A stretch of DNA of 62,075 bases, taken from NCBI GenBank assembly GCA_002719675.1, contig PBID01000017.1, forward strand, positions 1-62,075, given 5' to 3'. Below, one piece after another: positions 1-62,075 of the stretch. Each line of letters starts with the position of its first letter. Position 1 is the stretch's first letter. The notes under the pieces were generated by a model. It saw only the letters and a list, made by a program, of their open reading frames with translations, was not told the origin of the DNA and searched no databases. Position numbers and translations under genes: made by a program. This DNA comes from Chloroflexota bacterium. Its GTDB lineage: Bacteria; Chloroflexota; Dehalococcoidia; Lucifugimonadales; GCA-2719675.

Positions 1-324
1 ATTGTGTTCTATTCCACTAGAGACGGAAATAGAGAGATTTATATAATGAATTCTGATGGTTCTAACCAAACTAATATTTCAAACAACCCTACTTATAATG
101 TTTCACCATCTTGGTCTCCTGATGGAAAAAAAATTGTGTTTGTTTCTAAACGAGATGGAAATAGAGAGATTTATATAATGAATTCTGATGGTTCTAACCA
201 AACTAATATTTCAAACAACCCCTCTTTTGACATCGCACCATCTTGGTCTCCTGATGGAAAAAAAATTGTGTTCACTTCTAGTAGAAATGGAAATTGGGAA
301 ATTTATAGCATCAAACTAAATTAA
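1..324 (+). CDS. PD40 (TolB-like) beta-propeller protein, C-terminal fragment
   Basis: The reading frame is open from the first base of the window, so this is the 3' end of a gene that starts upstream. A GTG at position 4 lies inside a repeat unit and is not a start. The visible 107 residues are just over two units of a 44-residue repeat (DGNREIYIMNSDGSNQTNIS, then SWSPDGKKIVF), the signature of PD40/WD40-like propeller blades found in TolB and many secreted proteins. The last blade ends with GNWEIYSIKLN at the stop. Such proteins usually act outside the cytoplasm in binding roles. Function cannot be set from this fragment. A second PD40 protein lies at 14239-15345. Confidence 0.8.
   Translation: MVFYSTRDGNREIYIMNSDGSNQTNISNNPTYNVSPSWSPDGKKIVFVSKRDGNREIYIMNSDGSNQTNISNNPSFDIAPSWSPDGKKIVFTSSRNGNWEIYSIKLN
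25..221 (+). repeat. 132-bp tandem repeat inside the propeller gene
   Basis: Bases 25-89 recur without a change at 157-221 (65 bp, period 132 bp = 44 codons). A further stretch covering the SWSPDGKKIVF codons recurs at about 105-140 and 237-272. The near identity, including synonymous sites, points to recent unit duplication or gene conversion between blades. Confidence 0.85.
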
Positions 325-358
325 CTGAAAAATGAAAAAATATTAACGCAAAAATATA

Positions 359-1246
359 CTATCTAAATATAATCACTAACGAAATTCCAACTAGTGAAAC
401 GAAAATCGCAAATAACTGATAAATAGAAATCTTTTCTTTGAGAAATAAATATCCAATTATTAACGCAAAAATTGGTGAAGTATTTCCGAAAATCACGCTT
501 AGAGAACCTGTTGTGTAATTTAATGAAATAAACCAAAGAAGAGTTGATGATGTAGCTAATATTGCAGCGAAAATTATTTTGATTAAATAAGGTTTATTGC
601 TAAAGATGAAATCAAACTTTTTTCTAATAACTAAAGTGATCATAGCTGGCAAAATTACCCATACAATTGCCCTGACTAAAGCTGCATCAATAAATCGTGC
701 TCCTTCAAGAGCTAAGTCATTTAAGTAGGTAGCAACACCCCACAATAACCCAGCAATAATTCCGTAAAATATACCTCTAAAATTCTCTACAAATTGTTTC
801 GATTTAGAAATAAATTCAAAATTTAGTATAAAAATACTAATCAAAATTAGTAAAGCTCCAAATAATACTAACCAATTGTATATTATTGAATTTAAAAAAT
901 AATCTAGTAATGAAATCATTAAAAGATTACAACTTGCAGATACTGTAAACACAATTCCTATGGAAATTTTTTTGATTGCTCCAACATAGCTGATGAATCC
1001 TACACAACCTATACCCGTTCCAATTGCAAACAAAATAAGACTATTGAAATTCTGGCTAAATACCGAGCTCCAACTATAAAAAAATGTAACAAAAACAGAC
1101 AATAAAAATAAAGAAAAAATTGCTTCGTAAAATGGAAAGCTCAAAACATTTTTTATTTTAATTGTTTTAAGTATAGCTCCTGAAATTGCCCATGAAAAAG
1201 CACTTATTAAAGCTGAAAATTCAAAAAAATTATGCATTAAGACCAC
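359..1246 (-). CDS. DMT-superfamily (EamA) permease
   Basis: The 295-residue product is almost wholly hydrophobic, with about ten predicted membrane helices in two halves of five, the layout of EamA/DMT drug and metabolite exporters. The second half contains a SLSVIFGNTSPIFALIIGYLFLKEKIS segment of the kind that ends the EamA repeat (read as two parts: SLSVIFGNTSPIFALI and IGYLFLKEKIS). EamA proteins move small metabolites across the cytoplasmic membrane; the substrate cannot be inferred. The first start is GTG at 1246; an ATG three codons later (MHNFF) is equally possible and neither has a clear ribosome site. The gene lies downstream of the luciferase-like gene on the same strand with a 121-bp gap, so co-transcription is possible but not shown. 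Confidence 0.8.
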   Translation of the reverse strand: MVLMHNFFEFSALISAFSWAISGAILKTIKIKNVLSFPFYEAIFSLFLLSVFVTFFYSWSSVFSQNFNSLILFAIGTGIGCVGFISYVGAIKKISIGIVFTVSASCNLLMISLLDYFLNSIIYNWLVLFGALLILISIFILNFEFISKSKQFVENFRGIFYGIIAGLLWGVATYLNDLALEGARFIDAALVRAIVWVILPAMITLVIRKKFDFIFSNKPYLIKIIFAAILATSSTLLWFISLNYTTGSLSVIFGNTSPIFALIIGYLFLKEKISIYQLFAIFVSLVGISLVIIFR

Positions 1247-1308
1247 ATGAAAATAGTATAAATTTAGATCAATTGAATGAAATAACCAATAAAAATAATC
1301 TGATCATC

Positions 1309-1354
1309 GATTCACAATTATTACAAGTAATTAATTGAAAAATATAAGTGAATC
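1309..1354. repeat. inverted repeat between two minus-strand genes
   Basis: GATTCAC (1309-1315) pairs with GTGAATC (1348-1354), and an inner ATTAC/GTAAT hairpin sits in the loop. It lies between the luciferase-like gene and the permease. No T-run follows on the minus strand, so a terminator is only one possibility. Confidence 0.3.
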
Positions 1355-1367
1355 TTTATTAAAAAAA

Positions 1368-2543
1368 TTATTTCTTAGATTGATCATATTTATCGCCAGC
1401 TTTCTTGACAGATTGTCTTCTTTTTTCCATCAATTCATGCCTTAAATCAGCTGACCATTTCTGAGATCTGGTTAAACTAGGTAAAGAATCTTGAAATTCA
1501 GGAGCAACATATCTAGAAATTAATTCATAACTATTAAGAATTTCATCTCTTGTAGCAAATTCAGTAGCCTGAACAAGCAAACCACCAAAACCACCAGTCT
1601 CAATATTTAATTGTTTAATTGCATCAATCAAATCATCAGGGGTGCCAATCACCCAAGTTCCTTTTTCCACCATAGCATCAATAATTTTTTCAGGAGGCCC
1701 ATCATATACTGAATCAAATCCCATAGTATTTTCAAAATAATCCCTCTGATAGTAAGCAGCACCCATACGTGCTTGTTCCATAGCTTTTTCCCGGGAACTT
1801 GCCAAATGAACTACTATCACTATTCTCCAATTTTCACGTCTAACTTCTTTATCATGCTGTTTTGCTGTATTTTCAGCAATCTCCCAAAAATCCTTTAAAG
1901 TATTACTATAACTTTCGTTAGAAACTGTATACGATTTTAATCCAAGTGATAACACACCCGCACCATGTTTTCCTGCTAAAACCATGCCGGAAGGTGATTG
2001 TGCAGCAGCTACTGAAATTGGAAAATGAGGTCGTGTGTATGGCTTTAAATGAACAGCTGCATCATTCAACGAAAACCAATCTGATTTATGAGTAATTGGG
2101 GTAGTTTCGGTTAGCAATCTCATTATTATTCCCAAAGATTCATCCATTCTTTCACGTTGTGTCAAAGGATCAATGCCCAACATATGTGCATCTGTTGCAA
2201 GAGCGCCAGGGCCTACTCCCATCATTACTCTTCCACGAGTTAGATGATCTAAAAGTATCATTCGATTTGCAACCATTAATGGATTATGATAGGGAAGGCT
2301 TATTACACCTGTCCCCAATTTAATATATTTGGTTCTTGCAGCTGCATTCGCTATAAACAACTCAGGAGAAGAAATAGTTTCCCAACCTCCACTATGATGC
2401 TCCCCAATCCACGCTTCATCAAAATCTAAACGATCTAAATGCTCAAGTAATTCTAAATCCCGTTCTAAGCCTACTGTGGGATTTTCACCTAGCCTGTGAA
2501 AAGGTGCCAAAAATGTTCCGAATTTCATCCTCTGGTTTGTCAT
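1368..2543 (-). CDS. luciferase-like flavin monooxygenase, limonene 1,2-monooxygenase type
   Basis: The 391-residue product begins MTNQRMKFGTFLAPFH and carries the bacterial-luciferase TIM-barrel layout: an early WIGEHH segment, then LGTGVISLPYHNPLMVANR, then RGRVMMGVGPGALATDAHMLG. The opening FGTFLAPFHRLGENP resembles limonene 1,2-monooxygenase (LimB) and relatives, which use reduced FMN supplied by a separate reductase. The natural substrate is not fixed by sequence. The ATG at 2543 is supported by AAAGGTG four to five bases upstream. The gene is divergent from the nuclease gene at 2649, with a 7-bp inverted repeat between them. Multiple paralogues of this superfamily are a known trait of SAR202 Chloroflexota; another lies at 5574. 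Confidence 0.85.
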   Translation of the reverse strand: MTNQRMKFGTFLAPFHRLGENPTVGLERDLELLEHLDRLDFDEAWIGEHHSGGWETISSPELFIANAAARTKYIKLGTGVISLPYHNPLMVANRMILLDHLTRGRVMMGVGPGALATDAHMLGIDPLTQRERMDESLGIIMRLLTETTPITHKSDWFSLNDAAVHLKPYTRPHFPISVAAAQSPSGMVLAGKHGAGVLSLGLKSYTVSNESYSNTLKDFWEIAENTAKQHDKEVRRENWRIVIVVHLASSREKAMEQARMGAAYYQRDYFENTMGFDSVYDGPPEKIIDAMVEKGTWVIGTPDDLIDAIKQLNIETGGFGGLLVQATEFATRDEILNSYELISRYVAPEFQDSLPSLTRSQKWSADLRHELMEKRRQSVKKAGDKYDQSKK

Positions 2544-2569
2544 TATACACCTTTAATTTTCTGCCAAAA

Positions 2570-2598
2570 ATGGTATTATTAGTGCCGAAGTATACCAT
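2570..2598. promoter_or_regulatory. inverted repeat in divergent intergenic region
   Basis: ATGGTAT (2570-2576) and ATACCAT (2592-2598) form a perfect 7-bp dyad with a 15-bp spacer, in the 105-bp gap between the divergent genes at 2543 and 2649. Its place suits an operator serving both genes. No regulator gene is adjacent. Confidence 0.35.
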
Positions 2599-2648
2599 AA
2601 AAATATATTAAATTACCCGCAAAACTTTATTTAAATCAGGAACGAATA

Positions 2649-3305
2649 ATGCCATTGCGAAGAGACAAACCATATATTTGGACAACATGGATAACAAAAC
2701 TGCTATCTGGGGACAATTCATGTGAGTGGGCAGCTCAATTTAAATCATTACATGAAAGTAAATCTTATTCCAAAGCGAGCACAGGGTTTGACTCTGCTAA
2801 ATGGCAAATTGAACATACCGATTTACTAAATAGAATCAGAACAAACCTAGAAACAGAAGATCAAACCATATATACAGAAAACCAAAACTACTTTAATCTT
2901 CATGGTAAAAGTGCAACTTTATCAGGCAAACCAGACTTAGTAACTATCAATGGAAATAATGGAATAATAATTGATGCTAAAACTGGTGAAGAATCAGCAT
3001 CTCATATGATCCAACTTCTAATTTATATGTACGCTTTACCAAAAGCTTTACCTCAATATGGAAGCATCAAATTCGAAGGAAAAATCATTTATTCAAATAA
3101 TGAAGTTTTTATTCCATCTGATGCTGTTAATAACAGTTTTACAGAAAAATTAGTAGGACTAATTAAAAGGATTACCTCTGAGACCCAAGCAAATAAAATC
3201 CCAAGCTCTCAGGAATGTAAATTCTGTAACATCACTTCATCAGATTGCGCAGAAAGAATAGAACAAGATGAACCTCCTATAGCTTCATCTACTGATGATT
3301 TTTAA
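2649..3305 (+). CDS. PD-(D/E)XK nuclease with Cas4/AddB-type Fe-S cysteines
   Basis: The 218-residue protein holds the RecB-family nuclease core: GKPDLV (metal-binding Asp), then IIIDAKTGEE (the D-x-K-T-G motif), then QLLIYMYAL (Q-x3-Y). One cysteine near the N-terminus (C25 in SCEWAAQF) and three near the C-terminus (C-x2-C-x6-C in ECKFCNITSSDC) reproduce the four-cysteine arrangement that holds a 4Fe-4S cluster in Cas4 and AddB. The likely activity is metal-dependent DNA cleavage. No cas genes, CRISPR array or helicase gene lies nearby, so this is a stand-alone member. It starts a plus-strand series and is followed 24 bp later by an oxidoreductase gene. Confidence 0.75.
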   Translation: MPLRRDKPYIWTTWITKLLSGDNSCEWAAQFKSLHESKSYSKASTGFDSAKWQIEHTDLLNRIRTNLETEDQTIYTENQNYFNLHGKSATLSGKPDLVTINGNNGIIIDAKTGEESASHMIQLLIYMYALPKALPQYGSIKFEGKIIYSNNEVFIPSDAVNNSFTEKLVGLIKRITSETQANKIPSSQECKFCNITSSDCAERIEQDEPPIASSTDDF

Positions 3306-3329
3306 TTACTACTTAATAAAAGGAATATA

Positions 3330-4334
3330 ATGTCACCAAAATCAAAGATTAATATTGGATTAATCGGTTTAGGTAGTTGGGCACAGCAAGCATATGTCCC
3401 CGCTTTGTCAGAGATGCAAGATTTAGTATCAGTCAAGGCAGTAGCTGCTAAATCGCAAAAAACCAGAGATTTAGCAAAAAATATTTTTCATAAAGAAAAT
3501 ATTTTACTTTTCGAAGGCTACGAAGACTTAATTAAAAACTCTCAAGTTGACACTATAATGATTGGATTACCAAGAAAAATCACTACAAATGCTACAAAAC
3601 TTGCATTAGAAAAAAACTTAAATATATTTGTTGAACCACCTTTTGAATATGAAAATTTGTCTAATGAAATTTTAACAACCGCATCTTCATACGATAAAAT
3701 TTTTCACGTAGATATTGAACTTAGATTTTTACCTATAATCACAAAATGTCATGACTTAATCAATTCTGGAAAACTTGGCGAAATACTTAAAACAACTGTC
3801 ACATTAGAATGTGATTGGTTTAAAGACGCTACAGATGATGTAAAAAAAACTAATGAATTCGTCAAAGGATTATCCACTTGGTATATTGACCTCATAGATT
3901 TGTTTTCAAACCATAACCCAAGGCGAATCAAAGTTTTGGGAAAATCTGAAAATCAAACCGATCAAATATCTTTTGGAAACGTATTAATTGAGTATTCAAA
4001 CAATTACATCGGAGAATGGAATTTCAATCTAAATAAAACTAATGTTTTTAATCTTAAGCTTAACTTGTCAGGATCGAAAGGCCAAATAGAAACAAATTTG
4101 ATTGAAGGGACTTACACGTTTAATAATGATCAAAATTCTTCTTCCGGAATTATAAAAGCTTCATCTCCTACGCTAGGTTTTGTTGGAATGAGAGAAAGTA
4201 TTAAAGCTTTCATAGAATCAATTCAAGATCACAAACAATCTCTATCAAACGCAATCTCATATAATAATATCCACATCCTACAACATGGAATTTCTAAAAG
4301 TATAGAAACAAATCAAATAATAACAATTAATTAA
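3330..4334 (+). CDS. Gfo/Idh/MocA-family oxidoreductase
   Basis: The 334-residue product opens with an NAD(P)-binding Rossmann segment (INIGLIGLGSWAQQAYVPAL) and continues with the family's alpha/beta C-terminal domain. These enzymes oxidise or reduce sugars, inositols and related alcohols. The usual E-K-P motif, whose lysine takes part in catalysis, reads VEPPFEYE here, so the lysine is replaced by proline; activity may be altered or the protein may be non-catalytic. The ATG is preceded by AAGGA. It sits 24 bp after the nuclease gene, so the two are probably co-transcribed. A 19-bp repeat begins one base after its stop codon. Confidence 0.75.
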   Translation: MSPKSKINIGLIGLGSWAQQAYVPALSEMQDLVSVKAVAAKSQKTRDLAKNIFHKENILLFEGYEDLIKNSQVDTIMIGLPRKITTNATKLALEKNLNIFVEPPFEYENLSNEILTTASSYDKIFHVDIELRFLPIITKCHDLINSGKLGEILKTTVTLECDWFKDATDDVKKTNEFVKGLSTWYIDLIDLFSNHNPRRIKVLGKSENQTDQISFGNVLIEYSNNYIGEWNFNLNKTNVFNLKLNLSGSKGQIETNLIEGTYTFNNDQNSSSGIIKASSPTLGFVGMRESIKAFIESIQDHKQSLSNAISYNNIHILQHGISKSIETNQIITIN

Positions 4335-4353
4335 ATAAGTATCATTTGTGTAA
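4335..4353 (+). repeat. 19-bp direct repeat, left copy
   Basis: ATAAGTATCATTTGTGTAA starts directly after the stop of the oxidoreductase gene. An identical copy lies at 5545-5563, just upstream of the ribosome site of the next plus-strand gene. The two copies bracket a 1.2-kb segment. Confidence 0.9.
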
Positions 4354-4476
4354 TTAGATACAAAATCAGTACCTTCATACGCTTACAAAGAAGATTACAG
4401 TGAATTTGATCATTCTTCTAGCATTTAAAAATACTGTGTCTGTGATTTAAATAGAACAAATGTCAACACAGTAATA

Positions 4477-4704
4477 CTAAAAATATTTATAGTCAAACGA
4501 TTCCCATAATTCAAACACTAAATCACTTTCGAATTCTCTAAGTTTACTAGGAGCTCCTCCTCCAAGCTTACTGGATGTAATATCTGGATTTATCGTTACT
4601 TTTGGCTCTTTTAGGATTCCTAATTGGCTTGACGAGATTTTTGATTCACATGCGAAAGAAACAATCAAAAGAAAAATTGTTAAAAGTAATAAATTCCAAT
4701 TCAT
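4477..4704 (-). CDS. possible small lipoprotein or secreted peptide
   Basis: The 75-residue frame has a hydrophobic N-terminal segment (WNLLLLTIFLLIVSFACESK) and a polar remainder. The cysteine follows SFA, which does not fit the usual lipobox L at -3, so lipidation is uncertain. No strong ribosome site precedes the ATG. The gene lies within the repeat-bounded segment 4335-5563. I do not recognise the polar part. It may be a real small exported protein or a chance frame. Confidence 0.4.
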   Translation of the reverse strand: MNWNLLLLTIFLLIVSFACESKISSSQLGILKEPKVTINPDITSSKLGGGAPSKLREFESDLVFELWESFDYKYF

Positions 4705-4957
4705 ATCGAAAATTATACTCTCTTTTTATAGTCACCAGTCTTAAGCCTTATCCTATATTCGCAGACTTAATTTGCAAGTTTTAGGTAATTTTGGGTACGA
4801 AGGTAGTTTTTTTATTTCCTTGCTAATTTAATAGCTATCTAGTTGTTGCACGAGTACTGATTGAGTAAACGCTAATGCAACCTACCAACGTACCATAGAT
4901 AATATTATCATACCCTTTTTTATAAGACTTGAAATAGATGGAACCCATTGTTTTAGA

Positions 4958-5128
4958 TTAAAACCAAAAAGTAGATAATGAAACAATATTAATTCCAATA
5001 AAAGCAACTCCAATAATTATTTGCATAGTGTGTTTACCTTTGAGCAAGTTTTCGCTCAGCTTAAGATAAACAAGTAATGATCCAGACAGTATGCCAAGAC
5101 CTACTACAAAACCAAGAAAACTTTCCAT
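4958..5128 (-). CDS. small membrane protein, two helices
   Basis: The frame encodes a 56-residue protein (MESFLGFVVGLGILSGSLLV...) with two hydrophobic helices separated by a short basic loop (NLLKGKHT). A longer frame beginning with TTG at 5158 exists, but AGGAGGT lies inside that extension at about 5139-5145, so ATG at 5128 is the better start, although the spacing of about 14 bases is long. It lies in the repeat-bounded segment. I do not recognise the family and propose no function. A structured region at 5253-5313 would be in its leader if transcription begins upstream. Confidence 0.5.
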   Translation of the reverse strand: MESFLGFVVGLGILSGSLLVYLKLSENLLKGKHTMQIIIGVAFIGINIVSLSTFWF

Positions 5129-5252
5129 AATCTCAGAATTATACCTCCTATTTTGCAAACACGGATTGTGAACTTTGGTTCAGTAATCCGTGCATTCATA
5201 ATTCCTTTTTGAAAAATTTGAGATAAAGATAGTCAAATAAATTAAACGAGCA

Positions 5253-5313
5253 TTTATCAGGCGAGTAGGCTCTGATAAAAACTCAGTTTCGTGAGAGAAA
5301 CTAAACTGATAAG
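5253..5313. ncRNA. candidate structured RNA with alternative pairings
   Basis: TTTATCAG (5253-5260) pairs with CTGATAAA (5272-5279), and AGTTTC (5285-5290) pairs with GAAACT (5297-5302). A second CTGATAA copy at 5306-5312 could replace the first as partner of TTATCAG. Mutually exclusive pairing is typical of regulatory leaders, but strand and function are unknown. It could precede the small membrane gene (minus) or the luciferase-like gene (plus). Confidence 0.35.
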
Positions 5314-5465
5314 TTATAACATTATATCACATAAACCAAGCGATATTCCATATTCTATATCTGAGCGTTACAATTCCCATTATTTTTTGCCAATAGATTA
5401 ATTATGAATAGTTACAAAAAAAATCACTAGCCCTCCTGACATAAACAGACAAGTTTGGACATCTG

Positions 5466-5494
5466 TTGACAAGTAAATGTAGTTAAACGAGAAT
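5466..5494 (+). promoter_or_regulatory. sigma70-type promoter candidate
   Basis: TTGACA (5466-5471), a 17-base spacer and GAGAAT (5489-5494). It would start transcription near 5500, about 70 bases before the luciferase-like gene, and lies inside the repeat-bounded segment. Confidence 0.5.
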
Positions 5495-5544
5495 GTGTGA
5501 ACCTAAGTAGCTATAGATTTCACAAAATGAGATGGTTTTAGCTG

Positions 5545-5563
5545 ATAAGTATCATTTGTGTAA
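5545..5563 (+). repeat. 19-bp direct repeat, right copy
   Basis: Identical to 4335-4353. It ends where the ribosome site (AAGGAG) of the gene at 5574 begins. Removing one copy and the intervening DNA would leave 30 bases between the stop at 4334 and the ATG at 5574. Confidence 0.9.
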
Positions 5564-5573
5564 AGGAGTAAAA

Positions 5574-6515
5574 ATGCACCAACCCACAATGGACTTCGGA
5601 TATAATCCTCCTACTGGCCCTAGAAGTATGGAAAAAATCAGACCAAGTTTCTTTTCTTTAGATTTAGAGAAAACTCTGAACATAGCTTCAAATGGATTCA
5701 AGTCAATTTGGGTGTCTGATCATTTAAATTATACTGATGAATTTCGACTAGAATGTTGGACTTTGTTAACATGGATAGCGGCAAAATTTCCTCAATTCGA
5801 CTTAGGAACGATAGTAATGTGTAATTCATTTCGAAATCCATCATTGATGGCAAAAATGGCCGCAACTATTCAACACCTTAGTAATGATAGATTGATTCTA
5901 GGATATGGCGCAGGATGGTATGCAGAAGAATATAAAGCTTTTGGATTCGAATATCCAAAAATAAAAATTCGTACAGAAATGTTAGCTGAAGCAACTCAAA
6001 TCATGAAAATGCTTTGGAATAAAAGTAATGCAACTTTTGAAGGACAATATTACCAAATCAAATCAGCAAATTGTGAACCGAAGCCTAAAAAAGCGCCACC
6101 AATTATGATAGGAGGTGGAGGTGAAAAATTTACTCTAAAGGTAGTAGCTAAACATGCTGATTGGTGGAACGACCTTTCAAGACCTATTGACGAAGCAAAA
6201 CATAAACTTAAAATTTTAGAAGAACATTGTGTTAATGAAGGAACAAACTTTAAAAAAATCAGAAAAACTATGACCGCTAGAATTTTCATAGACAATTCTC
6301 ATTCTAAAGCTCAAGAAAAAATCAAAAGCATGGGATTATACATAGAAAATCCTCCTATTGCAGGAGATCATGTTTATGTAACTGAAAAATTAACAGAAAT
6401 AGCAGAATTAGGATTCGATTTATGTATCGCAGTACTAGAAGATTTTCAAGACCAAGAGGATATGAAATTATTTTCAGAAAAAGTTATTCCCAATTTCAAA
6501 TCTACTGAAAAATAA
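5574..6515 (+). CDS. luciferase-like (LLM class) flavin- or F420-dependent oxidoreductase
   Basis: The 313-residue product has the luciferase-like barrel: SIWVSDHLNY near the N-terminus, DLGTIVMCNSFRNPSLMAKM, then the phosphate-binding-like LILGYGAGWYAEEYKAFG and a PIMIGGGGEK segment. Members reduce or oxygenate small organics using FMNH2 or coenzyme F420; which one is used here is not clear. A frame from 5532 exists, but AAGGAG lies in that extension 5 bases before ATG 5574, so 5574 is the start. It is probably co-transcribed with the deacetylase-like gene two bases downstream. It is a different subfamily from the enzyme at 1368-2543. Confidence 0.85.
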   Translation: MHQPTMDFGYNPPTGPRSMEKIRPSFFSLDLEKTLNIASNGFKSIWVSDHLNYTDEFRLECWTLLTWIAAKFPQFDLGTIVMCNSFRNPSLMAKMAATIQHLSNDRLILGYGAGWYAEEYKAFGFEYPKIKIRTEMLAEATQIMKMLWNKSNATFEGQYYQIKSANCEPKPKKAPPIMIGGGGEKFTLKVVAKHADWWNDLSRPIDEAKHKLKILEEHCVNEGTNFKKIRKTMTARIFIDNSHSKAQEKIKSMGLYIENPPIAGDHVYVTEKLTEIAELGFDLCIAVLEDFQDQEDMKLFSEKVIPNFKSTEK

Positions 6516-6517
6516 TT

Positions 6518-7651
6518 ATGTCGCCTAACAAAGCCGCTTTTATATATTCTGACAAACTTAGCCAACATATTCTAAGTACTTCTCATCCTATGCAACCCAA
6601 AAGGTTAGCAATGACATATGATCTATTAAAACAATATAATGCATTCAATCAAAATAATGCTAATGTAATCCCTCCTAGAAAAGCTACTAGAAATGAATTG
6701 ATTAAATTTCATACTAAAGACTATATCGATGCAATTGAAAACATGAGTAATAACCCAAATACCATTTCTGCGGCATTATATAACCTAGGAACTGCAGATA
6801 ATCCTTGCTATCCACAGATGTTCGAAGTTGCGTTACTTTCAACTGGTGGGTCAGCTTTAGCTGCTGACTTATTAATTTCTTCAGAATATGACTCAGTTTT
6901 CAATATTTCTGGAGGACTGCACCATGCAATGAGATCAAATGCTTCAGGTTTTTGTGTATTTAACGATCCAGTAATTGCTATAGAAAAATTTTTAGAACAG
7001 AAAATGAAAATCGCTTATATTGATATTGACTGCCATCATGGCGATGGAGTCCAAGAAGCATTCTACGACAGAGACGACGTTTTAACTATCTCAATACATG
7101 AATCAGGTGCATTTTTATTCCCTGGCACAGGAAACACAAATGAAATTGGAACAGGGAAAGGTAGAGGATACTCAATCAATGTTCCACTTTATCCATATAC
7201 TTACGATGAATTATATAAAGACACTTTCAAAAAAATTGTTCCTCCTCTTATAGAATTTTTCCAACCTGATGTTTTAGTTACACAAATGGGAATAGATTCA
7301 CATTTCCAAGATCCTATTACTCATTTATCTTTAACCGTTCAAGGATTCACTGAAATTCTCAAAATATTCAAATCATTCAACCTTAAATGGTTATCACTTG
7401 GTGGTGGTGGATACAATTTAAAAGCAGTTGCACGTGCCTGGGCAAGTGGCTGGGGGGTAATATCTAATCAAACTTTACAAAATGACATTCCAATAAACTT
7501 CAATCAAACTCACAACATATCATCTTTATTCGACATCTCTCCTCCTAAAATTACAGATGATATAAAAAATGTTTGTAAAAAATTTGTTGATAAAAATATT
7601 TCAACACTTGAAAAAGATCTTAAAGCAATTTACTCAATTAATTTCGATTAA
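6518..7651 (+). CDS. histone-deacetylase/AcuC-family metallohydrolase
   Basis: The 377-residue product carries the full class I/II deacetylase core: GGLHHAM (tandem His 135-136), YIDIDCHHGDGVQ (zinc ligands D171 and H173), MGIDSHFQDP (third zinc ligand Asp) and WLSLGGGGYNL. The fold removes acetyl or acyl groups from amines, for example acetyl-lysine, acetylpolyamines or acetoin-pathway proteins (AcuC). No histone substrate is implied in a bacterium. The ATG lies two bases after the stop of the luciferase-like gene, so translation is probably coupled and the two may act in one pathway. All key residues are present. Which acylated substrate it uses is not evident. Confidence 0.85.
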   Translation: MSPNKAAFIYSDKLSQHILSTSHPMQPKRLAMTYDLLKQYNAFNQNNANVIPPRKATRNELIKFHTKDYIDAIENMSNNPNTISAALYNLGTADNPCYPQMFEVALLSTGGSALAADLLISSEYDSVFNISGGLHHAMRSNASGFCVFNDPVIAIEKFLEQKMKIAYIDIDCHHGDGVQEAFYDRDDVLTISIHESGAFLFPGTGNTNEIGTGKGRGYSINVPLYPYTYDELYKDTFKKIVPPLIEFFQPDVLVTQMGIDSHFQDPITHLSLTVQGFTEILKIFKSFNLKWLSLGGGGYNLKAVARAWASGWGVISNQTLQNDIPINFNQTHNISSLFDISPPKITDDIKNVCKKFVDKNISTLEKDLKAIYSINFD

Positions 7652-7722
7652 ACAAATTACTTCAAGTTAGTTGCATATTTCTTTGTCCTAATGAGAAAAT
7701 AGAATGAAGTTATACCTAATAT

Positions 7723-9084
7723 GTGACAGGAACATTAGTGAACCCAAACTCAAAAAAAATATTTAATTCAAAAATATCTCCTACAAGTTTAATTACACCC
7801 TTCCAGCAATTTACAGCTCTAGAAGCTTCTGCTGGGATAGTAATGTTTATTGCAGCTATTGCTGCTTTATTATGGGTAAACTTAATAGGCTTAGAATCTT
7901 ATGAAAATATTTGGAAAACAAAACTAACTATCGGTATTACTTCTTTCTCTATAGACGAGACGCTTCATTTTTGGATAAACGAGGGTCTGATGGCAATATT
8001 CTTTTTTGTTGTCGGTCTAGAAATCAAAAGATCAATGATTTTAGGTGATTTATCATCTCTGAAAAAATCTGCATTTCCTATTATGGCAGCGATAGGAGGG
8101 ATGTTGATTCCTGCATCAATTTTCATTGTCCTAAATTACAACCAAGAAACCATCAATGGCTGGGGAATTCCCGTAGCAACTGATATTGCATTTTCTCTTG
8201 GAGTTCTTTCGTTACTGGGTAGGAAAGTTCCTCTAACATTGAAAATCTTTCTAACCGCATTAGCTATAGTTGATGACATAGGTGCAGTACTTATCATCGC
8301 CTTGTTTTACACATCTGAGATAATTTGGCTAAAAATAGCTATAGCTGGCATTTTACTCATATTATTAATTGTGGCAAACACTTCAGGAATTCGAAATATA
8401 ACTATTTATTGCGTGGTAGGAATATGTGTTTGGATATGCTTTTTACATTCTGGAATTCATGCAACAATTGCAGGAGTTTTAGTTTCAATGACAATTCCAT
8501 TAAAAGTCCAGATAAACACTTCCGAATTTGTTGAACGTTGTAAAAATCTTTTAAAATATTTTGAGCCACCATATCACTCCAGAACTTCAAAGGGTAGTTC
8601 AGCTCTAAGTACTACAGAACAAAGGAGTGCATTAAATGGCTTAGAAATTGCAGTCAAAGAAGTAGAATCTCCTCTTCAAAGATTAGAACATAGTCTCCAC
8701 TATTGGGTAGCATTTTTTATAATTCCTATTTTTGCATTATCTAATTCTGGATTCATTATTGACCAAGATGCTATATCTAATACCGGTTCTCTAACAACAG
8801 GAATAATTTTCGGACTTGTAGCAGGCAAACCAATAGGAATATTTATTTTCAGTTATTTATCCGTAAAATTAGGAATCTCAAATCTGCCTTCAGGTGTAAA
8901 CTGGAAACAAATAGTTGGAATTGGGTTCTTAGGTGGAATCGGATTCACCATGTCTATATTCTTGAGCGGATTAGCTTTCGAATCATACGATTTAATTTCT
9001 ACTTCCAAAATGGCTATTTTTGGTGCATCTTTACTGGCAGGCATTGTAGGTTTCTTAATTTTAAAACTTACAAAAACTAATTAA
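7723..9084 (+). CDS. nhaA: Na+/H+ antiporter NhaA
   Basis: The 453-residue membrane protein has the NhaA hallmarks: GLEASAG-like opening (FTALEASAGIVMFIAA), FFFVVGLEIKR, PVATDIAFSLGVL and ALAIVDDIGAV with the paired aspartates D184/D185 that bind Na+ and H+. It exchanges cytoplasmic sodium for protons. A polar insert of some 55 residues (from about VERCKNLLKYF to AVKEVESPLQRLEHSLH) separates the two halves; comparable inserts occur in many longer NhaA proteins. The start is GTG at 7723, without a strong ribosome site; a GTG five codons on is an alternative. It is 71 bp after the deacetylase gene. Sodium export fits a marine setting. Confidence 0.95.
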   Translation: MTGTLVNPNSKKIFNSKISPTSLITPFQQFTALEASAGIVMFIAAIAALLWVNLIGLESYENIWKTKLTIGITSFSIDETLHFWINEGLMAIFFFVVGLEIKRSMILGDLSSLKKSAFPIMAAIGGMLIPASIFIVLNYNQETINGWGIPVATDIAFSLGVLSLLGRKVPLTLKIFLTALAIVDDIGAVLIIALFYTSEIIWLKIAIAGILLILLIVANTSGIRNITIYCVVGICVWICFLHSGIHATIAGVLVSMTIPLKVQINTSEFVERCKNLLKYFEPPYHSRTSKGSSALSTTEQRSALNGLEIAVKEVESPLQRLEHSLHYWVAFFIIPIFALSNSGFIIDQDAISNTGSLTTGIIFGLVAGKPIGIFIFSYLSVKLGISNLPSGVNWKQIVGIGFLGGIGFTMSIFLSGLAFESYDLISTSKMAIFGASLLAGIVGFLILKLTKTN

Positions 9085-9107
9085 TTTTCATTACCAGTCA
9101 TATCAAA

Positions 9108-9401
9108 ATGCAGGTATTAGTTTTTAAAATCAAAATAAGATTACATGATAGTAGAAGTTTGAAAAATAAACGCCAATTTGTCAAATCCACATCTACAGTG
9201 ATCCAAAAAAAATTCAATGTTTCTATTGCAGAAGTTGAAGATCAAGATTTATGGCAATTAGCCACTTTTGGAATTTCCATTTCGGGAAACAGTTCTTATC
9301 ATTTGCGTTCACAAATTTTTAATATAGTTAAACTAATTGAAGAATCAAAAGAAAACATTTCCATTATCGATTCTTACGAAGAAATTTTAACTGGATTTTA
9401 A
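9108..9401 (+). CDS. DUF503 (YlxP-like) protein
   Basis: The 97-residue product matches the DUF503 pattern: an initial beta strand, SRSLKNKRQFVKS, FNVSIAEVEDQDLWQLATFGIS, and an acidic C-terminal helix. In many bacteria DUF503 genes lie near rbfA and infB and the small protein is linked to ribosome biology, but the biochemical role is unsettled. Here it follows nhaA by 23 bp instead. The ATG has no strong ribosome site. Confidence 0.85.
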   Translation: MQVLVFKIKIRLHDSRSLKNKRQFVKSTSTVIQKKFNVSIAEVEDQDLWQLATFGISISGNSSYHLRSQIFNIVKLIEESKENISIIDSYEEILTGF

Positions 9402-9490
9402 TAAAATCTATTCAACTGCTTACAATATCACTATAATAATTAAATCTAAATTATCTAACTGACAGATGAAAATTTTCTAGGACTTAACTA

Positions 9491-10018
9491 ATGTATTGCA
9501 CCAACTGTGGACAACAATTTGAAGAAGATTCTTCTTTCTGTCCATCTTGTGGAAAATCTAAACCAACAGATATTTTCCCTCAGGTTAGTTTTTTTAAAGC
9601 TTTAGAACTGGGTTATAGGCGTGCCCCTGATTTCAGAGGCAGATCTAGACGTTCAGAATATTGGTGGTGGGTACTTTTTACAACCAGCATAAATATATTA
9701 TTAGGTTGGATTCCAATAATAGGAATTTTGATAACCTTACTCCTGTTAATTCCAACAATCTCACTAACAACAAGACGTCTTCATGACATAAATCTTTCCG
9801 GATGGTGGCAAGCTCCCATACAAGGATTAGGAATTACAGTATTGCTTCTACCTCAATCATCTTTGCCTGATCTCCTATCTTTAATATTAACGTTGATGAT
9901 ACTGGGATGCTTATGTATTTTCATATATTGGACTGCCAAAGATGGAGACAAAAATCCAAATAACTATGGAGATAGTCCTAAATTTCCAAAGACTAAAGAT
10001 ATCAATCAAAATATTTGA
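9491..10018 (+). CDS. zinc-ribbon membrane protein of the DUF805 family
   Basis: The 175-residue product begins with a zinc ribbon (MYCTNCGQQFEEDSSFCPSC, two C-x2-C pairs) and continues with a DUF805 domain: FRGRSRRSEYWWWVLF, two or more hydrophobic helices and TTRRLHDINLSGWW. DUF805 proteins are small inner-membrane proteins of unknown function; N-terminal zinc-ribbon fusions are common. There is no operon context to suggest a role: a tRNA gene follows 61 bp downstream. Confidence 0.85.
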   Translation: MYCTNCGQQFEEDSSFCPSCGKSKPTDIFPQVSFFKALELGYRRAPDFRGRSRRSEYWWWVLFTTSINILLGWIPIIGILITLLLLIPTISLTTRRLHDINLSGWWQAPIQGLGITVLLLPQSSLPDLLSLILTLMILGCLCIFIYWTAKDGDKNPNNYGDSPKFPKTKDINQNI

Positions 10019-10037
10019 TAAATAAAAAATCATTCTT

Positions 10038-10066
10038 TTTACTTGATCTCAATCAATTCGTATGCT
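10038..10066 (+). promoter_or_regulatory. promoter candidate for tRNA-Pro
   Basis: TTTACT (10038-10043), 17 bases, TATGCT (10061-10066), 13 bases before the tRNA 5' end. Each hexamer matches four of six consensus bases. Confidence 0.35.
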
Positions 10067-10079
10067 AAATTGACCAAAC

Positions 10080-10156
10080 CGGGGTGTGGCGCAGCTTGGT
10101 AGCGCACTTGCATGGGGTGCAAGGGGTCGTTGGTTCGAATCCAATCACCCCGACCA
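10080..10156 (+). tRNA. tRNA-Pro (anticodon GGG)
   Basis: A complete 77-nt cloverleaf: acceptor CGGGGTG pairs with CACCCCG, the D arm contains GCGCAGCTTGGTAGCGC, the anticodon arm is CTTGC-ATGGGGT-GCAAG with GGG at positions 34-36, and the T arm contains GGTTCGAATCC. The discriminator is A and the CCA end is encoded. It reads the proline codons CCC and CCU. Confidence 0.97.
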
Positions 10157-10209
10157 TAAAAACTATTCAAACAGAGTAGCTATGAATAATTAATCAGTCG
10201 GAGGATTCA

Positions 10210-10257
10210 TTGAAATATTCCATCAATTATAGCTTCAAAAAACTAATGGAAATTTAA
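10210..10257 (+). CDS. 15-codon leader ORF coupled to the enolase-superfamily gene
   Basis: A strong ribosome site CGGAGG (10199-10204) lies five bases before TTG at 10210, which opens a 15-residue frame (MKYSINYSFKKLMEI). Its stop TAA overlaps the ATG of the next gene as TAATG. The downstream gene has no good site of its own, so its translation may depend on this leader. It is too short for homology; it could be a coupling device or an attenuating leader. Confidence 0.45.
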   Translation: MKYSINYSFKKLMEI

Positions 10258-11426
10258 TGTCAAATCTAATAATCACATCTATAGAAGTAGACGAATTTAA
10301 GTTCCCGTTAAAAGATGTAACGAAAGACTATAACGGTTTCAATTTAGTATATAAAAAAAATTCTAACCAAACTGCAGTAACGTATGCACTAAAAGTATTC
10401 ACCAATCAAGGAATTACTGGAACATATATCGGTGGAGATTCTCCCAGTTTTGCTCAATTCAATATGTTCGCATCTTATCTAATTGGTAAAAATCCCCTAC
10501 ATAGAGAGCTTATATATAATGATGTCAAAAGAGCTCTAAGAAAATTTGACAAAATGGGAATGGGGCCAATAGATATAGCACTCTGGGACTTAGCTGGAAA
10601 ATATTATAATGCTCCCATATATGAACTATTAGGGGGTTGGAAAACTAAAATTCCTGCATACGCAAGTACGATGCACGGAGACAGAAACGGGGGATTAGAT
10701 TCTCCAGATGCTTACGCAGAATTCGCAGTTTCATGTAAAAATATGGGATATCCAGCTTTCAAAATTCATGGCTGGGGTGATTATAAGCTGGAAGAAGAAA
10801 TTCAAACAATTCTAAAAGTTAGAGAAGCAGTAGGAAATAACATGGATCTAATGCTTGACCCAGCCTGTGAAATTAATACATTCTTAGAAACTGTTAAAAT
10901 TGGCAAAGCATGTGATGAAGCAAATTATCTATGGCTAGAAGACCCCTACAAAGATACTGGTATTTCAATTCATGGACATAAAATGCTTAAAGGGCTAATC
11001 AAAACTCCTATATTACAAACGGAACATATCAGAGGATTAGAAGAACATGTTAACTTCATACAATCAGGTGCCACTGACATTGTAAGAGTAGATCCTGCAT
11101 ATGATGGTGGAATTACTGGTGCAATGAAAATTGCACATGCAGCGGAAGGTTTTGGGCTAGATTGTGAAGTACACGCTCCTGGTCCTGCACAAAGACATTT
11201 AATTGCATCTATACGCAATACAAATTATTATGAAATGGCCCTTGTACATCCAAAAACATCAACAAACGGAACAATAGTAGATGAAGTGTATCAAAACTAT
11301 GAGGATTCTTTAACTTCTATTGATTCCGAAGGAAAAGTTTCAATACCAAACGCAGCTGGATTAGGGGTTGAATACAATTGGGACTTTATAGCAAAAAATA
11401 AAACGGGGGGAAGAAAATACGAATAA
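10257..11426 (+). CDS. mandelate racemase/muconate-lactonizing family enzyme (enolase superfamily)
   Basis: The 389-residue product shows the two-domain enolase-superfamily plan. The N-terminal capping domain is followed by a barrel with FKIHGWG (K-x-H type catalytic strand), LMLDPACEI (first metal Asp), WLEDPY (second ligand Glu), LQTEHIRG (third ligand Glu), VRVDPAYDGGITGAMKIAH and CEVHAPG. Family members abstract a proton alpha to a carboxylate; many are sugar-acid dehydratases or racemases. The substrate is not assignable. Start ATG 10257 overlaps the stop of a leader ORF. Expanded enolase paralogues are reported for SAR202 Chloroflexota. Confidence 0.85.
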   Translation: MSNLIITSIEVDEFKFPLKDVTKDYNGFNLVYKKNSNQTAVTYALKVFTNQGITGTYIGGDSPSFAQFNMFASYLIGKNPLHRELIYNDVKRALRKFDKMGMGPIDIALWDLAGKYYNAPIYELLGGWKTKIPAYASTMHGDRNGGLDSPDAYAEFAVSCKNMGYPAFKIHGWGDYKLEEEIQTILKVREAVGNNMDLMLDPACEINTFLETVKIGKACDEANYLWLEDPYKDTGISIHGHKMLKGLIKTPILQTEHIRGLEEHVNFIQSGATDIVRVDPAYDGGITGAMKIAHAAEGFGLDCEVHAPGPAQRHLIASIRNTNYYEMALVHPKTSTNGTIVDEVYQNYEDSLTSIDSEGKVSIPNAAGLGVEYNWDFIAKNKTGGRKYE

Positions 11427-11432
11427 AGACTG

Positions 11433-11741
11433 TTATTTCCTGCCTGATCCATGATTAAAATTATCACTTACACTAAAAACACCTAAATCTTTTCCTTGAT
11501 GTACGTGCACTATAATTTCTTCTTTCGTTACTCCAACTGCCTCACATAATTCTTCGTCCATTGCATCAATTAATTCTTGTATTTGTTGAGATGTAACGTG
11601 ATTTAAAACATTTAAACTTGCGTGAACAACATTATCCGCAAAATGAATATCTAATCTACCTATAGACTCTTCAGAATATAAAACAGTATAACATTCGGAT
11701 GAACGAGTTCTACATTCACGTTCAAAATAAAATTTATCCAT
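11433..11741 (-). CDS. conserved-looking small protein of unknown function
   Basis: The 102-residue soluble, acidic protein (MDKFYFERECRTRSSECYTVLY...) is not one I recognise. It has two Cys in the first 17 residues, a central helix predicted at SQQIQELIDAMDEELCEAV and a C-terminal HVHQGKDLG segment. AGGTGA just upstream of ATG 11741 supports expression. It lies downstream of proBA on the same strand after a 44-bp gap, so it may be the third gene of that operon. It converges with the enolase-superfamily gene six bases away. Confidence 0.6.
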   Translation of the reverse strand: MDKFYFERECRTRSSECYTVLYSEESIGRLDIHFADNVVHASLNVLNHVTSQQIQELIDAMDEELCEAVGVTKEEIIVHVHQGKDLGVFSVSDNFNHGSGRK

Positions 11742-11785
11742 ATATCACCTGATATTTTAAGAAAATAATCACAAATCAATGAAAA

Positions 11786-13066
11786 TTATTCTCTAATTTG
11801 ACCATTACCTTCTACGATCCATTTATATGAAGTCAATTCATCTGGCCCCATTGGACCTCTAGCATGAATTTTATTTGTACTAATAGCAACTTCTGCACCT
11901 AATCCTAATTCAGAGCCATCATTAAATCTAGTACTAGAATTCAAAAACACCACAGAAGCATCAATTTCTCTTAAAAATTTTTCTCCATTTTTTGGAATCG
12001 AAGTAATTATACATTCAGAATGCCCAGAACCAAAATTTTGAATGTGAGAAACAGCTGAATCAAAGGAATTTACTACCTTGATAGCTAAAGTCAATCCTAA
12101 AAATTCTTTACCCCAATCAGTTTGTTCTGCTTGAAGAATATTATCATCAATTTTATTATTCTGTTGAGCAATTTCAAATGCATTCGGATCACACTTAAAC
12201 ATTACATTTTTATCAATTAATTTATCTAATAACATGTCTAAAAAAACAGATGCTATGTCACTATGTAAAATTACAGTATCAACTGCATTGCAAACATATG
12301 GATTTGAAGTCTTAGCATTATCAACTATAGAAACAGCCATAGGTATATCCGAAATGCTATCTACGTATATGTGGCAAACACCTATACCACCAGTAATTGA
12401 AGGCATAGTAGCTTTATCAGATACATACTTTATCAATTCAGCTCCACCTCTAGGTACCATAAGATCTATATATTGATTCATATTTAACATGTCATTTACA
12501 ATTTCTCTATTAGTGTCAGGCACAAATTGAATGATGTCCTTAGGTAAACCTGATAAAGAAATGGAGTCCCTAATTATTTCAGATAATAATAAATTTGAAT
12601 TAAATGCATCACTTCCGCCACGCAAAATTACTGCATTGGACGATTTAATACATATTGCTGAAATATCTACAGTAACATTAGGACGACTTTCATAAATCAC
12701 ACCAATAACACCAATTGGCACTCGTACTTTTGAAGCTTTCAAACCATTCGGTAATAATTTTTGATCAAATTCAATACCCACGGATTCTTTTAACTCAGAG
12801 ATCCTAATCATATCTCCAGAAATTTTCTGAATACTTGATTCGTCTAATTTCATCCTGCCAATCAAAGAAGGGCTGAGACCTGAAGAAATTGCATTCTCCA
12901 CATCAGAATTATTTGCATCAAGAATTTCACTTTTTCTATCTAATAACTGTTCAGAAATATTCAATAACGCACGATTCCTAGAAGACGATTCATATTTCAA
13001 AAACTCAGACGCAGATTCTTTAGCTTTAATACCAATTTCATTTAATTTTGAATTTAATTTAACCAT
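11786..13066 (-). CDS. proA: gamma-glutamyl phosphate reductase
   Basis: This 426-residue enzyme reduces gamma-glutamyl phosphate with NADPH to glutamate 5-semialdehyde, the second step of proline synthesis, in the cytoplasm. The aldehyde-dehydrogenase fold is clear: VIYESRPNVTVD, AVILRGGSDAFNSN, VPRGGAELI and the catalytic-cysteine segment NPYVCNAVDTVILH, ending with ARGPMGPDELTSYKW. Length matches the family (about 415-430). It follows proB by 15 bp, the normal proBA arrangement. Confidence 0.97.
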   Translation of the reverse strand: MVKLNSKLNEIGIKAKESASEFLKYESSSRNRALLNISEQLLDRKSEILDANNSDVENAISSGLSPSLIGRMKLDESSIQKISGDMIRISELKESVGIEFDQKLLPNGLKASKVRVPIGVIGVIYESRPNVTVDISAICIKSSNAVILRGGSDAFNSNLLLSEIIRDSISLSGLPKDIIQFVPDTNREIVNDMLNMNQYIDLMVPRGGAELIKYVSDKATMPSITGGIGVCHIYVDSISDIPMAVSIVDNAKTSNPYVCNAVDTVILHSDIASVFLDMLLDKLIDKNVMFKCDPNAFEIAQQNNKIDDNILQAEQTDWGKEFLGLTLAIKVVNSFDSAVSHIQNFGSGHSECIITSIPKNGEKFLREIDASVVFLNSSTRFNDGSELGLGAEVAISTNKIHARGPMGPDELTSYKWIVEGNGQIRE

Positions 13067-13081
13067 AATAGAATCTTATAT

Positions 13082-14200
13082 TTAAATTAACACCATATTA
13101 TTTCTATGTATAACTTCTTCTCCATAGTTATACCCTAAAAGTTCATCAAATTTTTCAGACCTTTTGCCCATTATCTTAATTATATCTCCAGAATCATAGT
13201 CTGTAATTCCAACTGCAAAGGAAACCAAATTTGGTCCAACAATTGAAACTATATCACCTCTATTAAAAGAGCCAGTTACATTTTTTATACCAACAGACAA
13301 TAAACTCCCACTTTTTTCTTGAATAGCTACTAATGCGCCTTCATCAATTGTAATCTGTCCGCTATTTGATAATGCACTAATCATCCATCTCTTACGACTT
13401 TCTATTTTATTCACGTCCGCAGGGAAAAATGTACCACATTTAGATCCTGATAGTAATTTTGATAAAATATTCTCTTGTAACCCGCTAGCTATGACAGTAT
13501 CTACTCCAGATTTAGTAGCTAATTTTGCTGCACTCAATTTTGTTATCATGCCACCCCTACCTTGAGTATCTAAGGACTCTCCTCCCATCGCTTCAATATT
13601 CTCATCAATACTGGCTACATTTTCAACCAAAACAGCTGAAGAATCTAAATTAGGATCAGAAGTATATAATCCACCAACAACACCAAGCATAATTAACAAA
13701 TCTGCATCTATAAGATTTGCAACCATAGCAGAAAGAGTGTCATTATCTCCAAATGTTTCACCGTGAAGTTCATCAACAGCTACAACATCATTTTCATTAA
13801 TAATTGGAATCAGATTTAAATCAATAAGCGATAAAAGAGTATTTCTAATATTTAAATACTTCTCTCTTACAGAAAAATCAGACCTGGTAAGTAGTGCTTG
13901 AGCCACTGACAAATCTCTAGAAGAAAAAAATTCTCCATAAACATGAATCAATCTTCCTTGACCTGCAGCTGCTAAAACTTGTCTGAAAGGAACATTTTTT
14001 TGATCTGAATTCCTAATCACAGCTCTCCCAGCAGCCACAGCACCAGAAGAGACTAATATAACTTCGATTCCTTCATTTTTCAGAGCAGAAATTTCTTCAA
14101 CAAGATTCTCCATAAATCCTAGGTTTAACGTGCCAGATTTGTCTGTAATTAATGCTGTCCCTGCTTTAATAACTATTCTTTTATAATTATTGGAATTCAT
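13082..14200 (-). CDS. proB: glutamate 5-kinase
   Basis: The 372-residue enzyme phosphorylates glutamate with ATP, the first and feedback-controlled step of proline synthesis. The amino-acid-kinase domain shows VIKAGTALITD, VSSGAVAAGR, INENDVVAVDELHGETFGDND and GRGGMITKLSAAK. A C-terminal PUA domain (about residues 275-365, with VGITDYDSGDIIKIMGKRS) is present, as in the E. coli type. proA follows after 15 bp, so the pair is one operon. Confidence 0.97.
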   Translation of the reverse strand: MNSNNYKRIVIKAGTALITDKSGTLNLGFMENLVEEISALKNEGIEVILVSSGAVAAGRAVIRNSDQKNVPFRQVLAAAGQGRLIHVYGEFFSSRDLSVAQALLTRSDFSVREKYLNIRNTLLSLIDLNLIPIINENDVVAVDELHGETFGDNDTLSAMVANLIDADLLIMLGVVGGLYTSDPNLDSSAVLVENVASIDENIEAMGGESLDTQGRGGMITKLSAAKLATKSGVDTVIASGLQENILSKLLSGSKCGTFFPADVNKIESRKRWMISALSNSGQITIDEGALVAIQEKSGSLLSVGIKNVTGSFNRGDIVSIVGPNLVSFAVGITDYDSGDIIKIMGKRSEKFDELLGYNYGEEVIHRNNMVLI

Positions 14201-14238
14201 ATATCAACCGTAATTCAATATAGTTTTTAATTATTAGT

Positions 14239-15345
14239 TTACCAGTCAGGATCGTAATCATCATATAGATTATTAGTTACCCGGTTTTGTTCTGTACCAT
14301 CAGGACGCATCACAAAAATTTCAGAATCTCCATCCAAATAGGAAACAAAAGCAATCTTCCTCCCATTTGGTGACCATACAGGTTGATCATCTCGTACATT
14401 ATTACGAGTTAATCTAACAACCTTATTATTCTTTTTAATATTAACAACATAAATTTCAGAATCTTCTCCTAGCCCAGAAACAAACAGTATTTTTTCACTT
14501 TTAGGCCCCCATGAAATATTCGAAATCCTTGAAATGTCATCTGGCAATTCTATTCTTTTATAATCCGTTGTTTCACTATGAACAGAATTTCCAAATACCT
14601 TCTTATACCATTGAGAATTTGTTTCAATTGGCTTCAATGAAAAATTTTCATCATCATAATCAGCAATATAAAGACCTGTAAAATCACCTTGATTAGAAAG
14701 GAAAATTAATTTCTCTCCATCTGGTGATAGCTTGGGAGAAAAAGCATTAAAATCTATCAATCTATTTTCATTCACTCCATCAGGATTACGAACGTAAATT
14801 CCTTGAATACCTTCAATATCTGAAGAAAAGAAAATAGATTTCCCATCTATAGACCAATCTCCTACCTCATATCCTGGAATAGAGGTTAGTTTAAGTGGTT
14901 CAGATTCATCAATTCCCATCACGTATATGGAAGGACCGGAGTCAGAAGCATAAACTATTTTTTCTCCGTCAGGCGACCAGATTTGACTTGATAAATTATA
15001 TGGACCTCCAACAAACAAATCTACATAATTTTTACCCTCTAAGTCATTATTGTTAAGTAAATAAATTGATTGTATCCCGTTAAAATTTTTTAAAAATACA
15101 ATATGACTACTATCAGAAGAAACTTTTGGAGAAAATTCATCTTCCAAATCATCAGTTATAGCCTGTAGGTTTTGGCCATCAGAATCTATAGAAAATATAT
15201 CAAAATTACCATTTTGATTCGACGAAAAAATTATTGGAGGCTCTTTTGAAATAGTAGTAGAACAGCCTAAAACCAAAAATACCCCAACAACCTGAATTAA
15301 ATGGATTATGTAAATAAAATTTTTCAAGTTTTTAACCACAAACAA
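14239..15345 (-). CDS. PD40 (TolB-like) beta-propeller lipoprotein
   Basis: The 368-residue product starts with a membrane-targeting segment ending in the lipobox-like VFLVLGCS, so it is probably a lipoprotein on the outer face of the membrane. The remainder is a run of PD40 blades: NGNFDIFSIDSDGQN, IWSPDGEKIVYAS, KLSPDGEKLIFLS and PVWSPNGRKIAFVSYLDGDS. No TolA, TolQ, TolR or Pal gene is nearby, so this is a stand-alone propeller rather than TolB of a Tol-Pal system. The first start is TTG at 15345; later TTG/GTG codons before the signal are possible. It is 38 bp downstream side-by-side with proB on the same strand. Confidence 0.8.
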   Translation of the reverse strand: MFVVKNLKNFIYIIHLIQVVGVFLVLGCSTTISKEPPIIFSSNQNGNFDIFSIDSDGQNLQAITDDLEDEFSPKVSSDSSHIVFLKNFNGIQSIYLLNNNDLEGKNYVDLFVGGPYNLSSQIWSPDGEKIVYASDSGPSIYVMGIDESEPLKLTSIPGYEVGDWSIDGKSIFFSSDIEGIQGIYVRNPDGVNENRLIDFNAFSPKLSPDGEKLIFLSNQGDFTGLYIADYDDENFSLKPIETNSQWYKKVFGNSVHSETTDYKRIELPDDISRISNISWGPKSEKILFVSGLGEDSEIYVVNIKKNNKVVRLTRNNVRDDQPVWSPNGRKIAFVSYLDGDSEIFVMRPDGTEQNRVTNNLYDDYDPDW

Positions 15346-15660
15346 ATATTCACATCAATTTCAAGAATAGTAATATAATTAAAATTTATACCTGACAAAT
15401 ACAATACGCCTTACTGCAAAAATTTGAATTACATCGATTTTGTTAACTCGAGTTTAACTCGAGATAAAACGTAAAAAAAGGGGCCTTCAGTTCTAAATTC
15501 ATGGATTTATTAAAATATAAAATACGAAAATCGAATTTTATAACACCTAATAACCTTTTATATACTTACTAAATTAACATAATCAATGTTTAACTATATC
15601 ATTACAATTATAAATTTAAATCAATAGTAGATTAATCGAATAAATTTAACGGAGTAAGAT
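15346..15660. other. 315-bp AT-rich gap between divergent genes
   Basis: The gap separates the PD40 lipoprotein (minus) from the pilus operon (plus). It contains the TTAACTCGAG direct repeat at 15443-15463 and the ribosome site GGAG before the TTG start of pilB. No RNA gene or further ORF is visible. Confidence 0.6.
15443..15463. promoter_or_regulatory. TTAACTCGAG direct repeat, operator-like
   Basis: Two copies of the 10-mer TTAACTCGAG (15443-15452 and 15454-15463) are separated by one base, giving an 11-bp period, about one helix turn. Each contains the palindrome CTCGAG. It stands about 200 bp upstream of pilB and 100 bp upstream of the lipoprotein gene, and it is unusually GC-rich for its surroundings. 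Confidence 0.4.
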
Positions 15661-17358
15661 TTGCCCGAAAAAAATAATTCTTTCGAAAATAGAGTGGTAA
15701 ATATATTATTAGAATTAGAAATAATTTCTACAGAACAGCTTGAATTGGCAAAAAAATCTTTGACTAATTCAAATCATACTATATTACAAGAACTTACCAA
15801 TAAAAAATTTCTCTCCAGAAAAATTTTATCAGACACGATTAACTCAAAGTTAGGTGTTCCAATAATAGATTTAAAAACAATCAATATTGACCCGACAGCT
15901 ATTAAATTAATCCCTGAAGAATTTTCAAGAAAAAATCGTATTCTTCCAATAAGTATTGAAAAAGATGGAACAATAAAAATTGCAACACTTACCCCTAATG
16001 ATTTTGAATTAGCTTCAGATATTGCCCTTATCACTGGGCATCAAACAAAGTTTGGATTCATATTAAATGGGTCTATCGACGATATGATCAATAAAGTTTA
16101 TGTTTCAGGAGTTCCTCAAAATATCCCCCAAGAGACTCCTAATTCTAATAACAGTTCAATAATCAATACAAAATCTAATATTTTGAATGATAATAATGAA
16201 TTATCTCCATCTCAATTCGTTGAAAAAATTACTTCTCAAGCAATAAAAAGAAAATCATCTGACATTCATATCGTGCCTGAATCAAATTCTTCAAATATTT
16301 CATTCAGAATAGATGGTTCACTCAATAAAATCACATCAATTCCTCTAAAATTTCATGAATCAATTGTTTCAAGAATCAAAGTATTAGCAGAAATGGACAT
16401 TTCAGAAACAAGAAGGCCTCAAGATGGAAGTTTTACTGTCAAATCAGCAGACATAAATGTAGATTTCCGTGTATCGTCAATGGGAATTTCTTGGGGTGAA
16501 ATGATGGTAATCAGAATTCTAGAAAGATCAAATAGTTTAATAAAACTAGAAGACTTAGGAATGGAATCTTCTGTTAGTTTATGGAGAAAACTCTTATCTC
16601 TTCCATTTGGGATGTTACTTGTTTCTGGACCAACCGGATCTGGAAAAACTACAACCCTATATGCATCAGTAGCCGAATTAATTCAAGATAGAGGTAACAT
16701 AATGACTGTAGAAGATCCAGTCGAATATAGACTTGAAGAACTTCATCAAATAGAAGTAAACAGACAAGCTGGAATAGACTTTTCAACTGGATTAAAGTCG
16801 ATAATGAGAATGGACCCCGATGTAGTATTAGTAGGAGAAATAAGGGACTCTGAAACCGCCAAAACGGCTGTAGATGCAGCACTTACCGGACATTTAGTTT
16901 TAGCATCTATTCATAGTAATGATGCCTCTTCTGCATTCCTAAGATTACTAGATATGGGAATTGAACCTTATATGGCAGCAACTGCCGTAATAGGATGCCT
17001 AGGTCAAAGACTCGTTCGGAAATTAGATGAAAATTGCGCAATTCCGGGCGAACTATCTGATCAAGAATCAATAGCATATCAAAATGAAATCAAACAATCG
17101 TCTGCAAATTTTAAAAAACCTAATGGTTGTAATTTTTGCGATTTTTCAGGATACTTAGGCAGAACTGGTGTATTTGAAATTCTATCGGTAAATAATGACA
17201 TCAGAAATTTGGTTACATCTCAATCAAGTGGTCAACAGATACATAAGCAGGCATTAAAAGATGGACTAGTACCATTAAGGAAATCAGGTATGATTAAAGT
17301 ACAAAACGGTATTACTACAGTTCCTGAAATCATGAAGAATGTATTTTTTATAGATTAA
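15661..17358 (+). CDS. pilB: type IV pilus assembly ATPase PilB/GspE
   Basis: The 565-residue ATPase powers prepilin polymerisation from the cytoplasmic side of the membrane. An N-terminal MshEN/GspE-N domain (IIDLKTINIDPTAIKLIPEEF, SRKNRILPISI) precedes the secretion-ATPase core: Walker A GPTGSGKTTTLY near residue 323, TVEDPVEY, Walker B DPDVVLVGEIRD and GHLVLASIHSND. The zinc-binding region normally has two C-x2-C pairs; here the first is reduced to one Cys (ENCAIPG) and the second is GCNFC. Start is TTG at 15661 with GGAG six bases upstream. It heads an eight-gene operon. MshEN domains often bind cyclic di-GMP, which would be the inferred control. Confidence 0.93.
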   Translation: MPEKNNSFENRVVNILLELEIISTEQLELAKKSLTNSNHTILQELTNKKFLSRKILSDTINSKLGVPIIDLKTINIDPTAIKLIPEEFSRKNRILPISIEKDGTIKIATLTPNDFELASDIALITGHQTKFGFILNGSIDDMINKVYVSGVPQNIPQETPNSNNSSIINTKSNILNDNNELSPSQFVEKITSQAIKRKSSDIHIVPESNSSNISFRIDGSLNKITSIPLKFHESIVSRIKVLAEMDISETRRPQDGSFTVKSADINVDFRVSSMGISWGEMMVIRILERSNSLIKLEDLGMESSVSLWRKLLSLPFGMLLVSGPTGSGKTTTLYASVAELIQDRGNIMTVEDPVEYRLEELHQIEVNRQAGIDFSTGLKSIMRMDPDVVLVGEIRDSETAKTAVDAALTGHLVLASIHSNDASSAFLRLLDMGIEPYMAATAVIGCLGQRLVRKLDENCAIPGELSDQESIAYQNEIKQSSANFKKPNGCNFCDFSGYLGRTGVFEILSVNNDIRNLVTSQSSGQQIHKQALKDGLVPLRKSGMIKVQNGITTVPEIMKNVFFID

Positions 17359-17389
17359 CAAAACAAAAATTCACCTAGATTTAATCATT

Positions 17390-18595
17390 ATGAAAATTAA
17401 ATATAAAGCATACACTCAAAATGGCGAAAAAGTTAGTGGAATTCTTGACACAGAATCTGAGCAAATTGCTTACAACATTCTCGAAAAAAAACAATTATTA
17501 CCTTACCATATAGAAGAAATAGAAAATAAAACTTTTGAATTTTCTATAAATATATCTTTTAAAGTTAAAACTCAAGATCTAATAACTTTTACTAAACAAC
17601 TATCATCTCTTCTAAATGCCGGTATACCATTAAGAAAAGCTTTATTGATTCAAAAAGAACAAACTAACAGTAAAAAATTAAGAAAAACATTAATCAATAT
17701 TACAAAGGATATCGAAAATGGATCCAGTTTTTCAGCATCTTTTTCAAATCATCCATCTGTATTTCCAGAATTTTACCTAAGATTATTAAAAGTAGGTGAA
17801 GCAACTGGAAATATTCAAGCTACATTAAAACAACTAAGTGATTTTCTCACAAGAAAAAGAAAAACATCTGATAAAATTAAACAGGCTTTACTATATCCAA
17901 TATTTAGCTTAAGTGTAGCTTTGTTTGCTACATTCATTCTAGTAACATATTCTCTTCCAGCTCTACAAGACTTGTTGGATCAATTTGGAGGAACTATTCC
18001 AATCACAACAAAAATATTAATCTATGGTTCGGGAATATTATCAAGTTATTCTTATATATTTATCGGAATGATTTTAATATTAATTTCATTGTTTCTATTA
18101 TCTACAAAAATCCAATTGGGTAAAATTATTATAGATAAATTTCTTCTATCTACACCTGTAGTATCAAAAATCATTGTCTCTTCAAATATGTTTTTTATAA
18201 CCAATACTCTTTCTACTCTCATTAAAGCGGGAGTCCCAGTAATTGAAGCAATGAAACTTTCAGAATATGTTTTAACTAACAGCCAAATCCGAAAATGGCT
18301 TACTTTGGTAACTGAAAAAACTTCTCAGGGTGAAAAACTAGGAGAGGCTTTCAAATCAATTCAAGGGTTTCCTTCAATCATTTCAGATGCAATTTCTATA
18401 TCAGAATTGCAGGGTGAACTAACTGAAACTTTAGACGGACTTTCAGCTTATTACGAAGATTTAACTGAAACTGCTGTATCTAACACTACAGAATTGATAC
18501 AACCAATTGTCATTTTAGCAGTTGCCTCAGTGATTGGATTTATAGCCGTAGCTGTAATTCAAGGTATATACTCGACACTAGGAGCAGTAAATTGA
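17390..18595 (+). CDS. pilC: pilus inner-membrane platform protein PilC/GspF
   Basis: The 401-residue protein carries two GspF domains with a helical repeat and membrane helices (FSLSVALFATFILVTYSLPA; ILILISLFLLS; a C-terminal QPIVILAVASVIGFIAVAVI). Characteristic segments are FTKQLSSLLNAGIPLRKAL and FITNTLSTLIKAGVPVIEAM, the repeated domain starts. It is the membrane platform that couples PilB to filament growth. The next gene begins in its stop codon (TTGA overlap), so translation is coupled. Confidence 0.93.
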   Translation: MKIKYKAYTQNGEKVSGILDTESEQIAYNILEKKQLLPYHIEEIENKTFEFSINISFKVKTQDLITFTKQLSSLLNAGIPLRKALLIQKEQTNSKKLRKTLINITKDIENGSSFSASFSNHPSVFPEFYLRLLKVGEATGNIQATLKQLSDFLTRKRKTSDKIKQALLYPIFSLSVALFATFILVTYSLPALQDLLDQFGGTIPITTKILIYGSGILSSYSYIFIGMILILISLFLLSTKIQLGKIIIDKFLLSTPVVSKIIVSSNMFFITNTLSTLIKAGVPVIEAMKLSEYVLTNSQIRKWLTLVTEKTSQGEKLGEAFKSIQGFPSIISDAISISELQGELTETLDGLSAYYEDLTETAVSNTTELIQPIVILAVASVIGFIAVAVIQGIYSTLGAVN

Positions 18596-19161
18596 TTCCA
18601 AAAAATAAACAAAAATTACCTCTAATTAATATGCTTGATGAAAGCAATAATTATTCTAATTTGGATTCAAAATTTTTCATACTAATCATTGCTCTAATTA
18701 CTTTAATTACAGGAATATTTTTTATACTTCAAATTAATGACAATCACCAACGGGAAATACTAGATATAAACTCAGAAATTAATTCAACAGAAAATTCATT
18801 GCTAAAAAAACAAGAACAACTTAACGATTTAAATACCTCAATAGCTGATATTGAATTGGAAATTAAATCAATTAATGAAAAAATTCTGATTACCGGTCAA
18901 GAATTAGATCAATTAGTGGCGGGACAATTAGACCGTAGTAAAACCTACCATTCAATTTTAAGTGGCAATAATGAAAATCTTAAAATTCTCAAAATATTAG
19001 AAAATTCAAAAAAAGAAATTCAAATCATGGGGGAAGCAAAAAATATAGAAAATCTAGGAGAGTTTCAAAAGCAACTCAACACTAATCTGAGTATTGAAAA
19101 CTTGCGTTGGAACAATACAGAAAATGGTTTATTATTTACCGCTCAAATAACTGAAAATTAG
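18592..19161 (+). CDS. PilN-like pilus alignment protein
   Basis: The 189-residue protein has a short cytoplasmic N-terminus (KQKLPLINMLDE, comparable to the PilN NLLP-type motif), one membrane helix (FFILIIALITLITGIFFIL), a coiled coil of about 60 residues and a small C-terminal domain. Architecture and position, after pilC and before a PilO-like gene, support a PilN role in the inner-membrane alignment complex. Sequence similarity alone is weak. It starts with TTG overlapping the pilC stop by 4 bp. A PilM partner, which binds the PilN N-terminus, is not encoded in the window. Confidence 0.65.
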   Translation: MIPKNKQKLPLINMLDESNNYSNLDSKFFILIIALITLITGIFFILQINDNHQREILDINSEINSTENSLLKKQEQLNDLNTSIADIELEIKSINEKILITGQELDQLVAGQLDRSKTYHSILSGNNENLKILKILENSKKEIQIMGEAKNIENLGEFQKQLNTNLSIENLRWNNTENGLLFTAQITEN

Positions 19162-19162
19162 A

Positions 19163-19747
19163 ATGAAACATATTAAAGAAAAAATCAATCCACTAATAAT
19201 TTTAGCTTTTGTGTTTTTTGCACTGATTTTTAGCTCTATCTATTTATACACTGAAACACTAACTTTGAAAAATTCCAAAATCGAAAGTACAAAAACTCTT
19301 GATCAATTAGCACAAAATTCTATTCTTATTTCAAACCAAATTCAACAAAAAAAATTCTCTCTAGATGATCTTTCAAAAAATCTAAATAATAACAAAAAAG
19401 CTGTAATTGAAGCTCAAAACTTAGTGATTCAAGAATATTTACCATCTAAAACAGAGGCATCTAAATTCATGAAGCAATTAATTGATCATGCTTCTAGTCA
19501 AAATCTACTAATATCAAACTTTGATTCTCAAATATCATCAGTCAGTTTAATTGAGACGGGCATTAAAATTCCTGCCATAGATTATTCTCTAACAGGGACT
19601 GGTGATATTAATGCAATCGTTGGTTTATTAAACCTAATTTATCAAGAAAAATTAGTTAATATAGAGCAAATCGAAATTTCCAAAAACCAAACGATTGATT
19701 TAAATTTATGGGAGATTAAATTACTGCTAAAAATTATTCACTTCTAA
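19163..19747 (+). CDS. PilO-like pilus alignment protein
   Basis: The 194-residue product has one N-terminal helix (PLIILAFVFFALIFSSIYLY), a coiled coil and a ferredoxin-like C-terminal domain with YLPSKTEASKFMKQLIDHAS, SNFDSQ and PAIDYSLTGTGDINAIVGLL, which resembles PilO. PilO pairs with PilN in the periplasmic part of the alignment complex. The gene is one base from the preceding PilN-like stop. Assignment rests on order, size and topology, so moderately sure. Confidence 0.65.
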   Translation: MKHIKEKINPLIILAFVFFALIFSSIYLYTETLTLKNSKIESTKTLDQLAQNSILISNQIQQKKFSLDDLSKNLNNNKKAVIEAQNLVIQEYLPSKTEASKFMKQLIDHASSQNLLISNFDSQISSVSLIETGIKIPAIDYSLTGTGDINAIVGLLNLIYQEKLVNIEQIEISKNQTIDLNLWEIKLLLKIIHF

Positions 19748-19773
19748 AGATTTATACGGAGAATTTATAATAA

Positions 19774-20577
19774 TTGGACCCAAGTTTATCATCCCAAAAC
19801 ATTTTACCTGCAATTCTAGGAATATTTTTTGGAAGCTTTATCAACACTTTGATAGATCGCATTCCTAAATCTACACCTATCTTTTTTTCAAGATCTAAAT
19901 GTGATCTATGCAAGAAGTCTTTAGCTCCTTCTGAATTAATTCCTATAATTAGTTATTTATTTTTGAAAGGGAAATGCAAAACTTGTAAAGGAAAAATTAA
20001 CTCCAGGATTCCTATTATCGAATTTTTAACTGGACTTATTACTCATCTTGTCTTCCAAAATCATAATTTAGATTTTAACTTAATTCCTATTATTTCTAGT
20101 ATTTATATACTAATTGCCATTTCAACAATCGACCTTGAATACAAAATAATCCCAAATAAATTAATCTTACCATCTAATTTAATTGCCATACTAGCATCAC
20201 CTTTTTGGAATGTTGTTAGTACACCAAAAACATTTCAAGGAGTATCGGGAATCATTGCGTCATTTATAAATTCATCTTTATCAGGAATAGGTTCTATGAC
20301 ACTACCTTTAATAATATTCCTTAAATATCCTAAAGGAATGGGGGGCGGAGATTGGAAACTGGCCTTATTTACAGGAATAATTTTAGGTTCCCCGGGTATA
20401 TTGCTAGCATGGTGGATTACATCAATAACAGGTGGCTTAATAGCAATTTATTTATTAGCAATTAAGAAGAAAAATTTAAAGTATGAAATCCCGTACGGAA
20501 TTTTTATATCTTTTGGGGCATTATTGATTTTAACTTTTGGTGATTCCGTAATTACAACAATTCGATATATAATATAA
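19774..20577 (+). CDS. pilD: prepilin peptidase (A24 family)
   Basis: The 267-residue aspartyl membrane protease cleaves the positively charged leader of prepilins at the G-F bond and methylates the new N-terminus. The N-terminal domain has the four-cysteine zinc site (CDLC and CKTC) of the methyltransferase part. The two catalytic aspartates lie in STIDLEYKIIPN and in GMGGGDWKLAL (the G-x-G-D motif). About eight hydrophobic helices are present. The first start is TTG at 19774. The three following genes encode its substrates. Confidence 0.93.
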   Translation: MDPSLSSQNILPAILGIFFGSFINTLIDRIPKSTPIFFSRSKCDLCKKSLAPSELIPIISYLFLKGKCKTCKGKINSRIPIIEFLTGLITHLVFQNHNLDFNLIPIISSIYILIAISTIDLEYKIIPNKLILPSNLIAILASPFWNVVSTPKTFQGVSGIIASFINSSLSGIGSMTLPLIIFLKYPKGMGGGDWKLALFTGIILGSPGILLAWWITSITGGLIAIYLLAIKKKNLKYEIPYGIFISFGALLILTFGDSVITTIRYII

Positions 20578-20581
20578 ATAC

Positions 20582-21280
20582 ATGAATACTATTAACATTA
20601 AAAATAAAATTAAAAATTCTAAAGGGTTCACTTTAATAGAACTAATAGTTGTGATTGCTATCATGGGAGTACTTACATCTATTGTTACGCCGTCTCTTAT
20701 CAGGCATTTTGGACAAAGCCAAGAACAAGCATACCGACAAGAAGTAGCTAAAATACAATCAGTTGTGGATCAATATCTAGTTTCAGAAAATAATCCAAGA
20801 TGGCACGGAGAAATGCAATTGCCAATTATAGGAGCAACTAAAATTTCTAACAAATTCTATGAAGGTGACCAAAACTCGCAACCAAACATTCTAACTGAAG
20901 GGATCAATTCTAATCCTTTTCTTGGTAAATCTGGGGGATCCCCTAAATGGGTAGATGACGGAGACAATAAAAGAGATCAGTCTACAGAAAATATTCTAAA
21001 TGATGAAGATTCAAATCCGAACCAATTTGGTTGGCACGTTTCAAAAATCACTTATCAAACTAATACTTATTATGTTGATAGTAGAGATTATTTAATTAAC
21101 TTTGACCTTCTGGCTAATATGTTCAGAAGTTACCCCAAATCTGCAGCTCAAGAAAATTGCCCTACAACTACTTGCACAGGTTCTTACATTTATTTCATAG
21201 ACAAAAACGGAACTGTTAAAACTCTTTTAGCAGAATTGCCAATTGAATCAAAAACTGGATTCCAAAATATATTTCCTTAA
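20582..21280 (+). CDS. type IV prepilin-like protein, large, DSRD-type
   Basis: A short basic leader ends in NSKGFTLIELIVVIAIMGVL, the prepilin peptidase site followed by the hydrophobic assembly helix with E5. The mature part is about 215 residues, larger than most pilins. It shares with the protein at 22395 a C-terminal domain containing WVDD, YYVDSRDYLINFDLL, PKSA, TGSYIYFIDKNGTV and GFQNIFP. An Asp-rich loop (WVDDGDNKRD) could bind calcium as in GspG-like pseudopilins. Two cysteines (ENCPTTTC) may form a disulfide. It probably forms the filament or its minor component. Confidence 0.85.
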   Translation: MNTINIKNKIKNSKGFTLIELIVVIAIMGVLTSIVTPSLIRHFGQSQEQAYRQEVAKIQSVVDQYLVSENNPRWHGEMQLPIIGATKISNKFYEGDQNSQPNILTEGINSNPFLGKSGGSPKWVDDGDNKRDQSTENILNDEDSNPNQFGWHVSKITYQTNTYYVDSRDYLINFDLLANMFRSYPKSAAQENCPTTTCTGSYIYFIDKNGTVKTLLAELPIESKTGFQNIFP

Positions 21281-21300
21281 AATCAGAAATTAATAGGATC

Positions 21301-22389
21301 ATGGTAAAAAAACACCTATTAAATCAAACTTTAAAATTAAAAGATGAAAAGGGTTTTACTCTTACTGAATTGCTAGCTGTCCTTGTCATTTTGGGTGTTT
21401 TAGCTGGATTAGTATCTATAGCTGTCAGTAAAATCCCTCAATCAAGTAAAAATGTCAGACTTTCAGCAGATAAAATTACGATAAGTACTGCTGTAGATAG
21501 TTTTTTTAATTTATCATCTCCAAGACGATATCCAATTATCAGATTAGATGCTACTAATTCTGATTTATTACCAAAAACTAAAAATGATACATCTAAAGAT
21601 TTTGGAGTGAGATTACTAAACTTTGATGCTAACTTAAATAAAAATTCTTCTCAATCATTTGTTCCAGACTTTCTGAAACAAATCCCTCCTTCATCAAATT
21701 CTGTAAGTTGGAGAATTGATATACAAAGAGGAATATTATTTTTTGCTTCTGAAGGATCTCCATTAATACCTCCTTCAAACAGTAGATTTAATATATCTAT
21801 TTTAACAACTAATAAATCTGAAAAAATCTCAAGTTATGAATTTGATTTAAAAACAAACCAAAATGAAGCAGCTTTAACAGAAATTAAAATTACAATCCCC
21901 AAAGGGTATATCTTAGATACAAAAAAAATAGATACCAATACCTTAATTGGAAAATTAGATGGTATAATTTTGGAAAATAACCCCTGGAAACCTGGAACAT
22001 CAATCCAATTCACAGGAGAATTAAAGACGACTAGCGTTGAAAATAAATGGATCCTGAAAATTGATTACCCAGATTTAATGAACACTAAAATTAACGAAAA
22101 TTTATTCACACAAAAAGACAAAATTCATAATGTAGTTTTAATTCCGCCATCAGACAAATCTCCTGGAGAAATTAAATTAACTTTGGATAGAGCTGGAGAA
22201 CAAACTAATTACAATCTATCTGATGAGAAATGGACACTCAAAATATTCGGTGAAAATGATAAAATAAATATCATTCAAAACCCAAAAACCCCGAATCTTT
22301 ACAGATGGGTTGTTAAAGGTAAAACTACAATTGATCCTGAAGAAATTATGAACATTATTCCCGGACAACAATCCATAATTATTAAATAA
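21301..22389 (+). CDS. type IV prepilin-like protein, third type
   Basis: The 362-residue product has a leader and processing site KDEKGFTLTELLAVLVIL with a hydrophobic helix, so it is a prepilin peptidase substrate. The remaining 320 residues lack the DSRD domain of its two neighbours and are rich in beta-strand-like stretches; I recognise no known domain. The size suggests a minor, tip-located pilin. It is 20 bp after the preceding prepilin and 5 bp before the next. Confidence 0.8.
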   Translation: MVKKHLLNQTLKLKDEKGFTLTELLAVLVILGVLAGLVSIAVSKIPQSSKNVRLSADKITISTAVDSFFNLSSPRRYPIIRLDATNSDLLPKTKNDTSKDFGVRLLNFDANLNKNSSQSFVPDFLKQIPPSSNSVSWRIDIQRGILFFASEGSPLIPPSNSRFNISILTTNKSEKISSYEFDLKTNQNEAALTEIKITIPKGYILDTKKIDTNTLIGKLDGIILENNPWKPGTSIQFTGELKTTSVENKWILKIDYPDLMNTKINENLFTQKDKIHNVVLIPPSDKSPGEIKLTLDRAGEQTNYNLSDEKWTLKIFGENDKINIIQNPKTPNLYRWVVKGKTTIDPEEIMNIIPGQQSIIIK

Positions 22390-22394
22390 TCATA

Positions 22395-23096
22395 ATGATT
22401 AAACATATAACAAAACAACAACAAGGATTCACTTTAATAGAACTCATAGTTGTAATAGCAATTATGGGTGTAATAGCTGCTATCACTGTGCCAATGCTTA
22501 CTGGATATTTGGATAATTCGAAAGAAAACGCATATGAAGCTGATAAAAGAAAAATACAGATTGCCGTCAATGCAAATTATAGTAAATTAAGTAACCCAAA
22601 ATTTACAGGAAAACGACAATATCCAATTTGGGGACAAACAAACAAAGGTACAGAAAATGCTCTAAAATCTACTTCAGCAAATGCATCTGAAATAATTACT
22701 TATGGGACTGGATTAAAATCAAACCCTTTGGGAGGTACTTTAGGATGTACCCCGTCTTGGGTAGATGATTCCAGTGACGATGGTACCAGAAGAACTGATT
22801 CTAATGATTCGTTATTCTATAGAAACATAGGAATAGCTGCAGAACACTGGAACACTGTGCAAACCACCAGAGGTGACACAGAATATGAAATCGATTCAAG
22901 AGATTGTTTTATTAATTTTGAATTCTTAATTGGTAAAGAAATAGATGAATTGCCAAAATCTGCATCAAAAGACAATGATAAATCTAACGGAACAGGCAGC
23001 TACAGTTGGTACATAGATAGTAACGGTCAAGTAGAGAGCCTCTTTTTTTATTATCCAACATCCGTTAAGAAAGGTTATCAGGGAGTATATCCTTAG
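22395..23096 (+). CDS. type IV prepilin-like protein, large, DSRD-type (paralogue)
   Basis: The leader ends in QQGFTLIELIVVIAIMGV, followed by the assembly helix. Its C-terminal domain repeats the pattern of the gene at 20582: NP..GG, WVDDSSDDGTRR, YEIDSRDCFINFEFL, PKSA, GTGSYSWYIDSNGQV and GYQGVYP. The two proteins are diverged duplicates separated by the unrelated third prepilin. Cysteines are placed differently (LGCTPSW and SRDCF), so any disulfide differs. It is the last gene of the pilus operon and converges with the cupredoxin gene. Confidence 0.85.
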   Translation: MIKHITKQQQGFTLIELIVVIAIMGVIAAITVPMLTGYLDNSKENAYEADKRKIQIAVNANYSKLSNPKFTGKRQYPIWGQTNKGTENALKSTSANASEIITYGTGLKSNPLGGTLGCTPSWVDDSSDDGTRRTDSNDSLFYRNIGIAAEHWNTVQTTRGDTEYEIDSRDCFINFEFLIGKEIDELPKSASKDNDKSNGTGSYSWYIDSNGQVESLFFYYPTSVKKGYQGVYP

Positions 23097-23107
23097 TAAT
23101 CCTCAAT

Positions 23108-23593
23108 CTACTTAACAGTAATTTTCCCAATCATCCCTTGAGTTTCATGAGGAATACAAATCAATGGGTAAGTACCAGGTTTATCAAATTTAAAAGAAAA
23201 CTCTACAGTTTCTCCAGCATCCACCGACTGATCAATATTTAAATCATCAACAGTAAAAGTATGTAGCTCAGTCTCCGAAGTCATCACAAAATTCACTATT
23301 TCTCCAACTTTGAAATTAAATTCAGCCGGAGTATATGCATAAGCACCGCTACCTTTATCATCTCTTAATTTAATCTCTACCCGTGTTCCACCTGTTAGAC
23401 TTGAACTAGAATCATTAGAAGAAGTAACAGTTGTACCCAATGATTTTGCCGCAGACTCCATAGCTTGATTAGATGCTGTGGGAGGCTTAGAATAGCTTGC
23501 TTCAATTGTCTCAGAATCATCTGTTGAAGATCCACATGCAAATAAAAGCAAAGAAAATATACTTAAAACCGTTATTAAAAACCACTTATACAT
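23108..23593 (-). CDS. cupredoxin-domain lipoprotein
   Basis: The 161-residue protein has a lipoprotein signal (FLITVLSIFSLLLFACGSS), a Ser/Thr-rich linker and a C-terminal cupredoxin domain of about 95 residues. Type-1 copper ligands are visible: His in ELHTF, then Cys, His and Met in CIPHETQGM. It is probably an extracytoplasmic electron carrier anchored to the membrane. A frame from GTG 23605 exists, but GGAAGGTGA overlaps that codon and lies nine bases before ATG 23593, so the ATG is preferred. No oxidase genes are adjacent. Confidence 0.85.
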   Translation of the reverse strand: MYKWFLITVLSIFSLLLFACGSSTDDSETIEASYSKPPTASNQAMESAAKSLGTTVTSSNDSSSSLTGGTRVEIKLRDDKGSGAYAYTPAEFNFKVGEIVNFVMTSETELHTFTVDDLNIDQSVDAGETVEFSFKFDKPGTYPLICIPHETQGMIGKITVK

Positions 23594-23668
23594 TAAAATA
23601 GTCACCTTCCAAAATATTTTTTATTTACATTAATATTACCAGTAGAAACAAAGTGATTCAACAAATAA

Positions 23669-24712
23669 TCACCTGTTTAAAATCAACCTTACTTCATCTA
23701 TTATTGAATACAGATATGATTTTGGTAACCTCTTTGATATAACAATCCAAAAAGAATTAATCACTATCATATAAACATTGGTTCTAGAAATTTTCACACT
23801 CATATTTGTGGGAAAATCCTGGTTTAAAGAAATCTGCTTGATTGTTTTAAGTCCAATCAATATTGGAATTAAACATGCCAATCTAAGCCTGAAATTCCTT
23901 CTGGGAATTAATAAAAAATATTCTATGGCATGTAAATAACTTTCCAAATTTATTAGCATGACATTGCGAATAAGTTTTTTTGCAGACATAGAAAGTTTTT
24001 CTTGGATTAAATCTTGTGGTTTTAAATGATAAATATTTAATAACTGATTAGGTATATAACATCTGCCTATATCAAAATCGCTCCTGATGTCTCGAATTAT
24101 ATTGGTAATCTGTAGTGCTTTCCCAAACTGAATTCCTAATAGCATCATCTTCTGATAATTTAAAAAAGAGATACTTGGATTGTTTTGCAAACTAATCTCT
24201 GTCCAAAATTCTCCAACACAACCCGCAGCATTGTATGTATACGAATCAAATTCATCGAAAGAATCTATAGCAATCACTCCACTTGAATTGATTGATTCAA
24301 ATTTATCTAAATCGTTTTCTATTCCAGTAATCAATCTAACAGTTATTGATTTAACATGGAAACGTTCAGTTTCATTCAAAGATACGTAAAAAGAAAATAA
24401 ATCTGGGATAAATCTAATTAAATCTCTTTGGATGGGATATTTTTTCAGTTCAAATAAAAATTTATTTAAGTCTTTCAAAAAATTTTCATCCAAATTTTCA
24501 TTCTGGATTTGCTTTTTGAATCCTATCAAAAAATCACGTTTATTTTTAAAAGATACTTGTAACAAAGTGTCTGCAACCGTATCAGCAATTCTAGCCAATA
24601 GATAAGCTATAGAAATAGGCTTAAAAATTTCCCTGGGTAAAATTACTAAAGTAATGTAAAAAGACCTAGAAACTTTTCGTAGATGTGACCTTAAATCAGA
24701 TTCTTTTAACAT
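23669..24712 (-). CDS. squalene/phytoene synthase family protein
   Basis: The 347-residue product has both aspartate-rich prenyl-diphosphate motifs: YLLARIADTVADT (D-x3-D) and NIIRDIRSDFDIGRCYIP, with YNAAGCVGEFW between. Such enzymes join two prenyl diphosphates head to head to make squalene or phytoene, leading to hopanoids, sterols or carotenoids. Which product is made cannot be decided; no carotenoid or hopanoid gene is adjacent. Its ATG overlaps the end of the phosphotriesterase-like gene by 7 bp, so the two are co-translated. Confidence 0.8.
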   Translation of the reverse strand: MLKESDLRSHLRKVSRSFYITLVILPREIFKPISIAYLLARIADTVADTLLQVSFKNKRDFLIGFKKQIQNENLDENFLKDLNKFLFELKKYPIQRDLIRFIPDLFSFYVSLNETERFHVKSITVRLITGIENDLDKFESINSSGVIAIDSFDEFDSYTYNAAGCVGEFWTEISLQNNPSISFLNYQKMMLLGIQFGKALQITNIIRDIRSDFDIGRCYIPNQLLNIYHLKPQDLIQEKLSMSAKKLIRNVMLINLESYLHAIEYFLLIPRRNFRLRLACLIPILIGLKTIKQISLNQDFPTNMSVKISRTNVYMIVINSFWIVISKRLPKSYLYSIIDEVRLILNR

Positions 24713-25887
24713 TTAACAAACTTCGACAATAAATTGAAATCAATTTCTTTAATTTGTAAAACTTCTCGTGGATTTTTTATAAATATCGTATCAATATCAT
24801 CTTGAGAAACTCCAACTTCTAAAAGATGAGGAATGAAACTCTCCAAAATAAATGAATATCCAGTTCCTCCAAATTTTTTTAATTGAATTTTAGTACAAAC
24901 ATCTTGGGATAATAAAATTTGGTCTGCATAACCATAGGAGATTAAAGTAGGAAGCACTTTTGAAACCAATGCAGTACTTGATATATCTAAATATGATGGC
25001 CAAGGATTACTTAAATCTGAAGGCTCAATCATTAAATGAGCCCCTACACGGCCTAATAGATCAAATTGTATGTAAATCCCATAATCTAGTAATTCTAGAA
25101 TTAAGTCTAAATCTCCTACAATCAAATCACTATGGCCTAAAATTATTCGATCTGTTGGACATCCTTCGTTTTGAATGATATTTAATAACTTAAACCTCTC
25201 TCTTCCAGTTCCTCCATAATGAAAAGATATTGAAATTCCAGTTGCAATACTTGCCTGAGAAGCAGCTTGGATAATTTTGATTTCATTCTCTGTTAAAGCC
25301 CCATCTTTGATTCCAATTTCACCAATAATTCCTGCACGAATAAACGTTGAATCTACACCAATGCATATTTCCTTCACCAATTCCCTAGCTAAACTATCAA
25401 CTGTTCTAGAATCCATATCGACAGGATGAAAATCTGGTACATACCAACCGGTTCCCATAATTATATTAATCCCAGTTAAACGAGAAATTTTATATAGCCC
25501 CAAAGGATCTCTTCCAATTCCTCTAACTGTTACATCAACAATTGATTGACCTCCTCGGGAAAAATAATTGTTAAGTTCTGACTGAGCTAAATTTAAATCA
25601 TTTAAATAATAGTTATCTGCAATTGAATATCTATTACTCATAGAATCATTCAAATTATCAAGGTTTAAAGTTTGTTTATCCCAATCATGCAAAAATGATG
25701 CAGGAATACCTTTAGAAAAAATCTTGTCTTTCTTAGCTCGAACCCTTAACGATCTACGTTCTTTAGCTTGTTGATCAACCAAAACATGCTCATGCATTAG
25801 GGTGATCCCTAAATCACTTTTCGGAACAGACCCTAAAACTGTTTGAATACTTCCAATCAAATGATCGCCATATTCAGGTTCAAACAT
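24706..25887 (-). CDS. phosphotriesterase-family metallohydrolase
   Basis: The 393-residue protein shows the binuclear-metal amidohydrolase barrel of the phosphotriesterase (PTE) family: TLMHEHVLVD (H-x-H), MGTGWYVPDFHP, AGIIGEIGIKDG where Glu takes the bridging-ligand place as in E. coli PHP, then ISFHYGG, LGHSD and LLSQDVCTK (final metal Asp). Relatives hydrolyse lactones or phosphotriesters. An N-terminal extension with a basic stretch (AKERRSLRVRAKKD) interrupts the usual spacing after HEH. It overlaps the downstream synthase gene by 7 bp. The substrate is unknown. Confidence 0.8.
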   Translation of the reverse strand: MFEPEYGDHLIGSIQTVLGSVPKSDLGITLMHEHVLVDQQAKERRSLRVRAKKDKIFSKGIPASFLHDWDKQTLNLDNLNDSMSNRYSIADNYYLNDLNLAQSELNNYFSRGGQSIVDVTVRGIGRDPLGLYKISRLTGINIIMGTGWYVPDFHPVDMDSRTVDSLARELVKEICIGVDSTFIRAGIIGEIGIKDGALTENEIKIIQAASQASIATGISISFHYGGTGRERFKLLNIIQNEGCPTDRIILGHSDLIVGDLDLILELLDYGIYIQFDLLGRVGAHLMIEPSDLSNPWPSYLDISSTALVSKVLPTLISYGYADQILLSQDVCTKIQLKKFGGTGYSFILESFIPHLLEVGVSQDDIDTIFIKNPREVLQIKEIDFNLLSKFVKC

Positions 25888-25940
25888 AAAGTCAACTACA
25901 ATTCAAAAAATAATCAAAATAAAACGAATACATTTAATCT

Positions 25941-26171
25941 TTAGCTGATTTCAGCATGCAAATTTCGTTCTTTTAGTTCTTTAACAACTGTTTCTTGATC
26001 AACATCATCTCCCCAAGGTGTAGGTAATATATTAGCACCAAAAACTTTAATTAAATGCTCATCAGGTTTACCATCAATATGATGCTCAGTATGCCACAAT
26101 CCATCTTTTAAAATAACTTTGATAGAACGATTTTCTCCAATCCAGCCAAAACTAACATAACCAATACTCAT
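25941..26171 (-). CDS. small protein of unknown function with strong promoter
   Basis: The 76-residue protein (MSIGYVSFGWIGENRSIKVIL...) is soluble and acidic at the C-terminus; I do not recognise it. AAGGAG eight bases before ATG 26171 and a near-consensus promoter at 26245-26273 support real expression. It precedes the phosphotriesterase-like gene by 53 bp on the same strand, so it may be the first gene of that operon. Confidence 0.6.
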   Translation of the reverse strand: MSIGYVSFGWIGENRSIKVILKDGLWHTEHHIDGKPDEHLIKVFGANILPTPWGDDVDQETVVKELKERNLHAEIS

Positions 26172-26244
26172 TAATCAAACTCCTTACTCAATTGAACATA
26201 CTACAATTATTCAAAAACTCTTATACCTTCTCAGATGAAATAAA

Positions 26245-26273
26245 AATATATACAACTATCTATAAAGTGTCAA
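26245..26273 (-). promoter_or_regulatory. strong sigma70-type promoter
   Basis: On the minus strand TTGACA (26273-26268), a 17-base spacer and TATATT (26250-26245): 11 of 12 consensus bases. It would give a leader of about 65 bases for the gene at 26171. Confidence 0.65.
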
Positions 26274-26327
26274 ATAAATGAAAGATACATTGTTTATAAA
26301 AATTAATTTAAAATACATTATTGATGT

Positions 26328-28193
26328 TTAAGAATGGTCGACTTTCAAAATACTTAAAAAAGCTTCCTGAGGGATATCTACACTACCAACCCTCTTCATT
26401 CTTTTTTTACCTTCAGCCTGACGTTGCAACAACTTTCTTTTTCTTGTTACATCACCACCATAACATTTAGCCAAAACATTTTTTCTTAAAGCACTAATTG
26501 TTTCCCGAGAAATAACCCTACTTCCTATAGAAGCTTGAATTGCTATCTCAAACATTTGCCTAGGAATTAATTCCTTCAATTTTGAAACCAAATTTTTACC
26601 CAATTTATAAGCTGAATCCTTATGAACTATTGCAGATAATGCATCTACTTTTTCTCCGTTTACTAACAAGTCTAATTTTACAAGTTTACTAGCCTTATAA
26701 CCATCAAATGAATAATCCATAGATCCATATCCTTGAGTTGATGATTTTAAAGAATCATAAAAGTCAGCTAACATTTCAGCCATAGGCATTTCAAATTCCA
26801 ACATTACTCTAGAACGATCCAAAAACTCGCTATTTTCCCCAGAATCGGTCACCAAATTCTGAGCTTGCGATTGATGCTGAATATAATCTATAGATTTTGA
26901 TTCTCCTCTTTTAGATTTAACCAAATCTATCACATTACCCATATAAGGTACTGGAACTAAAATGGTAGTTTTAATCCATGGCTCCCTAATTTCAGCAATC
27001 AGACTTGTTTCTGGTAATTTAGAAGGATTATCGACTTCAACGAGTTCACCATCCTGTAGAACAACTTGATATGAAACACTTGGAGAAGTCACCAACAAAT
27101 TTAAGCTAAATTCCCTTTCAAGCCTCTCTTGAACTACTTCCATATGGAGTAAGCCCAAAAATCCACATCGAAATCCAAACCCTAAAGCAACGGAATTTTC
27201 TGGCTGAGATACTAAAGATGAATCATTTAGTTTTAATTTATCAATTGCATCTCTTAATAAAGAATAATCTTGACCTTCAACAGGATACAATCCAGCAAAA
27301 ACCATAGGATTAAAAGGCGTATATTTTTCAAGTGGTTGAGACGCGGGTTTCAAACCAGATGTAATAGTATCCCCAACTGGGACATCTTTGACATCTTTCA
27401 AGCCTGTAGCAATATAACCTACCTCTCCTAAATCTAATTGAGTCAATTTCACTTCATTTGGCAAAAAACATCCCAATTCCAAGATTTCACTTTTTTTGTT
27501 TGTAGACATTATTTTTATTTGATCACCTGATTTAACCAAACCATCAACAACTTTAACAAAAGCAATCACTCCTTTGTAAGGATCGTATTTAGAATCAAAA
27601 ATTAATGCTCTAAGAGGAATATTTAAATCTCCCTTCGGCGAAGGAATTCTTTCAACAACAGCTTCTAATACTAAATCAACTCCGTCTCCAGTTTTTGCAG
27701 AAATCATGATTATTTCATCCATCATAAATCCAAACGACGAACTTAATTCTTCAGCAATCCTTTCAGGTTCTGCAGCACTCATATCAATTTTATTTACAAC
27801 AGGAATTATATGTAAATTATTTTCTAAAGCCTGATAGACGTTTGCTAAAGTTTGAGCTTGAATCCCCTGAGTAGCATCAACAACTAATATTACACCCTCA
27901 CAAGCTGTCAAACTCCTTGAAACCTCGTAACTAAAATCAACATGCCCTGGAGTATCAATCAAATTAAATTGGTATTTTTTGCCAGATTGACTCGTATAAT
28001 CTATCTTCACCGGTTTAGCTTTGATAGTAATGCCTCTTTCACGTTCTAATTCCATTGAATCCAATCTCTGTTCAATCAAATTATTTCTAGATCTGGTTAG
28101 TTCTGAAATTTCAAGTAACCTATCAGCTAAAGTTGACTTGCCGTGATCAATATGTGCAATAATACAAAAATTTCGAATAAATTCTGAATTCAT
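26328..28193 (-). CDS. lepA: elongation factor 4 (LepA)
   Basis: The 621-residue translational GTPase acts on stalled or back-translocating ribosomes. GTPase motifs are intact: [10 protein letters not shown], the switch region [22 protein letters not shown] and NKIDM. The EF-G-like domains and the LepA-specific C-terminal domain ([20 protein letters not shown], split as [11 protein letters not shown] and [12 protein letters not shown]) are present. A TTG two codons upstream (28199) is in frame; ATG 28193 (MNSEFIRNF) is the likelier start. There is no obvious ribosome site, so the mRNA may be short-leadered. Confidence 0.96.
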
Positions 28194-28319
28194 ATACAAA
28201 TACTAGCACGTAATAAATATTTAAGACTATATGTATCCATATCTCATTACATACTTATCATTCCTGTTGGTATCTTTTTCTCTTAAACTATTTTAAAATT
28301 AACCCCTGAGAGAGCCAAT

Positions 28320-29681
28320 ATGATCAAAAAACCACTGAGTTTAGTAAAAAAAGCAACAAAATATGTACCTGGTGCATCATATTACACTGCAGGTCAAAAT
28401 TTACCTACATTACCTGAATTTATTTTACACAGAGGAAATGGTGCATATGTTTATACAACTGAAAATGAAAAAATGCTTGATGTAACTTTGGCACATTCTT
28501 CTCTGATCCTGGGGCATAATCACCCTGCGGTTTCAAATGCTGTGAAAAATCAAATCGATAAAGGTTCAGCTTTTACAAATATCACTGAACCTGCTATAGA
28601 ACTTTCTGAAATAATGTCAAAAACTATTCCTTGTGCTGAAAAAATTCGCTTGGTAAATTCAGGTACAGAAGCTTCCATTTTAGCTACTAGAATTGTTAGG
28701 GCATATACTGGTAAAAATCTAATATTGAAATTCGAAGGTGCTTACCATGGGTTCGCAGATAATTTATTATTCAATACAAATTATGGAAATTCAAATAATT
28801 GGGACAACTATCCATCTCCAACTCCAGACTCAATAGGAATCCCTAAGTCATTAAAAAATGATATTTTAATTGCACCTTATAATGATCTGAGTAAAACTAA
28901 AAGTATAATACTAAATAATAAGGCAAATATTGCAGGGATAATCATTGAGCCTGTAATGCGAGGGCTAGAAACAAATAAATCATTTATCGAAGGCATCAAA
29001 AACATTTCCATTAACGAAAATATCCCGTTAATCTTTGATGAAGTCATCACTGGATATCGGTTATCACTAGGAGGAGCTCAAGAATTTTTTGGAGTAACCC
29101 CAGATATTGCAATTTATGGTAAAGCATTAGGTGCCGGATATCCAATTGGAGCAATAACAGGAAATAAAAAAATAATGAATTTGCTAAATCCGCAATCATC
29201 TGATGAAAATCGGATATTTTCAATTGGTAGCTTCCATTCAAATCCAATATCAAGCACAGCTGCATTAATGTGTATAAAAGAACTTCAAAACCCAGAAAAT
29301 TATATTAAACTCAACGAATTTGGAGATAACCTTAGATCTGGATTATCACAAATTTTTTCTGAATATAAAATCCCTCATTTCATGACCGGTGCTGGTTCTA
29401 TAGTAGAATTCTTCTTTACCTCTAATACTGTGTCTAATTACAGAGATACATTAAAAACAAATTTGAATCTCAAATCTCTACTTTCTAATCAATTGCCTAA
29501 AAATTTTATTGTTGGGGGTGGAGGAAGATATACATCTTCGATTTTTCATGAAGAAAAAGAACTAAGCTGGCTTTTAGAAGGAATCAGTAATAGCCTTAAA
29601 GAAATAAAAGCTTCTGGAGAACTAGAAAAAAGCTTCGAAAAAAATCAAAACTCTTTGGCTTCTGCGACAAAAATGGGATAA
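28320..29681 (+). CDS. class-III aminotransferase, glutamate-1-semialdehyde aminomutase-like
   Basis: The 453-residue PLP enzyme carries NSGTEASILATRIVRAYTG, FEGAYHGFAD, IIIEPVMRG, LIFDEVITGYRLSLGGAQ and IYGKALGAGYPIGAI, where Lys is the PLP Schiff-base residue. The closest well-known family is HemL, but the N-terminus and the VITGYRLSLGGAQ segment also fit broader glutamate-1-semialdehyde-like aminotransferases, so a role in haem synthesis is not assured. It is a single gene converging with hisS, with no tetrapyrrole gene nearby. Confidence 0.8.
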   Translation: MIKKPLSLVKKATKYVPGASYYTAGQNLPTLPEFILHRGNGAYVYTTENEKMLDVTLAHSSLILGHNHPAVSNAVKNQIDKGSAFTNITEPAIELSEIMSKTIPCAEKIRLVNSGTEASILATRIVRAYTGKNLILKFEGAYHGFADNLLFNTNYGNSNNWDNYPSPTPDSIGIPKSLKNDILIAPYNDLSKTKSIILNNKANIAGIIIEPVMRGLETNKSFIEGIKNISINENIPLIFDEVITGYRLSLGGAQEFFGVTPDIAIYGKALGAGYPIGAITGNKKIMNLLNPQSSDENRIFSIGSFHSNPISSTAALMCIKELQNPENYIKLNEFGDNLRSGLSQIFSEYKIPHFMTGAGSIVEFFFTSNTVSNYRDTLKTNLNLKSLLSNQLPKNFIVGGGGRYTSSIFHEEKELSWLLEGISNSLKEIKASGELEKSFEKNQNSLASATKMG

Positions 29682-29695
29682 TAATGATAGATTAT

Positions 29696-30970
29696 TTAAA
29701 CATTCTTAATCTTTTTGATTATTTGATTTAAATCCAATTTTTCCTGTTTACTATCAAGCATATCTCGAAAAATTAGATTGCCATCTCTTAATTCATCCTC
29801 ACCAATAATAATAGAATATAGAGCATTGATTGATGATGCATATCTCATTTGTGATTTCAAACTTCTAGAAGGAGATCCCAAAACCGACCTAATTCCATTG
29901 TCACGTAATTTTGTTACCACTTTGATTGCAAATTTCTTTGCATCATCCCCATTATGTGCAACAAAACATCTAACATAATTTTCATTTATAGAAATTTTAT
30001 CTTCTGATTCTGATTTTAGTTTCATTATTACGCGATCTAAACCTATCGCGAAACCTATTCCAGGTGTAGATTGACCTCCAATTTGTTCTATGAGTCCATC
30101 ATATCTACCTCCAGCAAGAATAGTGCTTTGGCCACCCTGATTTCTAGGTACAATTTCAAATACTGTTTTAGTATAATAATCGAACCCTCTGACTAAAGTA
30201 GCATCTATTTTGTAATCTATTCCTAATTGATCTAAATACTCCAGCAACTCATTCCAATGAATCAAACAATCTTCACATAAATAATCTAATGACTTAGGAG
30301 CATTTTGAATAAGTTTTTGACAATTCGTATCCTTACAATCAAGTAACCTTAACGGATTCGAATCTAACCTTCCTTGACAATCAACATGAACTAATTCGCT
30401 AATTCGATTTTGATAATATGACTTTAAATCTGCAATATATTTATTTCTACAATTATCATCACCTATAGAATTTATAATCAAATCCAAATCTGATAGCCCT
30501 AATTTAGAAACTAATTCACAAGCAAATTGTATTACTTCTAAATCTACAAGTGGCGAATGTTCGCCTATTATTTCAATCCCAGCTTGCCTAAATTCTCTAT
30601 ATCTACCCGACTGGGGTCTTTCATACCTATACATAGGAAATTGATAAAACAATCTAATTGGTTGAGGTAAATTTTGCATTCCATGCTCAAGATAAGACCG
30701 ACAAACTGGCGCAGTACCTTCCGGTCTCAAAGTTAAAGAATCACCTCCGCGATCATTAAAAGTATAAGTTTCTTTTTCTACAATATCTGTAAATTCGCCT
30801 ACCCCTCTAGTAAAAAGATTTGATTGCTCAATCACCGGAGTATCTATACGATCAAAACCATATTTAACTGCAATTTCAGAAAAAATTTCTTGCACATAAC
30901 CCCAATATTTCTGATCCTCAGGTAAAATGTCAGAAGTTCCCCTAGGTGCTCGTAATTGATCTTTATTCAT
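29696..30970 (-). CDS. hisS: histidyl-tRNA synthetase
   Basis: The 424-residue class II synthetase charges tRNA-His. Motif 1 (GFDRIDTPVIEQ), motif 2 (TLRPEGTAPVCRSYLEHG and FYQFPMYRYERPQSGRYREF) and the histidine-specific LVRGFDYYTKTVFEI and GGRYDGL segments are present; the C-terminal anticodon domain follows. Length is normal. It is divergent from the RelA/SpoT gene, with an 11-bp inverted repeat in the gap. Confidence 0.97.
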   Translation of the reverse strand: MNKDQLRAPRGTSDILPEDQKYWGYVQEIFSEIAVKYGFDRIDTPVIEQSNLFTRGVGEFTDIVEKETYTFNDRGGDSLTLRPEGTAPVCRSYLEHGMQNLPQPIRLFYQFPMYRYERPQSGRYREFRQAGIEIIGEHSPLVDLEVIQFACELVSKLGLSDLDLIINSIGDDNCRNKYIADLKSYYQNRISELVHVDCQGRLDSNPLRLLDCKDTNCQKLIQNAPKSLDYLCEDCLIHWNELLEYLDQLGIDYKIDATLVRGFDYYTKTVFEIVPRNQGGQSTILAGGRYDGLIEQIGGQSTPGIGFAIGLDRVIMKLKSESEDKISINENYVRCFVAHNGDDAKKFAIKVVTKLRDNGIRSVLGSPSRSLKSQMRYASSINALYSIIIGEDELRDGNLIFRDMLDSKQEKLDLNQIIKKIKNV

Positions 30971-31049
30971 TAAACTTTAACTCTCAAATAACTGAAAAAT
31001 GATTATCATCATACTTAATTACCACATATAGTATATCAGTCAGTATCAC

Positions 31050-31084
31050 AAGTATTATATGATTTGATAAAATATATAATACTT
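31050..31084. promoter_or_regulatory. 11-bp perfect inverted repeat between hisS and relA/spoT
   Basis: AAGTATTATAT (31050-31060) and ATATAATACTT (31074-31084) are exact complements with a 13-base spacer. The right arm contains TATAAT (31075-31080), so a protein bound here would cover a -10 element directed at the RelA/SpoT gene. The genes are divergent, so a terminator is not expected. Confidence 0.4.
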
Positions 31085-31166
31085 TATTAACAACCCAAAT
31101 ATTTTTTTACTATCTTAATGTTCAATTAAACTGTGATTTGTAGCAACTTAAAAAAAAGATTTACAA

Positions 31167-33320
31167 TTGGCAACAATTAATAATTTAATTTCTAAAACTT
31201 CAAAATATCTTACAAGCGAGCAAGTATCAGATATTAAAAGTGCTTTTTCTTTCGCTGAGAAATCACACAAAGGACAATTCAGAGCTTCAGGAGAACCATT
31301 TATACAACACCCTCTTAAAACTGCAATTTATCTCTCTAATTTACGGCTAGACTCAGAAGCTATTTCAGCCGCTTTATTGCATGATGTCGTGGAAGATTGT
31401 GGTATTAATGAAAATCAAATAACCAAAGTATTTGGTGAACAAGTCTCTAAATTAGTCATTGGGGTAACTAAATTAAACCGTGCTGAAGTCTTAAATCATA
31501 ATAATACGATTGAAGAAACAACAGACATTGCTTCTTCAAATAATGCAGCTAGCATCAGAAAAATGTTAATCTCCATGTCTGATGATGTAAGGGTAGTATT
31601 AATCAAACTAGCAGATAGAATGCATAACATGCAAACCCTAGGATCTTTACCTAAAGAAAAAAGACTTTCTATAGCACAAGAAACTCTAGAAATATATGCT
31701 CCACTAGCTCACCGATTAGGTATTTGGGAAATGAAATGGATGCTTGAAGATTTAGCTTTCCAAAATTTAGAACCAGAATCATACCAAAAAATTGCTGAGC
31801 TCTTAAATTCCAAAAGATCTGAACGAGAAAATTATATTAAAAAAGTAATTTCTAAAACATCTAATGAATTAAAATCATTAAAAATTACTTCGGATGTCCA
31901 AGGAAGGCCAAAACATTTATTCAGCATACATAAAAAAATTAAAAAATACTCGGAAATGAATCGTGGAATAAGTGAAATATACGATCTATTTGCTCTCCGC
32001 ATTATAGTTAATTCCGTAAGTGATTGCTATGCGGCCCTTGGTGCAGTACATTCCCTGTGGCACCCTATCACAGGCGTGTTTGATGATTATATTGCTGCTC
32101 CAAAAGATAATTTATATCAATCCCTCCATACAACTATTATATGCGAAGAAAATCACCCAGTAGAAATTCAAATCCGAACTAAAGAAATGCACGAATTATC
32201 CGAATATGGTGTTGCCGCTCACTGGTTATATAAAGAAGGCGATATAAATGATTCAAAATTTGAACATAAAATGACATGGATAAGGCAATTGCTAGAATGG
32301 CAAAGAGAAATATCTGGATCTGAAGAATTTGTTGAATCTTTTAAAACAGATATATTTAATGATCAAGTATTTGTGTATACCCCTAAAGGTGATATTAAAG
32401 AATTACCAATTGGTGCTACTGTTTTAGATTTTGCATATCGAATACATACAGAAATTGGTCATAGATGTATCGGCGGAAAACGAAACGGAAAATTAGTTTC
32501 ACTTAACACAAAAATTTCTAATGGCGATACTATAGAAATAATGACAAGTAAAAATATTAAAGGTCCTAGCTTAGACTGGATCAATCCCGATTTAAATTAT
32601 GTTCAAACAACATCTGCAAAAACAAAAATACGCCAATGGTTCAATAGACAACAAAAAGAATTTACTATTGCTAATGGAAAAACAATTCTCCAAAAACAGC
32701 TTAAAAAAATTAATGAAAAAATCAGTCTAGAAGATTTAGCAAAACATTCTAATTTTCTATCACTTGATGAAATGCTTTTAGCTATAGGAAGCGGAAATAT
32801 TAGTCTCTCTCAAATAATTAATATACTCCCTGAAAACCAACCTCAACTTGATAATGCACAAGTAAGTAAAAAAATTAAATCTCCCACATCTGGAATTGAA
32901 GTATTAGGAGTAGGCGATCTCCTAACAAAAATAGCAAAATGTTGTAACCCTATCCCAGGTGATTCAATACTAGGATTCATCACAAGAAGTACCGGTGTAA
33001 CTGTACATATAAAGTCTTGTATAAATATTTTAAATGAAAATGAAAAAGAAAGGCTAATACCCGTTAACTGGAGAGAACAACAACCAGCTTATCCTGTAGA
33101 CATAAAAATAGAATCATGGGATAAAGTGGGATTATTAAACTCAATCACATATGTAGTTTCGAATGAACAAATTAACATTGGGTCATGCGTCTCTCAAGAA
33201 TATGATGGATTTAGCACAATCAATTTAAATATTTTTGTTAACGGAATAGAGCAACTTGGACGTGTGATTTCAAAAATTGAAGCTCTAGATCCTGTAATAG
33301 AAGTCAACAGAGTTAACTAG
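31167..33320 (+). CDS. RelA/SpoT-family (p)ppGpp synthetase/hydrolase
   Basis: The 717-residue protein has the full long-RSH layout: HD hydrolase with HDVVED at 72-77, synthetase domain with RGISEIYDLFALRI and PKDNLYQSLHT, TGS (VFVYTPKGDIKELPIGATVLDF, split as VFVYTPKGDI and KELPIGATVLDF), a Cys-containing zinc-finger region (KCCNPIPGD) and a C-terminal ACT domain. It makes and degrades the stringent alarmone. The synthetase motif that reads R-F-K-D in bifunctional enzymes and E-F-D-D in RelA reads V-F-D-D here (304-307) although the HD site is intact. The start is TTG at 31167. Confidence 0.93.
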   Translation: MATINNLISKTSKYLTSEQVSDIKSAFSFAEKSHKGQFRASGEPFIQHPLKTAIYLSNLRLDSEAISAALLHDVVEDCGINENQITKVFGEQVSKLVIGVTKLNRAEVLNHNNTIEETTDIASSNNAASIRKMLISMSDDVRVVLIKLADRMHNMQTLGSLPKEKRLSIAQETLEIYAPLAHRLGIWEMKWMLEDLAFQNLEPESYQKIAELLNSKRSERENYIKKVISKTSNELKSLKITSDVQGRPKHLFSIHKKIKKYSEMNRGISEIYDLFALRIIVNSVSDCYAALGAVHSLWHPITGVFDDYIAAPKDNLYQSLHTTIICEENHPVEIQIRTKEMHELSEYGVAAHWLYKEGDINDSKFEHKMTWIRQLLEWQREISGSEEFVESFKTDIFNDQVFVYTPKGDIKELPIGATVLDFAYRIHTEIGHRCIGGKRNGKLVSLNTKISNGDTIEIMTSKNIKGPSLDWINPDLNYVQTTSAKTKIRQWFNRQQKEFTIANGKTILQKQLKKINEKISLEDLAKHSNFLSLDEMLLAIGSGNISLSQIINILPENQPQLDNAQVSKKIKSPTSGIEVLGVGDLLTKIAKCCNPIPGDSILGFITRSTGVTVHIKSCINILNENEKERLIPVNWREQQPAYPVDIKIESWDKVGLLNSITYVVSNEQINIGSCVSQEYDGFSTINLNIFVNGIEQLGRVISKIEALDPVIEVNRVN

Positions 33321-33399
33321 AACATCATTTAAAAATGTATCCCTTTACAGTAATATTATATATAATATCAATATTAAAAAATTATCTTGGAGGAAATTA

Positions 33400-33648
33400 T
33401 TGTCAAGCGCTAAAGCACTCAGAGTATCAAATCGCAAAAAAATACGAAACGTTTCTGTAAAAAGTAAAGTGAAAAACTTGATCAGAATAGCTCGTTTAAA
33501 AATCCAAGAAAACGATTCAGATGAAAACATTTCTAACTCTGTTCAAGATGCAATAAAAAATTTAGATAAAGCTGCACAAAAAGGCGTTCTTCACAAAAAA
33601 AATGCTTCTAGAAGAAAATCTCGCCTAATTAAAGCTATGAATAAATAA
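33400..33648 (+). CDS. rpsT: 30S ribosomal protein S20
   Basis: The 82-residue basic protein shows the S20 pattern of helices: SSAKALRVSNRKKIRN, a middle KNLIRIARLKIQ, and KAAQKGVLHKKNASRRKSRL, which includes the conserved G-x-(L/I)-H-x-N-x-A-x-R-x-x-S/K-R element. It binds 16S rRNA during early assembly. The start is TTG 33400 with TTGGAGGA upstream. The gene stands alone. Confidence 0.95.
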   Translation: MSSAKALRVSNRKKIRNVSVKSKVKNLIRIARLKIQENDSDENISNSVQDAIKNLDKAAQKGVLHKKNASRRKSRLIKAMNK

Positions 33649-33725
33649 AACTACCAGTTTTGTTAAATTTCTGATTATTTGATTCGTATTTTCTAGTAAT
33701 TTCTAATTCATTTATTTAAAACTAA

Positions 33726-33754
33726 TTGACATAGTATCTTTGCTTTGTTACATT
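33726..33754 (+). promoter_or_regulatory. lexA promoter
   Basis: Consensus TTGACA (33726-33731), a 17-base spacer and TACATT (33749-33754), 38 bases before the lexA ATG. A LexA-box-like sequence follows at 33761. Confidence 0.6.
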
Positions 33755-33760
33755 TATTCA

Positions 33761-33772
33761 GAACATAAGTGC
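33761..33772 (+). promoter_or_regulatory. possible LexA operator (SOS box)
   Basis: GAACATAAGTGC has one perfect half-site (GAAC) and an imperfect second half against the Gram-positive type GAAC-N4-GTTC. It begins six bases after the -10 hexamer, where a bound repressor would block initiation, as expected for LexA autoregulation. Confidence 0.4.
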
Positions 33773-33792
33773 TAATTACTCAAAGGTTTATT

Positions 33793-34440
33793 ATGAAAAA
33801 AGAACTTTCCACCAAACAAAAAAACATCCTTGATTTTATAGAAAACTTCCTTAATGAACATCATTACCCGCCCACTATTAGAGACATCCAACAAGGATGT
33901 GAAATTAGTTCAACATCCGTAGTTGACTACAATCTCAGAATTTTGAAACAAAAAGGATTACTAAACAGAGATGCAGAAGTTTCTAGAGGAATAGAACTAG
34001 TTAACCATGATTCAATAAAAACCGATACTGAATTGATAGAAATTCCCATAATGGGAAATATTGCAGCTGGTGCGCCGATACATCTGCCAGAATCCAATAA
34101 TTGGGCTAACAATCAGATTGACTCCGTTAGCCTGCCATCTTTCTTAACCAAGGGTAAAGAAAATATCTTTGGAGTTAAAGTTAAAGGTGAATCTATGATA
34201 GATGCTTTAGTAGCTGATGGAGATCTTGTACTTCTTGAATCAATTACAAATAAACCAAATAATGGTGATATGGTTGCTGCATTGATTAAAGATCAAAATG
34301 AAGTAACTTTAAAACATTTTTTTATTAAAAACGGAAAAGTAACTTTACAGCCTGCAAATTCTTCTATGAAACCGATTCAAGTAGATGCAGAAAATGTTCA
34401 AGTACAAGGTAGAGTGGTTGGTGTAATTAGATCAATTTAA
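33793..34440 (+). CDS. lexA: SOS repressor LexA
   Basis: The 215-residue repressor has an N-terminal winged helix (KKELSTKQKNILDFIENFL, PTIRDIQQ) and the S24 self-cleavage domain: the Ala-Gly cleavage bond in GNIAAGAP, the serine nucleophile in KGESMIDALVADGD and the lysine base in VTLKHF. It represses SOS genes and cuts itself when RecA filaments form. An in-frame GTG at 33769 lies upstream, but AAAGG before ATG 33793 and the promoter position favour 33793. It is slightly longer than E. coli LexA. Confidence 0.95.
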   Translation: MKKELSTKQKNILDFIENFLNEHHYPPTIRDIQQGCEISSTSVVDYNLRILKQKGLLNRDAEVSRGIELVNHDSIKTDTELIEIPIMGNIAAGAPIHLPESNNWANNQIDSVSLPSFLTKGKENIFGVKVKGESMIDALVADGDLVLLESITNKPNNGDMVAALIKDQNEVTLKHFFIKNGKVTLQPANSSMKPIQVDAENVQVQGRVVGVIRSI

Positions 34441-34547
34441 TTGATTAATTATTAATTGTTAATTATATATTCAAACAAAAAATCTCAATGTGCTGTAAAA
34501 TAACATCTAATGTTGTTTTATGCTAAAAACTCAATGGAGATTATTAT

Positions 34548-34733
34548 ATGCCGTTTAACTTAGGACCAACTGAACTCATTATTGTTTTAGTAATAGTGAT
34601 GATACTTTTCGGTGTTGGGAAACTACCGGAAATTGGAGGAGCTGTAGGAAAAGCTCTTAGGGAATTTAAAGAATCTCAAAAGTCTGATAAAGAAAAAACT
34701 AACAAAACAAAGGACGATGTAGCTAACAAATAG
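34548..34733 (+). CDS. tatA: Sec-independent translocase subunit TatA
   Basis: The 61-residue protein has the TatA plan: a single N-terminal membrane helix (LGPTELIIVLVIVMILFGVG), the FG hinge, KLPEIGGAVGKALREFK amphipathic helix and a charged tail. It forms the protein-conducting part of the Tat system. GGAGAT precedes the ATG. It is separate from the tatB-like/tatC pair at 43077. Confidence 0.95.
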   Translation: MPFNLGPTELIIVLVIVMILFGVGKLPEIGGAVGKALREFKESQKSDKEKTNKTKDDVANK

Positions 34734-34921
34734 CTGTATCCCAATTTAAATAAATCTCTTTTAGATTATGAAAGTCTTTGAATCGGGATACTTCATTATA
34801 TATATCAGATCGCAATGAAAATTAAGTTGAAATATATGATAAATATCCAACCTGAAAGATGGCGTTAGCAATAAGAATTAATTGATAAGGATACTATACT
34901 TCTTGCTATTTTTGGCAATAA

Positions 34922-35749
34922 TTAAGACCCAGTAAAACCACAAAATTCTTCATAATCTATTAACTCTGTTACCGTGGGATTATCGCCACATAAAGGACAT
35001 TTTGGATTCTTATGAATTTTCAATTCTCTAAATTCCATAGTTAATCCATCTATTAAAAGAAGCCTTCCCGACAGAGAAGAACCTATCCCCATTATAATCT
35101 TTACAGTTTCTGTAGCTTGAATTGTGCCAACCAATCCAGGTAGCATGCCTAATACGCCAGCTTCTGCGCAACTAGGGACTTCACCAGGAGGGGGAGGTTC
35201 CGGGAACAAACATCGATAGCAACCATTTCCAGGCAAATAAACTGTTGCCTGTCCATCAAAAATTAAAATACTACCATCCACTAAAGGTTTATTATTTAAG
35301 TAAGATGCATCATTTGTTAAATATCTTGCAGGGAAATTATCTGCTCCATTAATTATCACATCATACTTAGAAATAATTTCCATAGCGTTATCAGAATTTA
35401 AAGGTTCTTCATGATTAACTACATTTACATCTGGATTATATGCTTTTAATGTTTCAGTTGCAGAAACAACTTTTCTTTTGCCAACATCGCTATCATAATG
35501 CAGAATTTGTCTTTGTAAATTTGTAATATCAACTGTATCAAAATCTACTATTCCAATAGTTCCAACACCAGCCAAAGCTAAATATATTGCTACAGGAGAT
35601 CCTAATCCACCTGCACCGACAATCAAAACCTTAGAATTCAACATTTTTCGCTGACCATTACTACCTACTGTAGGCATAATTATATGTCTGCTATATCTTT
35701 GAACTTGATGAGGAGTCAATGGTTTTAAAATTTGATCATTTGACATCAT
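34922..35749 (-). CDS. MoeB/ThiF-family E1-like adenylyltransferase
   Basis: The 275-residue product shows RYSRHIIMPTVGSNGQRK, nucleotide loop VLIVGAGGLGSPVAIYL, VDFDTVDITNLQRQ and two zinc-binding pairs (CYRC and CPLC). A cysteine in PSCAEAGVLG matches the catalytic thioester or persulfide residue. These enzymes adenylate the C-terminal Gly-Gly of sulfur-carrier proteins for molybdopterin or thiamine synthesis. MoeB versus ThiF cannot be settled, as no cofactor genes are adjacent. GGAG precedes the ATG pair at 35749. Confidence 0.85.
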   Translation of the reverse strand: MMSNDQILKPLTPHQVQRYSRHIIMPTVGSNGQRKMLNSKVLIVGAGGLGSPVAIYLALAGVGTIGIVDFDTVDITNLQRQILHYDSDVGKRKVVSATETLKAYNPDVNVVNHEEPLNSDNAMEIISKYDVIINGADNFPARYLTNDASYLNNKPLVDGSILIFDGQATVYLPGNGCYRCLFPEPPPPGEVPSCAEAGVLGMLPGLVGTIQATETVKIIMGIGSSLSGRLLLIDGLTMEFRELKIHKNPKCPLCGDNPTVTELIDYEEFCGFTGS

Positions 35750-35919
35750 CTAAACTCCATGTTGAATAAAAGTTAATTTAATTTGCTACTCACTTGAGTA
35801 TATCATGGGACTCCGAAAGCTATAAACAATTAATTTTTAAAAGCAAAAATATATACAAAAGCATTGGTGAATTGTATTATAGATTTCTAATTTATATCTA
35901 AATTTTACAGGAACAAAAA

Positions 35920-37770
35920 ATGAAATCTCCGTACCAAGGCTCTATTCAAGAGTATGATGTTTTAGAAAAAAAAGATGTAATGGTTGAAATGAGAGATGGA
36001 GTCAAACTAGCGTGTGATATTTATTTGCCATCTAATAAAAATAAGATAATTAACAAAAAATTTCCTGTCTTACTAACTCGAACTCCATACAATAAAACTA
36101 GAGACTTTGTTGATGGAAGGTTTTTCGCCCGAAGAGGTTATGTTTATGTAGCTCAAGACGTCAGAGGACGTTTCAACTCAGAAGGAATATGGTATGCCTT
36201 CGCTAAAGAAGCTCCCGATGGATACGATACTGTTGAATGGATAGCACAACAAGAATGGTCTAATGGTAAAATAGGTACTTTAGGAAGCTCCTATGCAGGG
36301 AGTGACCAATCGGCACTTGCGACTTTAAACCCACCACATTTAAGCACAATGATCGTGGCTGTGGGAGCATCTAATTACTATGACAGCTCTATGCGACAAA
36401 ATGGTGTTCTAGAACAAAGATTCATTGTTTATGCATATAGTATGGCAATCAGCAGTAAAGAAGCTGCTGCTAACCCTGCTTTAAAAAATGCACTAATTAA
36501 AGTATTTACCCAAGATATTGAAAGCTTAGTTGATAATTTACCAATCAAAAAAAATGCAACAATTCTTAGAGAGCTTCCTTCATACGAACAATGGGCAATA
36601 GATATCTCTACAATTTCAGAATATGACGATTATTGGAAACAGCGAGGATATGCTATTTCTGAGTATTATAAAGAACATGCAGACGTACCATCTCTATATC
36701 TAGGAGGGTGGTATGACTCATATGCTAGAAACACATGTGAAAGTTATATTGAACTATCTAAAATCAAATCATCTCCTCAAGTTCTTCTCATGGGACCTTG
36801 GATTCATGGAGGTTGGCAAGATAGCTTTTCAGGAGAAGTAGACTTTGGAAATGATTCTGTAATTAATTATAACGATACCAGATTAGCTTGGTTTGATTGC
36901 TATTTAAAAGGATTAACTACAGAATTTTCCAAGTGCAATCCTGTGAAAATTTTTACTATGGGTGGTGGACCTGCTGATAGAGTTACCTTAGGATCCCCTC
37001 GTTTACAAACTGACTACCCAGGAATGTTATCTCATGGAGGTTGTTGGAAAGAATATTCTGACTGGCCTCTCCCAAAGACAAAATTTACTAAATATTTCAT
37101 ACATTCAGATGGCTCTTTATCATGTGACGTACCGAATAATAATGATTCAGAATTTACTTCATATGATTTTGATCCCAAAAATCCTGTCCCAACAATCGGA
37201 GGAGGAATTTCTGCAGCAAACGCCATAATGGTACCTGGTGCATTTGACCAAAGAGGACGTCCTGATTTTCATGGATGTAAGAATCAGCTACCTTTAAACA
37301 CTAGACATGATATTTTAAGCTTCCAAACAGAAACCTTAACTAAACCAATTGAAATTACTGGACCAATTAAAATGCATTTGTTTGCTTCGTCATCAGCTGT
37401 TGATACTGATTTTACCTGTAAATTATTAGACATTTACCCTCCTGATTCTGAATATCCTGAAGGATTGTCTATAAATATAACAGATTCAATTATTAGGGGT
37501 AGATACAGAAGCAATACTGGCAAAAGTGAATTGTTAGAACCAGAAAAAATTTATGAATTTATATTTGAATTATATCCAACTTCAAACATCTTCAATTCCG
37601 GACATAAAATCAGAATTGATATTAGTAGCAGTAATTGGCCAAGATTCGATGTAAATCCCAACACTGGTCAAAATCTCGGTTCAAACAGCACATCTTTAAT
37701 AGCAAAACAAACGATATTTCACTCTGCAAATAAAGCATCTCATATCACCTTACCCATAATTGAATCATAA
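35920..37770 (+). CDS. CocE/NonD-family serine hydrolase
   Basis: The 616-residue protein has an alpha/beta-hydrolase domain with nucleophile motif GSSYAGSDQSA, an Asp-bearing SLYLGGWYDSYARN segment and His in GPWIHGGW, followed by a C-terminal jelly-roll domain (from about DILSFQTETL). This is the X-Pro dipeptidyl-peptidase (S15)/cocaine esterase fold. Members hydrolyse esters, amides or acylated peptides. There is no signal peptide, so it is probably cytoplasmic. GGAA precedes the ATG. The gene stands alone. Confidence 0.85.
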   Translation: MKSPYQGSIQEYDVLEKKDVMVEMRDGVKLACDIYLPSNKNKIINKKFPVLLTRTPYNKTRDFVDGRFFARRGYVYVAQDVRGRFNSEGIWYAFAKEAPDGYDTVEWIAQQEWSNGKIGTLGSSYAGSDQSALATLNPPHLSTMIVAVGASNYYDSSMRQNGVLEQRFIVYAYSMAISSKEAAANPALKNALIKVFTQDIESLVDNLPIKKNATILRELPSYEQWAIDISTISEYDDYWKQRGYAISEYYKEHADVPSLYLGGWYDSYARNTCESYIELSKIKSSPQVLLMGPWIHGGWQDSFSGEVDFGNDSVINYNDTRLAWFDCYLKGLTTEFSKCNPVKIFTMGGGPADRVTLGSPRLQTDYPGMLSHGGCWKEYSDWPLPKTKFTKYFIHSDGSLSCDVPNNNDSEFTSYDFDPKNPVPTIGGGISAANAIMVPGAFDQRGRPDFHGCKNQLPLNTRHDILSFQTETLTKPIEITGPIKMHLFASSSAVDTDFTCKLLDIYPPDSEYPEGLSINITDSIIRGRYRSNTGKSELLEPEKIYEFIFELYPTSNIFNSGHKIRIDISSSNWPRFDVNPNTGQNLGSNSTSLIAKQTIFHSANKASHITLPIIES

Positions 37771-37784
37771 AAAATTATTTCATG

Positions 37785-39809
37785 TCAGTTTGAATTTTCA
37801 TTCATCTGTTCAACTAATTTTTGAAATAAATGAGCAGGTACATCTTCGTAGTGATCAAACTCCATTGCAAAAGTTCCTCTACCTTGAGTAACAGAACGTA
37901 AATCCATTGAATATCTCAATAGTTCAGATTGTGGAGCTTCAGCATTAATAATAGTCGTCCCGTTACCGTTAGGTTCCATACCTAAAATTTTAGCCCGTTT
38001 ACCATTTAAGTCACTAATCACATCACCTGTATCTAAATCCGGAACTGTGACAGCAATTTTCATTACTGGTTCTAATAAAACGGGATTTGCCTGTTTAACA
38101 CAATCTGAAAAAGCATGTTCTCCAGCAATTTCAAAACATATACCTGAAGAATCTACAGGATGAAAACTCCCATCATAAAGGGTCACTTTTAAATCTACTA
38201 CAGGAAATCCAGAAATCACTCCATTACCTATAGCCTTATTACAACCTTTTTCAACGGAAGGAATATATTCTTTAGGTACAGCTCCTCCAACAACCTTATC
38301 TGTAAACTGAAATCCAGAACCTCTAGATAAAGGCTCCACTTCCAAACAAACGTGCGCAAATTGACCGTGGCCACCACTTTGTTTTTTATGACGATATTCA
38401 GCTTTTGCTAAATTTCCAACAGTTTCTTTATAAGCCACTTTTGGAAATTTCGATTCAATTTCAACTCCAAATTTACGTTTTATTTTTTCTAAAGAAATAT
38501 CAATATGAACATCACCTAATCCACCTAATAACAATTCTAAAGTATCATTATTTCTACTCAAATTTAAACTAGGATCTTCCTCAACAATTTTATTTAAGGA
38601 AGATGTAATTTTATCTAAGTCTGATTTGGTTTTCGGAGATACAGCCATTTTATGTATAGGGTCTGGGAAAAAAATATCCTTAAATTGGATACTGTTTTCC
38701 TTAACTGAGATTGTATCGCTAGTTAAAGTAGACGCCATTTTAGCAACTGCTCCAATATCACCAGCAACTAATTCAGAAACTGGTTTTTGCTCTTTCCCAA
38801 CCATTACATAAAGCTGGCCTACTCTTTCATTTTTTGATTGCTTAGAATTCCAAATTGAAGAATCACTATTTAAAACACCACTATATACACGTACATAGGA
38901 CAATTTACCAACAAATGGATCAGCTGTAGTTTTAAACACGAAAGAAGACAGAATATTGGATTTAGGTTCAACAGCATCATCATTAGCACCTTCAGCTAAA
39001 ATTCTAACGTCTGATTCGACTGGTGAAGGCATTAAATCAACAATAGAATCCAATAATTCAGTTACTCCTACTTCATTAATTGCTGAACCTACCAAAACTG
39101 GAATTATTGAACGAGATTTCACTGCACTTTTCAAAGCTAACAAAAGCTCACTACTTGATATCTCCTCACCTTCTAAATACTTTAAAGTCAAATCATCATC
39201 GGTCTCTGCTATAACTTCAATTAACTTTTCTTTAGCATCAATAAAATTTTGATCAGAAGAATCTTCATTTTTCCCCAATAAATTTATTGCTTTTGTAAAG
39301 CTATTCTCAGCACCATTAGGTATTTGAATAGGAACACATTTTCTTCCAAATTTTTCAATAATTTCATCAACAACAGCATTGAAATCTGTGTTTTCTCTCT
39401 CTAGTTTATTAATAAATATACATTGAGGTAATTTTTGCTCTTCTGATAAATCCCACATTTGAATAGTACCAACTTCAACACCAGACGAAGCAGATACAAC
39501 CAATATTGAAGAATCAGCCACACTTAAAGCAGACATTACTTCTCCGCGAAAGTCTGAATATCCTGGGGAATCAATAATATTAATTTTATTGTTTCTCCAA
39601 TCACAAGGTACTATAGAAGTTTGAACGCTAGACTGCCTTTTGATCTCTTCAGGTTCATGATCAGAAACGGTGTTACCATCCAAAATAGTGCCTAATCTTG
39701 AAATAGCTCCACTAATATGAATTGCAGCTTCCGATAAAATAGTTTTCCCAGCGGAAGAATGGGACAAAAACACAACATTCCTAATTAAATCAGAACTAAT
39801 ACTAGCCAT
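37785..39809 (-). CDS. elongation factor G-like GTPase (EF-G2 type)
   Basis: The 674-residue protein has EF-G domain order but divergent GTPase motifs: SHSSAGKTIL for G1, QSSVQTSIVP for switch I, IIDSPGYSDF for G3 and NKLERE for G4. These changes are characteristic of the EF-G-like group, whose role in translation is not established. Domain IV shows KQSGGHGQFAHVCLEVEPL and domain V ETSL-type residues near TQGRGTFAMEFDHYEDVP. GGAG is seven bases before ATG 39809. A canonical EF-G gene is presumably elsewhere. Confidence 0.88.
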   Translation of the reverse strand: MASISSDLIRNVVFLSHSSAGKTILSEAAIHISGAISRLGTILDGNTVSDHEPEEIKRQSSVQTSIVPCDWRNNKINIIDSPGYSDFRGEVMSALSVADSSILVVSASSGVEVGTIQMWDLSEEQKLPQCIFINKLERENTDFNAVVDEIIEKFGRKCVPIQIPNGAENSFTKAINLLGKNEDSSDQNFIDAKEKLIEVIAETDDDLTLKYLEGEEISSSELLLALKSAVKSRSIIPVLVGSAINEVGVTELLDSIVDLMPSPVESDVRILAEGANDDAVEPKSNILSSFVFKTTADPFVGKLSYVRVYSGVLNSDSSIWNSKQSKNERVGQLYVMVGKEQKPVSELVAGDIGAVAKMASTLTSDTISVKENSIQFKDIFFPDPIHKMAVSPKTKSDLDKITSSLNKIVEEDPSLNLSRNNDTLELLLGGLGDVHIDISLEKIKRKFGVEIESKFPKVAYKETVGNLAKAEYRHKKQSGGHGQFAHVCLEVEPLSRGSGFQFTDKVVGGAVPKEYIPSVEKGCNKAIGNGVISGFPVVDLKVTLYDGSFHPVDSSGICFEIAGEHAFSDCVKQANPVLLEPVMKIAVTVPDLDTGDVISDLNGKRAKILGMEPNGNGTTIINAEAPQSELLRYSMDLRSVTQGRGTFAMEFDHYEDVPAHLFQKLVEQMNENSN

Positions 39810-39883
39810 AGAAAAACTCCACTTTACTGAAAATTTAAAAATGTAAATCTTAAAAATTAGGAGTAAGTAAATGTTGATTACAA

Positions 39884-40072
39884 TTACTTAAATTTGCGTC
39901 TTCTCAGTCTCCTCAAACTTCTAGCTCTATCTAACCGAGCTTGTTCTCCCCTGGATCTGAAATAACGACGATTTCGAAGTTCTTTCATGATTCCAGATCT
40001 TTGCATAGAACTTTGAAATCTTTTAAGTAATCCTTCCCCATCCTCTCCTTCACGAATCCTCACATATGACAA
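39884..40072 (-). CDS. rpsU: 30S ribosomal protein S21
   Basis: The 62-residue basic protein begins SYVRIREGEDGEGLLKRFQ and continues with GIMKELRNRRYF and an Arg-rich tail, the S21 pattern. It binds near the 3' end of 16S rRNA and affects initiation. The start is TTG 40072, with AGGAGG five bases upstream. Confidence 0.93.
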   Translation of the reverse strand: MSYVRIREGEDGEGLLKRFQSSMQRSGIMKELRNRRYFRSRGEQARLDRARSLRRLRRRKFK

Positions 40073-40572
40073 CGGTTCCTCCTAAAATTAAAATCGTATA
40101 CATATAATAACATACCGATATTGGTGTCTAAGTTTATCATGTCCAAAAAATATAGTTAACAAGTAAGTTAACAATTGGTAGTTAAAAAATTTAAAAAAAT
40201 TATAGAAGAAACCAAAATACATTTTAAAACTACTCAAACAATGAAAAATAATTTTCAAATTTCCTGATATCTCATATTTTGCATGTTCAAATTTAATATT
40301 TTTGTAAAAATCTATCAATAAATACATTTTTTTTACAAAATATAATATTTTTCCAATATATATATTGACAAATTTTTATATTTATCCGAAAATTTTGGAG
40401 TGCTTTGGGGGTATGATTCCCATAAAAATACTGTTTTTGCTCGTTTTAATTAGCAGTCAATGCTTTGTATAGCTTTACAATAAATACATAGCAAAACGAG
40501 TGCCAGTCATTTTGTGTGATAAATGCCACCTACCAAAATTCGCATAAGCGATAAATAATTTGGAGGCTGGAA
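40073..40572. other. 500-bp AT-rich gap with leader region
   Basis: This gap separates rpsU (minus) from the zinc-ribbon gene (plus). It holds a promoter candidate at 40365-40393, an inverted repeat CTCGTTTT (40440-40447) / AAAACGAG (40493-40500), and the ribosome site GGAGG at 40562-40566. A 79-codon minus frame at 40088-40327 has no credible features. Confidence 0.6.
40365..40393 (+). promoter_or_regulatory. promoter candidate for zinc-ribbon gene
   Basis: TTGACA (40365-40370), 17 bases, GAAAAT (40388-40393) in a very AT-rich setting. It would leave a leader of about 170 bases, which contains the 8-bp inverted repeat. Confidence 0.45.
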
Positions 40573-41007
40573 ATGGTCATTGCTGTAAAAGCGAATCCGT
40601 CGCATTCAGTTATTGTTGATAAAAAAACACACTGTAAAAGGTGTGATTCTAAACTTTTTATGGGCGATTATGAACCAGAATGCTTAAACTGCGGGTACGC
40701 GGAATATTCTTATACTCAAGCAAAATTACCCAAAAATAAAAGAGGTATATTGAGTACAGCTACAAGATTTATAATCAGATATTCTGGAGAATTTGCCAAC
40801 CTGGCTCAAACTCTAGCTCACGTAAAATTGGTGAGATCTGGTCATAAAGTGGTTTATGATGTGAAGTGTCCGTTTTGTGAAAAACATATGGACCAAACAT
40901 CTTTGTCCGGTAAAAGACCTGACATGAGAGAACAAAGATATAAATGTCCAAGCGGACATAGGTTATCTTTAATTCCAAACCACCGTGGTGTACTTGGCTG
41001 GAGATAA
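40573..41007 (+). CDS. double zinc-ribbon protein of unknown function
   Basis: The 144-residue protein contains two metal-binding modules: an N-terminal CKRC...CLNC pair and a C-terminal CPFC...CPSGH cluster. Between lies a basic helical stretch (GILSTATRFIIRYSGEF, TLAHVKLVRSGHKV) that could bind nucleic acid. I recognise no named family. GGAGG lies seven bases before the ATG. The long leader with an inverted repeat suggests post-transcriptional control. A DNA- or RNA-binding role is inference only. Confidence 0.7.
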   Translation: MVIAVKANPSHSVIVDKKTHCKRCDSKLFMGDYEPECLNCGYAEYSYTQAKLPKNKRGILSTATRFIIRYSGEFANLAQTLAHVKLVRSGHKVVYDVKCPFCEKHMDQTSLSGKRPDMREQRYKCPSGHRLSLIPNHRGVLGWR

Positions 41008-41120
41008 GAATTAGAAAAAAATAATTCATTGTGATTTTAGATATCTAAAATGATTTTACGAAAGATATCTGGAATTTCTTTTGAGAAAAAATATCTTGGA
41101 TTTGTGCTATAGTCTATAGA

Positions 41121-41987
41121 ATGGATCAACCAGAAAAAAATCTCAAAAACAAATCTCAAAAAATAAGGTTCATTTGTGATTTTTCGCCTCCAAAAGGAAG
41201 CGATCCCAATCTGATCAAACAAGCCGAACAACTATCTACAGATTATATCTCAATAGCATATAATCCCGGAAAATCTGTAGGAGCTAACTCCGCTTTTACT
41301 GCGTATCTAATTAAAAAAAAATTTAAAAAAAACGTCATATTTACTTTAGCTACCCGGGATATGAACACACTTGCTATACAAAGTTATTTAGTAGGTGCAA
41401 ATTTACTAGGCCTTAACAACGTAATTGTACTTAGAGGCGATCCATTAAACCAAAAAGAAAAAGATATCATGAGTGAAATTCATGATATATCTACAACCGA
41501 AACAATTTCATCAATAAAAAATTTAAATTCAGGAAAAGATTTCAAAAACAAATCTCTTAAATCAAAAACTGATTTCAGAGTTGGTGCAACAGTAGATTTA
41601 TGGAAAAATTTTGAGAATGAGAAAAAATTAACCCGTTCAAAAATTGAGTCAGGTGTAGATTTTTTAATATTTCAGCCTATATTCAATCCCAATTTATTGA
41701 TTGAGTTCCTAACCTTATATAGAAAATCATACGGAGAAGAAATTAAAGTCCCCCTATTTATCGGATTACAAATGCTAGAACAAAATAGTCTGTGTTTTTC
41801 CAAAATACCTCAATGGATATCAAACGATCTATCTAATGGCAGAAATGGCATTTCTATATCTGAAGAAATCCTAGAAAATTTCATATCTGAAGGTTTCACA
41901 TCCATTTATTTAGTCCCAGCGATATTCAAAGATGGGAAAAGAAACTATAAAACAGCAAAATGTATTTTAGATAAATATAATTTTTAG
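41121..41987 (+). CDS. methylenetetrahydrofolate reductase-like protein
   Basis: The 288-residue product fits the MTHFR barrel: ICDFSPPKGSDPN (instead of the usual S-F-E-x-x-P-P), YISIAYNPG, VIFTLATRDMNTLAIQSYLVGANLLGLNNVIVLRGD and VGATVDLWKNFE. MetF reduces 5,10-methylene-THF to 5-methyl-THF with FAD. It is shorter and more diverged than E. coli MetF and may be a MetF-like partner protein. Its last four bases overlap the end of convergent lipA. Confidence 0.75.
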   Translation: MDQPEKNLKNKSQKIRFICDFSPPKGSDPNLIKQAEQLSTDYISIAYNPGKSVGANSAFTAYLIKKKFKKNVIFTLATRDMNTLAIQSYLVGANLLGLNNVIVLRGDPLNQKEKDIMSEIHDISTTETISSIKNLNSGKDFKNKSLKSKTDFRVGATVDLWKNFENEKKLTRSKIESGVDFLIFQPIFNPNLLIEFLTLYRKSYGEEIKVPLFIGLQMLEQNSLCFSKIPQWISNDLSNGRNGISISEEILENFISEGFTSIYLVPAIFKDGKRNYKTAKCILDKYNF

Positions 41988-42856
41988 CTCATATCTTTAA
42001 CGGCTGCTTCATGTTGTTCAGCTGCGTGATAAGAACTACGAACAAGTGGACCTGCAAAAACATGACTAAAACCTAATTCAAAACCAATATCTTGAAGAGA
42101 AGAAAATTCTTCGGGAGTATACCACTTAGATAATGCAACATGTTTTTGACTTGGTCTTAAATATTGACCTATTGTTAACACATCACACCCAACTGACCTT
42201 AATTCTTCCATAGTTTCAATAATTTCATCCCAAGTTTCACCCAACCCAACCATCATACCTGACTTGGTAACAATATTTGAATTAATCTTCTTAGAATCAC
42301 TTAAAAGCTTTATAGATTGATCAAAATTTCCTTGAGGTCTAACTCTGGTAAAAATACGCCTTACGCTTTCAATATTATGATTCAATGTGTCCGGATTTGA
42401 TTCAATTATCGTTACCAATGCTTCATGATTTCCTTGAAAATCTGGAATTAATACCTCAATTTTACAATCATCAACTTGTTTGCGGACCTGCTTTACACAT
42501 TGGGAAAATATGAATGACCCACCATCAGGCAAATCATCTCTATTAACTGAAGTAATCACTACGTATTTTAAGCCCATTTTCTTAACAGACTGAGCAAGTC
42601 TAGTAGGTTCTGTTAAATCCAATCCAATTGGTTTGCCAGTTTTCACAGCACAGTAAGCACATGCTCTAGTACATGTATCACCTAGAATCATAAATGTAGC
42701 AGTTTTCCTATCCCAACAACCACCAATATTAGGACACTTTGCCTCTTCACAAACGGTATGCAACTCATTTTCTCGAAACAAATTACGTAATTCTATATAA
42801 TTTTTGCTAGAAGGAGCTTTAACTTTAAACCAATCTGGCAACTTTCTTGTAGTCAC
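41984..42856 (-). CDS. lipA: lipoyl synthase
   Basis: The 290-residue radical-SAM enzyme inserts two sulfurs into protein-bound octanoyl groups. The SAM cluster motif CTRACAYC and the auxiliary cluster CEEAKCPNIGGCW are intact, as is the C-terminal RSSYHA serine ligand. A frame from TTG 42868 exists, but that codon is part of TTGGAG, which lies six bases before GTG 42856 (VTTRKLPDWFK); GTG is preferred. lipB is at 54194, so octanoyl transfer and sulfur insertion are both encoded here. Confidence 0.96.
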   Translation of the reverse strand: MTTRKLPDWFKVKAPSSKNYIELRNLFRENELHTVCEEAKCPNIGGCWDRKTATFMILGDTCTRACAYCAVKTGKPIGLDLTEPTRLAQSVKKMGLKYVVITSVNRDDLPDGGSFIFSQCVKQVRKQVDDCKIEVLIPDFQGNHEALVTIIESNPDTLNHNIESVRRIFTRVRPQGNFDQSIKLLSDSKKINSNIVTKSGMMVGLGETWDEIIETMEELRSVGCDVLTIGQYLRPSQKHVALSKWYTPEEFSSLQDIGFELGFSHVFAGPLVRSSYHAAEQHEAAVKDMS

Positions 42857-43076
42857 AAAAAACTCCAATTAAAATTTTTATCTTTGAAATAAATTCTTTC
42901 TAACTATATCAGATACAAAAAAAGTAGGACATAAGAAATATACCCTGAACTATCAAAACAAAAAAATTAATTAATAAAAACGCTATCTTAAAGGAAGTAT
43001 TCTCTGAGTATGACTAATATAGTAATATGAGAAATAGAAAATATTTGTATTAATTTCAAATTAAAGATAGGAAAAA

Positions 43077-43343
43077 ATGAATTTCATAGGAATAGGACCA
43101 ATAGAAATTATAGTAATCCTTTCGGTAGCTATAATCATTCTAGGACCAGAGAAAATCATACAAACTATCAAAAGTTTAACTAAAATTTACAAAGAAGTAA
43201 TCTCATACATTAACGGTATAGAAAAAATTAATTTAGATATTGATGACTCAGAGTCAATTCATAATGATGAAACATCCTTCACTATTGAAAAATCCGAAAA
43301 AAAATCTATTGAATCAGACAAAGATAAAACTTCAAACCATTAA
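43077..43343 (+). CDS. TatB-like Sec-independent translocase subunit
   Basis: The 88-residue protein has one N-terminal helix (IGIGPIEIIVILSVAIIILGPEK) with the G-P-x-E opening, the L-G-P-x-K hinge of TatB and an amphipathic helix (IIQTIKSLTKIYKEVISYI), then an acidic tail. TatB and TatA differ by details; LGP-E-K and location 21 bp before tatC favour TatB. It would recognise twin-arginine signals with TatC. Confidence 0.8.
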   Translation: MNFIGIGPIEIIVILSVAIIILGPEKIIQTIKSLTKIYKEVISYINGIEKINLDIDDSESIHNDETSFTIEKSEKKSIESDKDKTSNH

Positions 43344-43364
43344 CATTTGGATTCAGAGTATTAA

Positions 43365-44084
43365 TTGAACAATAATCAATCGACATTTTTAGAACATTTA
43401 TCAGAGCTAAAATCAAGACTGATAAAAATCTCACTATTTTTATTTTTATCTACAATAATTTGCTTTATTTTTCACCAACAAATTCTAACTGTTCTAATGT
43501 TACCTGCTTCTGGTTTCGAAGGAATTCCGGCACAAAAACCAATATATACTTCATTGACAGAATTCATTGGCATAGCAATGAAAGTTTCTTTATTTAGTGG
43601 ATTTATAGTTTCTCTGCCATTTTTAATTTATCAAATAATTATGTTTTCTGCCCCAGGCTTAACTGCAAAAGAAAAAAAATATGTGTATTTTTTAGCACCT
43701 TTCAGTCTTTTAGGATTTTTATCTGGTGCAGCTTTTACGTATTTTGTCTTACTCCCACCTTCTATCACTTTTTTACTAACTTTTGGTGACGACATAGCTT
43801 CTCCATTCATAAGCATAGGGAATTATATCAATTTAGTAGTCAGACTAATTTTTTGGATAGGATTAATTTTCGAAACTCCATTAGTGATGTTCTTTCTAGC
43901 TAAAATTGGACTTATCTCTCATAAAACTCTATCTAAAAACCGAAGATATGCAATAGTATTTTCTTTTGTACTCTCAGCAATAATTACCCCCACTATAGAT
44001 CCAATCAATCAGACACTAGTTGCGATACCAATTATCGTCATGTTCGAATTAGGATTGATATTAGCTAAAATTGCACAAAAATAA
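43365..44084 (+). CDS. tatC: Sec-independent translocase subunit TatC
   Basis: The 239-residue protein has six membrane helices and TatC landmarks: FLEHLSELKSRLIKISLF, LPFLIYQIIMFSAPGLTAKEKK (split as LPFLIYQIIMF and SAPGLTAKEKK), FGLIFETPL-like WIGLIFETPLVMFFL and RRYAIVFSFVLSAIITP. It is the receptor for folded, twin-arginine-tagged proteins. The start is TTG 43365; the gene follows the TatB-like gene by 21 bp. Confidence 0.95.
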   Translation: MNNNQSTFLEHLSELKSRLIKISLFLFLSTIICFIFHQQILTVLMLPASGFEGIPAQKPIYTSLTEFIGIAMKVSLFSGFIVSLPFLIYQIIMFSAPGLTAKEKKYVYFLAPFSLLGFLSGAAFTYFVLLPPSITFLLTFGDDIASPFISIGNYINLVVRLIFWIGLIFETPLVMFFLAKIGLISHKTLSKNRRYAIVFSFVLSAIITPTIDPINQTLVAIPIIVMFELGLILAKIAQK

Positions 44085-44092
44085 ACTCAACT

Positions 44093-45358
44093 TTAAATCA
44101 AATTTTTCCTGTCTACTATTTCACCATTAGTAATCACGTCAACTACATTTCGTAAATTATTTATATCTTTAGTAGGATCTCCATCAACAACTAAAATATC
44201 AGCAATTTTATTTTCTGATAATGTGCCAACTTTATCATCTATCCAACATGATTTAGCAGAATCTTTAGTAGCGCTAACTATAGCTTCAATTGGGGATAGA
44301 CCAACACTAACATGAGCAGATATTTCTGACTGAAAGTCTCCTGTTTTATAATAGGTCCAAGAAGCATCCGATCCACATGCAAGTTTGACGCCTTCAGAAA
44401 CCATTTTAGAAACAATCTCTGCAACTTTTTCGCTTCTATATTTAGAAGTTTCTAACAATTCCCGATCAATTTGGGTCAAAGAATCTTGCTCTTGTTTAGT
44501 TTCCAAAACTTTAATTGTTTCTCGGCCTTGGTGTAATGTTGGATTTAAATAAGCTCCATTTTCTATAAATTTTTCAGTGATTTCAGGCCTATAATTAAAT
44601 GTTTCATCAGATTCGATATGATAGCCATGAATAATTGTATCTACTCCCGAATCTAATGCATTAATTATTCCCTGACTAGACGAGCAATGCGCAGCTACAT
44701 GTTTCCCCATTTTGTGCGCTTCATCAGTGATTGCTTGAATTTCTTTTCTAGTGAATGAAGGCCTAAATGGTAACGAAGTAATTGTGCTTCCTCCTGTAGC
44801 AGTTATTTTGATAAAATCTGCTCCTTGTTTAATCAATTTCCTTACTGATTGGATACATTCAATTTCTCCTGTAGCTTCTTCACCAAAATATCCCAAATGC
44901 CCCCCAACAATACTTAACGGTCTTCCAGTTAAAATCAACCTTGGGGATGGAGTAATGCCCATTTCAACAGCTTTTCTAAGCATAAATGTTGTATTATTTT
45001 TTGCTCCACAATCCCTTACAGTTGTAACGCCAGAATATAAATGTCTCCTAGCATTTTTTGCTGATTGCAAGGCTAAAACTTCATCAGGTAAAGTAACCAA
45101 ATCATTACCCACTCGACCATCTCCAATACCATTCAAATGCACATGACAATCAATCAAACCCGGTAATATTGTCTTATCTCCATAATCTAAAACTTTAACA
45201 CTAGCTCCTTCAGGAGCTAAAACTGATTCTTGATTTCCAACATCCTTAATCAATCCATTCTTGATCAAAACCGAAGCTTTTTGCAAATTGTTACCTCCGT
45301 TACCATCAACTAACAAACCTGCTTTAATCAAAGTGAAATCGTAATTATTGTCTGTCAT
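44093..45358 (-). CDS. amidohydrolase family protein (first of a tandem pair)
   Basis: The 421-residue metal-dependent hydrolase has the amidohydrolase barrel: LPGLIDCHVHLNGIG (H-x-H), FIKITATGGS (Lys), HVAAHCSSSQG, TIIHGYH and CGSDASWTYYK (metal Asp). It resembles imidazolonepropionase-like and prolidase-type amidohydrolases. The substrate is unknown. It is 27 bp downstream of its paralogue, so both are probably in one transcript. The two share the order of motifs and lengths, indicating gene duplication. Confidence 0.85.
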   Translation of the reverse strand: MTDNNYDFTLIKAGLLVDGNGGNNLQKASVLIKNGLIKDVGNQESVLAPEGASVKVLDYGDKTILPGLIDCHVHLNGIGDGRVGNDLVTLPDEVLALQSAKNARRHLYSGVTTVRDCGAKNNTTFMLRKAVEMGITPSPRLILTGRPLSIVGGHLGYFGEEATGEIECIQSVRKLIKQGADFIKITATGGSTITSLPFRPSFTRKEIQAITDEAHKMGKHVAAHCSSSQGIINALDSGVDTIIHGYHIESDETFNYRPEITEKFIENGAYLNPTLHQGRETIKVLETKQEQDSLTQIDRELLETSKYRSEKVAEIVSKMVSEGVKLACGSDASWTYYKTGDFQSEISAHVSVGLSPIEAIVSATKDSAKSCWIDDKVGTLSENKIADILVVDGDPTKDINNLRNVVDVITNGEIVDRKNLI

Positions 45359-45385
45359 GCTATTCCAACTTTCTTTTTTATAAAT

Positions 45386-46684
45386 CTAATTTATTGATGG
45401 AGGAGATTGTATGTATACCTTATTTGAATCTTTTGAACCACGGTCAATTATATTGCCATCGAAAATTACTTCGTGAATATTTCTTAAATTTCCAATTTCT
45501 TGAAGTGGATTACCTTTAATTACAACCATATCTGCTTTTTTGCCAGCTTCCAAAGAACCAACAATATCATCCATGCCCAAAGCTTTTGCAGCGCCCAATG
45601 TAACAGAATTAAAGCTCTGTGAAACTGAATATCCTGCCATATTAACACATTCTGTTTCATGAATAGTATTTCCAAGCTTATAATCTCCCCAGGATGAATC
45701 TGAGCCAGTAATTACTTTAACTCCCATTTCCATCATCTTTGAACAATCAAGTAATCTCTGATCAAAATTTCTTCTATGCTCATCAAATAATTTGATTTCA
45801 TTCTTTGAAAGAGGCCTTTTGAGTGCTAATTTTTCCATCTCCCAAGCTCTTGCTCTAAAAACGTGTAAAGTAGGGTTAACAAAAGCTTCAGATTCAGCCA
45901 ACCTTTCTGCTACATCTGGTCTAAATTTATCTGTTCCATCAGGCTCCTTAAAAACGGAATGAATTATCATATCAACTCCGCTGTCTAATGAATTAATTGT
46001 TCCTTCAGTAGAAACACAATGAGTTGCAGTTAATTTACCAAACTTTTTTGCCTCATTAGTAATCGCTAAAAGTTCATCCATGTTAAATGCTGGCAAAAGT
46101 GGAAATGATGTCCTTGTCGTACCTCCAGTCTGAGTAATCTTAATATAATCAGCTCCCTCTTTAATCAGAGATCTAACGAATCTAGTAACTTCAAATTCTC
46201 CTGTAACTTCTCCTCCAAAATATCCCATGTGTCCACCAATAATGGATACAGGTCTCCCACATAAATTCATCCTTGGTCCAATTTCTATACCATTTTTGAT
46301 AGCATCCCTAAGTCGAAACATTGTCATGTTCTTTGGACCGTTTTCTCGGATTGTTGTAACACCTGAAAAAAGAGCAATCCTAGCATTACTGGAAGATTTT
46401 ATAGTAAGAATTTCATCAGGGATTTCTGCAACTTCATCACCTAATCGGCCATCACCAAATCCGTTGTGATGAGTATGACAATCAACCATTCCCGGAATGA
46501 GTACAAAACCTGTGTAATCTAATAAATCATATTCTTGATGTTCAACAATTTTAAGTATTTCAGATTTTTTACCAATTTTTACGATAGTAGAACCTTCTAT
46601 TAAAACAGCTGACTCTTCTAAAGGTTTCCCTCCTGTGCCATCAATAATTTGACTTGCTAAAACTACTTTTTTCTCTTGGTTCAT
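45386..46684 (-). CDS. amidohydrolase family protein (second of a tandem pair)
   Basis: The 432-residue paralogue has the same motifs: IPGMVDCHTHHNGFG, YIKITQTGGTTR, KLTATHCVSTEG, MIIHSVF and ITGSDSSWGDYKLG. Differences around the active site (THCVST versus AHCSSS; GYH replaced by SVF after IIH) suggest different substrates. It lies 10 bp after the PH-domain gene's stop side on the same strand, so it may be transcribed with that gene and hspR. No signal peptide. Confidence 0.85.
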   Translation of the reverse strand: MNQEKKVVLASQIIDGTGGKPLEESAVLIEGSTIVKIGKKSEILKIVEHQEYDLLDYTGFVLIPGMVDCHTHHNGFGDGRLGDEVAEIPDEILTIKSSSNARIALFSGVTTIRENGPKNMTMFRLRDAIKNGIEIGPRMNLCGRPVSIIGGHMGYFGGEVTGEFEVTRFVRSLIKEGADYIKITQTGGTTRTSFPLLPAFNMDELLAITNEAKKFGKLTATHCVSTEGTINSLDSGVDMIIHSVFKEPDGTDKFRPDVAERLAESEAFVNPTLHVFRARAWEMEKLALKRPLSKNEIKLFDEHRRNFDQRLLDCSKMMEMGVKVITGSDSSWGDYKLGNTIHETECVNMAGYSVSQSFNSVTLGAAKALGMDDIVGSLEAGKKADMVVIKGNPLQEIGNLRNIHEVIFDGNIIDRGSKDSNKVYIQSPPSIN

Positions 46685-46694
46685 ATTAATTTAA

Positions 46695-47378
46695 CTATCT
46701 ATTTAAGTCAGCTCCACATTCAGGACAAAATTTTTGATCTTCTTTAACTTTAAATTTACACTCCGGGTCCGGGCAAATATCTTCATCAATATCTTCATCA
46801 ATAATTTCTTCTTCAGATGAAAAATTTACACCACATTCAGGACAAAATTTTTGATCTTCTTCAACTTTAAATTTACACTTCGGGCAAATATATTCGTGTT
46901 CATCAATAATTTCTTCTTCAGATGAAAATTCATTTATACCTTTATTGATTAAATCGAATGCGTTAGAATCTGGAGAAATATAATTAAGTGTTGCGACAGT
47001 CCCTTTGTCCAAATAAACATCTACTGATTGATATCCTAAAGGCCTCCCTAATATACCATCCCTAACTTTAACATCCCTAATATTAGAAAATGGAAACAAA
47101 AACCTCTGGCTGCCAAAAAGCCCTCCTCTTTGATAAACCAAAGAATTTTTTGATATCGCATAGAAAGTCCTTTTAGTTTCCAAATATCTTGGTAAAACTA
47201 CAACGAGTATGACTACAGCGCCAGTAATTTCTTCTATAACACCAAAAGCATATAAAGCCAATAATACTATCAACCATGGCAGTGAAGACCATAACCAAGA
47301 ATACGGAACTTGTTTAACAATTTCACTATCATCTGGAACCTTAATATTGCGCCCCAATGGATCTCTTTTATTTGACAT
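46695..47378 (-). CDS. bacterial PH-domain (bPH2) membrane protein with two zinc ribbons
   Basis: The 227-residue protein has two close membrane helices (WLWSSLPWLIVLLALYAFGV; TGAVVILVVVLP), then a bPH2 domain (YAISKNSLVYQRGGLFGSQ, FPFSNIRDVKVRDGILGRPLG) and two C-terminal zinc ribbons (CPKC..CPEC; CPDPEC..CPEC) separated by acidic linkers. The ribbons are near copies. bPH2 proteins are membrane-associated with unknown roles. GGGAGAA precedes the ATG. The neighbours are hspR upstream and amidohydrolases downstream. Confidence 0.85.
   Translation of the reverse strand: MSNKRDPLGRNIKVPDDSEIVKQVPYSWLWSSLPWLIVLLALYAFGVIEEITGAVVILVVVLPRYLETKRTFYAISKNSLVYQRGGLFGSQRFLFPFSNIRDVKVRDGILGRPLGYQSVDVYLDKGTVATLNYISPDSNAFDLINKGINEFSSEEEIIDEHEYICPKCKFKVEEDQKFCPECGVNFSSEEEIIDEDIDEDICPDPECKFKVKEDQKFCPECGADLNR
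46714..46941 (-). repeat. 117-bp tandem duplication encoding the zinc ribbon
   Basis: The segment from 46714 recurs from 46831 (period 117 bp), encoding FSSEEEIIDE plus the zinc-ribbon unit twice. A three-residue change (CPDPEC against CPKC) and small length differences separate the copies. Confidence 0.8.
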
Positions 47379-47388
47379 ATAATTCTCC

Positions 47389-47697
47389 CTATTTTTTTAT
47401 TTGATTTTTCAGAAAATCATTCTCGTCTTCTAATTGCTGCAATCTATCTAATAAGCCCATTATTACTTCTACTCCAGCTAAATTAACTCCAATATCGTCA
47501 ACCAGGGTACGTAATTTTTTTACGCGATCAATATCTCTCCTTGAAAAAACTCTCTGGTTACCTTGACTACGAAAAGGTTCGATCAAACCAATTCTTTCGT
47601 AATATCGCAAAGTTTGAGTTCTTAAACCTAGAATCTTGGCAGCAACGCTAATTACAAAACAAGGTTCATCATATCCTAATAATTGACGCTTATTCAT
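47389..47697 (-). CDS. hspR: HspR-type MerR-family repressor
   Basis: The 102-residue regulator has a winged helix of the MerR group ([31 protein letters not shown]) and a C-terminal leucine-rich coiled coil. HspR represses dnaK/dnaJ-type heat-shock genes with DnaK as corepressor. It overlaps the cbpA-like DnaJ gene by 8 bp, the common HspR context. No HAIR element (CTTGAGT-N7-ACTCAAG) was found in the window; a 10-bp dyad upstream of the operon is the candidate site. Confidence 0.88.
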
Positions 47698-48574
47698 TAT
47701 CTATTCTCTCATCCGAATATGAATCTCTTGTATTTTTGTAAAATTGTTCTTCCTCTACACTTAATTTCATAGGAAGCAAAGGACGAATTACTGCGTAAAA
47801 ATCTCCTCTTTTTGAAAAATCTCCAACTTTAGACATACCTAAACCTGGAAGTTTGATTTTTTGACCATTTTGAGTTCTAGGAGGAATTTTCAAGTCAACA
47901 GATTTATCTAAAGTATCTACTCTAGTTTTACATCCCAAAATACAATCTGATAAAGGTATGAAAACTTCTGTAGATAAATCCAAACCATCTCTTGAAAACT
48001 TTTTATTAGAAACAACGTGAATTTTAATCAAAATGGTGCGGTCTCTACTAGGTTTAATTTTAACTACAGATCCCGTATCAACTCCTGGAGGAATCTTAAC
48101 TTCAATATTTCTAGAATAATTTAAATTTAATTTTCTGACAGTTCCTCGAAATGATTCTTCTAAAGAAATAGATACATTTATCTCATTTTGAATATTTTTT
48201 CTCTGACTAGGACTCGGATTTTTAAATCCATGGTTCATATTAGAAAAAATATCGCCGAAGCCCCTAAAATCATTAAAAGAAGATTTTTTGTTATTACCGA
48301 AACCAAAATTTGACCAATCGGAACCAGGATTGTTTTGATTTATTTTCTTCCAATCTGACCCATATAAATTATATTTTTCTCTTGAATCTTTATCTCCTAA
48401 AACTTCGTAGGCTTCATTAATTTCTTTAAATTTTTTCTCTGAAACTTTATCTCCTGAATTTAAATCAGGATGATATTTTCTTGCTAACTTTCTATAGGCT
48501 TTCTGAATTTCTTCTCCAGAAGAATTTTTTGAAACACCTAGTGTCTTATAATAATCTGATGATCTTGTTGCCAT
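47690..48574 (-). CDS. DnaJ-like co-chaperone, CbpA type
   Basis: The 294-residue protein has an N-terminal J domain ([21 protein letters not shown] at [23 protein letters not shown]), a Gly/Phe/Ser-rich linker and the C-terminal substrate-binding domains, but no zinc-finger domain. This is the DnaJ type B (CbpA) layout; the zinc-bearing DnaJ lies at 60494. A longer frame from 48613 exists, but the J domain begins at ATG 48574 ([10 protein letters not shown]). It overlaps hspR by 8 bp. Confidence 0.9.
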
Positions 48575-48613
48575 ATCGTATATCTCAAATAAAATTAGAA
48601 ACAAAACTTCCAA

Positions 48614-48637
48614 TAGTTATAGTGTTTACTATAACTA
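48614..48637. promoter_or_regulatory. 10-bp dyad upstream of cbpA-hspR
   Basis: TAGTTATAGT (48614-48623) and ACTATAACTA (48628-48637) form a perfect dyad with a 4-bp centre, 40 bp upstream of the cbpA-like ATG. It is well placed for an operator (possibly HspR) and does not match the HAIR or CIRCE consensus. Confidence 0.45.
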
Positions 48638-48746
48638 ATATAACACATATAGTTCATGTAAGTTTAATTATTATATAAAACTTATAATTCAAAAGCAATT
48701 TAAAAAAATTTCTTGGTCAAATTAAAATATTCCGTTGACATTGCTG

Positions 48747-48776
48747 TTGACATTGCTAGTTTCATTATGATTTGAT
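48747..48776 (+). promoter_or_regulatory. promoter candidate for the B12 operon
   Basis: TTGACA (48747-48752), 18 bases, TTTGAT (48771-48776), about 20 bases before the riboswitch. TTGACA also occurs at 48735-48740 within a 12-bp direct repeat (GTTGACATTGCT at 48734 and 48746). Confidence 0.4.
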
Positions 48777-48797
48777 TAGTTTAGATCAATTTTGTTT

Positions 48798-48920
48798 CGC
48801 ATGGTAGTGGTTTTAGATAGAATCTAAAATAAGAGGAAACCGGTCAAAGTCCGGTACTGTCCCGCAACGGTAGGTGAAAATTCACAAGTCCGATACTCAA
48901 CCACCATCAGGTGTGAAGAT
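48798..48920 (+). promoter_or_regulatory. cobalamin riboswitch aptamer
   Basis: The conserved core is present in order: GAAACCGGTCAAAGTCC, then ACTGTCCCGCAACGGTA, then AAGTCCGATAC (B12 box). ATGGTAGTGG near 48801 pairs with CCACCAT at 48901-48907 to close the aptamer. It precedes a btu-type ABC importer, exactly the known regulon. Binding of adenosyl- or methylcobalamin would repress the operon. Confidence 0.93.
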
Positions 48921-48950
48921 CCTTCGAGGCTAAGGCAACACACAAAATTA

Positions 48951-48990
48951 AACCTCGTTTCCTTATCCTTGAACGAGGTTTTTTAATTTT
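48951..48990 (+). terminator. riboswitch-linked intrinsic terminator
   Basis: AACCTCGTT (48951-48959) pairs with AACGAGGTT (48972-48980), followed by a T-rich tract. CGAGG at 48925-48929 could pair with CCTCG of the left arm as an anti-terminator. Loop bases TTATCCTT (48963-48970) are complementary to AAGGATAA (49003-49010), the ribosome site of the first gene. Confidence 0.85.
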
Positions 48991-49016
48991 TATGCAATAT
49001 GCAAGGATAAAAAAGA

Positions 49017-49934
49017 ATGAAGAATAACTTAATTACAACTATGATGTTTTTAATAGTTGCATTATCTATTACTGTAGCATGTAACAGTTCAAATACTGAT
49101 TCAAATCAATTAAATTCGAATCAAAACCAAAAAAATGATACGACAAAATATCCTATAGATATATTGGATTCTAACGGGGAAAATGTTCGTATATATGAAA
49201 AACCAGAAAAAATAATAGTACTAGATTCTGCGGCTGTCGAAATTTTGTTCGCAATTGGACAAGGAGATAAAATTGTCGGAACTCATTCTTTCGTTACTCA
49301 CCCAGAAGAAGCTAAACAAATCCCCAAAGTTGGAGATGCATTTAGTATAAATATAGAAAAAATTATTGAACAAGAACCAGATTTAGTTTATATATTTTTC
49401 AATAAATTTGCTGAAGACTTAAATAAAAATCAACTAAAAGTCTTATATATAAAAACTCTCGAAAACGACTTCTCTAATATAAGTGATCAGATATTAATGT
49501 GGGGCAAAATAACAGGCAATCAAGATTCTGCAATTCAGTTATCTGAAAAATTTCAAGATCAGATTGAAAATATTCAATCAAAAATCAATTATCAATCTGA
49601 ATCTCCGAAAATTTTTATAGACACTACTGACTTATGGACAAGTGGGCCGAACACTTTAATGGGTGAAGTTCTTGAATTACTAAACTTATCTAATATTGCA
49701 CATGATATTTCAGGTTACGCTCAACTAAATCCAGAAATAATAATTGAGAGAAATCCAGATTTCATTATCACACCAAATCCAAGTACATTTAAAAATAATC
49801 CTGCTTTTCAAGAAATTTCTGCAGTAAAAAATAATAAAATATTTACGCTGCAATCAGATGCTCTATCGGTTCCAGGGCCTAGATTTCCTGAAGGAATAAA
49901 TGAACTAGCTTCTTTAATATATCCTGACTGGTAA
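49017..49934 (+). CDS. btuF: B12-type ABC importer substrate-binding lipoprotein
   Basis: The 305-residue protein has a lipoprotein signal (MMFLIVALSITVACNSSN) with Cys after ITVA, then a FecB/BtuF-type periplasmic-binding fold: KIIVLDSAAVEILFAIGQGDK, GTHSFVTHPEEAKQIPKVGDAF, EPDLVYIF and SVPGPRFPEGINEL. The cobalamin riboswitch in front makes corrinoid transport the likely role; the fold also serves siderophores. It is the first of three adjacent importer genes. Confidence 0.88.
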   Translation: MKNNLITTMMFLIVALSITVACNSSNTDSNQLNSNQNQKNDTTKYPIDILDSNGENVRIYEKPEKIIVLDSAAVEILFAIGQGDKIVGTHSFVTHPEEAKQIPKVGDAFSINIEKIIEQEPDLVYIFFNKFAEDLNKNQLKVLYIKTLENDFSNISDQILMWGKITGNQDSAIQLSEKFQDQIENIQSKINYQSESPKIFIDTTDLWTSGPNTLMGEVLELLNLSNIAHDISGYAQLNPEIIIERNPDFIITPNPSTFKNNPAFQEISAVKNNKIFTLQSDALSVPGPRFPEGINELASLIYPDW

Positions 49935-49939
49935 CAAAA

Positions 49940-50956
49940 ATGATTTTCCCTTGGAAATATACATTATTAAGCTTAATAATCTTATGTTCAATTATGGTTA
50001 TTTCAATCAGTATAGGGCCAGTGTATATTTCTTCATTTGAAATTCTTAAAATTATAACAAATAAATTACAAATAATTGAAATTGAAAAATCATGGCCACA
50101 ATCCTTTGAATCAATTATTTTAAATATCAGAATGCCTAGAGTTTTCTTAGCAGGAATAGTCGGACTTGCACTTTCAATTTCAGGAGCTTCATATCAAGCA
50201 TTATTTAAAAACCCTTTAGCCGATCCATACTTATTAGGAATAGCTTCTGGAGCTGCTTTGTCAGTGACAATTGTCATGACACAATTTGAAAATTCATCTC
50301 TAATAACAAATTTCATTCCTGTCTCTGCATTTTCAGGAGCAATAATATGTGTTACAGCAACTTATTATATTTCTACTAAACAACATGGATCAACAAATAC
50401 ATTGATACTTTCAGGAATTGCTATAGCTTCAATTACTCAGGCTTGCACTAGCTTTTTAATGCTATATAGTAATCCTGACTTAAGGCCTCTATTAAGTTGG
50501 ATTTTAGGTGGATTTGCTTCAGCTCAATGGGATCAAATATTAATTATTGGACCATATATTTTAATAAGCACCATAATTTCTATATCAATTTCTAAATACT
50601 TTAATTTAATTCAATTAAACCAAGAACACTCACAACAACTGGGATTAAACACTCAAAAAATCAAATTAATTATAGTGATTAATTCATCAATTAACACAGC
50701 TGCTGCAGTTTCATTCGCGGGAATAATAGGTTTTGTAGGATTAATTTGTCCACATATTATAAGAAATATTTTTGGAGGAGATTACAGAAATATAATTCCA
50801 TTATCTGGAATATTTGGTGCCATTTTATTAGTTCTGTCTGACACAATTTCCAGAACAATTTTAAATCCAGTAGAAATTCCTGTTGGAATACTTACAGCTT
50901 TATTTGGGGGACCGTTTTTTCTATATTTGTTAGCAAAAACAAAAAATCAAAACTAA
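49940..50956 (+). CDS. btuC: B12-type ABC importer permease (FecCD family)
   Basis: The 338-residue membrane protein has the FecCD/BtuC pattern: RMPRVFLAGIVGLALSISGASYQALFKNPLADPYLLG (split as RMPRVFLAGIVGLALSIS and YQALFKNPLADPYLLG), GVAIG-type LSGIAIASITQA, GGFASAQWDQ, and SFAGIIGFVGLICPHIIR. About ten helices are present. It starts 5 bp after btuF, and forms the dimeric channel for the importer. Confidence 0.9.
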   Translation: MIFPWKYTLLSLIILCSIMVISISIGPVYISSFEILKIITNKLQIIEIEKSWPQSFESIILNIRMPRVFLAGIVGLALSISGASYQALFKNPLADPYLLGIASGAALSVTIVMTQFENSSLITNFIPVSAFSGAIICVTATYYISTKQHGSTNTLILSGIAIASITQACTSFLMLYSNPDLRPLLSWILGGFASAQWDQILIIGPYILISTIISISISKYFNLIQLNQEHSQQLGLNTQKIKLIIVINSSINTAAAVSFAGIIGFVGLICPHIIRNIFGGDYRNIIPLSGIFGAILLVLSDTISRTILNPVEIPVGILTALFGGPFFLYLLAKTKNQN

Positions 50957-50971
50957 TTATTAAGTTAAACA

Positions 50972-51763
50972 ATGAATAATTTATTAAAAATTTCGAATCT
51001 TTCATTTAAATATGAAGGTGAACATATATTAAAAAATATCAATTTTGAAAATTCTACAGGAAAACTCACAGGTGTTATTGGCCCAAATGGAGCAGGAAAA
51101 TCAACTCTATTTCGTTTGATTACCGGCACATTAAAACCTACAAATGGCGAGATCGTAATTGCAGGACAAAATGTGTCGGAATTAAGTATAAAAAACAGGG
51201 CTAAATTGGTTTCATTAGTTCCACAAAACCCCGAAATTCCTTCAACTCTTTCCGTATATGAAACAGTCTTATTTGGCAGACATCCATATACAAATTTTTT
51301 AGGGTGGGAGAACAAAAAAGATTTAGATGCTACTAACAAATCACTAAAATTAACAAAGATTGAACATTTGGGGAAAAGAAAAATTCAAACTCTATCTGGT
51401 GGTGAAAAACAAAAAGTTCTGATTTCTATGTCAGTTGCTCAAAACACCCCTATTACTTTACTAGATGAACCAACTTCAAATTTAGATATTGATAATCAAA
51501 TTTTGATACTTAATACCATTAAGAACTTACAAAAAAATAACCATTCATTTCTGATATCTCTACATGATTTAAATCTTGCTTCATTATATTGTGACGAACT
51601 AATTCTTTTGTCAAAAGGAAAAATAATTACTATTGGTACTCCTAAATCAGTTCTTACAGAAGATAATATCAAAAAAGCTTACGATACAGAAATTAAAATA
51701 CTAGAACATCCAGTCTACAACACACCTATCATCACCCCTATAATTAGCAACCCATCTAAGTAA
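50972..51763 (+). CDS. btuD: B12-type ABC importer ATPase
   Basis: The 263-residue ATPase has Walker A GPNGAGKST, Q-loop VPQNPE, signature LSGGEKQKV, Walker B ITLLDEPTS and the switch His in SLHDLNLA. The FepC/BtuD subtype fits its place after the permease. It follows btuC by 15 bp. Any promoter specific to it is not seen; the riboswitch controls all three. Confidence 0.93.
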   Translation: MNNLLKISNLSFKYEGEHILKNINFENSTGKLTGVIGPNGAGKSTLFRLITGTLKPTNGEIVIAGQNVSELSIKNRAKLVSLVPQNPEIPSTLSVYETVLFGRHPYTNFLGWENKKDLDATNKSLKLTKIEHLGKRKIQTLSGGEKQKVLISMSVAQNTPITLLDEPTSNLDIDNQILILNTIKNLQKNNHSFLISLHDLNLASLYCDELILLSKGKIITIGTPKSVLTEDNIKKAYDTEIKILEHPVYNTPIITPIISNPSK

Positions 51764-51849
51764 TATCACAAATTTTGTTTGAATTAATTGTTGTATTTTG
51801 ATAATCTCACTTTATAAGCATTTATATGTATGTAAATTAGAAAGCCATC

Positions 51850-52458
51850 ATGGAAAATATTATTGAGATAATTTCAAAATTATCTTTATCAGCTATAGCA
51901 GGATATCTATTAGGTTCTATTCCTTTGGCCTACCAAATTAGTAAACGTAAAGGAGTAAACATATTTAAAAGCGGAACTGGACTTGCCGGTGCTTCAAATG
52001 TCCTACATAGTGTTGGTAAAAAACCTGCTGCAATAGTATTTTGGGGAGATTTTTTAAAAGGCTTTTCCTCAATATTATTTAGCAACTTTATTGGTATTGA
52101 AGGACACTGGTTAATTATCCCTGCTTTAGCAAGTATTATGGGGCACTGGAACTCAATCTTCACAAAATTTAAAGGTGGTGATGGAATGGTTACACTTGGA
52201 GGAGCTACAGTTGGAGCATTTCCAATTATTGGACTAACAAGCATTACTACAGCATCCGTTCTAACACTTCTACTTAGAGTAATTCCCTATATAACATTAA
52301 TAGGATTTTCAATCGGTGGCTTCATGTTGTTTATTTTGAATATGATTTATTTTTCAGATCTAAATCTTGCAACAGGTTACTTTATTCTCTATATTTTGGT
52401 TGTAGCACATGCGTTACGTGGCCACAGAAAAAGAAGACTCTTTTTAGAAAAAATATAA
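51850..52458 (+). CDS. PlsY-family glycerol-3-phosphate acyltransferase, paralogue 1
   Basis: The 202-residue membrane protein resembles PlsY: YLLGSIPLAYQISK, a SGTGLAGASNVLH segment for the usual SGNIGATN, and GHWNSIFTKFKGGDGMVTLGG for the GHxFPVFxxFKGGKGVAT loop. PlsY uses acyl-phosphate to acylate glycerol 3-phosphate at the membrane. The changed loop residues leave activity open; the second copy is at 57184. It sits 86 bp after btuD. Confidence 0.75.
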   Translation: MENIIEIISKLSLSAIAGYLLGSIPLAYQISKRKGVNIFKSGTGLAGASNVLHSVGKKPAAIVFWGDFLKGFSSILFSNFIGIEGHWLIIPALASIMGHWNSIFTKFKGGDGMVTLGGATVGAFPIIGLTSITTASVLTLLLRVIPYITLIGFSIGGFMLFILNMIYFSDLNLATGYFILYILVVAHALRGHRKRRLFLEKI

Positions 52459-52495
52459 TTTATATTCTACTAATCTATTACTAAGGTGATCCATC

Positions 52496-54169
52496 ATGGG
52501 AAATATGTCTGGAGTACAATCAATTCTCGAAATATTTAAATCTAGAGAAGTTAGATATATTTTCGGAAATCCTGGTACTAGTGAAAGTCCTTTGATGCTT
52601 GAACTAGAAAAACATCCGGAGATTGAATATATTTTGGTACTTCAAGAAGGAGTAGCAATTGGAATGGCTGATTCATATGCGCGTTCCACAAAAAAATCCT
52701 CGATCGTAAATCTACATATAGAAACTGGTCTAGCAAACGGCATTAGCCTTTTGCATAATGCAAAAGAAAGCCGAACTCCAATAATTGTTACTGCAGGCAA
52801 TAAAGACATCAGAGAGATAGCAAATGGCCGAACTGATCTTGCAGAAATGGTAAGATTATTCACAAAATCTACAGCAGAAGTTACACATCCTGAACAAATA
52901 TTAACCTCACTTAGAAAAGCATTTAATGAAAGCATGAATCATCCTACAGGACCCGTTTTTGTTGGTTTTTCTGCAAACTCTTTAGATGAATTTCATCAAA
53001 TTGAAATCTCTGATGACATGCAAAAAACCAAAAAATTTCAACCTGACATGAATGCAATACAGGATTCTGTTGAGCTTCTTGCTACCGCAACTAATCCTGT
53101 AATATTAGTTGGAGATCAAGTATCTCAGTCCGACGCAACTAAAGAAGCAGTTCAAACTTCAGAAATTATTGGAGCTAAAGTTTTTGCAATGTCATTTTCA
53201 GGAGTCAATTTTCCAACAAACCATCCAAATTTTAGAGGAGATATCAAATTAGGATATCTAAACTCATTTCAAGCAATTGAAAAAGCTGATGTAATTTTAT
53301 CTATAGGAAAATTCACAGATGGATATTATATGTTCTCAAAACCGCGTTTAGAATACTTCAATCCAAGAACGAAATTAATCCACATGGATGTAGATTCAAC
53401 ATCAGTAGGAAATACTCAAAAAACAGAAGTGGGTTTAATAACTGATCCAAAGATTGGATTATCTATGCTAAATACCGCTCTCCAAAGTGAATTAACTACA
53501 AATCAAAAAGAAATATCAAAAACTAGAAATAAAAAATTATTAGATGAAAAAAAACTAATAGAAGAAACTAAAAAAATTCAAATAAAAAATAATTGGTCAA
53601 ATTCTCCTATGTCACCCACACGAATGATGTATGAAATTTCAAAAGTGCTTCCCAAAAATGCAATTCTAGTAGATGATTCTGTAACTTCAAGAGAATCAAT
53701 TTTTCAAACGATGAATTTCGACCAACCAAATACTTATTTTTCAGGATTCGGAGGAGCTATAGGATGGGGGATGGGAGCAGGGATAGGAGTCCAATTAAGT
53801 AATCCAAACAATCCTGTAGTTTGCATTATGGGAGATGGATCAGCGATGATGACCATTCAAGGGTTATGGACTGCTGCAAATTACAATATCCCTGTAGTGA
53901 ATATAATTTGCAATAATTCTTCTTATCGCGTCCTAAAAATAAACATGAATTATTATAAAAATCATGTCCTTAATAATCCATCTAAAGAAACTTCAAAATA
54001 TATCGGTATGAATTTCCCCGAAAGAATTAATTTCGAAGGTATTTCAAACTCTATCGGAGTTCAGGCACAAACTATTTCAAATCCAGAAAAATTATCTGAT
54101 GCAATAAAAAAATCATTCGATTCTGGAAAACCTTCACTAATTGATGTTCATATCAATGGTGAGATTTAA
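52496..54169 (+). CDS. thiamine-diphosphate enzyme, benzoylformate decarboxylase/acetolactate synthase-like
   Basis: The 557-residue enzyme has the ThDP family order: an N-terminal PYR domain with FGNPGTSES and QEGVAIGMADSYARS (conserved Glu), a middle Rossmann-like domain and a C-terminal PP domain with the metal motif GDGSAMMTIQGLW...NN. The short GNPGTSE opening is typical of benzoylformate decarboxylase-like and related 2-oxoacid enzymes rather than canonical acetolactate synthase. AAGGTGA precedes the ATG at 52496; an ATG three codons later is possible. The substrate is unknown. lipB follows after 24 bp. Confidence 0.8.
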   Translation: MGNMSGVQSILEIFKSREVRYIFGNPGTSESPLMLELEKHPEIEYILVLQEGVAIGMADSYARSTKKSSIVNLHIETGLANGISLLHNAKESRTPIIVTAGNKDIREIANGRTDLAEMVRLFTKSTAEVTHPEQILTSLRKAFNESMNHPTGPVFVGFSANSLDEFHQIEISDDMQKTKKFQPDMNAIQDSVELLATATNPVILVGDQVSQSDATKEAVQTSEIIGAKVFAMSFSGVNFPTNHPNFRGDIKLGYLNSFQAIEKADVILSIGKFTDGYYMFSKPRLEYFNPRTKLIHMDVDSTSVGNTQKTEVGLITDPKIGLSMLNTALQSELTTNQKEISKTRNKKLLDEKKLIEETKKIQIKNNWSNSPMSPTRMMYEISKVLPKNAILVDDSVTSRESIFQTMNFDQPNTYFSGFGGAIGWGMGAGIGVQLSNPNNPVVCIMGDGSAMMTIQGLWTAANYNIPVVNIICNNSSYRVLKINMNYYKNHVLNNPSKETSKYIGMNFPERINFEGISNSIGVQAQTISNPEKLSDAIKKSFDSGKPSLIDVHINGEI

Positions 54170-54193
54170 TTTATCAAAACAGGTAATCAATAA

Positions 54194-54901
54194 GTGGCAA
54201 ATAGTATTCAAATAGTTCCAATTGAAATGATGGAATATGCAGAGGGATATGAACTGCAAAAAAATTTGCATTCCCAGATGTTAAAAAATTCAGATGAAAA
54301 TTTGTTGCTTATATTGCAACATCCTCACGTTTATACACTTGGTAGACGAGCCAATCAAAACCATATCCTAATTAACAAAAAAGAGCTCGATAAATTAAAA
54401 ATCCAAACACATATTTCAAATAGAGGAGGAGAAATCACATACCATGGACCAGGGCAATTAGTAATCTATCCATTAATAAACATAAAACGATTAAAAATTT
54501 CTCCGATAGAATATATTCGAATCTTAGAAGATATAATTATTAACATTTTATCAGAACTCAATATCGATGCAGAACGAAAGAATGAATGCCCAGGAGGAGT
54601 CTGGGCAAACCAAAAAAAAATTGCTGCAATTGGAATACGAATCAGCCGTGGTATTACTTCACATGGATTCTCTTTAAATATATCTACAGATCTTTCATAC
54701 TTTAATCATATTATTCCATGTGGAAATCCCACAGAAACTTATACTTCTGTATCAGAAATCCTTGATACTGATATCCCTATATCAAAAATCAAAAAAATTA
54801 TTATCGAACAAATAAGTAAAAAATTAAACTTAATACCTAAACTAGTAAATGTCCAAAAATTTTATAAACAACACAGTATTACACCAATAAAATTGAGCTA
54901 A
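54194..54901 (+). CDS. lipB: lipoyl(octanoyl) transferase
   Basis: The 235-residue enzyme moves octanoyl from acyl-carrier protein onto lipoyl domains. Motifs: YTLGRRANQNH, RGGEITYHGPGQLVIYPLI, catalytic Lys in KKIAAIGIRISRGITSHGF and the Cys in IIPCGNPTETYTSV. The start is GTG 54194 preceded by AGGTAA. It partners lipA at 41984. Confidence 0.95.
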   Translation: MANSIQIVPIEMMEYAEGYELQKNLHSQMLKNSDENLLLILQHPHVYTLGRRANQNHILINKKELDKLKIQTHISNRGGEITYHGPGQLVIYPLINIKRLKISPIEYIRILEDIIINILSELNIDAERKNECPGGVWANQKKIAAIGIRISRGITSHGFSLNISTDLSYFNHIIPCGNPTETYTSVSEILDTDIPISKIKKIIIEQISKKLNLIPKLVNVQKFYKQHSITPIKLS

Positions 54902-54952
54902 ATACAATTACAATATTATCTAGTCCCTAAAATATTACAGAATGTACATAAA

Positions 54953-55855
54953 ATGAACTTCCTATCGATTAAAGATTTCTCAGGCTTAGAAATACTGGAT
55001 GCTATAAAAATAGCTCAATCCATCAAAAAAAATGGTTCAAAAAATTTGTTGGAAAATAAATTTATAGCTCTTATGTTTGACAAACCATCTCTAAGAACTC
55101 GAGTAAGTTTTGAAATAGGGATAAAAAGATTGGGCGGGGAAACAATTTATTTAAGCAAAGACGATGTAGGCCTTGGTACCAGAGAACCTGTATCAGACAT
55201 CGCAAAAGTATTAGATAGATGGGTTGACGGAATTGTAGCTAGAGTATTTTCACATCAATCTTTAGAAACTTTATCCAAAAACACAAATATCCCTGTAATA
55301 AATGCTCTTTCTGATTTAGAACATCCTTGCCAAGCTTTGGCTGACATACTAACAATATATGAAAAGAAAAAAACTTTTGAAAATATAAATGTCGCCTTCA
55401 TTGGAGATGGAAATAATGTTAGTTCAAGCCTAGCATTAGCTTGTTCTTTAGTTGGAGCAAATTTCATTTACGCATCTCCTGAAAATTATAAAATACCTAT
55501 TGAAATTTGGAAAACTGCAGAACAATATTCCAGACAATCAGGTACTAATGTCTCCTGGACAAATTCACCCGAAGAAGCAGCTAATAATTCTGATGTAATT
55601 TATACAGATGTATGGGCAAGTATGGGACAAGAAGAGGAAAAAGATTCAAGGAATCGAGATTTTCAAGGATTTCAAGTGACCCCTCAATTAATGTCTCTGG
55701 CAAAATCAGATGCTATCTTTATGCATGATATGCCAGCACATGAAGGTGAAGAAATAAGCAAGGGAATGTTACAACACCCAAATTCAGCTGTCTTTGATCA
55801 AGCTGAAAATCGTTTATACGCACAACAAGCAATCATTCAGAAAATATTTAGCTAA
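54953..55855 (+). CDS. argF: ornithine carbamoyltransferase
   Basis: The 300-residue enzyme makes citrulline from ornithine and carbamoyl phosphate. It has the carbamoyl-phosphate loop KPSLRTRVSFE, RVFSHQSLE, ALSDLEHPCQALAD and DVWASMGQE. The ornithine motif H-C-L-P reads H258-D-M-P261 (MHDMPAHEGEEI), so the usual catalytic cysteine is Asp. The rest of the sequence is an ordinary argF. It is 51 bp after lipB and 6 bp before der. Confidence 0.88.
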   Translation: MNFLSIKDFSGLEILDAIKIAQSIKKNGSKNLLENKFIALMFDKPSLRTRVSFEIGIKRLGGETIYLSKDDVGLGTREPVSDIAKVLDRWVDGIVARVFSHQSLETLSKNTNIPVINALSDLEHPCQALADILTIYEKKKTFENINVAFIGDGNNVSSSLALACSLVGANFIYASPENYKIPIEIWKTAEQYSRQSGTNVSWTNSPEEAANNSDVIYTDVWASMGQEEEKDSRNRDFQGFQVTPQLMSLAKSDAIFMHDMPAHEGEEISKGMLQHPNSAVFDQAENRLYAQQAIIQKIFS

Positions 55856-55861
55856 CATACA

Positions 55862-57187
55862 ATGTCTTCAAAGCCTGTAATTACAATAGTAGGACGACCA
55901 AACGTGGGGAAATCAACCCTGTTCAATAGGATTATCGGTAGTCAAACATCCATAATATCTTCAAAATCTGGAACCACAAGAGACAGAATTATAAGTGAAA
56001 CAAAATGGGGTGACAAAGAATTTATTTTAATCGATACAGGCGGTATTCAAGACAACAAAGAAAATGAATTGTCTGATGCTGTTAGACTTCAATCAATTAT
56101 TGGCATTGATGAATCGGATGCGATAATTATGGTTTTAGACGTTAAAGAAGAAATCACATCACTAGATTTGGACGTAGTCCAGATATTAAGAAAAACAAAC
56201 AAACCTATCGTCCTTGCTCTAAACAAAACTGACAATGTGAAATTAAATGATGAATTAGTTGATTTTTATCAATTAGGATTTGAAAAGCAAATAAAAATTA
56301 GTGCTTATCACAATATTGGCATTGATGACTTAATGACAGAAGTCATTTCAGAAATTCCAATAGAACACGGAAATGAATTTAATGAAACTGACGCTGATAT
56401 TAAGATTTCTATTGTAGGTAGGCCAAACGTGGGGAAATCACATCTTCTAAATGCTTTGACAAATGAAGAAAGAACAATCGTAAGTAATATCCCTGGTACT
56501 ACAAGAGATTCTATAGATTCTTTTATGAGTTATAAAGACAAACAAATCATGCTAATAGATACTGCAGGAATCAGAAGAAAAGGCCAAATAAAACCCGGTA
56601 TTGAAAAAGCCAGTGTGATTAGAACAATTAAAGCAGTATTAAGATCTGACGTTTCAATATTAATGATTGATGCTACAGAATTACTGACTAACCAAGATGC
56701 ACATGTTTTAGGATATGTTCTTGATCATTTTAGAAGTTTAGTAATTGCAATCAATAAATGGGATTTAGCAATAAAAAAAGGAATGAAAAAAGAAGAAACC
56801 CTTGAGAAAATCAAAGCTCAATTTCCTTTTGCAAAATTTGCAAAAATAATTTTTATATCTGCTAAAGAAAAAACAGGGTTGGAAGATCTTTTAGATGCTT
56901 CATTTACCGCCTTAAAAAATTGGAAAACAGAATTATCCCCTTATGATCTAAAAAAATTCGTTAGAGAAGCAATTTCAGCCTATCCACCAGCAACTACAGG
57001 ACGACATGCACTAAAAATATACGGTGTAAGGCAAACTGGTATTAGTCCACCAAGTTTAACTTTTTACGTAAACAATACAGAATTTATTCATTTTTCTTAT
57101 CAAAGATATCTCGAAAATTTCATGAGAAGTAAACATGATTTTGAAGGTACTCCAATAAAAATGTCTTTTAGAGGTCGCAAAAGATGA
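55862..57187 (+). CDS. der: ribosome-assembly GTPase Der (EngA)
   Basis: The 441-residue protein has two tandem GTPase domains, each with G1 (GRPNVGKSTLFN at about 10 and GRPNVGKSHLLN at about 185), G3 (DTGGIQD; DTAGIRRKG), G4 (NKTD; NKWD), then a C-terminal KH-like domain. It acts in 50S subunit assembly. The second G1 ends GKSH rather than GKSS. It overlaps plsY by 4 bp (ATGA). Confidence 0.96.
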   Translation: MSSKPVITIVGRPNVGKSTLFNRIIGSQTSIISSKSGTTRDRIISETKWGDKEFILIDTGGIQDNKENELSDAVRLQSIIGIDESDAIIMVLDVKEEITSLDLDVVQILRKTNKPIVLALNKTDNVKLNDELVDFYQLGFEKQIKISAYHNIGIDDLMTEVISEIPIEHGNEFNETDADIKISIVGRPNVGKSHLLNALTNEERTIVSNIPGTTRDSIDSFMSYKDKQIMLIDTAGIRRKGQIKPGIEKASVIRTIKAVLRSDVSILMIDATELLTNQDAHVLGYVLDHFRSLVIAINKWDLAIKKGMKKEETLEKIKAQFPFAKFAKIIFISAKEKTGLEDLLDASFTALKNWKTELSPYDLKKFVREAISAYPPATTGRHALKIYGVRQTGISPPSLTFYVNNTEFIHFSYQRYLENFMRSKHDFEGTPIKMSFRGRKR

Positions 57188-57789
57188 CCAATTTCATAAT
57201 ATTTGGAACCCTAAGTTATCTAATTGGAGCCATACCAATAGGATTAATATTAAGTAAATCCTTAAGAGGTATAGACATTAGAAATTACGGAAGTGGTAGC
57301 ATTGGGATGAGTAACATTCAGAGGAATTTAGGTAACTTCCCGGCAGCAGTGGTACTTACTTTAGATATGACAAAATCTTTTTTACCCATACTCTACGTAA
57401 GATATTTTCTTCCAGACCCTCAAATATTAGAAACTATTTCTGCCCTGGGTGCATTAACAGGACACTGTTGGCCAATTTTTGCAAAATTTAGAGGTGGCAG
57501 AGGAGTAGCAACAGGATGGGGAAGTTTATTAATATTATCTCCAATTACTGGAATCATCTCAGGAATCATTGGAATCCCAATTATAATAATGTATAAATTT
57601 ATTTCCCTTGGATCAATTATTGGCGCGACATCTGGATGTATTTCTATGATGTTATTATCCATAACCAGATATCATTCATTCGAATATTTATGGTATGCCT
57701 TGCTAGGAAATATCATCGTAGTTTACAAACATAAAGAAAACATACAACGATTACTTGAAGGAACTGAACGAAAAATTGGAAAAGCTTGA
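57184..57789 (+). CDS. plsY: PlsY-family glycerol-3-phosphate acyltransferase, paralogue 2
   Basis: The 201-residue protein has about five helices, YLIGAIPIGLILSKSL, RNYGSGSIGMSNIQRNLG and GHCWPIFAKFRGGRGVATGWG, closer to the PlsY consensus loops than the copy at 51850. It acylates glycerol 3-phosphate using acyl-phosphate. Overlaps with der (4 bp) and gpsA (35 bp at most) place it in the der-plsY-gpsA operon, matching its substrate supply by GpsA. Confidence 0.88.
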   Translation: MTNFIIFGTLSYLIGAIPIGLILSKSLRGIDIRNYGSGSIGMSNIQRNLGNFPAAVVLTLDMTKSFLPILYVRYFLPDPQILETISALGALTGHCWPIFAKFRGGRGVATGWGSLLILSPITGIISGIIGIPIIIMYKFISLGSIIGATSGCISMMLLSITRYHSFEYLWYALLGNIIVVYKHKENIQRLLEGTERKIGKA

Positions 57790-58795
57790 AAATATCACAA
57801 AACCGAAAATTGGAATTGTCGGAACCACTAGCTGGGGAACTGCTCTGTCTATAATTATTGCTCGTAATCACAAAAATATAACCTTATTTTCTAGATCAAT
57901 TTCTGAAGCTAATCAATTAAACAAAAAAAGGATTAACTCAAAACTTGGCGAAAACATAAAGATATCAAATAATATAATGATATCTAATATAAATAACAAA
58001 ATTAATAAATTAGACCTGATTATCATTGCAGTACCATCTCAAAAATTCAGAGAAAATGTTTTACAAATCAAAAAATACTTAAACCCTCAAACATTAATTG
58101 TTAGTGCAACTAAAGGCCTGGAAAAAAATACCTGCAAACGCATGTCAGAAATATTGGAAGAAGAATTAGGTTCATCAGTTTCAGAAAAAATTTGTGTTCT
58201 TTCAGGACCAAATTTAGCATTAGAAGTTGTAACACAGAAACATTCTTCTACAGTTTTAGCTTCAAAAAATATATCTACTGCAACACAGATTCAACAAATA
58301 TTAAATTCTAAAGAATTCAGAGCCTATACCAACTCCGATATTATTGGCGTAGAACTTGGTGGTGCATTAAAAAACATTATAGCTCTAGGTGCAGGAATAT
58401 GTGATGGCCTAAAAGTAGGAGATAATGCTAAAGCAGCATTTATTACTCGAGGTTTAAAAGAAATCACTCGTTTAGCAATATCTGTCGGTGCAAATCCAGA
58501 AACTCTATCAGGTTTATCTGGATTAGGAGATTTAATTGCCACATGTTCAAGCACACTAAGTAGAAACCATTCTGTAGGAGAAAAATTAGCTCAAGGAATA
58601 GATATCCAAACTATTCAACAATCTATGATTCATGTAGCTGAAGGTATTGAAACAGCTTCAGTTGCAGTACAATTAGCAAAAAAATTCGATGTAGAACTTC
58701 CAATAACAACAGGCATTAATTCTATTATTCAAAAAGAACTTTCTCTGACAGAAGCAATATCTAAGCTATTAGATAGAAACCCCTTACACGAATAA
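57755..58795 (+). CDS. gpsA: glycerol-3-phosphate dehydrogenase (NAD(P)+)
   Basis: The 346-residue enzyme makes sn-glycerol 3-phosphate from dihydroxyacetone phosphate. Motifs: nucleotide loop GIVGTTSWGTALS, VPSQKFRENV, SATKGLEKN, LSGPNLALEV, catalytic Lys in ELGGALKNIIALGAGICDGL and GLSGLGDLIATCSSTLSRNH. The start is unclear: TTG 57755 (used here) or TTG 57776 seven codons later, which would shorten the overlap with plsY. The product is the substrate of PlsY. Confidence 0.94.
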   Translation: MKELNEKLEKLENITKPKIGIVGTTSWGTALSIIIARNHKNITLFSRSISEANQLNKKRINSKLGENIKISNNIMISNINNKINKLDLIIIAVPSQKFRENVLQIKKYLNPQTLIVSATKGLEKNTCKRMSEILEEELGSSVSEKICVLSGPNLALEVVTQKHSSTVLASKNISTATQIQQILNSKEFRAYTNSDIIGVELGGALKNIIALGAGICDGLKVGDNAKAAFITRGLKEITRLAISVGANPETLSGLSGLGDLIATCSSTLSRNHSVGEKLAQGIDIQTIQQSMIHVAEGIETASVAVQLAKKFDVELPITTGINSIIQKELSLTEAISKLLDRNPLHE

Positions 58796-58800
58796 ACACG

Positions 58801-59550
58801 CTAACTTAATTCATAAAAAACATTCGAAATTGCTGAGATCGCAGCAGTTTCAGAACGTAAAATTAAATCTCCCAAAGATGCAGATTTAATACCTATAGAA
58901 TTAGCTAACTTAATCTCATCTGAAGAAAATCCTCCCTCAGGACCTACAAAAATATTTATAGAATGATCACTTCCTTTTAGGCTTTGTAGAACAGATTTAA
59001 GTTTTATTTTTTCTTCATTCTCCCACAATATTATAGAAAAACAATCTTGAGATTTTTTACACGCAATTTCATAAGAAACAGGATCAAAAAAACGGGGAAT
59101 ATCTGGACGTCCGCATTGTTCAGACGCTTCCTGAATTATTGATTTCCACCGAGAAATTTTATTATTCCCAATAGAAGAAGATTTTTTATCTAATTGAAAT
59201 ATCGATCTAGAAGAATAAAATGGTACAAAAGCAAATACTCCCAATTCAGTACATTTTTGTAACGCAACTTCAAATCTATTTTGTTTAATTAGTGAAATGA
59301 AAATCGTAATTTTAATTTTATTATCAGTATCGAGAGAAATTTTCTCCAAAAATTTAACACTACAAATCTTATTTGTTATATTTACTATTTTAACCTTATA
59401 GTCAAAACCTGACCCATCAAATATAACTGCCTGATCATTTACTTTACATCTCAAAACATAAATTAACTGCATGGAAATAGAATCAGGCAATTTTAAAATT
59501 CCATCTTGATCAAATATAATTTTATCTAAATAAAAACGATTGATTTGCAT
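58801..59550 (-). CDS. rsmE: 16S rRNA m3U1498 methyltransferase RsmE
   Basis: The 249-residue SPOUT methyltransferase modifies U1498 of 16S rRNA. Features: an N-terminal PUA-like domain (HRF-like QINRFYLDKI, HYVLRCK-like IYVLRCKVND), RSIFQLDKK, SEQCGRPDIPRF, VGPEGGFSSDEI and the knot segment LGDLILRSETAAI. Start ATG 59550 overlaps the prmA stop (TGATG) with GAGG upstream; an in-frame TTG at 59553 also exists. Converges with gpsA. Confidence 0.93.
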   Translation of the reverse strand: MQINRFYLDKIIFDQDGILKLPDSISMQLIYVLRCKVNDQAVIFDGSGFDYKVKIVNITNKICSVKFLEKISLDTDNKIKITIFISLIKQNRFEVALQKCTELGVFAFVPFYSSRSIFQLDKKSSSIGNNKISRWKSIIQEASEQCGRPDIPRFFDPVSYEIACKKSQDCFSIILWENEEKIKLKSVLQSLKGSDHSINIFVGPEGGFSSDEIKLANSIGIKSASLGDLILRSETAAISAISNVFYELS

Positions 59551-60452
59551 CAATTATCCTCTTTACGTAGAAGTAAAGTTATCCAACCTTCTAAATCTTT
59601 TTCTTTAACAATTTTAAATCGAGATAATTTTATTTTGTCACGAATGAAATTTAATTTATTTTTCATAAATCCAGATGCAATAAAATATCCACCTTGATTT
59701 AACAGATTTTCTACATAATTAAAATTGTCAACAACTACTTCAGCAGAAACATTTACAACACATATGTCAAAAGAATCTTGAGTTTTAAAATCTTCCACAG
59801 AATTTTCATAAATGAAAATTTGACCATCTAGATCATTCATAGAAACATTACTTTTTGCACCCTGAACAGCAAATTGATCAATATCAATACCTACTGAGTC
59901 AAATGCCCCATACTTACATCCTAAAATTAGCAATACTGCTGATCCGCATCCAATATCAATTATTCGATCACCTTTGCGAACAATATCTTCTAAAAACTCG
60001 ATACAACCTTTGGTAGTTGGATGATGCCCCGTACCAAATGCCATTCCAGGTTCTAATCTAACCACAATTTCTTCTTCAGTTGATTCATATTCAATCCAAT
60101 TAGGAACAATCACTGAATATTTACCTATTCGTAATAATGGAAAATGTTTCTTCCAAATTTCATCCCAATCTTCATTTTTGATATCTTTCGTTTGAATCTT
60201 TCCAATACTGCCTAATTGAGAAATTAATTTGACTGAAACATCAATATAACCAAATTTTTCTTCTAAAGTCTGGTCTTTCAATAAATATGTAGTTAATTTA
60301 CTAGAAAATGAATCTTTTTGTTGGGTAATATTTTCTGAAGATTCTTGAGTAGTTTCAATGGATACCCCTTTAAACCCATATCTGAAAAAAATATGAGATA
60401 AAGGTTCAACAAATTCTGAAGGTACCTCAATGCTAACTTCTAGCCAATCCAA
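59550..60452 (-). CDS. prmA: ribosomal protein L11 methyltransferase PrmA
   Basis: The 300-residue enzyme trimethylates L11. N-terminal domain: LDWLEVSIEVPSEFVEPL; catalytic domain with PGMAFGTGHHPTTKGCIEFLE and DIGCGSAVLLILGCKYGA for SAM binding and VVNVSAEV near the active site. A frame from TTG 60470 exists, but GGAGGTG lies five bases before TTG 60452, which is preferred. It lies between dnaJ (41 bp gap) and rsmE, a conserved arrangement. Confidence 0.93.
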   Translation of the reverse strand: MDWLEVSIEVPSEFVEPLSHIFFRYGFKGVSIETTQESSENITQQKDSFSSKLTTYLLKDQTLEEKFGYIDVSVKLISQLGSIGKIQTKDIKNEDWDEIWKKHFPLLRIGKYSVIVPNWIEYESTEEEIVVRLEPGMAFGTGHHPTTKGCIEFLEDIVRKGDRIIDIGCGSAVLLILGCKYGAFDSVGIDIDQFAVQGAKSNVSMNDLDGQIFIYENSVEDFKTQDSFDICVVNVSAEVVVDNFNYVENLLNQGGYFIASGFMKNKLNFIRDKIKLSRFKIVKEKDLEGWITLLLRKEDN

Positions 60453-60493
60453 ATTAACACCTCCATACAATCTACTTTGTCAAATAGAAGTTA

Positions 60494-61630
60494 TTAATTT
60501 TCATATCCAAAAACTTTTTTTAACTTATCAAACCATTTATAAGTATTCTCATTGTCATCACTTGGTTCTTGAATAGTCTTAGAAAGATCATCAAACAATC
60601 TTTTTTGCTCATCAGTTAATTGATCAGGTGTAACAACCATTACAATAACAAGCTGATCTCCTCTTCGATTATTATTTCTAAGATGAGTGATACCTGAATC
60701 TTTTAAACGAATTACATCACCGGTTTGAGTACCTTTGGGAATTTGTATTTCACTTTGACCATCCAATGTGGGAACTTGCAATTTTGCACCCAACACAGCA
60801 GAAGTAATACTTATACGTTTTCTAAAAATAACTTCATTACCCTCTCTGAAAAAATATTCATGAGGTTTAACATTAATTACTACAAATAAATCTCCTGCAT
60901 AGCCTTTGTTTATACCAGCTTCCCCTTCATTTTTGATTCTTACTTTCATTCCAGATTCTATTCCACCAGGAATAGAGACTTCTATTTTACGAGATTTTAA
61001 TTCCTGACCAGATCCTTGGCATCCAGAACATACATTAACAATTACAGTTCCTTCACCATGGCATCTTTCACATGCTGTAACTTGTACAAACTGGCCAAAC
61101 ATGCTCTGCTGAGATCTCTTAACTTCTCCAGTACCTGCACAATTCATACAAGTAATAGGTTTACTTCCTGGCTCACTTCTAGACCCATTACATTTCCCAC
61201 ATGACTCCGTTCTTTCAAGATCAATTGTTTTTTTGACCCCAAAAGCAGCATCTTCAAAGCTAATTGATATCTGAACTTGTATATCAGCCCCTCTTGAACG
61301 AGTATTGCGTTGCCTTGTATTTCCTCCACCAAAAAATGCATCAAAAATATCTCCAAAACCACCAAAGTTCTCAAACCCATCAAAACCTACACCACCAGCA
61401 CCTTCTACTCCAGCATGTCCAAAACGATCATATTTTGCACGTTTATCGGGATCAATCAAAACTTGATAAGCTTCATTAACTTCTTTAAATTTTTCAGAAG
61501 CATCTTTATCTTTATTACGATCAGGATGATATTTAAGAGCGAGTTTTCGAAAAGCCTTTTTAATATCCTCTTCAGTAGAATCTCTTGATATTCCAAGAAC
61601 TTCGTAATAATCTTTTTTCTTTGTTGTCAT
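60494..61630 (-). CDS. dnaJ: chaperone DnaJ (zinc-finger type)
   Basis: The 378-residue co-chaperone has J domain ([20 protein letters not shown] in KYHPDRNKD), a Gly-rich linker ([20 protein letters not shown]), a zinc domain with four C-x2-C-x-G repeats ([31 protein letters not shown]) and C-terminal peptide-binding domains. It stimulates DnaK. First gene of dnaJ-prmA-rsmE. dnaK and grpE are not in the window. An 18-bp palindrome lies 33 bp upstream. Confidence 0.96.
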
Positions 61631-61663
61631 TATTTATACCTAAAAACACAAATCTAAAACAAA

Positions 61664-61681
61664 TATAAATACGTATTTATA
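61664..61681. promoter_or_regulatory. 18-bp perfect palindrome upstream of dnaJ
   Basis: TATAAATACGTATTTATA is self-complementary over 18 bp. On the minus strand a TATAAT -10 hexamer (61688-61683) sits directly beside it, so the palindrome occupies the initial transcribed region of dnaJ. It is not CIRCE or HAIR. Operator role is inference. Confidence 0.45.
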
Positions 61682-61757
61682 AATTATATAACGAAACCGA
61701 AAAGATAACCCCTATTTAAATTAATAATTAAATTATTAATTTCGTGTATAACAAAAA

Positions 61758-62075
61758 TTATTTATTTTGATTTTTTCTGCGCATGCCAACTAAAACACCT
61801 ACTGGTAATAATAAAAACATCATATTGACAACCCCCGTTGCAAAAGATGTTTCCTCAGCAGCAAAGCAGCCTCCACCAGAAGATTCGGTAGGTGTTGCTG
61901 TAGGTGGTACAGATGTTGCTGTAGATGGTACAGATGTCGCTGTAGGTACTATCTCAGAAAGCTTAGTCGAAATCTTTTTTGAAATAGGTATAGGCGTTGG
62001 TGTAGGAGGAAGCGGTACAGGTGTTACTGTAGGCGGTACAGGTGTTGCTGTAGGCGGTACAGGTGTTGCTGTAGG
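61758..62075 (-). CDS. surface protein fragment with Pro/Thr stalk and Cys C-terminal anchor
   Basis: The frame is open from the right window edge to TAA at 61758, giving the last 105 residues. It starts with heptads of the PTATPVP type, then a short SKKISTKLSEI break, further TATSVP repeats, and ends SGGGCFAAEETSFATGVVN, a hydrophobic stretch MMFLLLPVGVLVG and RRKNQNK. A Gly-rich Cys motif, hydrophobic segment and basic end form a tripartite C-terminal sorting signal of the CTERM kind. The protein is probably surface-anchored by its tail. The N-terminal functional part lies outside the window, so its role is unknown. Confidence 0.8.
   Translation of the reverse strand, partial: PTATPVPPTATPVPPTVTPVPLPPTPTPIPISKKISTKLSEIVPTATSVPSTATSVPPTATPTESSGGGCFAAEETSFATGVVNMMFLLLPVGVLVGMRRKNQNK
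62020..62075 (-). repeat. 21-bp tandem repeats in stalk region
   Basis: The 21-bp unit starting GGTGTTGCTGTAGGCGGTA occurs at 62020 (one variant), 62041 and 62062 (cut by the window edge), coding for PTATPVP heptads on the minus strand. A related, more diverged array is at 61891-61948. Confidence 0.85.

Follow-up and report, generated by a model that had tools for sequence, protein, structure and literature searches.

What has to be explained in a four-gene operon of this bacterium is a 1.2-kb interruption bounded by two identical 19-bp sequences: was this DNA inserted, where did it come from, and by what route? The stretch analyzed (hereafter the window) comprises 62,075 nt of contig PBID01000017.1, forward strand, from assembly GCA_002719675.1. 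The host is an uncultured marine bacterium of the SAR202 clade with a small genome, represented by a draft metagenome assembly (G000; 1,403,377 bp in 19 contigs, 90% complete, 4.5% contaminated). It was compared with a sister species, SAR202 MAG OSU_TB36 (G001; VFGW01000008.1), the sole other genome compared from the genus and family. Both genomes are drafts of about 1.4 Mb and about 90% completeness. Apart from indels, the window is syntenic with contig C8 of the sister species, at ~82% identity.

An insertion with a 19-bp target duplication

The operon lies on the forward strand and consists of genes for a PD-(D/E)XK / Cas4-like nuclease (2649-3305), a Gfo/Idh/MocA oxidoreductase (3330-4334), a luciferase-like (flavin-dependent) monooxygenase (5574-6515) and, last, a histone-deacetylase-fold protein (6518-7651), the second and third of which are separated by the 1.2 kb under study. 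The perfect 19-bp repeats described in an earlier note on this DNA, ATAAGTATCATTTGTGTAA, occur at exactly the positions given there, 4335-4353 and 5545-5563, both on the forward strand. The TAA of the Gfo/Idh/MocA gene is followed immediately by the left copy, and the right copy ends directly before the AGGAGTAAAAATG of the luciferase-like gene, whose AGGAG ribosome site stands 10 bases ahead of the ATG at 5574, so that both placements were read correctly.

In the sister species the same genes, in the same order, flank a gap of 29 bases (empty site within L048 7003-7034) that reads Gfo-TAA-ATAGTATCATTTGTGTAA-AGGAGTAAAAATG-luciferase, or, with its left flank, ...ATTAATTAA-ATAGTATCATTTGTGTAA-AGGAGTAAAAATG..., and that carries a single near-identical copy of the motif (L048 7008-7023; 18/19 bases). 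Removal of one repeat and the inner 1191 bases from the window reproduces this junction in alignment, save for one indel and one substitution, and the flanking DNA is 93% (Gfo) and 91% (luciferase-like) identical between the two species. The search of a related genome for the junction without the segment, which the earlier note had proposed, thus found it, together with the normal operon gap that had been predicted (30 bp in the reconstruction). The insertion is real because the sister species keeps the empty site, and from this site and the match of the reconstruction it follows that DNA was inserted here with duplication of a 19-bp target. Distant relatives (L015-L017) retain the luciferase-like gene and do not polarize the event, since no Gfo gene was recognized upstream of it by ORF inspection.

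A chance origin of the repeat pair is ruled out by simulated sequences and by the copy count over the whole genome. Within 2 kb, the longest direct repeat was at most 18 bp in 100/100 simulated 62-kb sequences, and the 19-mer has two exact copies in the entire 1.40-Mb genome, both at the ends of the insert; with up to three mismatches allowed, one further place is found (3 mismatches). In the sister species, matches away from the junction all carry three mismatches. Judged by the copy search in both genomes, the repeat is part of the target and lies outside any dispersed repeat family. The earlier note had envisaged, as grounds for doubt, relatives that all keep the segment or a 19-mer common across the genome; the first is contradicted by the sister species, from which the segment is missing, and the second by the rarity of the 19-mer in the genome. 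Longer short-range repeats do occur in the window (65, 37, 31, 30 and 21 bp), and all of these are short-period repeats, 21-132 bp apart, at 25-272, 46714-46930 and 62027-62070. As a class, the short-period direct repeats of the window extend over 25-272, 46714-46930 and 61890-62075, and include 132-bp units in a WD40/TolB-like ORF, a type with 105-117-bp spacing, and 21-bp units at the contig end.

Since the event, the luciferase-like and deacetylase-fold genes would depend on read-through or on a promoter within the insert. The earlier note had placed a promoter there, and a sigma-70-type candidate, TTGACA-17-GAGAAT, is indeed present on the forward strand (5466-5494) and could drive the luciferase-like gene; it is a consensus match only, of a kind no commoner than chance predicts. 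The insert also supplies an in-frame ATG at 5532, with a possible 14-residue extension of the luciferase-like protein.

Content and origin of the insert

The inserted segment (4354-5544; 1191 bp), missing at the syntenic site of the sister species, has a G+C content of 31%, like that of neighbouring DNA. It holds three units, a 56-aa gene, a hairpin and a truncated lipoprotein gene. In each, a TATAAT-like box precedes an ATG by a few bases, and all three would be transcribed from the opposite strand. The two small genes had been described as orphans in the earlier note, and neither is: one has an orthologue in the sister species and the other is a truncated member of a 41-copy family.

The first of these, on the minus strand at 4958-5128, codes for a small membrane protein of 56 aa and begins with ATG (the listed 66-aa ORF begins at an upstream TTG). 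Its homologue in the sister species (G001:C23:7635-7805; 82% DNA and 71% protein identity) belongs to another cluster, where a zinc-ribbon gene and a TlpA-like gene flank it. The gene is present once in each of the two genomes and is lacking in 57 further genomes of the order. Homology ends a little upstream of the TATAAT box on one side and a little past the stop codon on the other, so the neighbours on both sides differ between the species, while the promoter-like TATAAT region (5129-5157, minus strand) is common to both copies. Synonymous divergence of the gene is equal to that of the luciferase-like gene (dS 0.42 vs 0.43) and its dN/dS is ~0.4, values that mark it as a vertically inherited, constrained gene that has been relocated. 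The cluster of the host genome that corresponds to the sister's C23 cluster, on contig C11, is rearranged and without the 56-aa gene.

Two observations were made on these contigs. On C11, around an aquaporin-like gene and a lipoprotein gene, there are recurrent pieces resembling the 3' end of a 174-aa gene (L064:1869-1924, 2795-2846 and 3402-3493; one pair is 91% identical over 56 nt). They are possibly the mark of an older insert with a long target duplication, a reading that is unproven because synteny with the sister species is lacking on the right-hand side. A TlpA/thioredoxin-like gene has an in-frame TGA at its active site in both species (L064:6324-7013 on C11; L054:8154-8843 on C23 of the sister), in the conserved context LFMWASW-TGA-GCRAQLP, and is a candidate selenoprotein gene; no tRNA-Sec was found in the scanned stretches, which cover part of the genome.

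The second small gene (4477-4704, minus strand; 75 aa) has a lipoprotein signal and a TATAAT about 7 bases upstream of its ATG. It represents the N-terminal half of the protein, and as it covers only positions 1-77 of the 157-position family model, it is probably a relic. Full members of the family are ~150-180 residues long and share a C-terminal GWTWT..V motif. There are 41 matches in the host genome (contigs C1, C2, C3, C6, C9, C11-C14 and C16-C19), and 27 in the sister genome (C4-C6, C8, C10, C12, C17, C18, C20, C23 and C24), while 23 further genomes of the order gave no match; examples are L064:2865-3332, 7277-7732 and 7815-8261, and L065:1441-1884. This is a striking genus-specific expansion in a small genome, and may merit study more than the insert itself. 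That lipoprotein genes are usually borne by repeat-flanked inserts was considered and is unsupported, as indels near other copies have no junction repeats.

Between the two genes lies the hairpin unit (4794-4924, minus strand), with a TATGAT promoter-like box, ATGGTACGTTGGTAG (ATG GTN CGT TGG TAG) and a long stem, GGTACG-UU-GGTAG...CTACC-UU-CGTACC, that encloses a symmetric UU/UU internal loop. Strict copies outside the insert number one in the host genome (C2) and two in the sister (C24), located at L065:1981-2080 and L055:1890-1980 and 2015-2160 (minus strand), and in both genomes occur only upstream of an orthologous amidohydrolase gene. The units start with ATG GTN CGT TGG (MVRW) a few bases after the TATAAT-like box; the change in the Val codon is synonymous, and TAG follows in 3/4 units. 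From these features, a small RNA or a leader-peptide element is possible. A dispersed mobile repeat was rejected, there being only two strict copies per genome and a single gene downstream of those outside the insert, and so was an integron attC, as inspection found no paired GTT/AAC ends and an integrase is lacking.

Of the remaining DNA, 4421-4480 (minus strand) is a decayed remnant similar to the terminal part of a small ORF at G000:C2:2102-2162 (74% over 61 bp), and the origin of the 385 bp from 5160 to 5544 was not traceable. The insert has no match among phages, plasmids or IMG/VR viral contigs, and Rfam gave just chance matches below threshold. As the 56-aa gene, the lipoprotein family and the hairpin are native to the genus, and phage, plasmid and viral matches are absent, the insert is lineage-native accessory-cluster DNA and not foreign.

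Routes of arrival

The segment carries no recombinase or transposase gene, and terminal inverted repeats are absent: the alignment score of its two ends was matched by 25% of shuffles, and its longest inverted repeats are internal (9-10 bp). Both statements had been made in the earlier note, and the caution it drew from them, that the insert would be non-autonomous or recombination-made, was well placed. Its proposal to look for further copies of the 19-mer or of the inner 1.2 kb was also followed, and neither a second copy of the insert or its ends nor a donor copy was found in the 1.40-Mb host genome; the sister genome gave only two partial matches.

As a control, indels of at least 250 bp were counted in sampled stretches of the two genomes (642 kb of the host vs 612 kb of the sister). 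There are 22, and an exact junction repeat of more than 13 bp occurs only at the 1.2-kb insert; at the other 21, exact junction repeats are never longer than 13 bp, so no repeat-making element is seen acting repeatedly. The distribution is lopsided, with extra DNA in the host in 19 cases and in the sister in 3, and the sister may be losing genes or the host lineage gaining them. Within the window, a 1.29-kb segment that carries another luciferase-like gene (1368-2543, minus strand) is absent from the sister at 1253-2542, and ~125-190 bp of non-coding DNA is missing there at 34733-34922, in both cases without junction repeats.

The best explanation, to which we give a probability of about one half, is a one-off relocation of ~1.19 kb of the genome's own accessory DNA, captured at a staggered break. 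A break in the 30-bp gap would have left overhangs of 19 nt, a loose fragment would have been joined in, and filling of the overhangs would have produced the 19-bp duplication, a repair-type, Ku-independent capture. The outcome would be a single relocation and not an element with ends of its own. Against this, a duplication of 19 bp is tidy for breakage and repair, there is no donor copy, and 385 bp are without traceable origin. Ku was found in neither genome (it is present in 7/59 genomes of the order), which probably means that classical bacterial end joining is unavailable.

Two other routes are each rather unlikely, and we rate them equally. Non-autonomous transposition, in which a transposase supplied in trans would recognize the ends and make a 19-bp staggered cut, accords with the clean change from a single to a double copy of the target with both flanks intact, and a single cut-and-paste move would account for the two locations of the 56-aa gene, within the insert in the host and in another cluster in the sister. 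Transposition is hard to reconcile with ends that lack terminal inverted repeats and occur once in the genome, or with 21 other indels that have no comparable duplications. To our knowledge, 19 bp also exceeds most described insertion-sequence duplications.

The second of these routes starts from a circular DNA with the same 19-mer, which would have integrated through a short-homology crossover or a site-specific recombinase such as XerCD, the repeats being the crossover core. This route, too, would leave direct repeats around a segment and a single copy at the empty site, and TTTGTGTAAAG agrees by eye with the XerD arm TTATGTTAAAT (PMC13141974) at 6/11 positions. The XerC arm, however, is poorly matched, and the sister site is one base short in the would-be spacer. 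A dif consensus search of both genomes gave no convincing site, and the lineage's own dif was not found. The only tyrosine recombinases found are of Xer type (XerD-like in the host; XerD- and XerC-like in the sister), and neither an integrase beyond these nor plasmid or phage relatives of the insert came to light.

Somewhat less probable again is that the insert predates the species split and was lost precisely by the sister through recombination between the 19-bp repeats. Deletion between direct repeats is a normal route for such a loss, and given the 19 vs 3 indels, the sister may delete DNA often. Yet the repeats are still identical in the host, the 56-aa gene must have been at, or moved to, another locus in the sister, and the scenario itself still needs an insertion at an earlier date, with the same 19-bp duplication.

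We consider it improbable that the insert records a single visible move by an as yet undescribed system through which small modules of promoter plus gene (lipoproteins, small membrane proteins and the hairpin unit) are shuffled within small SAR202 genomes, with long target duplications left behind. If such a system were real, it would help explain how the lipoprotein family came to number 41 in a genome of 1.4 Mb. Least credible is a misjoining of the segment into the operon during assembly, for which the draft state of the genome (19 contigs, 90% complete, 4.5% contaminated) and the accessory clusters with related sequence near several contig ends could be cited, but which needs two coordinated false joins, both junctions sharing the same 19 bases with the empty site, and which has to account for inserted genes that are single copy and genus-native.

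Comparison with known systems

As an insertion with target duplication and a relocation of accessory genes, the event is of a familiar kind; it has the look of an isolated occurrence, not of a new mobile system. Its value is that of a gene relocation resolved to the base pair in an uncultured, small-genome marine clade: a genus-specific gene was moved with its sequence preserved, and a compact operon was split by its arrival.

Direct repeats at the ends, with one copy at the unoccupied site of a relative, are what insertion sequences and transposons leave, for example TnPZ of Helicobacter pylori, an element with genes of its own, constant ends and terminal inverted repeats that makes 7-bp duplications (AAGAATG) at many sites (PMC2731543). 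The present insert, unlike TnPZ, occupies one site, has a 19-bp duplication and lacks inverted repeats and a recombinase gene. In being small gene modules bounded by short related sites, the XerCD-dependent dif modules of Acinetobacter plasmids are similar; their 28-bp sites comprise arms for XerC and XerD plus a spacer of 6 bp (PMC13141974), whereas the 19-mer fits these arms poorly and is found nowhere else in the genome. Integron cassettes share the small genes, nearby hairpins and variable clusters, but no integron integrase was found in either genome, the host's sole PF00589 protein being XerD-like (genome ~90% complete). Integration at attC sites, moreover, does not duplicate a 19-bp target.

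There is also a likeness to numts, mitochondrial DNA fragments captured at double-strand breaks (PMC2567098): loose, non-mobile DNA joined into a break, without element ends and as a one-off. Numts are described there in primates, with end joining, whereas here the setting is a bacterium in which no Ku was detected, and a duplication of 19 bp implies that the break was staggered.
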